From Marchantia polymorpha subsp. ruderalis (Eukaryota > Streptophyta > Marchantiopsida > Marchantiales > Marchantiaceae), in NCBI GenBank assembly GCA_037833965.1, contig AP031356.1, positions 24,884,501 through 24,948,500 on the forward strand: 64,000 nt of DNA, written 5' to 3'. The notes below the pieces were generated by a model. It searched no databases, was not told the origin of the DNA, and saw nothing but the letters and a program-made list of their open reading frames with translations. The position numbers and the translations under genes were made by a program. Shown here in pieces: positions 1 through 64,000 of the stretch (position 1 is the stretch's first letter; each line of letters begins with the position of its first letter).

Positions 1-438
1 TCAATGTTCATTATGAACAACATCTGGACAAGAGAATATTCACAATTTAGTTGTGTTTACACTTGATGATATATGCATTTGTTGGAGATGTATTTTGCAA
101 AAATGTGTATTTTAATCAAAAATAAAAGCATAATATTAAACTGCAGTTTAGAAAGTTATATCATTTAATAGATTTATCATTGAAATGGGATTGGATAGTA
201 GTATGTAAGTCTTCATTGTGATGATCAAATTGCATTTAATCTTGATGCAAATCAAAATGATGTCTAACATAGTCAAACACATCATTTATTTTGAGATGCA
301 ATTTTTGATGACAAGCTTAAACTAATCATTATTGAAGTTAAATTCATTCTAGTTAATGCGGTGACCAAATTTATCACTTTGAAAAGTTTTAAGATATATT
401 GTGATACTTTGCAAGTTTCACATAAAGAGCCTAAATAG
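1..438 (+). pseudogene. Ty1/copia RNase H tail, copy 1 (partial, decayed)
   Basis: The plus-strand translation follows the end of a copia polyprotein. A block ending in LQKCV matches the conserved stretch just before the usual LSTTEAEY. It is followed by the RNase H block HCDDQIAFNLDANQNDV, then a degraded QTHHLF block, and finally a run ending HKEPK and a stop at 436-438. Internal stops and a frame change make it non-functional. The upstream reverse transcriptase lies outside the window for this copy but is visible in copy 2. The excess of A and T and the pattern of stops fit long-term decay of a methylated transposon, which is inference. Confidence 0.75.
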
Positions 439-2480
439 ATTTTACTAGGAATTTTGCTACCTTTATATGATTTGTAATTCAATCTTGTTTTGGTTTTGAA
501 ATAGTTTTAATTAGCTCCAGTTTAAAGATTTATCTATATTTGAATATTTTTCTAGAATCTCTTAAAGATTAATTATAAAATTTATAAATGTTACAATCTC
601 CACAACATGAGCTAAGGAAAAGATTGTTTGAAGTTAACTTAGATCTTTTATTAATACATTTTAGCTTGATACTAATTGATGAAGGAGATTGAACTATCAT
701 TGTATAAGAAATCTCACAAACGTTTTCTCTGACATGACTTAAAATTTTTTAATTTTGTTGATATGTTTCATAGAATAAGTTTGCAATGATGAAGCACAAA
801 TTTTCTGGTGTGGGATGTGATTGTGTGTGCATTCGCATGTTGGCAATATGTGAATGCAGTTTAAATCTTCCTTGTGATGAATGACGTGATTCTTTTGAAA
901 ATTATGTCTTGTTATACTTACAATTTTCATACCACATAGTTAATCCTACATATTACAAAGAAATATCACTTGATGTAATTTTTCTATCATTGATTGCATC
1001 AACTTCTATATTTTATAAAACACCTTGATTGTATGTTGTAGAAGATGATAGAATAGTAAAAAATTATACATCTTTTTGTCTTTCAATATTTTTTAAATGT
1101 CAAAGTTGATGTTCAGCAATTTTTTTAACTCCAAATTTTGAATAACGAAGGACTTACCTCAATATGTATGTTATATTTCAAAAGATCGATTATACTTGTG
1201 AGCATTGACTCAATAATACTTCTATAAGTACAAAAAAAAATATCACAATGTCTATAACATAAATTGATACCTTCCTAGAATCCTAATTAGATTAATTAAA
1301 CCTTAAATTAATCAAATGCAGAACCCATTAACACTATCTTCATGTAACTTTAGTTACATGACAAACCAGGTAAAGAATAATAACTGAAATTATCGTAGGA
1401 TTATACCCTCTATTGTCTAAATTTATAATGAGTTATATGGATTATAGATAATGAACAAGTAAGCTAGAAAATATAGATTGTGTTGAACATCAATGTAGAG
1501 AACAATCTCTGATCCAATTCATGAGCAGACTGAAAAAAGGCTTGATATCATGTCATATCTCTTTGGAATATATTATCTTGTGTCTCTTTTACTTTTTATG
1601 TAAATCAAATGTCTATTTTTCTCACGACGCCACTCCTTAACATTTCGCTGATGTTACTATTTGCAATCATAACAAAGATGACAAGAATGCTCAACAAGCC
1701 GTAAATACAAGTGTCATATTAAAAGTATCACTCCATCCAAAGATGCATATCTTTGTGCGAAGTTTTACATCACGCAATTACCTAAAATCATGATCATACC
1801 AAAAACATCCATGATACTTTTATGTATGAACCCAAAATAAATAGACTTCCTGGTTACATGAAGTTTATACTCGGAATGTGAATAAGTTTTCTCTCCGTGA
1901 ACCAAAGCTATCATGTTGGTTTAGAACGAATTTATTCTATCTGTTGACTCATATAGTATTATATTATCGTACGCAGTAATCACTCCTTTATTGCTGTGAG
2001 CGTTATCATCTTAAAAGGTCAAATAGTTGTGATAAGAAACTATATGATAAATAATCAGCATATTATGAATTTAGTTGGGTACAGTAATAAAGAGTTATTG
2101 CAAGTGCACCTTGTCCAAACAAGGTATGCGCACTTCTCGAAGTGCGCATGTGCTACGCTGCTGGTCTTGAGAGTGTTCATAGTATTGAGTTAAAAAAAAA
2201 TTATGGGGTTATAATGTTTTCCATCTGTACTTTGCGCAAGAAGAAAGTTGGTTGCCCTAATAATAAAACCTCTACCCTAAAATTCAAAACACTCATGTTT
2301 AATGAATGTGAAGTTTCTGCAAACTCCAACTCGCCTATATTACGATACGAAAGCGCGAGGAAAAAACAAGTGCAGTACTTCACAAAATAAATGTTTTTAA
2401 TCTTTTCAAATAGTGATAGTTTTAATGTTAATAGCTACCGATTTTGCCCCCAAATAGTGATTATTATGTTAACGACTGAG
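439..2480. other. AT-rich stretch of duplication copy 1, no gene recognised
   Basis: It sits between the copia tail and the pogo-like remnant and probably contains a decayed copia LTR, which I could not delimit. Small open frames on both strands show no known motif. The only clear structure is the hairpin at 2126-2149. The counterpart in copy 2 is 11346-13385. Confidence 0.5.
2126..2149. repeat. 11-bp stem hairpin (copy 1)
   Basis: An inverted repeat pairs ATGCGCACTTC with GAAGTGCGCAT across a two-base loop. Just before it, ACCTTGT and ACAAGGT form a second, shorter inverted repeat at about 2108-2125. It lies outside the 3' end of the pogo-like transposase and is conserved in copy 2. Its role is unknown; it could be a transposon end or a terminator-like structure. 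Confidence 0.6.
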
Positions 2481-4668
2481 TCACTATTTTCAAAATACAA
2501 AAAATACAAAATGTCTTTATTACAGCCCAAAACAAGTTACATATTATGGAAAAATACAAGAAACTTATTACTCCATGTCAATTAATAATTCACTGTGAAG
2601 AAGTGACTTATAGATGTCATTTTCCTTGTGCTTCCCCAAGTATGCAATCAACTCAGACAAATCTTCACGTCAAAAATCCTGTCCATATGTAGCAAAAGCC
2701 TCTGCAATCTCTCAACGCGTCGACATGTCGTCATTTACATCTTCAATTGCTTGTTCGAGCCACGATAAAACGTCTTTTCAATCGACTTTGTATTTTCCAC
2801 CAGGGTCAAGATCAGACAATATCTTCCAAGACACGTACCGCTTCTTGAAAGCTTGCTTTATCGGTTTGTTTGCAATCAAATTGCATATTTGAATCAAACT
2901 GGTACACTCTGCAGAAATGCTTGTCAAAGTGATGTTCAATTTTGCAGCTTTCTACATGACTTGATCTAAAAAATGGCTTGATGTGGCGTCCCATATCAAT
3001 TCAATCTTTTCATCTAGATAACACGGGTGCAACTATTCCAGATAAATGCAACATCTCTGTTTGTCCATCCAATGCTTTGGATGAGATGTAACTTTGCTAG
3101 GCCTGTTCCAAGAAGCGAATCTTCATGACAGCGTTCCATCAGGCTTGCCAGTCAAGATAATCATAGGAGCGATGATTTGTGATTGAAAAAACTCACATGC
3201 CACCATAATTGTGCAACCTTTCTTGCATCTTCTACTCAATTGGAACCGACTCGTTTGACATTCGTTGGAGCAATTAAATGTGTTTCCTTCAGATAGAGTT
3301 GTAGGAACATTTCATCTGCATTGACCAAACGAGTCTCATCAACAGATTTCATAATTGTGCAGATCAATGAACATGCATCAATGCAAATTTGCAACCAGTT
3401 GACAAGGACGGTCTTGCATATTGATTCCTTTCGAATAGAGTCTCAATGTCTCACAAGAATTGTGGCCAACCATTGCAATAAACCTGGAGATATACTCCCC
3501 GAATGGATCTTCATCTTCTTCTTCCATTCCATCTAATCATCTTCATTCTCATGACCGAATTCAGATATCATCGGATCATATGCAGTCGATTTGCTCAAAG
3601 GATTGACCGTTTCCCACTTCAACACCACCATCTTGACGATGAACTTTTCTTGCTTTGAGTATTTGATCATCGTTCCAGAACGCATAGTTTTTGTTGTTTT
3701 GAAAACTTATGTGATGTATTCAGAATTGTGGCCAAATTGCGATTCTTTTGACGATTGTCAATTGATACTGCCAACTTGTACCAATGGCCTGGAGTTGAGT
3801 TCCCCAAAATTTTGAATCCACCTCCATCTTGCTTGAAACATCCACACCTTGGTAGTTTTCTCGATAGTTGGCAGGCAGTGCAGGAATAATATCGAGACTT
3901 TGAAAGAATCAACATACTGCACCCACTTGCTCTAGTACATCTTCCTTGTGATCCAGTTTCGAAAGGTCATCCAGTCGATCGAGAACATAGAGCATGTCAG
4001 TTTCGAAACCATATTTCCAAGCGACTTGTGGAAGTAGAAAAAGACAGCTTTTGATTTCTATTCCGACGTCAGTGTACGAAGTTGTTTGCTTTCCTTCAGC
4101 CTTCAATCCAAATGACTTCAGAAGCTACTTCATCAAAGAACGGTGTAGTTGCCGCTAACATGCCTCAATGACAATATCCTTGGGATAGATATCGAGCTTG
4201 CCATTGCTGACGACTTGACAGTCTCTTGGATTAAGTTGTGAAAAGAATTCACAACGAACCAATCGTAAAACGTCCTCAACATTTTTTCCGATTCTTTTGA
4301 GCATCCACCCACTTTTGATTTTTAGTATTTGACAACAAGAATCTCTTCATTTCTGGCAATTACAAGTAATAAAGACAACAACAAACTAAAGTTTTCAAAC
4401 TAAGAAGAACAAACAGAAAATGTTTTCATCATATCGATTACGTGGATACATGTCCAACAACAGGTTGAGATCGGTTGCCAATTTTTTGGGTACATGAAGA
4501 ATAACAGGTTGAGATCGGTTGCCAATCTTTTGGGTGATTACCATGATTGGATACTGTGTACTTTAATTATAGCCATCACAATAATCGAATAATATAAGGG
4601 TACATTAAAAGTGATCTACGATAGAGATTCTTTTTGTTAACCAAAATTCACTTTAACATTAAATAGTG
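2481..4668 (-). pseudogene. Pogo-like DDE transposase element, copy 1 (broken)
   Basis: Read on the minus strand, blocks typical of plant and animal pogo/Tigger DDE transposases appear in order. They are ETRLVNADEMFLQLYLKE (about 3280-3345), KKGCTIMVACEFFQSQIIAP (about 3160-3225), the catalytic-domain end SSHFLDQVM with SLIQICNLIANKPIK (about 2840-2960), and a C-terminal tail ending near 2580. Frameshifts and stops separate these blocks, so no full protein is made. An upstream minus-strand open frame at 3909-4106 may be the N-terminal part. The short inverted repeat CACTATTT near 2482 and 4668 may mark the element ends, but no clear TA duplication is seen. The transposase assignment is firm; the element ends are weak. 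Confidence 0.7.
4447..4534. repeat. Two 44-bp tandem repeats inside the pogo-like element (copy 1)
   Basis: Two adjacent 44-bp units share the core ACAGGTTGAGATCGGTTGCC and both end in TTTTGGG. They lie between the transposase start and the putative right end of the element. Subterminal direct repeats in this position often serve as transposase binding sites; that role is inferred. Confidence 0.85.
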
Positions 4669-5660
4669 CCGTGTTTTCTCCAATAGTAATTTTTTTGTTA
4701 AGCATTTATTTTGTGAAGTACGGTAATTTTGTACGTCCTGTAGTTGTGGTCGCGAACATCCTGTTGGACTTTCCTGAGGACTTCTGTGCAGCGAGATGGC
4801 ATTCACTCTACACGATGGAAACTTGTAGTGCTATAAAATCCACATGCTATGTTCAGGTTGTACTTTTGAGTCTAACTAAAGACTCCAGAGGACATTCGTT
4901 GCTGACAGTAGTCAGAACACATTCCTCGTTTGATTAACATATTTTGTGATGTCGAAACCATAGCCTAATTTCAAGGAAGTGAGATCACTTGACGACCACA
5001 GATACTTATTCCACTCAACAGTGGTAATGAAATATCCACTTGAACAACTGCCACATTACATGTTTAAGTGCGCATTTGATTATCAGAGGTTAGCCCTGAA
5101 AACATTACAACGTCTACAGAAGGTGACGGAGTTGCGAAGTCTGTCTTGACAAAACGCTAAATTCTAGTTCAGTTCGGAAGAAAACTTCCGATGATAAAGA
5201 GACTACTTTCATCGATATTTGGAAAAAATTGGACGTGTGCCGGCTTGGTGTGGCACGACGGAGGATACTTTCTATTGCTTCTAGATGACATTCAAAAGTA
5301 ACGCAAACTACAGGAGTTGGAGACTCCTCTCAGAAGGTGTTGATATGCGCCTCAAGTAAAATCCTCCGGGAGTGCCTAGTACCCAGACTGACCGTGATGC
5401 TTTGGGTGGAGACGAAACACGTTGTACTCCTTAACCACGACTGCATCACACTAAAACGACTTCTGGAGTGAGTCAAAAATGTGAGTTCAAAAACGTTTGT
5501 TTCGTCCATTACCAGCACCAGGTTACCCTAAACTTCTTGTGGTCTATCTGACACTCCAATTCATGCAAAATTATACGTGATTTCTTACAGAGTCATCTTC
5601 GTTACCAAGTTAAGGTGGACAACGAAGAACTCTCACAGTGAAAATCTCCATGAAGGTTAC
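4669..5660. other. Unassigned right part of duplication copy 1
   Basis: Open frames at 4671-4937 (+) and 5330-5518 (-) recur in copy 2 but match no family I recognise. The base composition is more balanced than the rest of the copy, so this may be an old gene fragment carried in the duplication. Confidence 0.4.
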
Positions 5661-6716
5661 GGTGCTCCTCGGAACATGAACTCAGTCATAAAATTTAACT
5701 ACGGTTGTTGAAGGAAAAGCACCGACCCTGCGGCCGACGGCCCCCCTCCCCGTCGGGAAGAGGACTTTGGTCGCAGGGGCGGAGGAGGTGATGGCATCAT
5801 CTCCGCGGAACCCTAAGGGAGAAGTCCCCGAATCCCGACCCAGGCAAACACACGGCATCCCACGCTCGCCGGCCACCAGACCGCAAAGCCCACGCGCACC
5901 CCTCTCTCTCGCGTCTCGTCGCCCCCGTCCGCCACAACGCGCAAGTCCTCATCGCGCCCCACAACTCGGAGGGACGGCCCAAGAAGTCTAACACTTCCTC
6001 TGTCGGCCCAAGAGGTCTAACACCTCACCGACGGGCCTCCTTACAGCGATATTTTCAACAAGGAGGACGAGACCACGCGGACGAAAACGAATAGATGAAA
6101 GAGAGAAGAGAACATCGAAGGTAGCCACACCCCGAAGCCCTCCGGAGGCACACGCTCGGCTCAGCAGTCCGACGGCAAGCAAACACGGGTACCCGCACGA
6201 AAGCCACACGGCCGGAGCCCGAAGAAGCTCCCCCCCTCAGGTCCGGAAGACGGACCGAGGACGCCATCCGGGTTTACTTACCAAACGTGTCCTCTGGACA
6301 CAATTCTGCTTTACATTCACCACGACTCGGTCAGGAACTTTAATGAATTAAGATACCAAACGTGTCCTCGAAGTTTTCTCGAAGGTTGTCGGAGCGCAAT
6401 CCAGTTTGCTGTTGTCACTGCTTCAGCCGGTCGCTTGCCTCTCTACCCCTCGACATACTGCTGCTACTTTACTGTCCTCTCGTTCCTCGTTTGAATTCCT
6501 CGTTAGGAATGGAAATTCTGATCTCTTAACTCTACTCCGGTTAGAACCTGACGGAAGAACACAAGTCAAACCGACAGGATCGACCGGTGAAGCAGGTGGT
6601 GCCATGAATTGTCGGGACAGGACCTGACGTGACGCGCAAGTTCCGGATTTTGAGAACACACAAACAAACGGAGCGTTCTTCTAAAGAGAGCAGACGCTGG
6701 CCGCCGCTTTCCCTCT
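5661..6716. other. GC-rich stretch, no gene recognised
   Basis: Overlapping open frames on both strands are typical of GC-rich non-coding DNA. Local repeats are present: a motif reading AAGA(A/G)GTCTAACAC occurs twice near 5980-6025, and ACCAAACGTGTCCTC occurs twice near 6280 and 6357. It could be the distal promoter of the possible gene starting near 6750. Confidence 0.4.
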
Positions 6717-7111
6717 TGGGTATAAGAAGCTCGCAGTTCGTGTTCTAAAGGAAAAGCTTCAATTTCGGACCTTCGGAGCTCAGATTTTCAATTTAGACTA
6801 ACGAGCTAATTTCAGGTGGAGAGAAGTGAAAATTCGCACAATTCGAGTGGTACATACGCAGCGTAGAACAGAGTGTAGAGAATTGCTCTGTGGAGATCGA
6901 GGGGTGTCGAGAAGTCGCACAGTTCGACAGGTACACACGCAGCCTAGAACAGAGTGTCGAAAATTGTTCTGAGAGTTGCGCGATTAAATGGCTTCCGATG
7001 CGCGGCTTGTCTTTTTATTCTGGAATTGGAACCAGTCCCAATTTACTGCAAAGGGCGCTTTATGATTTATTGTTCTACAAACTCATTCTTAATTTCATTT
7101 TTTCCAATGCA
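6717..7111 (+). promoter_or_regulatory. Possible promoter and 5' leader with a tandem repeat
   Basis: A TATA-like TATAAGA lies at about 6721. Downstream, an approximately 81-bp unit is repeated (compare 6850-6900 with 6931-6981, both holding CGCAGC then TAGAACAGAGTGT). A 3' splice site reading CCAATGCAG ends at about 7110, ahead of the ATG at 7159. Together these look like a transcribed leader with an intron, but no transcript evidence is available. Confidence 0.35.
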
Positions 7112-7158
7112 GATTCAGCTTGAAATCGAGAGGTCTCGAGGAATTTTCGGAAGCAATC

Positions 7159-7419
7159 ATGGCGGATGGCGGTCAACATGCGGAGGAGGTCGGCTCCGAT
7201 CTCCTCCGGGCCGGGCTTGATCTATTTACCATTACCATTACCATCCTCCGCGGATTGGTTAGTTTCGCACCTAAATCTCGGAGAGTGCTGATACCAGCTG
7301 AGGGCGAGCTGGTGCAGGATTGGGCCCTGCGATCGATGTCTGGAGAGGAGCGAGTAAATTTCCCGGCCGCGGTTCTTCGAGCGGTGGGCGTTGGGTTGTG
7401 CATTGGACGCGATGAGTGA
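7159..7419 (+). CDS. Hypothetical protein start, 86 residues or a first coding exon
   Basis: I do not recognise the product. The ATG sits in a good plant context (ATCATGGCGG) shortly after a plausible 3' splice site. The frame starts MADGGQHAEEVGSDLLRAG, continues with an isoleucine/threonine run from an ACCATT repeat, and stops at 7417-7419. A GT donor after codon 34 (near 7258) would make it the first exon of a longer spliced gene, but I could not find convincing later exons before the sequence turns AT-rich at 8.8 kb. It may be a truncated gene whose 3' part was lost. Another frame at 7464-7880 (+) is also open but shows no motif. Confidence 0.3.
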   Translation: MADGGQHAEEVGSDLLRAGLDLFTITITILRGLVSFAPKSRRVLIPAEGELVQDWALRSMSGEERVNFPAAVLRAVGVGLCIGRDE

Positions 7420-10400
7420 GGAAGTGATCTACCTCACGAGCGAGAACCCTCGATGCGACGAGCGTGTTTCTTCGCATCAGCGTCCTGCGAGTCATGTTTC
7501 CCTCCGATAATCTCGTCCGCTTCAGTACGAAGTCGACGGGGCCGCCGGGTGCCCTCTGGGTGACGAACTTGTTTCTCGTTCCTGGAGAGGTTCTTTGGAT
7601 GACGGAATGTCTGAGGAGCTTGTTTTTCCTCAAACCCCGTCGTCCGTCGCGTGGTCGAACGAACGACATTGTAGGACGTGAAATCGAAGGTTCTGACTGG
7701 CCAGAGCTGGTGGAATCACTTATCTTTTCAGCACTGAGCGGAGTGCTACCATTCAGTATAGCGAGTCTTTCGGCCGCCGTTGATGGCCTCCCTGAGCAGT
7801 ATGATCGATCGAATCGTGTCTATCTTCCTGGCGAGGAGTCTAGTACAGAAGGCTTCTGCGCACCTCGCGTTTGTATGTGAGGTAGCACTGCAAATTATCG
7901 ATGCAGTGCGGCAATTTACAGGAGTAGGAATGACATCCCGACGGTGTTATGCATTCGCGAGTCTGCGCATTTAATAATGGCCAGCAGTAGTAGACATATG
8001 GGGTCGAGGAACAATCTGATGGACTTCACCTTTGACTGTCTGCTATCAACATTCAGCCAAGCCAGATACTCCGCTTAGCTTAACATAACAATTCCGGCAA
8101 TGCAGTTATCCAAATCATGGAAGCAGGCATTGCGAGCGTCGAGGATCAAATGGCATGAAGCCCACCCGCTCACACATGTACAGAAAAGACGGGAATAGAA
8201 TACTCTCGCGATTAGCGCGAAGCCTGTGTTGTAGATGATGCTGTTAAGCAATCACATGGCTGGGGACAGATGCGATGGCCCCTCTCATGGCTGACAGCTG
8301 AAATGACACGCACAATCCCGTGCCTCATTTATGGCAGTCATAAGGTGTATTGTCACGACATGTTACAACCCATTCAAAGGAAATCGGATAAATTTTTTTA
8401 ACTGTGAAATCAAGTGTTGATAAAATTTACAATGTGCAGTTCGAGACCCGGCAGCAAGATTCGATTCCCTAGTTTAGGCTGATATAGATGGTCTGTGTCT
8501 CAACGTGTTGCAACTGTGTGTGTGAATTCGAGAGAATCCACAATTGCTGTCCGCACTTGAAGCTTTGTTTGCAGTAGCAGAAATCATGAGGAAGGAGAAG
8601 TGTAAGACGGCTTGTCATCTCTTTACTCTGATTGCTACCAATAACAGCTCAATCGACAATTCTGGAGGTTTTGAGCCACATATGGCTCTATTTTTGTGGC
8701 CGCGAGAATCAGTATCCAATTACGAGTGTGTCGAAAGAATCCAAAGCTCAAGAACAAAGATAGAAGTAGAAAAAATTTCGAAATGGTCGCTTACACTTTC
8801 AACTAATTAACCAATAATCAACATTGTCTAATCTAATAGATACGAGAATAGAGATTTGAGCTCTAAATTATAGATCTTGAGTAACAAAGACTGTTTTAAA
8901 TTTTTTATATCAACAATATATTGCGATGAATTAAGTGGATGAGAAATTGATTAATTTTCATTGTTTAAGATTTTTTAATTATATTTTTATTACCAAAATT
9001 TATTAAATAAATATATATTTTTGAAGATAAAAAATAATGATGCTTAGATTTAAAATACTTTCCATAATCTTACAATTGATCTTTAGATTTCAGATAATCA
9101 ATGAGAGTTATAAAGTTAATCTCAAGTTCAAATTATTATATGTGATATTCAAATAATTAAATCAGTGAATACAGATAAACGAAAATCTTTTATTACAAGA
9201 ATACTAATTCAAAAGAGTAGATTTACTATAAGATATAAATTATTCGTATTTTTCAAAATCATGATACTAAAATTAAAAAATTTTATATTAATGCATCAAT
9301 ATTGTAAAAAATATCATCTTAATTTTTAAATAAAAAACTCTCTGAATAAACTTGAATGCAAAATTGTTAGTTAATATAAGTCGCAATTGATAATAAGACA
9401 TAAAAGCTAATGAAACTATTATATTATATATATTATTATTCTATTAATAATATTTCTTATTATTATAAAAGATATAAAATAAAATATGTGAATTTATCTT
9501 AATGTTTTATTTCCTTATAGATTAGATGTATGTAATCATAGCATTTTTAAAAAAATTCTAAGTAAAATAATTATTCGGTTTTGAAAAAAATACAAAAAAT
9601 ATTTATTAATAAAATTCTAAAATATTAAATTCATACAAAACGGAATACAAAATTTGATGAATTCACAAAATTTTTTATGAAATGTATATAATCAATGTGT
9701 CTTATTATTATATTTGGTTATTTAATAATAAAATAAAGATTATTCAAAAGTAAATTAAAGTTGACTTATAGTGATATATCTATATTTGTCATATCAACCA
9801 TTTATGTGATTGTCAAATTTAAAATAAACTATGGTAGTATGCAATTAGTATGCTTGTTACTTTTATATGGCATGTCATAAATACACTGCCACTGAAATAA
9901 ATGATGGTATAAGATCTTGAATTTGTTGTAAAGATTTATGAAAGAAAGAGTGAATTCAGTTTTTGTAATTTTTATTTTATGTTCAACAAGCATCTACTAT
10001 TATTTACTAGTGTAACAATAATTTTAGAGTTATGTTGGTTTTTTTTGAGTGTCAATTACTATTAATAAAATAACAGAATAGTGATGATGAAATTTAGTTC
10101 TTGGGAAGGAATAGAGTACAATAAAAATTATTGTTTTGCATTTAAAACAAAGGAAAGAGAAAAACACTATGATTTTATATGAAATTGCTTGATATATAAT
10201 TTGTCTGACATTCATCTTTGTTTCTTAACAAAACATCATTTCCTATCATACTTTGGGAATAAATGATGAAAATTAACACACTTAGATGCAAAGTTTATGA
10301 CTTGAATGATGAGATCAAGATTATTAGTTATAGAAAGATTGTATCATTAACAATCTATCTCAATGTTTGATGAGTTTGAATTGTGAATCTTATCTTTTGA

Positions 10401-10560
10401 TTTTTTTCAACATGTATATAAGGATTCTACAATTTATCTACCTTAAAAAATGTAAAAAAAAATCTTGTACAAAATTATCGAACTTTATACAATATTGGAT
10501 TATTATTATAGTTAGCCTGTAATTAAATGAATAAAAGTAAATGTAAAGATATAATTAAAT
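7420..10560. other. Intergenic, turning AT-rich at about 8.8 kb
   Basis: No coding region or RNA gene was recognised. From 8.8 kb the sequence is strongly AT-rich and probably consists of decayed transposon sequence upstream of the copia tail that becomes readable at about 10.56 kb. Confidence 0.5.
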
Positions 10561-11345
10561 ATGAATACGTATATCAAACACACATTAAATTTTTATTTGA
10601 AATGTTTAACATGTTAGACTCTAAAGAAATTTGGACTCTTTTAGTAGCGCATGTTAAAACTTTTTTGTAACTTAATGCGAAAAAAAGACATCTTCCAAGC
10701 TCGTATATTTAATCATATGCACAAAACCTAATATTGTTTTCATTATAGACACGGTGATCATGTACATGTCAAATCCATGATATATGCATTTGAAAGTTAT
10801 GAATCAAATTTTTAAATACCTTAAAAGTACTAAATCGTGTGTTATTTTGTTTGAAGTCTTATCTAATATACAATGTCAAATCATTGTTAGTCAAATGCTT
10901 GTTGATAGTCAATGTTCATTATGAACAACATCTGGACAAGAGAATATTCACAATTTAGTTGTGTTTACACTTGATGATATATGCATTTGTTGGAGATGTA
11001 TTTTGCAAAAATGTGTATTTTAATCAAAAATAAAAGCATAATATTAAACTGCAGTTTAGAAAGTTATATCATTTAATAGATTTATCATTGAAATGGGATT
11101 GGATAGTAGTATGTAAGTCTTCATTGTGATGATCAAATTGCATTTAATCTTGATGCAAATCAAAATGATGTCTAACATAGTCAAACACATCATTTATTTT
11201 GAGATGCAATTTTTGATGACAAGCTTAAACTAATCATTATTGAAGTTAAATTCATTCTAGTTAATGCGGTGACCAAATTATCACTTTGAAAAGTTCTAAG
11301 ATATATTGTGATACTTTGCAAGTTTCACATAAAGAGCCTAAATAG
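10560..11345 (+). pseudogene. Ty1/copia reverse transcriptase end and RNase H, copy 2 (decayed)
   Basis: The plus strand carries the join between reverse transcriptase and RNase H of a copia element. IFKYLKSTKSCVILFE (about 10810-10860) matches the usual RxLRYLKGT block. TSGQENIHNLVVFTLDDI then matches the RKSTSGYVFTL block, and WRCILQKCV and HCDDQIAF follow. The protein end corresponds to the stop at 11343-11345. Compared with copy 1 a T has been lost near 11278, adding a frameshift. The reverse transcriptase core further upstream is too decayed to place. Confidence 0.75.
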
Positions 11346-13385
11346 ATTTTACTAGGAATTTTGCTACCTTTATATGATTTGTAATTCAATCTTGTTTTGG
11401 TTTTGAAATAGTTTTAATTAGCTCCAGTTTAAAGATTTATCTATATTCGAATATTTTTCTAGAATCTCTTGAAGATTAATTATAAAATTTATAAATGATA
11501 CAATCTCCACAACATGAGCTAAGGAAAAGATTGTTTGAAGTTAACTTAGATCTTTTATTAATACATTTTAGCTTGATACTAATTAATGAAGGAGATTGAA
11601 CTATCATTGTATAAGAAATCTCACAAACGTTTTCTCTGACATGACTTAAAATTTTTTAATAATGTTGATATGTTTCATAGAAAAAGTTTGCAATGATGAA
11701 GCACAAATTTTCTGGTGTGGGATGTGATTGTGTGTGCATTCGCATGTTGGCAATATGTGAATGCAATTTAAATCTTCCTTGTGATGAATGACGTGATTCT
11801 TTTGAAAATTATGTCTTGTTATACTTACAATTTTCATACCATATAGTTAATCCTACATATTACAAAGAAATATCACTTGATGTAATTTTTCTATCATTGA
11901 TTGCATCAACTTCTATATTTTATAAAACGCCTTGATTGTATGTTGTAGAAGATGATAGAATAGTAAAAAATTATTCATCTTTTTGTCTTTCAATATTTTT
12001 TAAATGTCAAAGTTGATGTTCAGCATTTTTTTAACTCCAAATTTTGAATAACGAAGGACTTACCTCAATATGTATGTTATATTTCAAAAGATCGATTATA
12101 CTTGTGAGCATTGACTCAATAATACTTCTATAAGTACAAAAAAAAATATCACAATGTCTATAACATAAATTGATACCTTCCTAGAATCCTAATTAGATTA
12201 ATTAAACCTTAAATTAATCAAATGCAGAACCCATTAACACTATCTTCATGTAACTTTAGTTACATGACAAACCAGGTAAAGAATAATAACTGAAATTATC
12301 GTAGGATTATACCCTCTATTGTCTAAATTTATAATGAGTTATATGGATTATAGATAATGAACAAGTAAGCTAGAAAATATAGATTGTGTTGAACATCAAT
12401 GTAGAGAACAATCTCTGATCCAATTCATGAGCAGACTGAAAAAAGGCTTGATATCATGTCATATCTCTTTGGAATATATTATCTTGTGTCTCTTTTACTT
12501 TTTATGTAAATCAAATGTCTATTTTTCTCACGACGCCACTCCTTAACATTTCGCTGATGTTACTATTTGCAATCATAACAAAGATGACAAGAATGCTCAA
12601 CAAGCCGTAAATACAAGTGTCATATTAAAAGTATCACTCCATCCAAAGATGCATATCTTTGTGCGAAGTTTTACATCACGCAATTACCTAAAATCATGAT
12701 CATACCAAAAACATCCATGATACTTTTATGTATGAACCCAAAATAAATAGACTTCCTGGTTACATGAAGTTTATACTCGGAATGTGAATAAGTTTTCTCT
12801 CCGTGAACCAAAGCTATCATGTTGGTTTAGAACGAATTTATTCTATCTGTTGACTCATATAGTATTATATTATCGTACGCAGTAATCACTCCTTTATTGC
12901 TGTGAGCGTTATCATCTTAAAAGGTCAAATAGTTGTGATAAGAAACTATATGATAAATAATCAGCATATTATGAATTTAGTTGGGTACAGTAATAAAGAG
13001 TTATTGCAAGTGCACCTTGTCCAAACAAGGTATGCGCACTTCTCGAAGTGCGCATGTGCTACGCTGCTGGTCTCGAGAGTGTTCATAGTATTGAGTTAAA
13101 AAAAAAGTATGGGGTTATAATGTTTTCCATCTGTACTTTGCGCAAGAAGAAAGTTGGTTGCCCTAATAATAAAACCTCTACCCTAAAATTCAAAACACTC
13201 ATGTTTAATGAATGTGAAGTTTCTGCAAACTCCAACTCGCCTATATTACGATACGAAAGCGCGAGGAAAATACAAGTGGAGTGCTTCACAAAATAAATGC
13301 TTTTAATCTTTTCAAATAGTGATAGTTTTAATGTTAATAGCTACCGATTTTGCCCCCAAATAGTGATTATTATGTTAACGCTGAC
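11346..13385. other. AT-rich stretch of duplication copy 2, no gene recognised
   Basis: Counterpart of 439-2480. It includes the conserved hairpin at 13032-13055 (11-bp stem, two-base loop). Small open frames are shared with copy 1 and show no known motif. Confidence 0.5.
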
Positions 13386-15560
13386 TCACTATTTTCAAAA
13401 TACAAAATGTCTTTATTACAGCCCAAAACAAGTTACAAATTATGGAAAAATACAAGAAACTTATTACTCCATGTCAATTAATTGTTCACTGTGAAGAAGT
13501 GACTTATAGATGTCATTTTCCTTGTGCTTCCCCAAGTATGCAATCAACTCACACTAATCTTCACGTCAAAAAACCTGTCCATATGCAGCAAAAGCCTCTG
13601 CAATCTCTCAAGGAGTCGACATGTCGTCATTTACATCTTCGATTGCTTGTTCGAGCCACGATAAAACGTCTTTTCAATCGACTTTGTATTTTCCACCAGG
13701 GTCAGGATCAGACAATATCTTCCAAGACACGTACCGCTTCTTGAAAGCTTGCTTTATCGGTTTGTTTGCAATCAAATTGCATATTTGAATCAAACTGGTA
13801 CACCCTGCAGAAATGCTTGTCAAAGTGATGTTCAATTTTGCAGCTTTCTCCATGACTTGATCTAAAAAATGGCTTGATGTGGCGTTCCATATCAATTCAA
13901 TCTTTTCATCTAGATAACACGGGTGCAACTATTCCAGATAAATGCAACATCTCTGTTTGTCCATCCAAGGCTTTGGATGAGATGTAACTTTGCTAGGCCC
14001 GTTCCAAGAAGCGAATCTTCATGACAGCGTTCCATCAGGCTTGCCAGTCAAGATAATCATAGGAGCGATGATTTGTGATTGAAAAAACTCACATGCCACC
14101 ATAACTGTGCAACCTTTCTTGGCATCTTCTACTCAATTGGAACCGACTCGTTTGACATTCGTTGGAGCAATTAAATGTGTTTCCTTCAGATAGAGTTGTA
14201 GGAACATTTCATCTGCATTGACCAAACGAGTCTCATCAACAGATTTCATAATTGTGCAAATCAATGAACATGCATCAATGCAAATTTGCAACCAGTTGAC
14301 AAGGACGGTCTTGCATATTGATTCCTTTTGAATAGAGAATCAATGTCTCACAAGAATTGTGGCCAACCATTGCGATAAACCTGGAGATATACTCCCCGAA
14401 TGGATCTTCATCTTCTTCTTCCATTCCATCTAATCATCTTCATTCTCATGACCAAATTCATATATCATCATATCATATGCAGTCGATTTGCTCAAAGGAT
14501 TGACAGTTCCCCACTTCAACACCACCATCTTGACGATGAACTTTTCTTGCTCTGGGTATTTGATCATCGTTCCAGAACCCATAGTTTTTGTTGTTTTGAA
14601 AACTTATGTGATGTATTCAGATATCTTGGCCAAATTGCGATTCTTTTGACGATTGCCAATTGATACTGCCAACTTGTACCAATGGCCTAGAGTTAAGTTC
14701 CCCAAAATTTTGAATCCACCTCCATCTTGCTTGAAACATCCACACCTTGGTAGTTTTCTCGATAGTTGACAGGCAGTGTAGGAATAATATCGAGACTTTG
14801 AAAGAATCAACATACTGCACCCACTTGCTCTAGTACATCTTCCTTGTGATCCAGTTTCGAAAGGTCATCCAGTCGATCGAGAACATAGAGCATGTCAGTT
14901 TCGAATCCATATTTCCAAGCGACTTGTGGAAGTAGAAAAAGACAGCTTTTGATTTCTATTCCCACGTCATTGTACGAAGTTGTTTGCTTTCCTTCAGCCT
15001 TCAATCCAAACGACTTCAGAAGCTACTTCATCAAAGAACGGTGCCGCTAACATGCCTCAATGACAATATCCTTGGGACAGATATCGAGCTTGCCATTGCT
15101 GACGACTTGACAGTCTCTTGGATTAAGTTGTGAAAAGAATTCACGACGAACCAATCGTAAAACCTCCTCAACATTTTCTCCTATTCTTTTGAGCATCCAC
15201 CCACTTTTGATTTTTAGTATTTGACAACAAGAATCTCTTCATTTCTGGCAATTACAGGTAATAAAGACAACAACAAACTAAAGTTTTCAAACTAAGAAGA
15301 ACAAACAGAAAATGTTTTCATCATATCGATTACGTGGGTACATGTCGAACAACAGGTTGAGATCGGTTGCCAATTTTTTGGGTACATGACGAATAACAGG
15401 TTGAGATCGGTTGCCAATCTTTTGGGTGATTACCATGATTGGATACTGTGTACTTTAATTATAGCCATCACAATAATCGAATAATATAAGGGTACATTAA
15501 AAGTGATCTACGATAGAGATTCTTTTTGTTAACCAAAATTCACTTTAACATTAAATAGTG
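13386..15560 (-). pseudogene. Pogo-like DDE transposase element, copy 2 (broken)
   Basis: This is the same element as at 2481-4668. In this copy the end of the DDE domain is open over 84 codons (13674-13928), including LDEKIELIWNATSSHFLDQV and SLIQICNLIANKPIKQAF, where pogo/Tigger proteins have a conserved SLLQPxDVxINKPFK block. Upstream blocks lie in other frames. Subterminal 44-bp tandem repeats are at 15339-15426. Both copies carry most of the same disabling changes, so the element was already dead when the segment duplicated. Confidence 0.7.
15339..15426. repeat. Two 44-bp tandem repeats inside the pogo-like element (copy 2)
   Basis: Same pair of units as at 4447-4534, sharing the ACAGGTTGAGATCGGTTGCC core and conserved between the copies apart from single-base changes. 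Confidence 0.85.
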
Positions 15561-17107
15561 CCGTGTTTTCTCCAACAGTAATTTTTTTATTAAGCATTTA
15601 TTTTGTGAAGTACGGTAATTTTGTACGTCCTGTAGTTGTGGTCGCGAACATCCTGTTGGACTTTCCTGAGGACTTCTGTGCAGCGAGATGGCATTCACTC
15701 TACACAATGGAAACTTGTAGTGCTATAAAATCCACATGCTATGTTCAGCTTGTACTTTTGAGTCTAACTAAAGACTCCAGTAGACATTCGTTGCTGACAG
15801 TAGTCAGAACACATTCCTCGTTTGATTAACATATTTTGTGATGTCGAAACCATAGCCTAATTTCAAGGAAGTGAGATCACTTGACGACCACTCAACAGTG
15901 GTAATGAAATATCCACTTGAACAACTGCCACATTACAAGTTTAAGTGCGCATTTGATTATCAGAGGTTAGCCCTGAAAACATTACAACGTCTACAGAAGG
16001 TGACGGAGTTGCCAAGTCTGTCTTGACAAAACGCTGAATTCTAGTTCAGTTCGGAAGAAAACTTCCGATGATAAAGAGACTACTTTCATCGATATTTGGA
16101 AAAAATTGGACGTGTGCCGATTTGGTGTGGCACGACTGAGGATACTTTCTATTGCTTCTAGATGACATTCAAAAGTAACGCAAACTACAGGAGTTGGAGA
16201 CTCCTCTCAGAAGGTGTTGATATGCGCCTCAAGTAAAATCCTCCGGGAGTGCCTAGTACCCAGACTAACCGTGATGCTTTGGGTGGAGACGAAACACGTT
16301 GTACTCCTTAACCACGACTGCATCACACTAAAACGACTTCTGGAGTGAGTCAAAAATGTGAGTTCAAAAACGTTTGTTTCGTCCATTACCAGCACCAGGT
16401 TACCCTAAACTTCTTGTGGTCTATCTGACACTCCAATTCATGCAAAATTATACGTAATTTCTAACAGAGTCATCTTCGTTACCAAGTTAAGGTGGACAAC
16501 GAAGAACTCTCACAGTGAAAATCTCCATGAAGGTTACTCTTGGATTAACAAGAGTACTATCATCACCTACATCTCTTCCAAAACAAAAACAAAAGTGCAC
16601 GAACCACTTTTGACACGCATGATGGAAGACAACAGATGGGAAAGGTCTTCAACAGCCTGAAGAAAACTCAGACAGTGAGACATTGTTATGTATACTGAAA
16701 TTACACAGAGATTTGAATCTCCAATTAACTTTTTTGAGAATGGAACTCTAAACAGCCGTCCGCGAATTCTTGATCTTTTAGATCGCATCAAGAAGCCCCT
16801 GTGGGAAGATAGAGACAATGTAGAGGATCTCGGCTATCCCGATTGCTGCAAAAGAGAAGACAACAAAAAACACAGGAGATTGTTGTCAACGCTGCAGAAA
16901 CTTCAGCTACTCAGTGGTAGACTCGTCACCACCATAGGAGCTTATTGACACAATTTGAGAAAGATACAACTTCCTGACGAGGCAACAGTTGGTGAAAGAA
17001 AGGTACGGTGGTGTTTGCAGAAGCAGTTTGTCACTTACTCTATGCACCACGTTTAGAAACGATAGGTGACAGCTTCCCTATCTCAAGTTAACTCATCAAA
17101 ATGTGTA
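15561..17107. other. Right part of duplication copy 2, then 3' flank of U2AF65
   Basis: 15561-16537 repeats 4669-5660. From 16538 to 17107 the sequence is unique and should hold the U2AF65 3' untranslated region, read leftwards. An AATAAG element on the minus strand at 16939-16944 is a possible polyadenylation signal. The open frame at 16688-16948 (+) shows no motif and looks incidental. Confidence 0.5.
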
Positions 17108-20100
17108 TTAACCCCCGTAGTCCCCGTTTGAAAATTTGTCCTCTGGGTAGTAAACCGCAACTACAGAATTGCCGGAAAATTTCCTTCCATGGAGAGCTGT
17201 TTTAGCCTTAATCGCACCTTGTGTATCAGCATACTCAACAAAAACCTGCAGTCACGGCGAAGCCATAAACGATTAGTATTTTAGATGCCACCACTTCGAC
17301 ATATTCTGGTACTGTGCATTTCTGTAATTCAAAGCCCTACGTTTCAAAGACTAACATGATTGCATCGCGCACAATTCTGTTCACACAGAGATTCGCCCAA
17401 ACGATACATGCATACCTTTCCGACTCCTGGAACCTCTTCTCCGTCTGTTCTTGGCCTGGGAATGACAACGCTTACAAGGTTTCCTGCAGAAGAGAAAAAC
17501 TTTGATAAGCAAAGTGATGGAAATTGCTCGATCTGTTAGATATTGGACGTGGATTTCTTAGGCGGTCAGCCTTGACCGTTGGATCCTTTAAAGTTCACTG
17601 ACACAATCCTATAATTCAGTTCACCCGGAGTAGAAACTCCTGCTTTCAGGAGTTAGGCACTTCAGTAAGGGTATACCATGTGACGGACTAGGGGTATCCA
17701 TGATCAGTTTATCAGTATTAGTTCCAGACTGAGAACTTCAACAATTTGGAGAGTGCATCATTCTTCGTGACAAATACAAAACGAAACTAATTTCTGAAGG
17801 GCGAATTCAGCTCTAAAACATTTTGAGGGAATGCTGAGACTAGTGGAGGAATACACAAAACACTCAACATAGAGAAAGAACTTACCGAATTTTCCGCACT
17901 CGAGGTTCATATCCTCCACAATCTCCTCATACTCTTCATCGTCCATGAGTTCATTGGGAGCAGCAACCTATTACAGGACATACGTGCTCAGAACTGACTT
18001 ACGTATCAGGTAACGTGTGCCATAGAAAACTATTAATGGCACGAGAGATATCTACAACCTTGGGTTGAGTGGCAAGTTAACAATCGCCCACGTACAAAAT
18101 GAAAATATCACTTCGTCAGATAAGAATCAGATATCATTTGTGGATAGACCGGACACGTTACAAAAGGGAATGCTGAAGCAAGTCAAACATCACCTGTAAT
18201 TAGTTGGAATAAAAAAACTGAAGGCATAAAAGTCCCAATAAAGAGAGCAATAAACGCAGTCGCCACTTTCCCGTACCTGAGTCAAGCAGACGACTCTAGT
18301 GACGGGCTCATTTGAAGAGACGAGGCCGTTCCCCAACCCTGACATCATCCCGGGAATCATTCCGGGAGAAAGGCCAGACATCAAGCTTGACAAACCTCCG
18401 AGAGCCACTGCATTAGCACCACTAGCTTGCAGAGCGAGCTTCTGCAGACCAAAAGCAGAACATCATAAATTCGCAGATACATCCAGAGTAGGCCTGTAAC
18501 TTTGATGGAAACCCAAGAGAGTCAACGACCTTCTTCTTCAAGACGGAAAGGCCACCTGGTCACAGAAGACTCAGTTACCTGCAAGGCTATTTGCTGCTGC
18601 GCCTGAGCCAGAACATTTGCTTGGTCCGGTTTTGGCTGACCACTGTCCACAGAAAGAGCACATGGTTCAAAGAGTAGAATTCAAATTAAAGTAGACAATT
18701 TCACCAGCTGGCCCACTACTCTTCTCACTCCCACAAAGTTCAAAGTACAGTTTATAAACAAGCGAGCTACACAAGAGATGACCTCCACTAGTATTCTACG
18801 AAGTGTAGGGAAGGATGAAGCCAGGACAAATGACAAAGGTTTTCGGAGATAGTCTAGACATACACTTGTCAGGAACGGTAAGGATAGGGCGGACTCATTT
18901 AAAAATCTTTAAGCTTATATCATATTTAGCCCATCAAGGACGGACAAGAACATTTTATGATAAGTGGACATATGCCAACCTCGCAGTGGCACGGCGGACT
19001 GTCAAAGTCTTGTCATCCATTTTCATGCCATTAAGCGTTGCACAGGCAATGTCCACAACTGACGGGTCCTGCACAATTGGCAATTGAAAAGCCACAAGCA
19101 GACAAAAGGAGTAAGATCGAGCAAAACCCCCACCTGGCGGTCGCTCGGCGCACTGTTAAGGTCTTATCACCCATTTTCAAACCATTAAGCGCAGCACATG
19201 CAACGTCTGTTACCGATGGTTCCTGCATATACCATTAATCACGTGCCAATGGGATATCCATCCCAAGAATCAGATTAGTGATTTTAAAACTGAAAAGACC
19301 GCATTTCCAGTAGAATGCTGCATATACTCCAAACCCTGACCTACATTGGAGTTAGTCAGCTCAGTTCAAGTCATCTTACTCGGACGCATACCATACGGTC
19401 AGCCGTTGGAGCTTAGTTATGGATACTACATGGACTCTCAGATGGACCACGCCATCATCCGTGTAAACTAAGTAGCATGCATCAACCGATGTAAACGTGA
19501 TGAAACGCACTAAAGCCCTTCGTGAACCTTTCAAATGCCTTCACAGCACTGTGACACATGACCGCTGTTTTCAAGGTGACACTGGCTGGACAAATATCAA
19601 ATTCCTTGCAAAAACTTCGTGTTTAAAGCAGACACGTTTGACCTTCAAAAAAATGTAACTGTTTGAGGACTGTCTATTTACCTGATATACACAGAATCCG
19701 TATCCTTTTGAATTTCCCGTGTCACGATCTTTGACCAAGTCAAAACCCCGCAACGGCCTGCAAACAACAGGAAATCACAAACTACTCCAATTAAGGCTAG
19801 TAAGTAGGCCCCACAGCCTAAAGCGGCAAAATACAAATAGAATTTTGTACAAATCCAGCTAGACAGTCTTTAGAACTTGGTATCTTCGTATCAAAGTTCT
19901 ACAAATGCCATGACACAGGGAAAAAACTGAAGGAACACGGATTGTTTCCTCTGAATGGTGAAGGAAAAAACTAACCCGAAGGACTCCAATAGCTCCTTAA
20001 TTTGCACCTCAGTCAAGTAATAGGGAAGTCCTCCCACAAAAATTCGATCCGGTCCATCGGCACCCCCGGCTGCGCTGCTACAAAAACATAAAAAGGTGGA

Positions 20101-23100
20101 ACATATTTGTTCAGTACGGCAAAAGGTAGCAAGGTAACATTGATTGCAATGTCTAGGGTATGTCCAAAGACAACTCTCAGTACTTCAACCTAAAGCATGG
20201 ATAGACCACATACCCAGGAGTCAACCCAACAGCTGCAAGATTTAGATGGGGGCTGGGCTGGCTGGGTCCAAGAGTAGCAGCCATTGAAGGATTGTAATCA
20301 CTCGGTCTTCTTACCCTTACAGAAACTCCCTGCACAAGTTAGCACATATAGAGAAACGTCAATTTTTTCACTCAGTCATATCGACTCTATCTAGTAGCCA
20401 GAGTGACCGAAAATATATATTTGAGGAAAAATAATTATTTTGCTTCATGATCTTTCGTTATTGAAGCGGTTCTCTTACCTCAAAAATGATGCCGTCAAGT
20501 GCCATTGCATTGCTGGCCTCTTCGACGGTCCGCATCTCCACAAAAGCAAACTTCTTCTCTTGATTGATGTACACGTTGACCACAGCATCACCTAGAGTGA
20601 CACGAACACAATTCGAGACACGAAAAGCAGACATATTAAAAGCTTGTACTCGGCTAGAAATTGTACTACTTTAGGCAGATAAAGAAAATTGTTCATTCAT
20701 TCTATATGAATTGAGTTCGAGGCATCAACGTACATCTGAATAACTAAAACCAAACATGCATGGTAACACATGCATTCACTTGAATCAGAAACCTGAAAAC
20801 TCTACCTGGTCCAGCAGTGTTTCCGCCGACGGCGGCCATAACTTGACTAAAAAACGTGGCAATAGTCTGAAAGAAAACAGTTGATACGGTGTTAAAAATC
20901 TCAACTGCAACCAAGGCAAGAACCCGGTTGTTCAGACACAAAAATGCACCATGCAGTGATCTGACAGAAAGTAGCCCTGATGGTTTGAGATTCTATTGTC
21001 CACTTGCCTTGATTAACTGTAAGAGCATCTAAGATGATGAAACAAGGAAACGGGCAGAGGGAATGGCCATTCCCATGTGATGACTGACACAGGCACCAAC
21101 AAACAAGTTCAAAATCATCTGCTGAGAGCATTTCTGTACCGTTGAAGGCCTGTGATACATTCTTATGACTAAGAAGATCAAGAGGAACAACAGAAGCTAA
21201 TACCTGCGTATCGTTGTAGCTGCAGAAAGTGCTGGAAGAAGTCTATCGAGCAGTACAGAAACCTAGACGATATTAATAACTATGTCAAACTCACCTGCTC
21301 ATTCGCCATCGGTGGAAGTCCTCCAACGTAAACTCGACGGGCATGTCTTGTGGCCTGCATGAAACCATCCTTAAAGCGTTAGACTCAACAGCCAAGTCAA
21401 ACAAAATCGAAGCATGACCAGCACTGATAACCAAAGTAATAAAAGAATGTTGAGAAAGGTTCTCCGCTATATGATTTCGATCATACCTGCTGTGTCATTG
21501 CTTGCGCCGGCATTGCAGGGAGCCCTCCAAACTAAAAGCGAATCCACAGGTACACACAAGTTTCAAGTCACGAACCGAAGCGGCAAAGAATTTTAATCTT
21601 ACTAGCCAAGTAAGTTTTAAAGGTCCCACAGGCTGAATGACATCCGCATATATCCACAACCCTAAGTATGTAAAATCGACTAACACGTCAATTACCTGAG
21701 TACCACCGAACGGAAACATAGTTGGGAAGACACCTGGCATAGGTTGTGACATTCCTGGTAATTGTCCTGCAATACACACAAAAGGAACGTTCACACTATA
21801 AATCTCCATCACTCACCTGATAAAAGAAGAGGCAGTCTTGCCAGCTTAATAACAGAGTTTAATTACTACAAAACAGCTTATGCGAAAGCGACTGTCTAAG
21901 GCATCTCTCACTTAGACACCTCATGTGCTCCTGATGTCACTCAGATGAGCCTCTTTTATATTTATTCATAGCAATTAATATCTACAATTAATATCATAGC
22001 AATGGTACTGAACGAAGTGGTTGCATCTAGTTCACGACACAACTAACGACAAAAAGTTGCGCACCATTGCGTTTCATGATCGCACACACCAATCTGTTGA
22101 TACTTAAGGCTCCAGACTATGCATGTGGAAATTCAATGGGCAAAGCTACCAGGGCAACAAGAGTTGCTGATTGAAGGTGATCAAATTTCCAACCACTGTT
22201 GCACATACAAGCCCTTGGAGGCACGCTCGAGATGCAGAGGAGATATGGCTCGCCATGACTTCCGCACCCCAAGAAATATGAAAGACAACCACAAACAAAA
22301 ACAATCCAAAACCGACAAGCAAACAAGCGAAAGGTCTCCTCAGTGCATGACTTGGAACTGTAATCACTAGAAGATCATCTGCCAATCCTAAACTGTACAT
22401 ACAAAAGTTATGTATTACTCTTTCCTACGAGGATACGTTCAAATATTCTTACGTGATGTTTAACAAAGCTGAGGAAACAAGCGTAAAGGTGATTCATACG
22501 GGAACTAAGATCTAGATTAAGTAGACTCGCCACCGAGTGAGAGATTTTATAACCAAAAAAAAGGGTTCTTTCAAAAATGAGTTGGAAATGTGGCCCACCT
22601 GGAATTGCCGCTCCAACAACCACCGTAGCGCCAGGCGGTGCCATGTCGAACCCACTCGTCCTTTTGCTGAGGAGATTTCGATAAAAATTTGTCACAACAA
22701 GGACTTGAATCGACAATGACTAGGTGATTAAAAACAAACAGATACAACTTTTGCAGTAACAAAGATGAAACTCGCGGTTCGTGGCTCATTCTATGTCCCA
22801 TTCAATCCCCGATCTGCGTTGACGTGAAATAACCTTTCTGTCAGATATTGTCAATAGGTGTAAGATAATCATACCTCCTTCGATCTCTTGAAGGTGATCG
22901 AGATCTGGACTTCGAAAATTCCCGAGATCTACCCAAAGAACGAGAGCGGGAACGATGTCGGTGTCGCCTGTCACGGTCTCTATCACGGTCGTATTCTCGA
23001 CTCCTTCTGCAGGGCAAATATTTCAAGCCACGGCATGTAAACAACATGATTGAGAAAAGTAACCAAACACGAAACGGTATTGTGGGAGAGCAACAGCTTT

Positions 23101-24236
23101 TACTTCTCTTCACGGCCTTCCTTTCATGTAAGTTTGCAGACAAGTATTATGCGAGAAAAACCAAAAAGACGACGTCATTCAACCTGAGCTGAATAGTTCC
23201 CACAAACAGCTGGCCCAAAAGCCATGCTGAATGAGAGAAAGAACTATTATGCGGAAAGAGGGCCAACTAAAAACTCGGAAAAAGCCATGTCCTTAAATTT
23301 CGACATCGACAACTGATGCAAGAGTCTTGACTGTCAGACACCGTACATGGGCCAAAGACCTTGCAACTCAGGACACCCGAAAATCGACTACTAAACCGTA
23401 GAACAACTTTTGTTCAAGCTCAGAACCTCACATGGTCTACGATTCATATCCTTAAATTAGACAGGGATTGGAGAGCAATAAGCTTCGAATCTCGGGCATA
23501 CTCCAAGACTTTACATCAATGAAACATATGACAAGAACTCACTCAACAGGAACGCAGATTAAAAAACAAAAAATTAGGGCGACTAAAAGTCATCGACCCA
23601 GGTAATGTTGCAGCGCACGTCTTCCGAGGTTCTCAAGAGGGCATATGACACTAAGAAAAAAGGAAAGAAAAGGCTGCATTCAAGTACATAACCAGAGAGC
23701 AGCTGTGTCCTCAGAGCCTAAACAAAAGAAAGTGGTCTAATCTATGGTGGGTTTGAGAGTTTAAGAAAATCAAAGCATCGGTTTGAATCTTCTAGAGTTT
23801 GTATACAACAGCTAGAGGTGACATCCGCCATGCAATTCATTATATCCATGATAGTATATCATCCGTAAACCCTTGTACAAGGAATTTGAGAAAACGAGTG
23901 CTCTGGAAAACAGATTATGGGAGTGTAAAGCATAAGCTTGGAAATCTGAACAAGGGAAGAAAGATCAGAAGCTACTTCTAAAATTAAAACTAAGAGACAA
24001 GTAGAGACTATTTACCTCTCTCTATCATGGCCTTTGTGGTGTTCACGATCACGCTCTCCTCTTTCACCTCTTTCTGTGCCCCTTTCACCTCTTTCGGCCC
24101 TATCACCTCGGTCACCTCGATCGCCCCTATCGCCTCTGTCATCACCCCTATCCCTATGACGACGTTCCCGATCTCCCCGTTCACCATCTTTCTCCCTGCT
24201 TTTTTCCCTCTCCCTATCGGACTCACGGGAGGCTCG
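17108..24236 (-). CDS. U2AF65: Splicing factor U2AF large subunit (U2AF65), spliced
   Basis: This is the large subunit of the U2 auxiliary factor, which binds the polypyrimidine tract and recruits U2 snRNP in the nucleus. Exons on the minus strand, in order: 24236-24016, 23006-22875, 22666-22599, 21766-21696, 21531-21487, 21354-21295, 20866-20806, 20591-20479, 20329-20214, 20077-19976, 19757-19682, then either 19222-19134 or 19068-18980, then 18642-18579, 18441-18277, 17967-17886, 17483-17416, 17245-17108 (TAA). All junctions are GT-AG and the phases close, giving 556 residues from the first located exon. Domains: RD/RE/RG-rich and RS region; KRTSGFDMAPP linker; RRM1 (RRVYVGGLPP to VRVRRPSDY); RRM2 (DRIFVGGLPYYLTE onward); and the UHM from RVVCLTQ to PEDKFSNGDYGG. 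The exon with the initiator ATG, which must end in phase 0, was not found. Confidence 0.95.
18980..19068 (-). other. U2AF65: U2AF65 alternative exon B (89 nt, RRM2)
   Basis: The exon is flanked by TTGTGCAG and GTTGGC splice sites. It has the same length and phases as exon A and encodes DPSVVDIACATLNG through RRATA. It differs from A at 6 of 29 residues (E/D, T/V, V/I, A/T, L/M, G/D) and by many silent changes. It lies 65 nt downstream of exon A. Confidence 0.9.
19134..19222 (-). other. U2AF65: U2AF65 alternative exon A (89 nt, RRM2)
   Basis: The exon is flanked by TATGCAG and GTGGGG splice sites. It encodes 29 residues, starting EPSVTDVACAALNG and ending RRATA, plus two bases of the next codon. 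This is the last helix and last strand of RRM2. Its TD, AALNG and KMGDK positions match the usual plant and animal form, so it is probably the ancestral version. Confidence 0.9.
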
Positions 24237-25720
24237 CTGCAAGACATTCGGTATAATCTCAGTATCTCAGATAAGTGCACTCGCTAAAAACAGTATCATA
24301 TTCTCCCAAAAAGAAGGGACATCTAGAGCTTAGGACAGCAACAAGAAAGGAATATATCCAAACAACGATAAACTTTCACGAATCTCTTGCAAACGGTGGC
24401 TGTACTGTTCAAAATTCCATTAACATGATAACGGTTTTTTGAGAATGAACTAACATATATTTATCGGAACATAATGCTCACAATGTAAGCACTCAGTGAG
24501 TCAACGGCCCTGCCGTAGTCCTCGTTTTTTTAGGCCAAAAAAAGACAGGCATTTTTACAAAAGGGCAAAAGGGCTAGAGAAGCAACGCAGTCTTATTTCG
24601 AATTCAGTGAAAGAAAGATGTGTCTTCAGTGCCAGAGCAACTGTCCTGTTTTTCAACAAAATACTCAGGAGGCCCACGTTCGAGAGCCTCCTGGAAAGGG
24701 GAAAAAAAGCCACAAAGAGCAAGTGGTATGTAGATTCCCAATTTCAAGGCACAGCTATGTGACCAACAAGCTCACAATATGCAACCAAACAACCTTACAC
24801 TATGCAATAGCAGGTGTGCTGGATCACAAAACCCTAGGCATAATCACTATTCGAGCTAAGCACAAACAAATTTATAAAACGGATACACAGAAGACAGAAG
24901 ATATTGTGAATGAGGAACAGACCAAACCCTCACCCATCTCCAAGAGAAAAGGGTGGATAGGAGAAGTAGATAGATGCCACTGGAGACGGCGCAGGCAGAC
25001 AGATCCTCAGAATATAGACCTAAAGCAATTTCTTCGTCCTCGACAGTCTTTGTGTCGCACCGTTCCGCTCGATAAACCTCTCCGTTCCCTCGACTCTCTC
25101 CGCTCTCCGTGGCCGGCCAAGGCCTTGTCCTCAACTCTCAAACTGTACAATAATGCAGAAGAAAGCGCAGGGCAGAGTGGCGCAGAGCGGCAGCTCGCCA
25201 AGCATGGCACAGCAGAGCAAGCAACCCAGCAAAAAGAAACCCAATAGGTCGACACGAGTGACACAAGCAGCAGATCCACCAGCCCTAGCACACAATCACA
25301 CTCTCCCTGACAATCCCTACGAACATCGTCCACCTTCTCCTCCTTCCAACTCCTCCTGTTTGTGTCTCTTGTCTTCTCTTCGAACCCGCTCGAGCACAGA
25401 CAGGGACTCAGAGCACAGCAGAGCAGAGTACCAACAGCAGCGCATCGGCAGCCACAGATCTCCTCTCGTCGCCAACATCAATTACCTTAGGCTTCCTTCT
25501 TTCCTCCCCTTCCTTTGTCTCTGGTTCATCGGATAGGTCCATCCATCCAACGAACTCTTGGTGACCTCCTAGTCTCGAACCCCTTTGGACGGACTTGCCT
25601 TATTAACCACGATTCCGGCCAGCGGACGGATGCACCTCTTCCTCAGTAGCTCACGTGCAACTATCTTATTTGACCGCCCGGGCCAAGAAAGCACGAATGG
25701 TCATATCTTCCATCGTATTT
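24237..25720 (-). promoter_or_regulatory. U2AF65: U2AF65 5' region: missing first exon(s), leader and promoter
   Basis: The gene must begin here or further right, because the exon ending at 24236 starts in phase 0 with no in-frame ATG. Sequence from 25000 to 25550 is GC-balanced and purine-rich on the minus strand, as expected of a leader. A GT donor follows GGAGATG at about 24934, and a good 3' splice site (CCCCTTTCCAG, minus strand) lies at about 24688-24698. None of the ATG-donor combinations I tried gave the required phase together with an acidic or RS-type N-terminus. AT-rich sequence begins at 25.72 kb. Confidence 0.4.
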
Positions 25721-28700
25721 CGTGATAATTAACCTTCAGACGCTCTCAAGCTTCTTTGTCATAGATGGCTTCCATTTAATACACGAACCGCTGAATCCCT
25801 CGATAATAATACTCGAAGTTCACATCTGCCAATTTAAATCTACGAGGAAAAAAAAATTATTACATAAATTTCTAATAAAACACCTTAAACGAACCCTCTC
25901 AAAATAATTGTTTTAACCAATCAGCGATATAAACATGTACATACAATCACCAAACAAATGTTGGATTGGCGTGAAACATGTCATCACAATCATTTGTGCT
26001 ATAATGTTCATAAACTGGGTATATACATGTACATCCAATTTCCAAACACATCTTGAATTGGTATGCATTATGCTATCACAATCATATTACCTATAATGTT
26101 CATAAACCGGTGATTAGGAAATAGAAGTAGAAGAAATATGTATACATTATAGTGACAAGCATTTACTTGAAACCAAAAATGTGCTGATTATTTCATAAAT
26201 TTCATCTAAAATTTACATCATTACATTTTAATTTACTGAAGTTAATCAATGTACTTCTTTTTGAACAGTTAAGTTTGATTTATTACCAATCCAAACCATT
26301 TTTTGGTTAGTCAAAAAAATCAGGTAAATATTCAATGTGAGCTACTTTTCTTTTTTAGACTGTCATACATCATAATATATACTTAAATTTTATTTTTTAT
26401 AAAAATAATATATTTTTTTGCATAAAAAGTATAATTACTAATCAAAATGTACAAGATCCTATAAAAGTTACATTGAACATCTTACACCTCTTATATTAAA
26501 GATCTGCAAAAAAATGAAATTCTCAACGGTATATTTTTGGACAAAAAAATTCATATAAATTAATCAAAAAAATGTAAATGTAATTTTTAAAAATTTAAAG
26601 ATATCATAAAATTGGATTAGACTTTCTATCACATGTTCCAATGTTTACATATAAATAATCGTTCATTGTGAAAGGATACAACTACAAATATTGATAGTAA
26701 GCGAATCTTAGTTTTCAAAAAAAATTGTTTTAACTATGTTTTATTACTAATGATAAACAAGTATAGATAACATTCATGAGCACTAAATGTAGATGCTTCT
26801 GGATTCCATTATATTAATTATCAGATTTCTTATCTTGATCACAATAATAATACATAACATTTGATGAGAAATTCAAAATATGAATTGTGAGTACATGATG
26901 TATGCAATAATAATAATAATAATAATACATATCAGAATTAAAACTAAACAATGACAGAATTGGTAACACACAAACTTTCTTATTGTGATATCATTGCATG
27001 AACTATATTCATTATTATGTAATGTATGTAAAATTTTATAAGTATATCAAAAAATATATGTATGAAAATAAGTACAATATATTTTCTACAAAAGAATTTA
27101 AATTTAAATGACATTTTTCTTGAAGACTGATGAAAAATTATATATATATTTGAAATTGATTTGCCTAAAAAGTAATTTTCATCAAAGCAGAACAAGTAAA
27201 GTTTACTTTTCAATTTCAACTCAATCTAAAATAGACATATTGAAAAAGAGCATAGCTAATGATTCATAAATTCACAAAAATTATGCATTAATCAAGAATA
27301 AATCACAGAATTATACGGAAAAGCTTTTATTCATCCAGATCATGAGCATGAAATTTTTTTTTAACTAAAATATTTGTATCAAATTAAGATCATATGGAAA
27401 TCATGATCAAATTAATAAATCAATAAATATATAAAGATTAAAATGTATATTATCAGAAATATAAATCAATTAGATACATGATTTATATTTATCATCACGT
27501 TATGAATATAGAAAAATTTGAACATTTTTCATCAAAATTTATTTTGAACCTATTAGACCATTTCAATTAGATAATATATCTCCATTTGTAATTAAATTGA
27601 TAATCATAAATAGAAATGTTTGAACAAACAAGATATAAACTGACGAAAATTCCCCAAAAAATAATAAAATTTCGAGATTTTTTAATACATGTATTATGCA
27701 TTAATGCATCGTAATAGTCCAAAATTGTTAATCATACTTATTTCCATAAATATTTTATTTTATTATAAAAATTGCAATGAAAAAAAGATAGTTCAATAAA
27801 TGAATGTTTATAGCGAATTCAATATCACGTATTGATAAAATAAAAACCTTTATAAATAATAATTCAATTTAATACAAAAAATTTAAAATTTAAAATACAC
27901 TAAAATGTTAATATAATCTTTTTAAAAATTCCATTTTTTTTCAAAAATATATGATGAATTGTTTTTTAAAATTTTATATATTTAATTTTTTGATTAGATC
28001 AGTTTATTATGAGATTTTACATTATGTTATGAAGATCCAAATTTCAGGTTTGAAATTATTTTTTTTATAAATCTTTTTTCTAAAATGATCATAATTTTTA
28101 CATTTAAAACAGAACAACATCATTGAAATAGCCAGATTTAACCACCATGTGAAACTAATTTATAGAGTTAATTTCAACTTGACTACAAGAAACTATTTTT
28201 AAAAAGTGATGAAATGTCTTATTGACTTTGAAGAACATATATTATATTAATTATTGGCTATGCTCAAAAAAATAGAAAATAATTATTTTATCCATCAACA
28301 ATTACGTTTAAGTTCAATAATTTCACTGATATTTAAAAAGTAATCAATCACACAAAAATGTTGTATAATAGAAAAAAAATAAAATTTTTAACGTTGAAAG
28401 ATTCCATTGAGTATGATCAAAATTTCAGATATTTATTACGATCATTCGTTTGACTATGAACGAAATTTTTTCCAATTAAAGATATTTTTTTAATGTTTAT
28501 ATGATAATAATATTAAAAATAGTTGTCAAACTTTCCTCATCATTGTTTTATAAATTTTTTAATAACTTTTTTTTTATAATTGTACAGAATTCCATAATGC
28601 ATGTATTTTTGCTCATGATATCTTTTTTTCAATAAAATAATATATTATGAATATATTCAAAATATTTGACACACATAAATACATTTTTTTTAAAATTTTT

Positions 28701-31546
28701 TTAAGAACAAATTGATGTATTTCAAAAATATATTTGATGTTCGTATTAACAATGATTATATATTTCTTATATTATATATTTATGATTAGAAATATCCAAT
28801 AAACACTCTAATTTACGATTTTTTTGTTAATGATAATTACACAATAAATTTTTTTATTCAATACATTTATTTTAACACAATATATCATATTTTTAATGAA
28901 ATACCAATTAAAAAAATTTATTAAATTATTTTGTGCCTATAAGTTATTAAGAAGTTTTATTTTACACAACAAATTGACAAAATATTGTTTTTACATCATT
29001 AACACTTGAATATTGGAAAAATGTTGCTACAACTTATAGAAAGACTATATTATCATTGATGCATATAAATCTTTTTAGTTATTATTTAGGTTTTGTCATG
29101 TTAAAATAATTATTAAGTATGTGAAACATAAGTACTAAAATATATGTATTCATGTGTTTTTTGTTTTGTAATTGCATCTTCAATTTTTGAGTTGTTTGAT
29201 AAGATATTTCACTTGTTTACTATAGTCATTGATATATATAATTTTTATTTAAAAAATATTGACAATTATAATAAATCTATAATAAGGTGAATAACAACAA
29301 AATATATAAAACATATTTCTTGAGTGATACAAATAACAGCTAGCACAACATGCAATAAAATTAAAGAATTGCACTAGCAACAAAAACAATATTGTGATGA
29401 ATTTATTATTCATTTGAGATAAAGCCACTTCATTGCATGTGCATATGTCAATCATAAATATGAAATCCTAACCATGCAAATATTTTAGCAATCAACGTGC
29501 GTTTGAGACAATGTTTTTCATGATACAATGGTTGGACCGTTATATTATGTTAAATTGTAAATATTGCTAATTACTAAATTTTGTCACCATCAATGTTTGT
29601 TGATATTTTATTGAGAAGATAGAACAATTATTTGTATTTTTGTTCAAAAAGTGTTCAAAATTATAAATTATTTTTTATTTTTGTTTCATCACAACAAGTA
29701 TGATACTTTTGAGATTACATATTATTTTGAGTGTCAACAGCAACAATAGTTTAAATATTTTTTGTTGCAAAATAAAATAAAATATTTGACATTTTTTTCA
29801 CGTTGCAAATTCTTTTGTGAGATGAAAATTTATAATTATTTGATTGAATTTTTTTTCTTCTTATTTATTTTACACAGCACAATGAAAAAAAATTTATTTT
29901 TGCATTATATGTTATTTTTGCACCTTATTTATAATTGATATTATTGCATTTGGATTCAATTTATTTGATCAGATATACAATACTTTGTACATGTGAATTT
30001 GTTTTTCAAACAAACATTTCAATACAACAATAATAGAAATAATTATGAAAATTTAAATTTGCAATAATTTCAATATAAAAATAATAAAACTAAATTTTCA
30101 AATTTAAATTTTCAATAATTTCAATATAACAGTAATTGTTCAACATTTTTGAACAATAAAAACAAAAATTAGAAGTTTCAAATTCTATATAATAAGACAA
30201 TTATGAGCGTAAATTTGTTTTATGATTGGATTGATTGTTATCATTATGATAAATAAAAAGTTATTTCATAAAATCTGTAATTGATTCATATGGATTAAAT
30301 ATTAAAAAAATAAAATATATCTACATATATAACAATGCAATATGATTATCATAAAAAACCTGATAATGTTCTCATAACATATATTGCAGGTGACGAGAAG
30401 ATTCAATAAAACCAAACTACAGATTATAGATTAAAACTAGGTTAGAACTCTAATAACTTACACATTCAAGTGTATTATGTGAATATTACTATACTTGTCT
30501 AACATATAGTAAAATTTAGTTTAATATTATTTAATTTTAAGAATATTAAATACATGATTCTCATATTCTTTTCAATGTCTTAATATTCTTATCAAAAATT
30601 TTGATTTGAAAGAAATAATAAACTTATCTCAATATTGTTGAAAAACATCAAGATAATATACTTGATGATCTATAATTTTGGCTAATGAAAAAATAATGTT
30701 CTCTCTAGTTGCTATAAATAAAATATTTGATTTATTTTTTATACTTGTTTGGGTTGATAGTTTAAATATTATACATTAATAAAAAACAAATTGTGTATTA
30801 TTTGTAGATCTATAATTGTCATGATCATACATCTCGTAAGTCAGCGAGTTTTTTAAGTTTGGAAAATTAGAGTATATGGCCAAAAGTTGTACTTATTGAG
30901 AAAATTTGATACAATATAAATCATAATAAATATCAATATTTAAAAAAATAATTTGTAGGTTCTTTTATTGTAATTTTTAATCTCTTTTCAGTTCAAAAAT
31001 TATTCATGAGAGTGTCACAACAAGTTTGTTTACTATCATTGTAAATCTCTATAAATGATTTGCATGAATATGATTTGATTGATAGAAATTTATACTTTCT
31101 TCTTGTTTTTTACTATGTTTTTGTATTGTGATTTCAATGTAATCAATACGTAGTTTAATGTCTTTCATTCTTTATTATTTTGATGTTGATTTGTGAGATC
31201 TGTAGCTGGATGAGTATATTATTTATAGATTATATCAAAAGTTTAATTATAATCATATTATATATTATCAAGTTTATAATTGGCAAAATAATTGAATAAT
31301 CCTAAAATATTATAGAATAACACTGCTATTTTTTCTTCTATTAAAGTTACAATTTTTGAAATTATATTTCATTTTACTACACTTTAGTTTTGATTGATTT
31401 TATTCACTGGAAATAATTTTTATTTGTTATAAAACGTGAAAAGATTTTAACGTTTTTATTTAAGATATCTCAAGCTACCGAGTGATAATCTCAATTCAAA
31501 GACAAATTTAGAAAATTTAGCTTCATCAATGTAAAATGATGATGTA

Positions 31547-31578
<32 letters not shown>

Positions 31579-33630
31579 CGTACTAAGATCAATTTAAAAG
31601 TAGGTGAAAATTACCCAAATTATCATGAAATTTTTTCAAATGATGTAAATAAACAAATATAAAAAAAAATTTCAACCAAATTTGGAGAAATCTTTGTGGG
31701 AGTATTGTTTCATCAATAAGGTGTTTGGATTTGTAAATTATTTTAACATGCCAATGAAAGTTTGTGTTGAGTGGAGAAATGATGAAAGAAGGTGTTTACA
31801 TGAACTCTCCCATCATTTACATGTTCGTGTATACATAACTTTTTGAAATAATAACAAGCTATTGCTATATGAGTTAAATCTCAATGAGTTTCAGTTCAAA
31901 AATTATGTAGCATACTAGTCGTTCAAATAACAGTTACAATTGTCATATTCATTAACTTGCTTTCAGTTGTTGTTGACAGTAAAAAGTTTAAGCGTCAAAA
32001 TCTTGCATAGATTTTTAGATTTTAACTTGCATTTGATTTGCATTTCATAAAGTAGATAGTAAATACATCCATTTTAATCAATTATAACTTATCTAACTTT
32101 CCCAAATTTTAAAATAATCACATCATTATCTTATATATTTGATGTTGTTCTTTGTATTAATGATTTTGTTTCCTCATGTGAAAAAAATTCACAAATATTG
32201 TGAAATAACATGATCATACAAATTTTTTTTTCAACAACTTTCAATTACATTATAGTTCAAGATATTTCTAAAACTTATTTATTATATAAAAAATTACTCA
32301 AATTATATCCTAAAAATAAAATTACAATTAGTACTTAAGGTTCAAGATTGTACAATTTAGGTCCAAATCATGAAAATTGAATGTGAAAACCACAAAATCT
32401 TTCAATGTTTTTTTTGCACATTTTAATCAAGAACAAAAGATATAATGTGAAATCAAAAAAACTTCAACTTTTTAAATTTTCAATCATATTTTCAAACTGA
32501 TATATAAAATTAAAACTTCATCTCAATCATCCGTTTTTCTATTTATGTTATGAACAAAAGTAGAGCTTTTGTTTGTCTTTTAAATTAGAAAAAAATAACA
32601 AACAAAATTTAGTTTGATAGTGTGATTTTTAAAACTGATGTCAAGAGCTTGCTTTCAGACTTTACAAAAGTATCAAGATCATCTACCGCTATTATGATCA
32701 TGAGTGTTTCCATTAGACTTTATATTTTTTGACACTGGTGAAGATGAACTCAAACTTAACAAACTTATAGTGGGTTTTGATTTATTGTACGCATATTATA
32801 ACAAATTGTAAGCTATACTCTTGGATGCTAGACTTGATGAAAGACAACATTTTGGATAAATCTTACTCAAAAAATTGTACTCAAGTAATGCAATTGTTGA
32901 TCATTTCTAAATGATCAATCTTGCATTTTTTTGACGGTTGATTATGTGATACTCTTTTGTTTTTCATATGAAAGTACTATTTTTAATCTTGTTACTATTT
33001 TTCTGCTATCAATACGATTGTCATTATTGCTTTTGTTGTGGTTTGAACCATAATATATGTAGATGCTTGTACCTTAGGCGTTGTTGACAACCTTGCAATC
33101 TAATTGCACAATATTTTACTTCAATCAAATAACGTTACAAGCTTTACTTCATTTTCAAGAAAAAAAATTGATCATGAAACCCTAATTTGCACAAATACCT
33201 CAAACATATACACATGCACACTATAAAAAATTTACACTTTTATAACACTTTGATAACAATAACCACTTATACACCTTGAATCTATGATATCAATGTTTAA
33301 CTTTATTTCATACATAGTTTAAGTCAAACACACTCACAATCAACTCTTTGGTCATTTCAAACTTTATTATTAGAAAAAACTTTAAATGCATCATTGAGAG
33401 TTTCAATCAAATCTTGTATACAATGACGATTTACAAAGTTCAACTTTTGAGCATAACGTAAACTTGAAAGCAACCAACCCAAGATAGATTTTAATGTATT
33501 ATTCAACTTGTACATCCATTTGCTAGTCTTCATGAATTGATTATTCAAAACTTCATTTAATTTAACATTATATTATCAATATATAAATGTATTTCATATT
33601 ATAGAATAACAATAAATTAAAGGTTAGTAG
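25721..33630. other. Gene-free, extremely AT-rich block
   Basis: About 7.9 kb with no recognisable gene, RNA or intact transposon; open frames are short and lysine/isoleucine/phenylalanine-rich. It includes an (AAT)n run at 26906-26926 and a 26-bp (TA)n run at 31553-31578. The likely origin is old, heavily mutated transposon sequence. Confidence 0.6.
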
Positions 33631-33635
33631 TAAAT

Positions 33636-33847
33636 TGTTGAAATTGCTGATTTGTAATAAGTTTTATTATTTTAATTAGTAAGTTGCTTGTACATATATT
33701 GTAGAATATCTACAATGGTCATATATAATGGTAGTATAAAACTTAGCTAATTAAGTTTCATTCATTCATCAGACACTAATAAAGTTGTCAAAGTTTTAAT
33801 AATATTAACACTTTAGAAGTATGTTTAGGATCTAACTTATTCTAATA
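33636..33847 (-). repeat. Copia LTR (left; 3' LTR of the element)
   Basis: Begins TGTTG and ends TCTAATA, a decayed form of TCTAACA. Alignable with the right LTR over the stretch from CACTAAT to the end, including AAGTTGTCAA and TCTAACTTATTCTAA. Confidence 0.8.
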
Positions 33848-34372
33848 AATTACTGTACTATGGAGTGCAGAAGATAGAATATAAAAGACCTACTTTTATG
33901 AGTTTAAATCTACTTTACCATCTATTTTAGTCATCATAGATTCTAAATGTTGCGCTATCAGAATTTGTAGACCAAAATAATGCTTGATCTTATTAAACTT
34001 GAGCCTAAAAAAAGCCTTGGTCGGCATATCTCTTATTTGTAATGTTGTAGAGAGAAATCAAAGTGTGATTTCCTTCAAAGCTATCGGACCCATGATGGAA
34101 TGATGCTAGATATTTATGTGCTTACTTTATGCATGAAGAATTGGATTTTTGTCAAGTTTTAGAGCAATCCCATTGTCACATGAACTTTTGTGGAGTCAGT
34201 CATTGAATTGGAAGTAGAAAGAGCAGAGTTCAGCTTAATGTTTTTGTATAAGAGAGTAATTGATGTCATTGCGACTAAGACTGGATTGATTTCATGCAAC
34301 AATTGTTGAAGCCAAATAGTCTCACGTGCATCAAAGGACAAGATCTTATACCATTCTTTATAGAGTAGAATG

Positions 34373-36280
34373 CAGTTGAATCATTATACTTCAATTCAAT
34401 GAATGATCGTTCGTCTTTTCGCGGTTCAGGTAAGCAATGAGTTCGCTCTCGGCCGTGCATGAGTCTCAAAAACATTTGCCATTGCAGAGGAGCTTAATGC
34501 CTTTGCGGCACTTTTGATTAAAACCGTCATGACCGTAGTCCCATATTTTGTCATCAAGATCATCTTGCATGTCATCATAGAACGGATCACAAGCAAAAAT
34601 CACAGAATGCATGGCCAAATATATGCGGTTGATGCGATATTCGAGCTTCTTGATGAGATTGTGTATATCTATGACACTGATATGCATGATGCGACACGTT
34701 TGGTTTGGTAAGTTATGATTAGTGTGATAGAAGTACAGCCAGACAACATAGATGTTGAAGATTGGGGCGCTATTAATCTTGAAATGATTATTCACCCGGC
34801 TGAACAAGCCATTGAGCAGCGTAGACAGTCCTTTACCAAAGGGACAAGTGAACACATTATATATAGAGCTTTGGCAGCTTGAATTCATCCACATTCCCTT
34901 GAAATGCAATCAACCTCAACATGACGGACAACGACATATTGGCCACTAGTGTTTTCTTCAACATCTTGTAAACCGTCGTCCATCAAGACTTGGTGAACAT
35001 TTCCATGGCCAGCGGGAAGCAAATACGAGGACACGTCTTGCATGCAAAGACGAAGAACTTGTGGATGAGGGCCACATTGCGTGCTTTAATCATGACATAT
35101 ATGACATCCTTGATGACCTTAGCGATGGCCTTCATCTTGCACAAGTCTAAAATGAAGTTGTTGCAAATGTGTGGACTGCAACCATAGACAAAGACAAACT
35201 CGTCAGACGACAGTTCACAACGCACCGCGATCATCGAATTGCACAAATCTGAGTAGACAGCTAGCCACATCCATTCACAATAAAGATGATGAAACAATTG
35301 TGTGCGTTCCTTGCGGATGATGAAAGCAATGTGTGACGCCGTCTTGCATGTGAGCTTGAGTTGGACGTGCCATGGAAAAAAAAGAGCATTTATCAGAATT
35401 CAACATGACATTTTGGATGCAACATACCTTGATGTTGGTCGCCGCGTCCATGAACATGGTCGCATTGATCCATTTGCAGATGATGATAAAGATATCATCG
35501 ATTAGTTATCAAACAAGACGTCCGAATGACACGTCTACCAATCACCTTCTGATCGAGCACAGAGTAAACGTTGCGCAACAAGATTGAAATCACCTTCATC
35601 TTGTCCTAATTGTTGTGATTGTTGAAAGCTTTCTTGTTTCAATGAATGCTGAGCATAAAGTGTTTGTTGAGCTTGCTACTCTCTTCTGATGTGATCAAAT
35701 TTGATTCGGCACCACTCGCTTCACAAAAATCTTGTTGGCGCAAGCACTTTTGACCATGCTTAGATGTCATTGTGAACTAGCGCCACAGACTGGAAAAAGA
35801 GGCAATTGCAATATGCGGAGCGTCAAGATTAGAAGACTACTCATTCCAGTCACCGCCATGAATGATCTTTTGAGAACAAATGTTGCCAGAACAAATGGCG
35901 TCACGTGAAACACCATTTGAAATGCTTAAACATTCAGGTGCAATCGAGCTACAGGATAGCTTCGGCCGGTCAGAACGATTTTGCGATTTGAGGGACGTTG
36001 AAACGATACAAACATCAACACCACATTTGCGGCATTTTAAGCGTTGTCCACAAAACCTTTATGAAAGAAAGGCTCATCAAAATCCGTCCATGCATGCCTT
36101 TTCTTGAACGTCATGAAGTTGAAGACTAGTTTGTGCCGTGTGGTCGGAGTCTACAAGTAAAAAACTCTTCAAAAACTCCGCACGATAATATAAGTTAATC
36201 AAAGTTTCAAATAAGCTTATATAATACTCATATAAGCTTACTTACTTATTTATCATAGATAAGTCATTCAAATCATCTTA
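34373..36280 (-). mobile_element. hAT transposon nested in the copia RNase H (broken transposase)
   Basis: Minus-strand fragments follow the DUF659/hAT transposase order. They are FMDAATNIKVCCIQNVMLN with ARPTQAHMQDGV (about 35460-35330), FVFVYGCSPHICNNFILDLCK (about 35210-35145), VALIHKFF, and a C-terminal part with YLAMHSVIFACDPFYDDM (about 34630-34580). The ends are placed by comparison with the undisturbed RNase H repeat at 36400-36590. The flanking octamers GTAGAATG (34365-34372) and AAAGAATG (36281-36288) match at 6 of 8, consistent with the 8-bp duplication of hAT elements. The left end starts CAGTTGAATC; terminal inverted repeats are weak. Stops and frameshifts make it inactive. Confidence 0.75.
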
Positions 36281-36282
36281 AA

Positions 36283-36595
36283 AGAATGATATGAGATTTT
36301 GCTTTTTACATACCACCATACTATACCACCATACTGGTTCTCTAGCGAATGTTAAAACATAAGCACTGATAGATTTGAATGTGTCATGACTAGAATGATT
36401 TCATGCAACAATTGTCAAAGCCAAATAGTTTCATGTGCATCAAAGTACAAGATCTTATATTCATTCTATAGAGAGTAAAATGATATGAGACCTTGCTTCT
36501 TAAGTAACACGATACAAGCTCTCCAACAAGTGTAAAAACATAAGCACTGATAGATTCAAATATGACATGATAAGATCTCCAAGTGACATATGTGT
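36283..36595 (-). repeat. Internal tandem duplication of the copia RNase H segment
   Basis: The block SISAYVxTxxxE is encoded twice on the minus strand, about 181-194 bp apart, together with the following ILxFDAxETIWL block. The second copy continues across the hAT insertion at 34270-34372, where TIWLQQLLHEIN is seen. The duplication therefore predates the hAT insertion. Confidence 0.7.
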
Positions 36596-37689
36596 ATTCT
36601 TGCAATTGTAGTGGATATCTTCGTTTAAAAAATAATTTGTGATCTAAAGTAACCTTGAGGTACCACAAAGTTCAAACAATTCCATGATCTAAACTAATCG
36701 TAGGTACTGCAAAGTTTAAACAATATTTTGTGATCTAAAGTAACCTCGAGGTGCTAACATAAACTGAGTGAGTTAAGCACAACAAAATAAATACCAAACG
36801 TTGAGTTAGTAGAAAAAAGTTGTTGGTCAACTAGTTTTTTTGTAAATTGTAGCATCTACATAAAGAGTGATAGTATGTTCCAATCAAGTATTTGCCAGCA
36901 TCAATTGATAATGTACATGGTTCACAGCTTAAATTCTTTTAAAACATTGATGATACATGACTTTTAGTAAAGTAGTTCTTGTGATAATCGACAAAACTCT
37001 ACTTCTAAATACTTTTGAATTTCATTTAAGTCACTCATTTCATATTGACACAATAGATCTAACTTAATCTCATAAATTTCAAGTGATTGTTCCAACATGA
37101 TGTTTACATAGAGCATCATGATTACTATGAGAGAAATTTCTTAAAATGTAAAAGCTAGAATCTGAGTTACAACGCGCGTAGTCTACAAGTCTTAAGTTCA
37201 TTATAGTAGGTGTGAGCTTAGGAAAAGAAAAAGATGTAGCTTTAGTGGATGGAAAGTTTTTTTATATAGTTTTGATAGAGCATGTACTTGATTGAGGTTT
37301 CATTGTATGAAGAAGTAGAATATCAAGATCATCATCAAGTTCAAGATCGTAGAGGGTTATGAGTCAGAAGATAAACTCGTTAAATTTTACGTTTATAGTG
37401 ATGTACATTTTTGTTTATAGTGATGTACATTTTTTCATTAACAACGTCATACACACAATATGTTTTTGAGTGAGTATCATAGCCTATAAAGTTAAATGGC
37501 AATAACCTAGCAAAGAAATTGTCAAACTTGATTGCAAGAAGGACAAAAGCCGCATTATTAAAGACTCTAAGATGCTTGACATTTGGAATGAGACTTGTGA
37601 AATGTTGAAAAGACATTGACATTTGCACGGCCTTTGGCAAAAGTTGGTTTAAAATAGCCATTTTTGCGGCCTCCTCCCACAGAGCATTA

Positions 37690-38043
37690 ATGTAAACTAC
37701 TTTAGTTATTTATAACTAAAGTAGAGGTTACTCAAGATAAAGTCATAGTTACTTAAGCGTGCACTAGTCATAGCTGCCACATCAGTGATCCGCATGCTTG
37801 GTAAGTAAAGAATAAGTGTGCTAGTTGACATCGCCACGTCAACAACAAGTGTGCTTGTTAGGATTAACGCCATATCATCCATCAAAATAAAGTGAAATGG
37901 ATGGTGGGGATGAAACTTTATGTTCTTAAACTTGTTGATAAAAGCTATATAAGGGAGATAAGAACCATTGTTAATAACTCTCATTTTCAAAGTTTATGTT
38001 TTCATCTTTAATTGAGCTTCTCTCTAAACTCGAGTGTTACACT
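37690..38043 (+). mobile_element. Solo-LTR-like or MITE-like insert in the copia integrase
   Basis: The minus-strand integrase reading runs from CVYTPHQYGVLKQKN and LEMATSLLLYDQLPK straight to ALWEEAAKMAILN, except for about 354 bp that belong to neither. The insert starts TGTAAAC and ends TGTTACA. On the plus strand it has a TATA box (TATATAAGGGAGA) at about 37945, as a small LTR would. A 24-bp near-palindrome lies at 37700-37723. Five-base flanks agree only partly, so the exact ends are uncertain. Confidence 0.55.
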
Positions 38044-40396
38044 TAGGTAATTGATCATAAAGGAGTAAGCTTGTGGCCATCTCAAGCACAGTTATATTCT
38101 TTTGCTTTAAAACTCCATATTGATGTGGAGTGTACACACAAGTTAAAGCATAATGAATAGCTGATTGTACTCAAAAAACATGATAATTCTTGGAGAAATA
38201 TTCTTTTCCTTAAATTGTTTGCACAGCCGCAATCTTGTGATTGTAACTATTCTTCTTCATAATTTTGAAATTTTGAAATTATTGTAGTGTCTAGTCTTTG
38301 TTACTTTAAAAATAAATCCAACTATACATGTTATATTATAAATAAATATCCGTATGTAACGTTCCTTTATTAGAGATTCAAAAGGGAAAGATTTACATAA
38401 GTAACAGTGCAACAATTGTAATGGATATGCTGTTTGAGTAAAAAAATGCTTACGAATATGATCTTGACTCAACTTTGCTTTTAGACAAGTAACACATAAA
38501 GCTCTAATATGATGGATCAGAGAAATTCCAGCAGTCAACTTCTTAGAGACCATCAAATGGAGCTTATGGTAGTGAGCATGAACCATCTTGTGATGCCAAA
38601 ACTCGTCATGAAAGACTTAACAAGTCTAAATATTTGGCTTAGGCTCTTCTATATACCAAACTTTAGTGCAACGGAGAAGTTGTGTTGGGAAATATGCCAC
38701 AATGATGGCTGATAAAATACTTATAAGCTTAGATAGCTTATATATGTTATTACGTGGATACCGCTCTTCCTACACCAGTATGCTATGTAGATTTACTCTA
38801 TCAAATTCATACATATTCTTGGAGTTTAAAAGTGCTATATGGCCTCACTCATTCAAACATCTAATTGAGAGCAAATTACATTTCAAACCCAACATGTAAA
38901 AAACTTCAAGCAACTTTTTTGATTTAAGATAAATGATAACTTTCCACAACCCAAAAGAGCTTGATTGCTAGTAGTTCTAAGTGACATATGATAAACTTGA
39001 TCTTCAAGATTAGAAAAAAGGAATTGTTTCCAATTTAGTGAGATGAGTCATCATTATCAAAAAAATAATTGTTTTTCTTCTATTTGACTTTAAAATGCAA
39101 AATTACATTAATTGCATCATCGGCTGTAATATCATCTACAACTAAAACAATGACATTTTTAATGAACACATCATCAACTTCCTCAAAAGCAATCTTGCAA
39201 TAACCATCATGACCGTTAAGATAGGGTTTCATGTTTTTTGCCACGGACTTCCTTAAATTCTTGAGAGTGGTGTAGAAGATCTGAACTGCTTTGAGCTTCT
39301 TCTGAAGTTGGTGTTAACAACATTCATACAACTAGTGTATCTGTTTGCCGCACTTATTGCCATTGCCGGATTTTAAGCTTCAAGTAGCAGACTGTGAAGA
39401 ATTGTTTCCGTCGCTGTCATAAGCTATTTTTTGAGAACGCCAAGAAGGAATACAAGAGTTAGTATATCTTTAAGTAGAATAATTTTGAAATTGATCACAA
39501 GAAGCATAATAGTTCTTAAACTTATCGTGATCTTGGTTGCTTGAGTGTATTGAATTAGAATCGTGGTGATCGCGATCATTGGAATGAAACAGATATACTT
39601 CATCTGAATGATACTATTTCTTTTTTTGGTTGTGGCAATTGCGGTCGCGATTAGAATCATCTCAACAATACTTGATATAAGAGATTCAAATGAAGTATGA
39701 CATGATTAGATTTGACCTCACAGTCATTTCTTCGTCAATGAAAAGAATAAAAAACTGCTGAAGTGTATAAGAATTATAAATAATACTAGCTTTAATGAAA
39801 AAAACAACTCCGGATCAAGTAGTTGGCAAATCCATTAGATAAGCAAGATATAAGCTTTGAATATTTGACTGGATCATTGCAATTTGATTGTTGATTAGTG
39901 AGGTTTTTCTCGGCACACATGTGATTTTCAATAGACTAATCATTACCCATTGAGAGGTGAAACAAATTTTGATGCAAACATTGTCTCCAACTCTTTCGAC
40001 GTGAATAGAGTGTCAGACATGGTAGAGATATGATGGACAATGTGCTCGCGCACATACATCTGAATATAGTAAACAACATCATTGTGTTGTTCAAAAATGA
40101 TGTCAAATTTCTCTTCAACCTCTTTATTAGTAGACTATCGTTTTTCTTTAGCCGGAATTGCATTTTTATGTGCTTGATCACTCAATCTTTAGGAAATCTC
40201 AAGTGTATGTAGTAACTTAGGTAAAGCAATGTTTGGTTTCACTCCCGCAAAACATTTCTTCTTGCGTAAAATGGTTCAAATTTGCACGGCCCAAGCAGTG
40301 TAGTTGTCGATACCGTCCAGCTTCTGTGTTGAATCCATGTCATTCTCTTCCCTCGAGAAATTCATAACTCTAAAGAGTAGAGTATAAATTTTCAAA

Positions 40397-40572
40397 TGTT
40401 GAGGTTACCAAGCTAATGCATTTGCTATCTTAAGTGGAGTATCAAAGAAAACATATACTCTCGTAGTATTGTTGATTAAGTTGAGTACATTCATTTCACA
40501 CTAATGAAGTTGTCAAGTCTTTTGTAATATTAGCACTCCAAGAGTATGATTAGTATCTAACTTATTCTAACA
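40397..40572 (-). repeat. Copia LTR (right; 5' LTR of the element)
   Basis: Begins TGTTGAGG and ends TTCTAACA, the canonical TG...CA form. It is shorter than the left LTR (176 against 212 bp), with the difference in the AT-rich first half. TAAAT follows directly. Confidence 0.8.
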
Positions 40573-40699
40573 TAAATCTATAACTATTTTTTATAAGCAC
40601 AAGATATTTTTGTAAAATAAACACATTGTCATTCTTGATATGAATTTCATGACCTTGAAGTATGGTTGAATCTATTTGTATATCATTTCTTGCAAAATC

Positions 40700-42230
40700 A
40701 TAATTAATCTAATTTAATTTAGGCAGATTTTAAATATGCTGCTTAACGAAGAGAAAGTCGGCCACCATACATGACAAAGATATATTGTCACTTTCAAGTA
40801 ACGCCAAAGTGTTGGAAATTGGATTGAAGATCAAGAGCATGGGCTTATTTGCTATCCATACGTTTGCATCATTAATCAGGGCGACGAGGTGTTCATCGAT
40901 GTGAAAGTCGAGATTGCATAAGGAATCAGTCGTAGACGATCCAACCTGTCACATATAAGACGAACGTCATTGCATCTAGTCTTGAAGAACAAAACGGAGA
41001 ATAAAACTTTCCCGAAAGGCCTTCAAAGATCTTTTGAAGCATGCAGACATGACAAATTGATTTTACAATGAACAGAGACGCTTGAGCATTTGTTGTATTA
41101 AGATAGCTTCGAAATGTCATGGCAAAAATTATGCAGACCGTGTGGCGCATAGCCACAGATGAAACCGAACGCAATAACATTGGATTCGCGTTCAAGCAAC
41201 GCTCGCACTGGTCTCATTTGATGGCAGCTATCGGATAAGAATGACAAAAATGACAATGCTTTGATCTTCACTACAGGGGATGGGGCCAACATCGGTCTAT
41301 CATCATCATCGTCTTCTTCAGCAAGCTTTGCTGCTTCGCCTCGAATCTAAGAGCGTGTACGACGGCGCACGTCAACAAAACGCTCAATGACATTTGACGC
41401 CCTCTCTCTTCAGAGATTCATGTGAAGTTGCTAAATAAAGAACAAAATTGGGACGCAGATCATGACATTCATATCACTGCGCCCATTTCGATTAGTAGCG
41501 CCATCCATTATAAGAGTGCCGGACTTCTGGCCCGATAAACAAATCAAACTTTGATCTAGTCCTGATGGACATTACGACTGTAGCAGACAATCACCGATAA
41601 CGGCCGTTGATAGTAGCCTATAGTCGGGGCAAAGGGATGAAAGATCACTTGCCAATCCAGCTGATCGAATATGTTGAACTGCATGCGATTGCGGTGAATC
41701 GCACCGGAAAGTGGCTTGTGGAGATCATTTTTGTTCTCAGTGCAAAGCATGTCGACAGTGATGGTGAGTGAAGTCTGTCGCGCCTTTTTCTTGGCCGGCG
41801 TAACATCTTCCACTTGCGCAAATTGATTGATCGGTACTTGCAGGTACTGTTGCCAAGCATGTGGAACAGAAGAATGCTTTTTTACCGACGAGGCCGATGT
41901 TTTTCACTCGTTCAGCCGCCCCACCGTCTGCGTGTGTTTTGTGCAAATGGACGTCGCGTTGGTTCTCATTGACGTCGTGACTGCACATACCTCAGCGTTG
42001 CACGCAAGACAAGATACAACTGTAATCAATTTCCTCGCTGTTTGTATGGGTTCAGGAAAGGATTTCCATACCTCATCTTTGCTGTGCCCCCTTTGCTCTC
42101 TCCAGTCCAGAGTTAAAGTCCAGTCCTGCCCATATGTCAGAACCCCGATCGATGCGCTACGGACTGCGGACTGCCGCCCGTGACAAGGAAGAAACGGTGA
42201 TTTGCTGATTGCTTTCATCTCAGTCAAATT
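40700..42230 (-). pseudogene. Second hAT transposase remnant with BED zinc finger
   Basis: The minus strand begins with a BED-finger-like block: DEVWKSF, then CLAC and a later CTKH (about 42085-41930). It continues with KKARQTSLTITVDM and MQFNIFDQLDWQVIFHPFAP (about 41790-41620), which resemble the segment after the BED finger in plant hAT proteins. The SSNVIAFGF-CGYAPHGLHNFCHDISKL region (about 41190-41100) and a decayed C-terminal part ending near 40740 follow. Several frameshifts and stops are present. It is richer in GC than the hAT element inside the copia. Terminal repeats and target duplication were not found, and the C-terminal dimerisation domain is missing. Confidence 0.65.
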
Positions 42231-44640
42231 GGATGTATCAGATAAGCTTAAATGGACATATTTAATTAAGGGTATCCATTCAAATGATATTTAATTAAAG
42301 ATCCTAAACACACAAGAAAATACTTTATTGCCAGTGAAGTGTAAAAAGCAACATAGGTAAAAAGAGAAAAATTAAATATATTTAAAAGACGAAAATTATA
42401 TGACATCTTGTGACATATTCAACTGAAAGATGCGAGAGAGTACTGAAGGTGTATTGTGATGCCTCAAGCTTAAACTTGTCCCAAAGTGACAATCAACTGG
42501 GATAATTGAATGACACCTGCAGCTGACTATATTGTAGGTTCTATAAAAAACGAGGCTTGGAAAGTTTCAGCTGAAGCTCCCCTCGAAGCTTCAAGAGCCG
42601 AAGCTTCTTGCACTATCATTAAACCCAGTCGGAATTTCATTTCAGGGGTGAAGTTCAACGTCATATAGGTAATGGAAAATTTAATACGGTACATCTATGT
42701 AATCCATTAACACAAAATATAAAAATATGCGTTAATTTAAACAAAAAAACATAGTTATACTTGAAGACAATAACAATACACAATGAAAGATATAGCAATG
42801 TATAAAATGGTAAAGTTCAAATAATAAAATGTAAATATATATATATTCAAGTAATGAAAAAAAATTACATTATTATTGATGGATTATATATATATATATA
42901 TATATATATACAAACAAATTATGATAATCTTATTAATAAAACAATTTAAAGGGAAAAATTGAACAAAATTTGACTCTGAGTTACACATTTTTTTTTCATT
43001 GCCAGGGTTAATTACATTGTTACAATTCAAAGTTTGATCATACAGGGAGTAGAAGATATCATTATACTTATAATTTGAACTTCTGTATTACATTTCTAAC
43101 TTTATCTATCACAAAAATGTTTCAAGAAATAATTCCATATATGATATGAAGATATAATTATCATAAACAATATTCGAATTTTTTCTTAAATTACGGTTTT
43201 TTTAACTACTAAATTATCTTAAAGTTGTCATAAGCTCTTATGTGTTTTGAATCATATTTTTTATAAGATCTGTAAAAATATATTTAATGAAATTTTTATT
43301 GAAATGACAAATTATCAATTAAATCCATCCTATAATTATATTATTTTAATAAAAAAATTTTATTGTGCCAAAATTTATATAACGTAAGCTAAGAAAAAAG
43401 TGTGGAATATCAAATGTATTGAGAAAAACCTAAATCTCAAGCATGCGAAAACATGTAACATGTAACCTAAATCTGTAGATAGTTTCTACAAAAATACAAC
43501 AACAAAAATGTAGATAATTTTTCAAAGATCTTTGAGCTTGTGTAGCTAGGAGCTAAGATTAGCGTGCTCATATAGTGATAGGCTAATCTTAGTCTTGTTA
43601 ATTAAAGTAACATTATTATGAGTTAACAATACCTTACTTAACTCCCAACAATATGCATTTTCTGATTCGTTTAAACAAAATATAAGTATTTGTTTTATGA
43701 TTTATTAAATTTAATCTTTTATTCTTTGTTTTTTTATATAATATTTATTATAATAAATGAAAAATTTTTAAGCTTCAAAAGAAAATCATCATCTAACTTT
43801 ATTTTGTTTCATTAAAAGTTCAATACCAACGTTAATACAACGTATTTAATTTCATTACTTAAAAAATTATAAGTTAAAAATCTGTTATTTATAAAAATGA
43901 TTGAATCATAAAAAATCTTATAATAGAATTGTTTTCAATATGTAACTCTTAAATCAAAGAAGCTTCAAATATCAAATTATAATAATGTTAAATTTCAAAT
44001 ATGATATTAATTGGAATTAAATTTGATTATTGATGTCTGCTAATTTTTCGTATTTACTTTCATATTTCCAAAATTAAAATTTGAATAATCAAGTTAAACA
44101 CACCAGAATTGATAATAAAAATATGGATAGAAAAGTATGATATAAAAACTAATCAGCAAGATAATAATCACAATCATTACTGTTTCCGAGAACACTTTAC
44201 AAAGCTAAATACTTTTACTTTGGTTAGTTGATACGTATTTATAGCTTTTATGTTACCTTTGGGGTCGCAAAAACTACGCAGCACATCACATTATTCACAA
44301 ACAAGCCGCTGTGCAAGCAAATCCCTTTAGAAGATAAGCATTTGAAAATCTTTCATGATTGGAATTTGTGATTCAGTTTTGTTTACGTCATTTAATTAAA
44401 GAATATGAAGTATAGAGCACAACTAAACTTGAGATGGTGACAATGCGGTATTAATTTATCTCTTGCTTAACTGTATAACCATAGGAAGGGGCGCCAAACT
44501 GCAAAACCCAAGGTTAGTCATTCAAATCCACATCGAAATAGCCCTTTCATAAATCTGAACAAATCCTGTGCTGGACAAATTTAATCTAGACCGATATAAG
44601 ATCAAAATTCGATCTCGTCCGAAGAGTATTATGCAGCAGT
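42231..44640. other. AT-rich intergenic block
   Basis: No gene or RNA recognised. A 26-bp (TA)n run lies at 42885-42910, and a short inverted repeat built on GAAGCTTC lies near 42580-42605. Confidence 0.6.
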
Positions 44641-44849
44641 AAAATGTCCCGAGAGAAAGTTCAACCCTCACACAAGGGAGCAAAAACGAGGGAGTGTGCT
44701 TGCCTCAACCTCGCCGTGTCGTCGTAAGCAGATTAGTGTCAGAAAAGTACGAGCCAACCTGGACGAGTTGGAAAAACGACAAGGGGTCAAAGGTGCCAAG
44801 TATGCAAACTCGGAGCCGAGTTGGATAGAAAAGGAGTGCCATGGGCCTG

Positions 44850-45603
<754 letters not shown>

Positions 45604-47381
45604 GAAAGCAATGTATTTGTTCAATCAATTTGTAGACAAGAAATGCACTGTCGACTTCGTTGAGATGTGGAAAGTGTATTTTTCAGAAGTTTGTGAAATA
45701 GTTAGTTGTTGCAATCGATCTGTGCCATAGCGCTGTAAAGTCTCTTAAGTGAGGTGTATCTTCAAATTTAATTTCTCTACCCTGTATGGTGTATATCAAA
45801 CATGAATCAAAGTCTTGCCTGATTCGGATCCAGCCTCGACGGCAAGTTGTGCAAGTCGTGACTCAATGCTTCTGAAGGACTGCCGCGTATCTGTGAAGGC
45901 TGTATGGAGTATGGTCATTGTAAGAAATCTCAATGTTAGCGCGCGCTAATACTGTACGTTGGCCAAAACATCTGATGAGATTGAACCGGTATTTGTGAAC
46001 CGATTGGGGATGTAGTACCAAACACAAAGAGAACCCTAATTTATTAGAATTAAAAATTTTCTATTTTATCAGTGCGCGAAATACCATAACTGCCAAGGGA
46101 AGGGAAGGTAGAAAGGAGAATAAATATGAAGAAAAAAGTAGCTATTTCTGATCAAAACAGTATGTAATGCAGAGAATGAAAATTAATATTTACCTCTACT
46201 CAAACAGTAGACGGAAAATGTAAACGAAAATTGCAAAAACGTTAATGTATGAAACGACCGAAAATTGGACACTTTGTCAAAATTGTACACACTCTGTCAA
46301 TTATGAATACATGAGAAAAACGCCTTCATTCAACTTAAATCTCTAACGATGAACACTGGATGAGAAAAACTCAACTAATATAAAACTGGTTACAAAACAT
46401 ACACCTCAAACAGGGTATATACTAAATCTCGATCGATACGCAATATGTTGCCAAACTCTCCAGCTGTGTTCCATCTCTCCTGCCAATAATACTGAACCCA
46501 CAGCTGCCAGAACAACCGTTCTATAAAAGTTACAGATTACTTAAATCTTTAGTACTCCACCTTCTGTACTAGCAGTTTCGCTTTATTGCCGTGTAAGTCA
46601 CGTTAGAAGTATACATGTTCCACTCTTGCAAAATTCCTTCAGTAAATTAATCAGAACTGTCTGTCAAGTAACAATGGTGGTCTAACAATATATATAAAAA
46701 GAATTAATGGAATTAACTCATCGTTAAACAGTACAACGATGAAACCAGGGTTTAGTCCCAATGGCATCAAAATGATAATCGTGTTCTTCAGAATCTAAAA
46801 TATCCCAATTGTGTAGGAAAAAAGGTCTACAACATGAGCATATTTGTCAAACACCAGGATTTGGTCAAGCTATAGAACTTGGTTCAGGTTGCAATGATTG
46901 ACGAAAAGAGTGGTTTTCCTGAAAGTGAACAAAGAAGATTTCAAAACAAGACTTATCAGTCCGAGGGGAGGGCAAAGTATGAGACTGACTGACCAATTCA
47001 AGAGGCTTGAAAACTTAATAAATTGAGAATGACACAGACTTGATCAAATTCAGCGAGCCCAAGATCATTTACATTATCAATACAAACCGTGTGAGCTGAA
47101 TCTACCGATCCACTAGGATCAAACAGTGAGAGCTATCTGCTCCAAAGTTCATGGAAACAGAGGTGTGAGTACGGAGATAAAATAAAAGGAAATCTTTGAA
47201 GTAAACAGCCGCAATGCCAACAACCCTCCGACTCTATTCTTGAAGCCCTGATGATGTGTCAAAATCCAACCCTGGCGCGCAAACCTCGTCAGCATAACAC
47301 GCATTGATAGAAGGGTTTGAGCAAAAAGGAGCAGCATTTTGGAGGAGAGTTATGACAGAGGGCCGTGTGAAAAGGCTGTAC
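45604..47381. other. PsaG 3' flank and intergenic DNA, no gene recognised
   Basis: The first few hundred bases should hold the PsaG 3' untranslated region; there is no canonical AATAAA near the stop. The rest has no motif I recognise. Confidence 0.5.
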
Positions 47382-47580
47382 TCGGAGGTGATGGAGCATC
47401 TTCAATAAGGAGGCTAAATAATTTGAGACCGGTCCATGTTTATCAAGACGGAGTTCAGCGAAAAGCGACGACACGAAGTCAAGCATGCTCGTCTTCGCTC
47501 CTGTCAGGGACTCGTGTAAGTACGTTCTGTACGCGATCTCTGGATTCGGAGGATAAGGTAACATATTCAGCTCATCAGGA
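47382..47580 (-). CDS. Possible exon of an unidentified gene
   Basis: A 199-nt minus-strand open stretch is bounded by a good 3' splice site (GCTTTCCAG) and a GTACAG donor. It encodes PDELNMLPYPPNPEIAYRTY, then a segment rich in leucine and charged residues, ending SLLKMLHHLR. The composition looks like a folded protein rather than chance translation, but I do not recognise the family. I found no convincing neighbouring exons. It could be a gene fragment. Confidence 0.35.
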
Positions 47581-48730
47581 CTGGAAAGCAACGAAGGTTA
47601 TTCAAAATTCTCAGTACTGTTTCGGAAAATGCACACGTAGTATCATCCGAAAACCGATAGACCACTGCTTATATTCCACAACAGTCATGCACAGTAGCAG
47701 CTTTTACTATGTACAACCTTCAATTAGACTAATCTTCCAAAGACCTGACAGATGGTGGAGAGATAGACAATATTTGAATACAAGAGGTGTCAGCCAGATA
47801 GAAGAATGTTGTACACGTTGCTTGACACAAGATTCTGAAAAGAATCGAAATGGCACAAATTTCTGTTTGACAGCTCAACTGGTCCTTAGCCCTCGTCCTT
47901 AACAAAAGCATTGTCGAGGTCAGTGGCTTGCCGCTCAGGGAATTTCGAGGCCTATCTCGCACTCGCCAAGTCACCACACGATGATCCTGATGTTGTCACC
48001 AAAAGAACGTGCGAAGTGCTGTACATGTAGAGAGAGTAAATATAGTTCGGTCAAGTGATGCTCTGTGGTGTCTCCGCAGTGACGCTGGGAATGTCGTTGT
48101 CACTTAGCTCAGCAAGCACAACAGAGTTGTGATGGTGTCAGTTCCAGAGAATCTTACCGAGCACACAATCATAATGTTTAAGTACCGGGAGTCAATTATT
48201 TGAGAGAGAAGGGTTCACCGTGAGGAGTGACTCCGTTGCGTCGCTCCGCTGTGTCCTTTTCACTCCAGCAGTTTCTCATATCGAAACCAAGGTCCCAATC
48301 AAATGTACGTTATTCTCTCTCATAAAACTCCTCCTCAAGCTGTATCTTCTGTGGGATTTGACAATGCAATTCAATCACCAAAGAGTCAAATGTGACGTAT
48401 CGGACGCCATTTTCCTTCAAAAAATCGAGAGGTACGCTCCATTTCATCGCCGGAGTTTATGGGATAAGCAGTTGGGAAATTCTAACACGGTACGCTCATA
48501 GATCCGCTCTTGAGGATCAAACATGTCGGTTTCTTTAAAAAACCTTGTGATCAATGTCGAGGACACGTCGTAGCACGGCGGAAGGAGACTGGATCGGACG
48601 CGAGAAGACTGGTCAAACATAGTCTGCATTTTCAAGAGTCCAAGCTCCCATACTTTATGCATTGTTACAGCTGACAAGAGAATGGTCGACTCCCTGAAAA
48701 GTTCACGCTTATCTCTGCCGAATCTGCAAG
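47581..48730. other. Unassigned stretch
   Basis: Open frames on both strands, including 48444-48677 (-), show no known motif and no consistent splice pattern. Confidence 0.4.
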
Positions 48731-49098
48731 TGGAGCATTATTATCTGCAATTTATGCTCGGAGAAAGTGTAAAGTGACTTTGACCATCAGCAACAGGCTC
48801 ACGATTTTCTGTTATACGGTTTTTCCTCGAAGTTTTCCTCAGAATAGAATGCGCAGCCTGGTGTAAAGCCAAGCGATCCACCTGCACTGCAATCGTTTTC
48901 TGCATTCTCTGTGGAGCATCATTATCTGCAATCTTTTTCCCGCTTCTAGAAAGTGTAATGTGACTTTGACCATCACTCGCAGGGTCACGAATTTCTGTTA
49001 TACGGTTTTCTCTTGAAGTTTTCTTAGAATAGAGTGCACACAACCGCTGTAAAGCCAGGCCATCCATCTGCACCGACGATAGTTTCCTGCATTCTCTA
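48731..49098 (-). repeat. Two-copy tandem repeat, period about 186 bp, in an open frame
   Basis: The segment at 48731-48911 is repeated at 48912-49098 with about 80-90 percent similarity by eye. GACTTTGACCATCA occurs at 48776 and 48962, exactly 186 bp or 62 codons apart. The minus-strand frame 48741-49142 stays open across both copies, giving two related peptide units that share KTSR(E/K)NRITE and DGQSH(I/F)TLS. A 5-bp length difference sits at one edge. The product is unknown, and coding status is unproven. Confidence 0.6.
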
Positions 49099-52000
49099 AT
49101 TCTCTGTTGCGATACCACACATCGAGGGACAGAGCAGATCACGGAAAGCTACGAGCGAGGAGGTACGGTTCGCAGAGAAAAGGATAAAATGATTGTTACA
49201 AGGTTACACAAGCTAACGAGATCGGAGAGCGAAGAGGATCTCAATACGTAGATACCAACGATTGGTACGGCTCGGTACGATCGTATTTGTCCGACTTTGC
49301 CTTTACTACAATGTGGGAGACTGAAGATTCTCATACAGTGAAAGCAGGGAGTGAAGTGCTTTGAAAGCTTTCGCAGAGTCTGCTCAATATCATTACATGG
49401 ATTGCGGATGTGTACTCTCAAGAGATTTGAGCAGTGCACGGGCCAGGATACCCAGCGGTTTCAGCCTCTGAATGACTTCGCAGAAAGATAAACATTGGAA
49501 TCTGACTCGTTCACTCCAAACTCGCAGAGTTACGCCGATCGTCGAAAGACGGACGACGAAGCGGGGGATCGGACATTTGGTAATGCGGTATGCAGGCGCG
49601 CCAAAGTCAGCAAATTAGCGGTCACATGGACACCCTGCGCCGCGACTGGCAGGACCTCTCGAGAGTTCACAGCCGAGCATCCTGCTGCGAGTCCGAGATT
49701 TAGAGGCCTCCGGTTTCGGATTGTTCCATGATCCATCTGACCTACTCTCCCATCGACGGGTTCCGTAGACTTTACACGCAAAAGGCAGTACTGCTGAGCC
49801 TGGCTATGAAAGCCTTCGTGGGCACATACATGGCTTTCATCCATGGCATTGCCTATACAAATGTATTGACTCGGCAGCTAGTGGAGAACTTTACCTCTGA
49901 ATCAGTTGAAATAAAAAGTGCATTTTCAGTTTTTGCAATACCTTCCGTATGGAAACATGAAAACAAATCTGAAACTTCAGGAACGATGTTCTTTCTAGTG
50001 CCAGTTCGCATCTGTATGATAACCATTCTCGTACACTTTGTAAAATCCGTGTATGGAAACTTGCAGATATTGAGGAATGGACATCGTGAATGTTTTTGGT
50101 GCATATTAGTCTCACCTTGCAGACTGTGAAATACTCCAATCCCCCGTGTACATTTCCCGGGGGGCAGACGATGAGCTTTCCCTCATCGAGGAATTTTTCT
50201 TTTCTAGGTTTCACTCGGCCTGCATGTGTGAGGAGTGTGTATCCCGAGCAGATGTCTGCGCACGACTTTCCGGTAAAGGCCGCGCTCGCAGCCTGAGAAT
50301 ATTTGCCACTCGTACGTCGAGGAATAGGATAGTCGCTTGCGCCATTGTCAGTCTCCGCAGTTTGGAGCCTGCGCAACGGACTCCCAAAGGTCCTGGGTTT
50401 TGGCTGCCTGCCTTAATAAATTGAGTGGCGCAGGCCCCGAATTAGTTCTCGCCGCCTGCAAGGAATCAAGGATCATGGCAATCGTTGAAGCGCTTCAGAC
50501 ACTACCGTCCACACGCGCTGGACAGTGTATCAGCCCGCGCTACACCTGGATCGCTGGTCCATGCACCCGGCTGCCATCTTCAGGCTCGAAGGAGAAGACG
50601 ATGCTGAAGTGAAAGGAGAAGTGCAGCAATGGAGGGAGGGAGGGAGGTGAAGTGAGGTGAGGTCTAGCAGCGCCGGAGTGAGGGCGACTCCGAAGTCAGG
50701 ACTCTGGAGTAAGATCTTACCGAGACCTGTGGGGGGTGAGGGTGGGGGTGGGGAGATCCTGGCAAGAGCGGGGAGTGACGACGGGCTGACAGTGGCGGGG
50801 TGTTGGAAGTCTTGGGGAAACTGTCTGCGCGCAGAACGGACAGCGGAGTCTCGACGTAAAATTATATCTTTCCAAGACCGCTGATTGGCCGCGTGAGTTG
50901 CGGTAAAATGTCGATGATGAGATGAGATTCGCGCTGCAGTCTCGACGCATGCATCTAACCGTAATCTCTTGGCCTCGCGGGTTTCCGGTGGCAGGGGCGA
51001 TTTTGTCTGACTTGTCGATCGACCGTGCGAGTCCAAGATCGGCGTAAGACAAAGAAGCACCTCGAGATGTGTGCTTGATGATGGAGTTTCATTACTGCTG
51101 CTGGGCCTTGGTTCAGGTGGTAAACATGCACTGCGTTAGCCGAGTTTAGTTCTGCTGCGCGTAAATTCGACGGAGCCATGTATCTCGTCGAAAACATGAA
51201 CGCGCTGCTCGTCTGCGACTGCGAGCAGTGCCGATCCCAGACCACATGCAGGTTATCGAAGGTTGAAAGCTTGCCGCCATTCCCGGGGGTCGGGGAAGAG
51301 TTGGACTGGGCAGCGTCGTACATGTGGGGAGAAATATCCACGACATTTATTGGCTGGCGGTGACAATAGGGTGGGAAGGTCTCGTCACAATCGGGAGGGC
51401 GGATAAGGTCCATCCGGAGCAGATTAATTAACAAAATTTTGTCTAATGTCATTACGAGATCGAACACCTTCTGCCGAAAAAAAGAAGTGCCCACGTGACC
51501 GTGACGCAGATTCTATTTCAATGGTCTAGGAGCCTCAATCATGGTTGGTCGCGTTCCAATGACAGCAAACAAAATTCTTCCCCTTTACCATTTTACCGTA
51601 CGTTTTCCCCTCCTGCGTTCCGTCTGTACCTTTCCACAGCCCCTTTGGGCATCAGCAGGGCTCTCGATCGACCATCAACAGCCAGTGCACCACGACGGCT
51701 CCAACTTTCTCATTCTCTTTTGGTTCCCCCTCCAGAAACTTCGCTGGTAGTAATGGCTCGCGCTTTCTCGTCTTGGATAAACCAAACGTCAGATCCGATG
51801 CATCCCTGCATCCTCCTTTCCTATTTCCGTATGTTTTCTTTCCCTCGGGGCTGCAACGAGTGCGCCGATAAATTGGATGGTGACATGCATGAGCAGCTGC
51901 GCCGATGAAAGACCGCTCCCGACGTCCCGAGGACGATCGACCGCAGGGCGTCTGCGCGTGGGTAAAGATCGACCCTTCTCGTGGGAACCGAGCACGTAGC

Positions 52001-53151
52001 TCGTCGCCGGCTCGCCCCTCGCGCCACTCTTGTCTTTCCGCATTGACTGACTGACGCCCGATCCCCCTCAACTAAACATGGTTCTTCAGACCACTAAAAC
52101 GGTCAGAATCACCCGTCTGGCAATGCCATCGTCCGTTCGTTCGCGAGAAACGCAGCGGCAGCTGCGATTAGGACGAGAGCCGTCAGTTATTACGCTCGCA
52201 AATCGCGACGATCATCCATCCATCCGTCCATCCATCCATCCGTTTATGGATCCTGTCAGTGGAAGGCCTTTTAGAGAGGGAGTTTGCGGCATCTCCTGGT
52301 TCTCGTCAGTGAATCCCGAAGACTTCTCGCTCGGGGATAACAGGAGAGTCGTGAAGGCGGGATCTGGTCTATACATTATCTGAAGTTGCAAATCGAGGGG
52401 CTCTTACACCAGCATCGACCTTGAGGTGTCGAGCGCGAGTTAGGCCGGCGTTTCTGACGTCCCCGCAGCCGAGCCTAGCCAAGGGATTACGCGACACTGC
52501 CAGGATCAGAGGTACTAGCATATCTCATTGATAGCAGCTGGCTGCGAATTTCATTACTACTCCTACGTGCTCATCCAAGATGAGGACGCGAGGCGAGATC
52601 GAGGTGCGGCGCGGGAGGGCGGCGAAGCTGGGCGGACCACTCCACTACTACTACGCAGGCTCGCTGGACTGCCTACGGAGAACCGACTCTACTCGTTGCT
52701 GCTGCCTGGTCCAGACATGGAGGCCATGCCATACCCCGCCACTTCACTTCTCCAGAGGGAAGGAACGCCTCAGAGCAAATCTGAACTGCTGCTCGCTGCT
52801 GCCGGTCCTGCATCCGGACGCCCTCCCCCGTCCTGCACTGCTCGATCCAGCTGCACCTCCTCCTCAACATTTGTCATGCTCACTCGCGAGCTCCCTCCCG
52901 TGGCCAGGCCTGATCAAGATTCCCAGGAGGTAGGCCTGCCCCACCGCATTACACACTGCTTACAAGGCAAGACGGGGAGACTCGTCTCGCCTCGCCTCTC
53001 GCTTCGTTCTGCTCCAGTCCCAGGGCCTAGCCCTGCCCTGCCCTCCCCCCCTTTGCCCTTCGCTCCCCACCTCCCGCACTGTGAGCACTCTTAGAAGAGC
53101 AGACGCCCGTCATCCTGTGACTCGATCAGCCCGCTGCCCCTACGGTCTCAC
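49099..53151. other. Unassigned, GC-rich from about 50.4 kb
   Basis: Long overlapping open frames occur on both strands. The most protein-like is on the minus strand at about 51030-51380, low-complexity and rich in Ser, Asn, Gln and His, with SNSSPTPGNGGKLSTFDNLH. I recognise no domain. A CCAT/CCGT microsatellite lies at 52209-52238. The stretch could be a long leader or promoter, or exons of a gene I cannot assemble. Confidence 0.35.
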
Positions 53152-53350
53152 CCTTGCGAGGGACCGACAGGATCGAGTAGTGCTTCTCTGGTCAACTCTC
53201 CTGGTCCTGCCCTTGCGAAGGAAAAGCGAGACATCGTCTGGACCGCTTAATTGACTCGATGCGGTCAGAATTGACTCGATGGCCTGAATCTCCTCGTTGT
53301 TAAGGAAAGCGGGGAGGCCGAGGGTCCCCTCAGAGCTCAGCTGAGCCTTA
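53152..53350 (-). CDS. Possible exon of an unidentified gene
   Basis: A 199-nt minus-strand open stretch lies between a CAG 3' splice site and a GTGAGA donor. It encodes KAQLSSEGTLGLPAFLNNEE, then IQAIESILTASSQLSGPDDV, and ends SCRSLAR. A short tandem repeat of ATTGACTCGATG lies inside the coding stretch. I do not recognise the family and cannot link it to other exons. Confidence 0.3.
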
Positions 53351-53460
53351 CTGCTGGCATCGGATGGCGCACCGAGCACTGTCCTGTCCTTGGCAAGGTA
53401 AATATGGCGCAGATCTGGTAGAGATTTGCAGCTTGACGAAGAAACTGTATGGATTGGGCT

Positions 53461-53499
53461 GTGTACATACATGCATGTGTATGTGCACACATACATACC
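53461..53499. repeat. 39-nt alternating purine-pyrimidine tract
   Basis: Every base alternates purine and pyrimidine, mostly GT, AC and AT steps, with partial dyad symmetry. Such tracts can form Z-DNA under torsion; any role here is unknown. Confidence 0.8.
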
Positions 53500-56400
53500 A
53501 ACCATCGACCAGCACGTACAGACGATGTGTTGTGAAGGGGTCGGTCCTCGCCACTGCATCTTTTGCACTCAGATTCGTTAGCCCTGTACATGTCCATAGA
53601 ATTGATCCATATCATCCATGGATCAGGATACAAATTCTTACCCTCTCGTCATAATAAGTGCAAACGCTGAGTGCGAAGCTAAGATAAATGAACAGCAACA
53701 GGGCGTTGAGTACTGCAAAATGCTGCCATTGACTAAATTCGTTTATTTTAGTTCGTAAACCTCAGGAGTGCTGTAGATGTGAACCTTTTCGCCTTTTCTA
53801 AGAATGAAGGGAATATTATAATGGTGAGTATCAACGGACAGTGTTCAGGAGACGTCTCTAAACAGTTTTTGCTTATGAATCTCATCATTGCTGGATCATC
53901 CCGGCCTCAAGAGCAAACAACGCATGAAGTAGAAGAGGTCGCCCCCTTCTCCAAGTCCGAGCCTTGATTTGGAGGAGTTCCAATGGATTCTCGGCCCAGT
54001 GTTGTGGAGACCCTGATGGACGTGCTCTTAGAAATAGTTCTGGCAGGTCCCACCATTGACAGGCCTCACTGATCTGGTGGGGCGACTTCGGGCACTCTCC
54101 AACTCCAAACTCCACACCTGAATCTACTTCATGAGTCGTGTGTGACACAATAGAGAGAAGTTGGTGTGCAGCACAAAGTGATATTTTTAAAAAGTAGTTT
54201 ATGAACAGAATAAAGTACTTTCACTGTTTGCAATGTGTGTACGAGATCGGGGTTTCGTATGCAGGAAGATTATTTCTGCGAATTCAGAAGACCTGCTTAG
54301 AACCTGGGATGAACTGGAATTTTCTAATCAGTCGTGTATTACGATCGGAATTTGTGTGGATCACGATCTTGTATGTCGAGAACCTCCTCTGGGTCATCAT
54401 ACCAATTTCCCTGACGAGTAATCTTACAGTGGCTACTGGCTGTACATGGTTATGGATTCTGACCACTAAGTGGCCTCCCTGGGTAAAGAGCAGCAGATGC
54501 TAAGCTGGGCCGGAATAAGGGAGTAGACAATATAAAAATGCCGAGATACCCGAGCAGAGCGAGTGGGAGGTTCACATACGCAAACACGACACCAAGTCGC
54601 CAAGTCCAACGCTAGAACCAGTAAGGGTATAAGGGGGCATAGTTCTCCGAGGTTGTAGAAGTACGATGTGCGCGTGTCAACTCGCTACATTCCACACAGA
54701 AACAACCACAGATGGATGCGCGAGATGTGCTCTTGCTCTTGGAGGTGTCTCGCCACGCACATCCACTCCCAGCGAATCGAATCCGTATATGCGAAGGCGA
54801 CCCCTGCAAATCTCGATGTCATGGGCAATCACCATCACTAACTTATTATAGTAAGAGTTATTTAATTATTAACATGCTCGGACTTATGTTATTATTAGCT
54901 GATCCTCTTGATCGTCGTTGGAACATGCTTGTTTCTTACAAGGCAAACATAGCAATCAAGATTTGAAAGAAGATTCAGTGAGCCGCTGGTGGGCACCAGA
55001 TCTGCTGACTTTGTGAGAAATTTTAGACTGTGGGAGGAAATTTCAGATGAGGTTTGGATAGAGACTGAATTTGCTAGGTTTTGTTCCTAGAATTTCATCA
55101 TTACCTTCAACTACCATGGCTCCCTACATTACTTGACAGAAAACATTTGCTTAACTATATATATACTTAGCGTAGACCACTATTTGACATTACTCATTAC
55201 ATAGCTCTCTTACTATTCTTGACTCTCGAGGTTGTGGGTTACATTCTGTAGGCGATGATAGACTTTGGGAACCATGCCATAAACACGGTTCTACGTATAT
55301 TGGATTACCTTTAAATTTGGGAGAAAATTTCTTGAAATATTTTGCATGATCTTCTCTGAGCATTCTTCACCTACAACTACAAGACGAGATACACAGACAG
55401 TGTAAATATTCTTGAAGTGCAAAAACTTTCCTAGTTACCTATATACTTTGCACTGAACCTCATCCTACTACACTCCTCTTGCGATTGGGATTTTTTGAAA
55501 TGATGATCATGATAATCCTTGATAATACCTTTGGGCCAAGACAATTCAAGCGAGTGATAGGCAATCTGGCACATCAACATGCACTTAATAGGTGAAGTAA
55601 AAGGCTTGTAATGCACGGAGGAGGAGACATCTGTTATTCTCTTGGACAATTGAACTCTCACTACACCTTTGTTATCCCTTGATCTTGATTACATACAGGG
55701 TTTTTTTCTAATGTACATTATGTTAGTAGATAGGATATACACATACAATGTAATCCTAGATCCTTTATATAGATGCTTTGTCCTTGAAGAAATTATAGAA
55801 TTTCACGTCTTTTTCCTCTATATCAATATATTGGGCTACATATCTATATTATATCTTGATATAATATAGATATGTATTTTTCACGCCAAGATTTCGGAAG
55901 ACCAACTTAGTGTTGTGGATGTTGTGTTTACATATCATTCAATTAACAAACTTTTAGACAAATAATTTTCTGTGCTCTCCAAGGAGAACTTGTGGAGAAA
56001 TAGTTTTTAAGGCCCCAAGCATATGAATAGGTATGATATTTTCTCCTATACCTTTTGATATATTTTGCAATAATTTTACTTGTGAACTGAGCGTGTAGTT
56101 ATCCCTCACTCTAGTATACGCAGTTTTCTTATTGGTCGATGCAGGGTAGTAGTAGATGCAGTATCAACTACAAGGTGTTCCACCGATGAGATGATCGTAT
56201 ACTAGGGTTAATTAGCCCTAAGGGATAAGTAGCCCCTCCCCTTCTGAAATATGTTGTGTATTTTACTTGTAATAGAATAATGTTCACTTTTTCTTATAGC
56301 CCAAAAGGTAATGCAATATACGAGTAAGCAAGTATTTGAAATTATGAGTTATTTCAGATGATATTGTAGTATGTACGCCTATGAACTAGTACATTTCATA

Positions 56401-59084
56401 AATGCTACATGTTCCTTCGCGTTCCTATTAGCATGATATGAATCGGAACTCGGACTCTGGCGCATATTAGTTACACTTGATCAGGTCCTTCCATCACTTT
56501 GGTGATACTAGTCAGTATCACTCTCCAACGCTAAAAATATGCATTTGGAGTTGGGGAAGTGGATCCACTCGTAAGCCTTTTCGCTAGGACCTCACCAAAA
56601 GACAAATCAACTGTCCATGCAAAATATGGCCCAAACGTCTGCTCTGTCTGATGGGTTCACGTCAAAGTGCGCGCGATCGGAGATCCTTGCCTCGCATGCC
56701 TTGCGACTATCGCTCATCAAGGAGGATGTCCGATCATTCCGCTAATCTGATTGCCATCCATTAGGCCGTTGTTAGCAGAAGCCCTGCCCAATCTAATTAT
56801 GGAATCCTACGACAAGTTCGTCGCGAGACCAGGAGATGCCCAGTAACGCGGTAGCGTTTGTGGCGAGGAGGATGAGGCTCAGACTTGCCTGGTGGCGGGC
56901 GGGCGGGCGGGCGAGCACAACCATCGCAAACAAGTTTTCGTATGAGGTAAGACAAGGCTGGGATACGAGTCAACTGGGATGGTTGTTAACTAACCCGGAC
57001 CGCTGTATAAAGAGTCATTAGGACAAAGGGAGGAATTGTATGCCTTACGGCTCAGGCTCGGTAGGTGCTACGGAGATCATTAACTCGATTGATGAGGACA
57101 AATTATGGCTCGAGCGGTAGGGAATTATCCAGCATAAGATGCAGATGCTGATGCAGTGTTAAGATCGGGACCAAGATTGAGCAGCAGCAGCAACTCGGTT
57201 CGTGACACTTGACGAAGAAAGATGCCCTGCAGTGAAGCTCGGTAGACTAATTCGCTCGATCTGGCTCTGGTCTGGAGGAGGAGCAGGAGCAGGAGAAAAG
57301 GCATCTCGGAAGGAGGGAAGGCGAAGAAACATATCCTGGTGCATATGCATCGTCATCTGCTTGTAAATGGTTAGTTGGCATGTTCTTCTTTTAATGAATG
57401 CGAACAAAATTGTACACTATGCTCTTCGCATCGTCCTCTTTCTCTCTTGGCAGGTTTTGCAACACCCAACTACCTCCGCTTTTGTGTCAGCTAAAAGAGT
57501 CACTTGTAGTTGAATCAAAGCATGTACGATGCGTGGATCAAGCGCGTCGTTCGAACCCGGAGATTTTCCAAAGAAGATGGTCGTGTATGGGCTGGGCCCG
57601 AGATCAGGGGAAGAGTCACCCCAGCAGTTAAGATCTGCAATCCAGCGGTCGTGTGGTACTCAACCTTGCGCAAACCAAACAAACACATTAAAAACTAGAG
57701 GATGTTGCGACCTTACAAGTGTTGCTGTGGTCCCTCCGAACTTGGTGGTCCCCGATCGCGAGATTAGTGTGTTTGTGCGAGAGATAACGAAGAGAAACCA
57801 ACGAGCCTTTAAGATGTTAAGTTAATGAGTAGTAGTAGTAGTACTAACAGTGATGGTGCTGGCGTGCGAGCCAGTGGAGTGAGCACCAGCGGATGACAAG
57901 GAGCGGCCAAGAGCAGATAGATGTGCCCTCTTTGGGAGGTTGGGTACGTATCAATATGTGGACTCTTTCAAAGGGCTCGGATTGTTACAGGTACAAGAGG
58001 CGAGAGAGAAGAGGATAACAGGAGTCCGAGTTCCCAAAATGCCCCACGAGGGCCCGGTTTGTCTGATGAATTAAGAGGTGACAAAGCGATTGATATCGAT
58101 CGTATGGAGGAGTGCGCTGCAGCTTTCATGGAAGCTTGACGCAGCCAATGCAATGGTATGTATGACTGGATGTAGAAAAGGCATGCCCAATCTCGAGATT
58201 TCGAACGTTCGGTGAGATAGGATCACATGCATGCCAGTGTTGGCCATGCTCACCCACTCCTCACATGAATCAGAGCACCGAGCCGTAACGAACGACCGAG
58301 ATATCGCCTTGACTTCTTCTACGATGTGGACTAGCGGGGAGCAGTGAGTCCAGCCCATGAGAATGGAGAGGGAACAGTGGAGCCGAGGACCATAGTGTTG
58401 CAAATAGTGTTGCAAGAACGTCAAAACAATCACACATCCGCCTACGTTACACAAATTACGTAGCATTAGCTTGAGTGCCGAGGGCAAGATGTCGAGGAGC
58501 CAGAATAAGTCCATCTGGGCTCGCCCTTCAGAGATTTTGAACAAAAGATTCTGGCTCTCCTCCTTCTTAGCTCAAGCAACGTCAGCAGGATTGCACGCTT
58601 TGGTGGCTGAATCGAAGAAAAAATTCCCGGAAGCTTGACATCCCGCGGAAGCATGATCCTCCCGGGACCAAGATAGTCCGTCGCCTTTTTCCAACCAAGA
58701 CTTGGATAACGATAGACGTAATGAGTCAGTATTTAACCCATCTCGCAGAGCACAGTCCCCGAGGCCGGAAGAAAGAAAATGATGACAAGACCTAGGAGGT
58801 GGTTCGTGCATTCTCAATAAAAGAGTGCACAAATGATTGTATCGAAGCAAGTGCGAGAGACACCCATATTGGGCGGTGTGTTGCTTGGCTTGTAGACCGC
58901 AAGGACCACCACCAAACTATACAATGCTTTTAACGTCGAGTTGTAGAAGTAAATGGGACCACTCAACTGTCTCAATCACAGCTGTGCCTCCTTCGCTTTT
59001 GGAGAAGATTGGCTTATGGACGCAAAGGCTAATGGCCACGGCTTGGCGAAGCCAAAGAGAGAGCCTAAGACTAAGAGCGATTAC
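53500..59084. other. Unassigned stretch
   Basis: No domain was recognised. The longest open frame, 58071-58544 (-), would give 157 residues with no known motif. Simple repeats include GGGC at about 56899-56914 and AGT at about 57830-57844. The stretch also holds the long palindrome at 55837-55876. Confidence 0.35.
55837..55876. repeat. Perfect 19-bp-stem palindrome with 2-base loop
   Basis: TACATATCTATATTATATC pairs without mismatch with its reverse complement across TT. It could extrude as a cruciform or fold in RNA. There are no flanking target duplications that would mark a foldback element. Confidence 0.9.
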
Positions 59085-59135
59085 CGTAGTATGTTCGAAC
59101 AATGATGAGAAATCTTTTTTGAAGTTTGCCATGGT
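59085..59135 (-). other. Mini-exon-like unit 1 (51 nt)
   Basis: The minus strand reads CTTTTTTTAG, then 51 open bases, then GTAATC. The bases encode TMANFKKDFSSLFEHTT. This is one of three spaced copies of the same unit; the other two are at 59493-59539 and 59927-59970. Confidence 0.4.
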
Positions 59136-59492
59136 CTAAAAAAAGCTTCATATACATACAAACGATACGATCTCGAACGCAAGAGATAGTGAACACTTCA
59201 TGACATTGTTGTCACTTACCAAGCCAAGCCATGCGCCATCTTCTTGTCTGTTTCCCTCTTTCAATCAGTTCGAGGTTTTGGTCCCCCGGCTCTCCAGCCT
59301 CGAGTGCCTTTTTCGTTTCATGGATGGAGCACATAAAGCACTGCACTAGCTAACATGCGGGCTGGTCGGTCAGTTTTTGCTCGGATGCATGAACACCAGT
59401 AGAGCGCGACTGCAACTCTACATAATTGTGTTCCCTCTTCGGATCGACGACCCGCTCAAAGCGATTTGCCAATCTTTCATTATGTAATCTAC

Positions 59493-59539
59493 CTTTCTAA
59501 GAACAATGATGGAAAATCTTTTTTGAAGTTTCCCAAGAT
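59493..59539 (-). other. Mini-exon-like unit 2 (47 nt)
   Basis: The minus strand reads TTGTTTAG, then 47 open bases, then GTAGAT. The bases encode ILGNFKKDFPSLFLE plus two bases. A second weak similarity to unit 1 lies about 90 bp upstream on the minus strand (TGTCA/AATAATGAA-like), suggesting that a block of about 400 bp was duplicated. Confidence 0.4.
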
Positions 59540-59926
59540 CTAAACAATGCCGAGGATACTTCCAAAATCCACTCCTTCTAACGGAGGAGGAGAGATGCAA
59601 AAGTTTTTTTCATTATTGTCACTATGCATGACCCGTCAGTTTACGTGATTGGTATGTGTCTGTGAATTACTGGTCTTGTGCTGCTTGCTGCATCTCGTCC
59701 TAACATCACCTACGGTATCGTCCTTGTCTGTCATTTATCGAAGAGAATAAGAGTACACTGAGTAAGAGGAGTCGGGCGGGTGGTCAGCAGCAGCTGCTGC
59801 TGCCGCTGCCGTGCCTCTGCTGTGGCTGTAGTTGTATATGTACACTATCGATTCATGAGTCATGGCCTCTGGAAGCGCCACCTACCTCCTCCCAGCCTCT
59901 TTGAATGCGCGCTTCGTAGACGTTAC

Positions 59927-59970
59927 GTGCTTAAACAATGATGGAAGATCTTTCTTGAACTTAGCCAAGG
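59927..59970 (-). other. Mini-exon-like unit 3 (44 nt)
   Basis: The minus strand reads GAGGCAAG, then 44 open bases, then GTAACG. The bases encode LAKFKKDLPSLFKH after two leading bases. Differences from unit 2 fall largely on third codon positions in this frame. Confidence 0.4.
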
Positions 59971-62300
59971 CTTGCCTCCCTCAAAAAAGGAGCAAGAAAA
60001 CATACTACTCTACAGTAAGCTCCAAACTTGTAATGCAAGACAGAAGACCGCCTCTTATGACATATGTTCCTCCATCCTTGACAACCGGTGATCGGAAAGA
60101 GTCTCTCTCAAATAATTCTATGTCATCATCCCTAATTGTTTTGTTCGATGTCACTCGTGGACTAAGAAGGGTACACGCTGTACAGGGCAAGCCTTTTGCA
60201 TGTGTTCATTAGCAACGCACTAACGGTGATCGCCATCCGCCTCCCCCTCGCCTCCCTCATAAGTATCCTCGCTCTGACTAGGCCGGTCTAGGTCATGTTC
60301 ATGCCTCTCTTTCCATGCTTACCAGCTTTAAATTTCTCAGGCCTCTTTTGACTCCTTTCGGTGTCAATAATCGGGAGCAAACAGAATAAATATACGCTGA
60401 AGTGATTACATGTACATACTCACGCATCCATGTTGTTACTACTCTACCAACCCCTGCTTTCTCCTCACAACTCCCACCCCGACCGCGTCTTGATCAAGGA
60501 CTTTTCAGCACTACGTGAGATTGTATATTATGTAATGTATCAATACACCAGGTTTCCTGTCGTTGATTTCCGGGGCACTTTTGGGGGTAAATTATGGACG
60601 TGCAAGGGGTTTAGGAATTTAGGCATGAAATCCATGGAATTATTTTGCTGCACAACAACCTGCTATCACATTCTCTGTATTCTTCCTGAATCTGAACCCG
60701 CCTGCGAGATCCGTGTGTTTCGCCCTCCCAAGGTTCCACTCCTTTGCTTCTTCGAATCTTCTCCTGGCATCCATCGTTATTGATGCCTTTGCGAGTTGTA
60801 GTAAGACTTGCAATAGCAGTAGTAGTAATTGTTGTATGTATGTATTCATACTCCAACGCCGCAACCAATCTATGACGTCGCTACTTTACAGCGTCCTCAC
60901 CTCGCTCGTCTCGTTCGTTCACCGTACTACAATTTCGTCCACGTGATATTCAGAAGTGTTCTCCCCTCCCATTGGTTTCATCTTCAGATCCCTTCAACCG
61001 CTCTTTTGGATGCTCTTTGTCGACTTGTTAGAAAGCAGCACTCAATCGTATTTAACCGTCGTGCATCTTAGATCTTATACTATGGATCCATCACCTTCCA
61101 TGCAAGACGAGCTTCAATATTCGTCCCATGTATCTTTACCGAAACCGTTGTTTGATTTCTCGTGCTGAAAGAACACACTTTACCATGGACTAGCGGTACC
61201 TCGTCTCGCCTCCATTCCCTTTTGTGTTGCCATACACACTTCGACGGGCGATAGTATGGTCGAGTTCGCTTCGTATGGGTATGATGTATGTGTATGGCGA
61301 CTGCAGCAACTGGACGGACAACTACCAACCCATGTATGCACCGTCGGTACTTCATGATCGTACACGTAAGATTTTCGCAGTTGTCATGCTTTTCTCTTTA
61401 TCACAATTTACACCAGCTGCCGTATTCTGGAAAAAGGAATGGACGGAATAGAGCTATGATCCCTTGCTGTCCTAGGCTTGCATGACAAAATGACTTTTTC
61501 TCAATTTCTGCCTCGTTGAGAAGAAAATCTCATTGTCCATCACGCGCCAACTTTTGTCTGACGTCTCATTAACATTGGCCAAGATAGCGACCAGCACTAA
61601 GGCCAAAGGGGAACCCGTTATATAGAAACCGAGTACGAGGCGAGGCCCGACATGGCATGTCGAGAAAGTGTTTTCATTGTGGTTGCGGTTGGTCTGAGTT
61701 GCAGCTGTGTTACAACCAGGTTTCTTTTGAGGCGGGATCGTAAAGTGAGTTGGAATCATGCTTAAGAACAACACCGAAATTTACGATGAAGGATAGATAG
61801 AAGGTTCAAATCTTCTAAAAGTTGTTGTCTCATGTCTGAGATTGGTCCGATAACATTAGCAAAACATTTATTCCTTTATGGCCTTTTATTGTCGTGATTA
61901 AACAACCGCCTTCGTCGAGAACAAATGGTAGGGGCCAACTTGGGGTCACCGAAAAGTTGGCACAGGAAGAATTAGCTCTCACGGTCTGCTTCACGTTGTA
62001 GCAGCGCCAATCGAATATACAGTACATCCTATTCTCGTAAGAACATAGTCGCTCCAACCTACAGTTACATCATCACTTGCCCGTATAGGATTCAAAGGCT
62101 CGAAAAACTATTTCCCGGTTTCATCCAAGAAAATTGAAATTGGCACCTTCTTCGGATTGCAGCAAAGCAAGCAAGATGAGGAAATCAGGATAAGGAGTCG
62201 CAGTGTAATACAGCAAAAAGTAGAGAAAGGCCCCATCAAGCCTTGCATGCACAAGGATAAAACCAATTGGGTTACAGGGGTAGGCCCCAACACTATTACC
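59971..62300. other. Unassigned stretch
   Basis: Open frames occur on both strands without known motifs or a consistent exon pattern. No tRNA or known microRNA sequence was recognised. Confidence 0.4.
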
Positions 62301-64000
62301 ATGACAATATTTACTACTCCACCACATAAAATATTCTAATAATTTAGTTTGAATTATCTAGAAAACAACAAGTGCATCTAAAACACAATTTAAATAATAT
62401 TTATTAAGAATATTATAACACAACCTGGACTTCTATGGAGAGCAATGAAAAGTTAGGTCACATATACCAAATGTCATTGGTATCTTGTTTATATTGTTAG
62501 TTATCTATGAAAAGCAGCTAAAATTGCTGCTATCTAATATCATAATCACACTAAGCTAAAGCAATTGAGATGCATTGTCATCTAATATAATATGCTTTCG
62601 GGAAATCAATCTCCCTCTCTTTCTCAGTTGATGTCCATATTCCACATAGACATCACTTCTGGAGAGCAAGAAATTAACCTTTTTTTGAACCTTGCATGGA
62701 CTTCAAATTAATTATTGTTGCCGCCACACTTCCGTAATCATCACTTTGCAACAAGAACTTCTTCTGTGTGCTTCAACCCAAGATGCTTGCGAGACATATC
62801 AGTGCTCTCTCTATGTGAAATACACCTTCATGCACCATTGCAATAGTCACAATCCAAATGAAAATAAATATATAAATTATTAAATTATATGTGCATGTAT
62901 GATACTTTATTTCAAATTTTGAAAAATCATGCGAACAATTGCTACATTAGATTTATTATTTCACTCACAATTCTTTTAATGTAAATGTAGATGGATGGAG
63001 TAACCCAAGGCAAGATATCACCTTTCTACCAAAATATTGAATACAGTTAAAAAATTGGTATTGCCTGCTTTGGCTAGTATTCAAGAACGATTGGTTTGCT
63101 TGTACACCAATTTTTTTACAAAAAATTAGTAAATTCACTAACAATGAATATATTTAGTCTAATCTATGAATAAAAAATTTGAAAATACATCTTTGTCACT
63201 AAAGTTTGTTTTGTAAGTTGTACTAATACATGCTAAGGAAATAATTTATATCCATATCGCCATTGAAGCTTTCTGCTTAAGGTAAACATATACAATGTTA
63301 GTTTTACATAAATGATGTTTTGAAATAACTTTTTTCTAATTTTATTAAAATATATAAATGATTAAAATCCATAAATTTTTTATTATAATCTTACACTACA
63401 GAGATAATTTTTCTTGTTTTCAATTGAAATTTAAAATATTCGTAAAAAAACGTATTGCACATGTGAATGATTACTAAAGTAATGTAGTTTGATCACATGA
63501 AGAAATATTTTATTCATATACTTTTATCTAAGATAAAAATTTCAAAAATTAAGTTACAATGTAATATTTTAACAATATAAAGTTTCAATATTTGAATTAT
63601 ATTTTAAAAATACAAAACTTCATCTTTATCTCATGAAGGCTGTAAATTTCTACAAGTAAGAAAGATTTTGAATTATACCTTACAGTCTTAAAAAATTGAC
63701 TTTAATAAAAATTCATTAAAATTAAGAAATAAAAATATTATATTTACTTATTTTATTAGCATTTAAAAATTTTGATCGAAGAAGTTTCTAGAAGTAGTCC
63801 TAAAGAAAAGGAAATTACTTAATAGAAAACTCTTCAGTACAATTTTTGAGGCTTGGTATTTTCTCATTAAAAATTATAATTTATTTTCTTGCTAAATACA
63901 TAGCTTGCATAAAAAATATCAAAAGTTGTATATGATTGATGTGAAAATGATCACAATGAATTCATCATGGGAATTAAGATTAAATTTTTTTCACTACATC
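62301..64000. other. AT-rich block at the right edge
   Basis: No gene, RNA or structured transposon was recognised. It resembles the block at 25.7-33.6 kb. Confidence 0.6.

What the first reader, a model, noticed from the sequence alone, without database searches (positions are those of the whole stretch)
18980..19222. Tandem duplicated, apparently mutually exclusive exons in RRM2 of U2AF65
Seen directly: two 89-nt exons lie 65 nt apart, with the same length, the same phases and intact GT-AG borders. They encode 29-residue segments identical at 23 positions, while most codons that keep the residue differ silently. Many silent and few replacement changes imply that both have been kept by selection for a long time. 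Known: this part of RRM2 (last helix and last strand) belongs to the domain that binds the polypyrimidine tract. Inference: the plant makes two U2AF65 isoforms with different RRM2 surfaces, so a core splicing factor would itself be switched by splicing. I know of no described case of this in plant U2AF65.
Basis: partly seen in the sequence, partly recalled or inferred. Interest (0 to 1): 0.93.

Follow-up and report, generated by a model that had tools for sequence, protein, structure and literature searches.

The report
Ancient either-or exons in moss/liverwort U2AF65
In the liverwort Marchantia the gene for a core splicing protein (U2AF65) carries two alternative copies of one exon, only one of which can be used at a time if the protein is to be complete, and the same two versions occur in a moss, so both forms have apparently been kept for a very long time.

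Summary
On the minus strand of Marchantia polymorpha chromosome 7, two 89-nt exons (A 19222-19134, B 19068-18980), 65 nt apart, each complete the RRM2 domain of U2AF65. Either one alone gives a 561-residue protein; both or neither gives a frameshift and an early stop. The exon-B peptide is in the Marchantia database protein, in Riccia fluitans, in Physcomitrium (28 of 29 residues) and in two further proteins that look like assembled transcripts. Exon A's form recurs in Riccia sorocarpa, Calypogeia, Sphagnum and Physcomitrium. Two Physcomitrium proteins are identical at 536 of 545 aligned residues, with all nine differences inside this exon, so one moss gene evidently makes both isoforms. A gene tree built without the exon rejects the B carriers as one lineage. 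The simplest reading is one exon duplication before mosses and liverworts split, kept ever since. The closest known case is the vertebrate partner gene U2AF1 (exons Ab/3), a different gene and domain. Exclusion by the cramped 65-nt intron plus nonsense decay is inferred. No RNA-seq was available, and the function of the two isoforms is open.

The parts
17108..24937 (-). U2AF65 gene, coding span from ATG to TAA, 19 exons counting both alternative exons; either isoform has 561 residues
   Evidence: isoform B matches NCBI Marchantia protein P0001 at 100% over the residues searched. Exon 1 and the start of exon 2 are set by analogy with the Riccia fluitans and Calypogeia proteins
19682..19757 (-). 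exon 12, constitutive in this model, RNP1 part of RRM2 (ends ...GYGFCVYQ)
19223..19681 (-). intron 12 (459 nt), before exon A; acceptor with 7 pyrimidines of 16, the fewest of the 18 acceptors
19134..19222 (-). alternative exon A, 89 nt, EPSVTDVACAALNGLKMGDKTLTVRRATA
   Evidence: same type in Riccia sorocarpa, Calypogeia, Sphagnum, Physcomitrium
19069..19133 (-). intron 13 between the alternatives, 65 nt, shortest of 18 in this gene (next 132); its only YTNAY branch-point-like site is CTTAC, the A 22 nt from A's donor and 44 from B's acceptor
18980..19068 (-). alternative exon B, 89 nt, DPSVVDIACATLNGMKMDDKTLTVRRATA
   Evidence: same type in 7 of 184 listed cluster representatives, including Marchantia P0001, Riccia fluitans and Physcomitrium
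18643..18979 (-). intron 14 (337 nt), after exon B; weak donor GAG|GTTGGC, second lowest of 18 by a small matrix
18579..18642 (-). exon 15, constitutive in this model, joined to A or B in frame

Best explanation
Exons A and B are a conserved pair of mutually exclusive exons in U2AF65 that arose by one duplication of an 89-nt exon before mosses and liverworts separated. The gene makes two full-length U2AF65 proteins that differ in six residues around helix alpha2 and the alpha2-beta4 turn of RRM2. Shown: the anatomy, the frame logic, both peptide versions in several bryophytes, and two such isoforms in Physcomitrium at the level of database proteins. Inferred: (1) A and B cannot be joined efficiently, because the only consensus-like branch site of the 65-nt intron lies 22 nt from A's donor, which leaves little room for U1 and U2 snRNP together; the choice is therefore 12-A-15 or 12-B-15. 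(2) Messages with both or neither exon carry an early stop and are removed by nonsense decay. (3) A has the pyrimidine-poorest acceptor of the gene and the better donor of the two, B the weaker donor, so the ratio may respond to splicing-factor activity, possibly U2AF itself. (4) The two isoforms favour different introns or partners.
For: Anatomy and frame: A alone and B alone give 561 residues; both give 404 residues with the stop in exon 14, 422 nt before the last junction; neither gives 387 residues with the stop 295 nt before it. Conservation: over the 184 cluster representatives listed by three protein searches, 7 carry the B signature (T and D at positions 11 and 18 of the exon peptide), 175 have A and G there, one G and G, one S and G. 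B is 28 of 29 identical between Marchantia and Physcomitrium, A 24 of 29. Same gene: Physcomitrium P0010 (B) and P0015 (A) agree at 536 of 545 aligned residues, all nine differences inside the exon; they also differ by a 15-residue stretch absent from P0010. Tree without the exon (31 rows chosen by hand): mosses and liverworts each hold A and B carriers, and forcing the 5 B carriers into one clade is rejected (p-AU 5.3e-64). Purifying selection: pS 0.67, pN 0.11 between A and B. Intron 13. The ~50-nt donor-to-branch-point threshold is stated in PMC7969005 (passages).
Against: No RNA reads were available. No A-form Marchantia protein is among those listed by the three searches; the one Marchantia record of this gene is the B form, in a cluster of one sequence. 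Exclusivity in moss rests on database isoforms, P0010 from UniRef and P0015 from NCBI and others; the RNA behind them was not seen, and one gene is inferred from identity. Representatives of 90% clusters hide isoforms, so A/B co-occurrence within a gene could be checked only for Marchantia (DNA) and Physcomitrium. The ~50-nt threshold comes from other organisms and was recommended for vertebrate introns, and the branch site is a pattern match. A stretch from before exon A into exon B folds no better than shuffles (z 0.20). Splice-site strengths rest on 15-16 other sites of one gene; by matrix A's acceptor is only fifth lowest of 18 and B's donor second lowest, exon 1's being lower. G326V/R in human U2AF65 is described as not touching RNA, against an RNA-affinity role for that site.
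Confidence: 0.87

Rival explanations
1. One exon is the working one and the other acts mainly as a poison exon: joining both gives a frameshifted message that is destroyed, so the pair tunes the amount of U2AF65 rather than making two proteins.
For: Both-in and neither both give early stops well before the last junction. Only the B form was found as a Marchantia protein among those listed. Autoregulation by unproductive splicing is common among splicing factors (recalled).
Against: A pure poison exon need not keep its peptide. B is 28 of 29 residues identical in moss and liverwort, and A stays RRM-like, with silent changes prevailing. Physcomitrium has full-length database proteins of both kinds.
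Confidence: 0.08
2. The exon pairs of moss and liverwort arose separately, or were made alike by gene conversion.
For: Only one genome's DNA could be read here; moss intron positions were not seen.
Against: The B forms share the same state at all six A/B sites in both groups; T and D at the two signature sites occur together in no other of the 184 proteins. Conversion between A and B would erase, not create, the difference.
Confidence: 0.04
3. A and B mark two different genes in other species, so the match to Marchantia is a coincidence of paralogs.
For: Physcomitrium has proteins of several U2AF65 genes, and Marchantia itself has a second gene on the same chromosome.
Against: The Marchantia paralog has one exon of this kind, of another type, and no second copy in the 9.9 kb scanned. 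The tree without the exon does not follow exon type. P0010 and P0015 are one gene by identity.
Confidence: 0.03

Closest known systems
Vertebrate U2AF1 (U2AF35) exons Ab and 3 (PMC5224494, abstract and Introduction read; PMC6821156, abstract read)
   Same: The other subunit of the same U2AF dimer: tandem homologous exons, few residue changes (seven there, six here), inside an RRM-type fold including a helix alpha2; transcripts with both or neither exon carry stops and are lowered by NMD; kept through vertebrate evolution.
   Different: Different gene (small subunit, UHM) and domain; 67-nt exons; vertebrates. Here the large subunit, RRM2, 89 nt, mosses and liverworts. I take the two to be independent.
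OGDH exons 4a/4b (PMC7969005, passages read) and alpha-tropomyosin (seen only as a reference there)
   Same: Exclusion by a branch site too close to the donor of the intervening intron (25-41 nt there, human).
   Different: There branch points were mapped experimentally; here a single pattern match at 22 nt in a 65-nt intron. The OGDH intron is 118-131 nt in birds and mammals.
Plant U2AF65A/U2AF65B gene-family surveys (PMC8635922, passages; PMC12027700, passages and section 2.7)
   Same: Same family, Marchantia and Physcomitrium included; PMC12027700 reports that U2AF65B genes of M. polymorpha, P. patens and S. fallax are alternatively spliced.
   Different: Neither main text contains the term mutually exclusive. 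The first chose the longest coding sequence where a locus had several isoforms, which would hide an exon pair of equal length.

Membership tests
U2AF65 (U2AF large subunit) | RS-rich N-terminus, RRM1, RRM2, C-terminal UHM-type RRM | tested here: met
   RS-rich start and 561-residue model; RRM_1 in two stretches of P0001; the best solved matches to the B-form RRM2 are named U2AF 65 kDa subunit; the model shows a third RRM-like fold at the C-terminus, overall confidence low, mean pLDDT 60
Mutually exclusive tandem exons | Adjacent homologous exons of equal length and phase | tested here: met
Mutually exclusive tandem exons | Exactly one exon keeps the reading frame | tested here: met
Mutually exclusive tandem exons | Natural products with exactly one exon, of both kinds | tested here: inconclusive
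   Both kinds for one Physcomitrium gene at database-protein level; only B listed for Marchantia
Mutually exclusive tandem exons | RNA junction reads show exclusivity | not testable with these tools
   no RNA-seq held
U2AF1 Ab/3 exon pair | Lies in the U2AF small subunit gene | tested here: not met
   the gene is the large subunit

The most novel reading that the evidence does not exclude
The exon pair dates to the common ancestor of land plants, and vascular plants lost exon B. Its ratio is a built-in sensor of U2AF activity (pyrimidine-poor acceptor on A, richer one on B), so bryophytes tune a core 3' splice-site factor by a self-reading splice switch that vertebrates reinvented in the partner subunit.
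Probability: 0.2. Interest if true: 0.92.

Novelty: new member of a known kind. Interest (0 to 1): 0.8.

Why it matters
Mutually exclusive homologous exons are regarded as rare in plants (recalled), and one pair kept across mosses and liverworts in a core splicing factor would be a remarkably old plant example. It sets a natural experiment: the two subunits of one heterodimer have each acquired either-or exons, one in vertebrates and one in bryophytes. Marchantia and Physcomitrium are both easy to edit (recalled), so exon-specific deletions could show directly what a six-residue change in RRM2 does to 3' splice-site choice.

Tried and rejected
Recent duplicate or assembly artefact: rejected, since synonymous sites are near saturation and the flanking intron bases are not alike. 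A second copy in the paralog: none in 9.9 kb by a six-frame scan with both peptides (next best score 17 against 127). A regulatory RNA fold from before exon A into exon B: no signal; pairing with distant parts of introns 12 and 14 was not examined. Placement of P0007 outside mosses and liverworts (for instance a hornwort): not supported; it joins liverworts weakly (87/69), and joining mosses is not rejected (p-AU 0.153). My first exon 1-2 model was replaced after comparison with the Calypogeia and Riccia fluitans N-termini; the splice-site scores used the old model and were redone, after which B's donor is second lowest instead of lowest and A's donor falls from 7.96 to 6.98. A published minimum intron length for plants was sought in one search and one paper without result. 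A Schistosoma U2AF65 paper that matched the search terms uses the words only for a class of splicing events. A second structure job, for isoform A, was not run, because the tool returns no coordinates with which to compare surfaces.

Full report
Identity of the window. The genome search places the window at C7:24884501-24948500 of a 241-Mb, nine-contig genome. The best protein match is an NCBI protein of Marchantia polymorpha subsp. ruderalis at 100% over the searched residues, with a longest contig of 28,253,430 bases, the same length as contig C7. The window is therefore Marchantia chromosome 7 (the chromosome number is read from the contig number).

Gene model. Reading the minus strand by eye and by script gives a U2AF65 gene with 19 exons, ATG at 24937 and TAA ending at 17108. 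My first choice of the exon 1-2 junction was changed because the Calypogeia protein P0005 begins MGEGLRASRESD and the Riccia fluitans protein P0004 MGESLRASRESD (Riccia sorocarpa P0002 begins otherwise), and the window gives the former with exon 1 at 24937-24923 and exon 2 from 24236. This makes the exon 1 donor unusually weak, so the very start stays provisional. The database protein P0001 starts at an internal Met and lacks the RS region.

The pair. Exon A (19222-19134) and exon B (19068-18980) are each 89 nt with the same phases. The peptides share 23 of 29 residues, and 14 of those 23 codons differ silently. The two exons are 67 of 89 bases identical; pS is 0.67 (dS 1.72, close to saturation) and pN 0.11 over 29 codons. 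In 20,000 random placements of 22 changes without stops, 6 or fewer replaced residues occurred at a frequency of 5e-5. The repeat ends near the exon borders. The Marchantia paralog, with matches from C7:25375303 to 25378477 and fetched as L010, has a single exon of the same 89 nt (L010:5404-5492) and no second copy within the 9.9 kb scanned, so the unit duplicated was probably one whole ancestral exon.

Frame logic. A alone or B alone gives 561 residues. Both together give 404 residues, with the stop inside exon B (exon 14) 422 nt upstream of the last junction; neither gives 387 residues with the stop 295 nt upstream. Both faulty products would be expected to undergo nonsense decay (established rule, not tested here).

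Relatives. The first (isoform B, residues 180-556) found 1558 proteins and listed 120. The second (exon B with its borders, 40 residues) found 135 and listed 120. The third (exon A likewise) found 336 and listed 120. Together they list 184 distinct cluster representatives; the unlisted hits were not seen. At the two positions where B departs from the rest (11 and 18 of the exon peptide), 7 of 184 have T and D, 175 A and G, one G and G, one S and G. The seven are P0001 Marchantia, P0004 Riccia fluitans, P0010, P0012 and P0013 Physcomitrium patens, P0006 (unnamed, JGI, a 1937-base contig carrying 572 codons, hence probably spliced RNA) and P0007 (EukProt, a name in the style of an assembled transcriptome). 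The A type is found in Riccia sorocarpa P0002, Calypogeia fissa P0005, several Sphagnum and Physcomitrium P0014/P0015. Physcomitrium P0035 is also A-like but carries an extra residue near the start of the exon segment. Representatives stand for 90% clusters, in which A and B isoforms of one gene would usually merge, so a missing type in a species means little.

Same gene in moss. P0010 and P0015 agree at 536 of 545 aligned residues; all nine differences lie in the 29-residue segment. P0010 also lacks a 15-residue stretch that corresponds to Marchantia exon 6. I infer one gene with two isoforms from identity, not from locus tags.

Tree. A tree of 45 of the 184 proteins without the exon, cut to start at the RRM1 region, gave the moss and liverwort proteins of this gene as separate groups, each containing A and B carriers. 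On 31 rows rooted with charophyte algae, forcing the five B carriers (P0010 left out, being identical to P0015 outside the exon; P0012 not used) into one clade costs 171 log units (p-AU 5.3e-64). P0007 falls with the liverworts at 87/69 and is not firmly placed. Exon type therefore does not follow gene lineage. B is 28 of 29 identical between Marchantia and Physcomitrium, A 24 of 29, and A of Calypogeia against Physcomitrium 25 of 29. The simplest history is one duplication before the moss-liverwort split, more than 400 million years ago by general knowledge (recalled). B shares methionine at position 15 with the 6 algal rows compared, whereas A shares leucine there with the 11 vascular-plant rows. 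This hints that A and B parted before vascular plants split off, but it rests on very few sites.

How it probably works. Intron 13, 65 nt, is the shortest of 18 in the gene; the next is 132. Its only YTNAY site puts the branch A 22 nt from A's donor. PMC7969005 gives about 50 nt as the proposed threshold for U1 and U2 binding together and describes exclusion by branch points 25-41 nt from the donor in OGDH (passages); that is vertebrate work. By a small weight matrix from the other donors of this gene, B's donor scores 4.81, second lowest of 18 after exon 1's 1.05, and A's 6.98, ninth lowest. A's acceptor has 7 pyrimidines of 16, the fewest of 18 (the other 17 have 8 to 13), while B's has 10; by matrix A's acceptor scores 3.99 (fifth lowest of 18) and B's 5.98. 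I read this, cautiously, as a balance in which A and B compete, with crowding and frame enforcing one or the other. That U2AF itself sets the balance is a guess from analogy: isoform-specific U2AF35 expression depends on U2AF65 (PMC5224494, abstract).

What differs in the protein. The exon covers helix alpha2 and strand beta4 of RRM2 in the model (P0001 residues 231-259; helix 233-242, strand 253-257; pLDDT of these blocks 59-70). Aligned to solved U2AF65 (human by recall and by PMC7408900), with F304 and V308 placed by PMC7408900, the exon corresponds to human 309-337 and the six changes to 309, 313, 315, 319, 323 and 326 (my count). The two B-specific sites are human 319 and 326. G319V altered splicing less severely than G154V, with a smaller drop in melting temperature and still detectable RNA binding; G326V/R is in the alpha2-beta4 loop, solvent exposed and not touching RNA.

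Literature. Ten searches of the open-access library were made; among the titles and abstract openings listed, none describes mutually exclusive exons in a plant U2AF65. Two family surveys contain Marchantia and Physcomitrium but not the term mutually exclusive in the main text; one reports alternative splicing of U2AF65B genes in M. polymorpha, P. patens and S. fallax (section read; its Figure S7 not seen, so the pair may be drawn there). Most subscription papers, and preprints, are not in the library.

Verdict. As a system it is a new member of a known kind, tandem mutually exclusive exons, with an unusually old and telling location.

Noticed in passing
window 21531-21487: Exon 6 (45 nt, FGGLPAMPAQAMTQQ in phase) looks like a frame-keeping cassette: Physcomitrium P0010 and P0013 lack the matching 15 residues while P0015 and P0012 have them.
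   Followed up: partly
window 20080-20075: Exon 11 acceptor is a NAGNAG (TTTTTGTAG|CAG|CGCAGCC), which would give proteins with or without one residue in the RRM1-RRM2 linker (sequence).
   Followed up: no
L010 (G000:C7:25370500-25380400): Second Marchantia U2AF65 gene about 0.47 Mb away on the same contig, opposite strand, with one exon of this kind (DPSVMDIACAALNGLKMGDRTLTVRRASA); this type also recurs in Riccia, Calypogeia, Sphagnum and Physcomitrium.
   Followed up: partly
window 24937-22667 (N-terminal exons): The database Marchantia protein P0001 (431 residues) starts at an internal Met and misses the RS region, which the window encodes; the record appears truncated at its start.
   Followed up: partly
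protein P0003 (Ambrosia artemisiifolia, 898 aa): Predicted protein with two copies of the RRM2 segment starting 227 residues apart; probably a fused or misannotated tandem rather than an exon pair.
   Followed up: no
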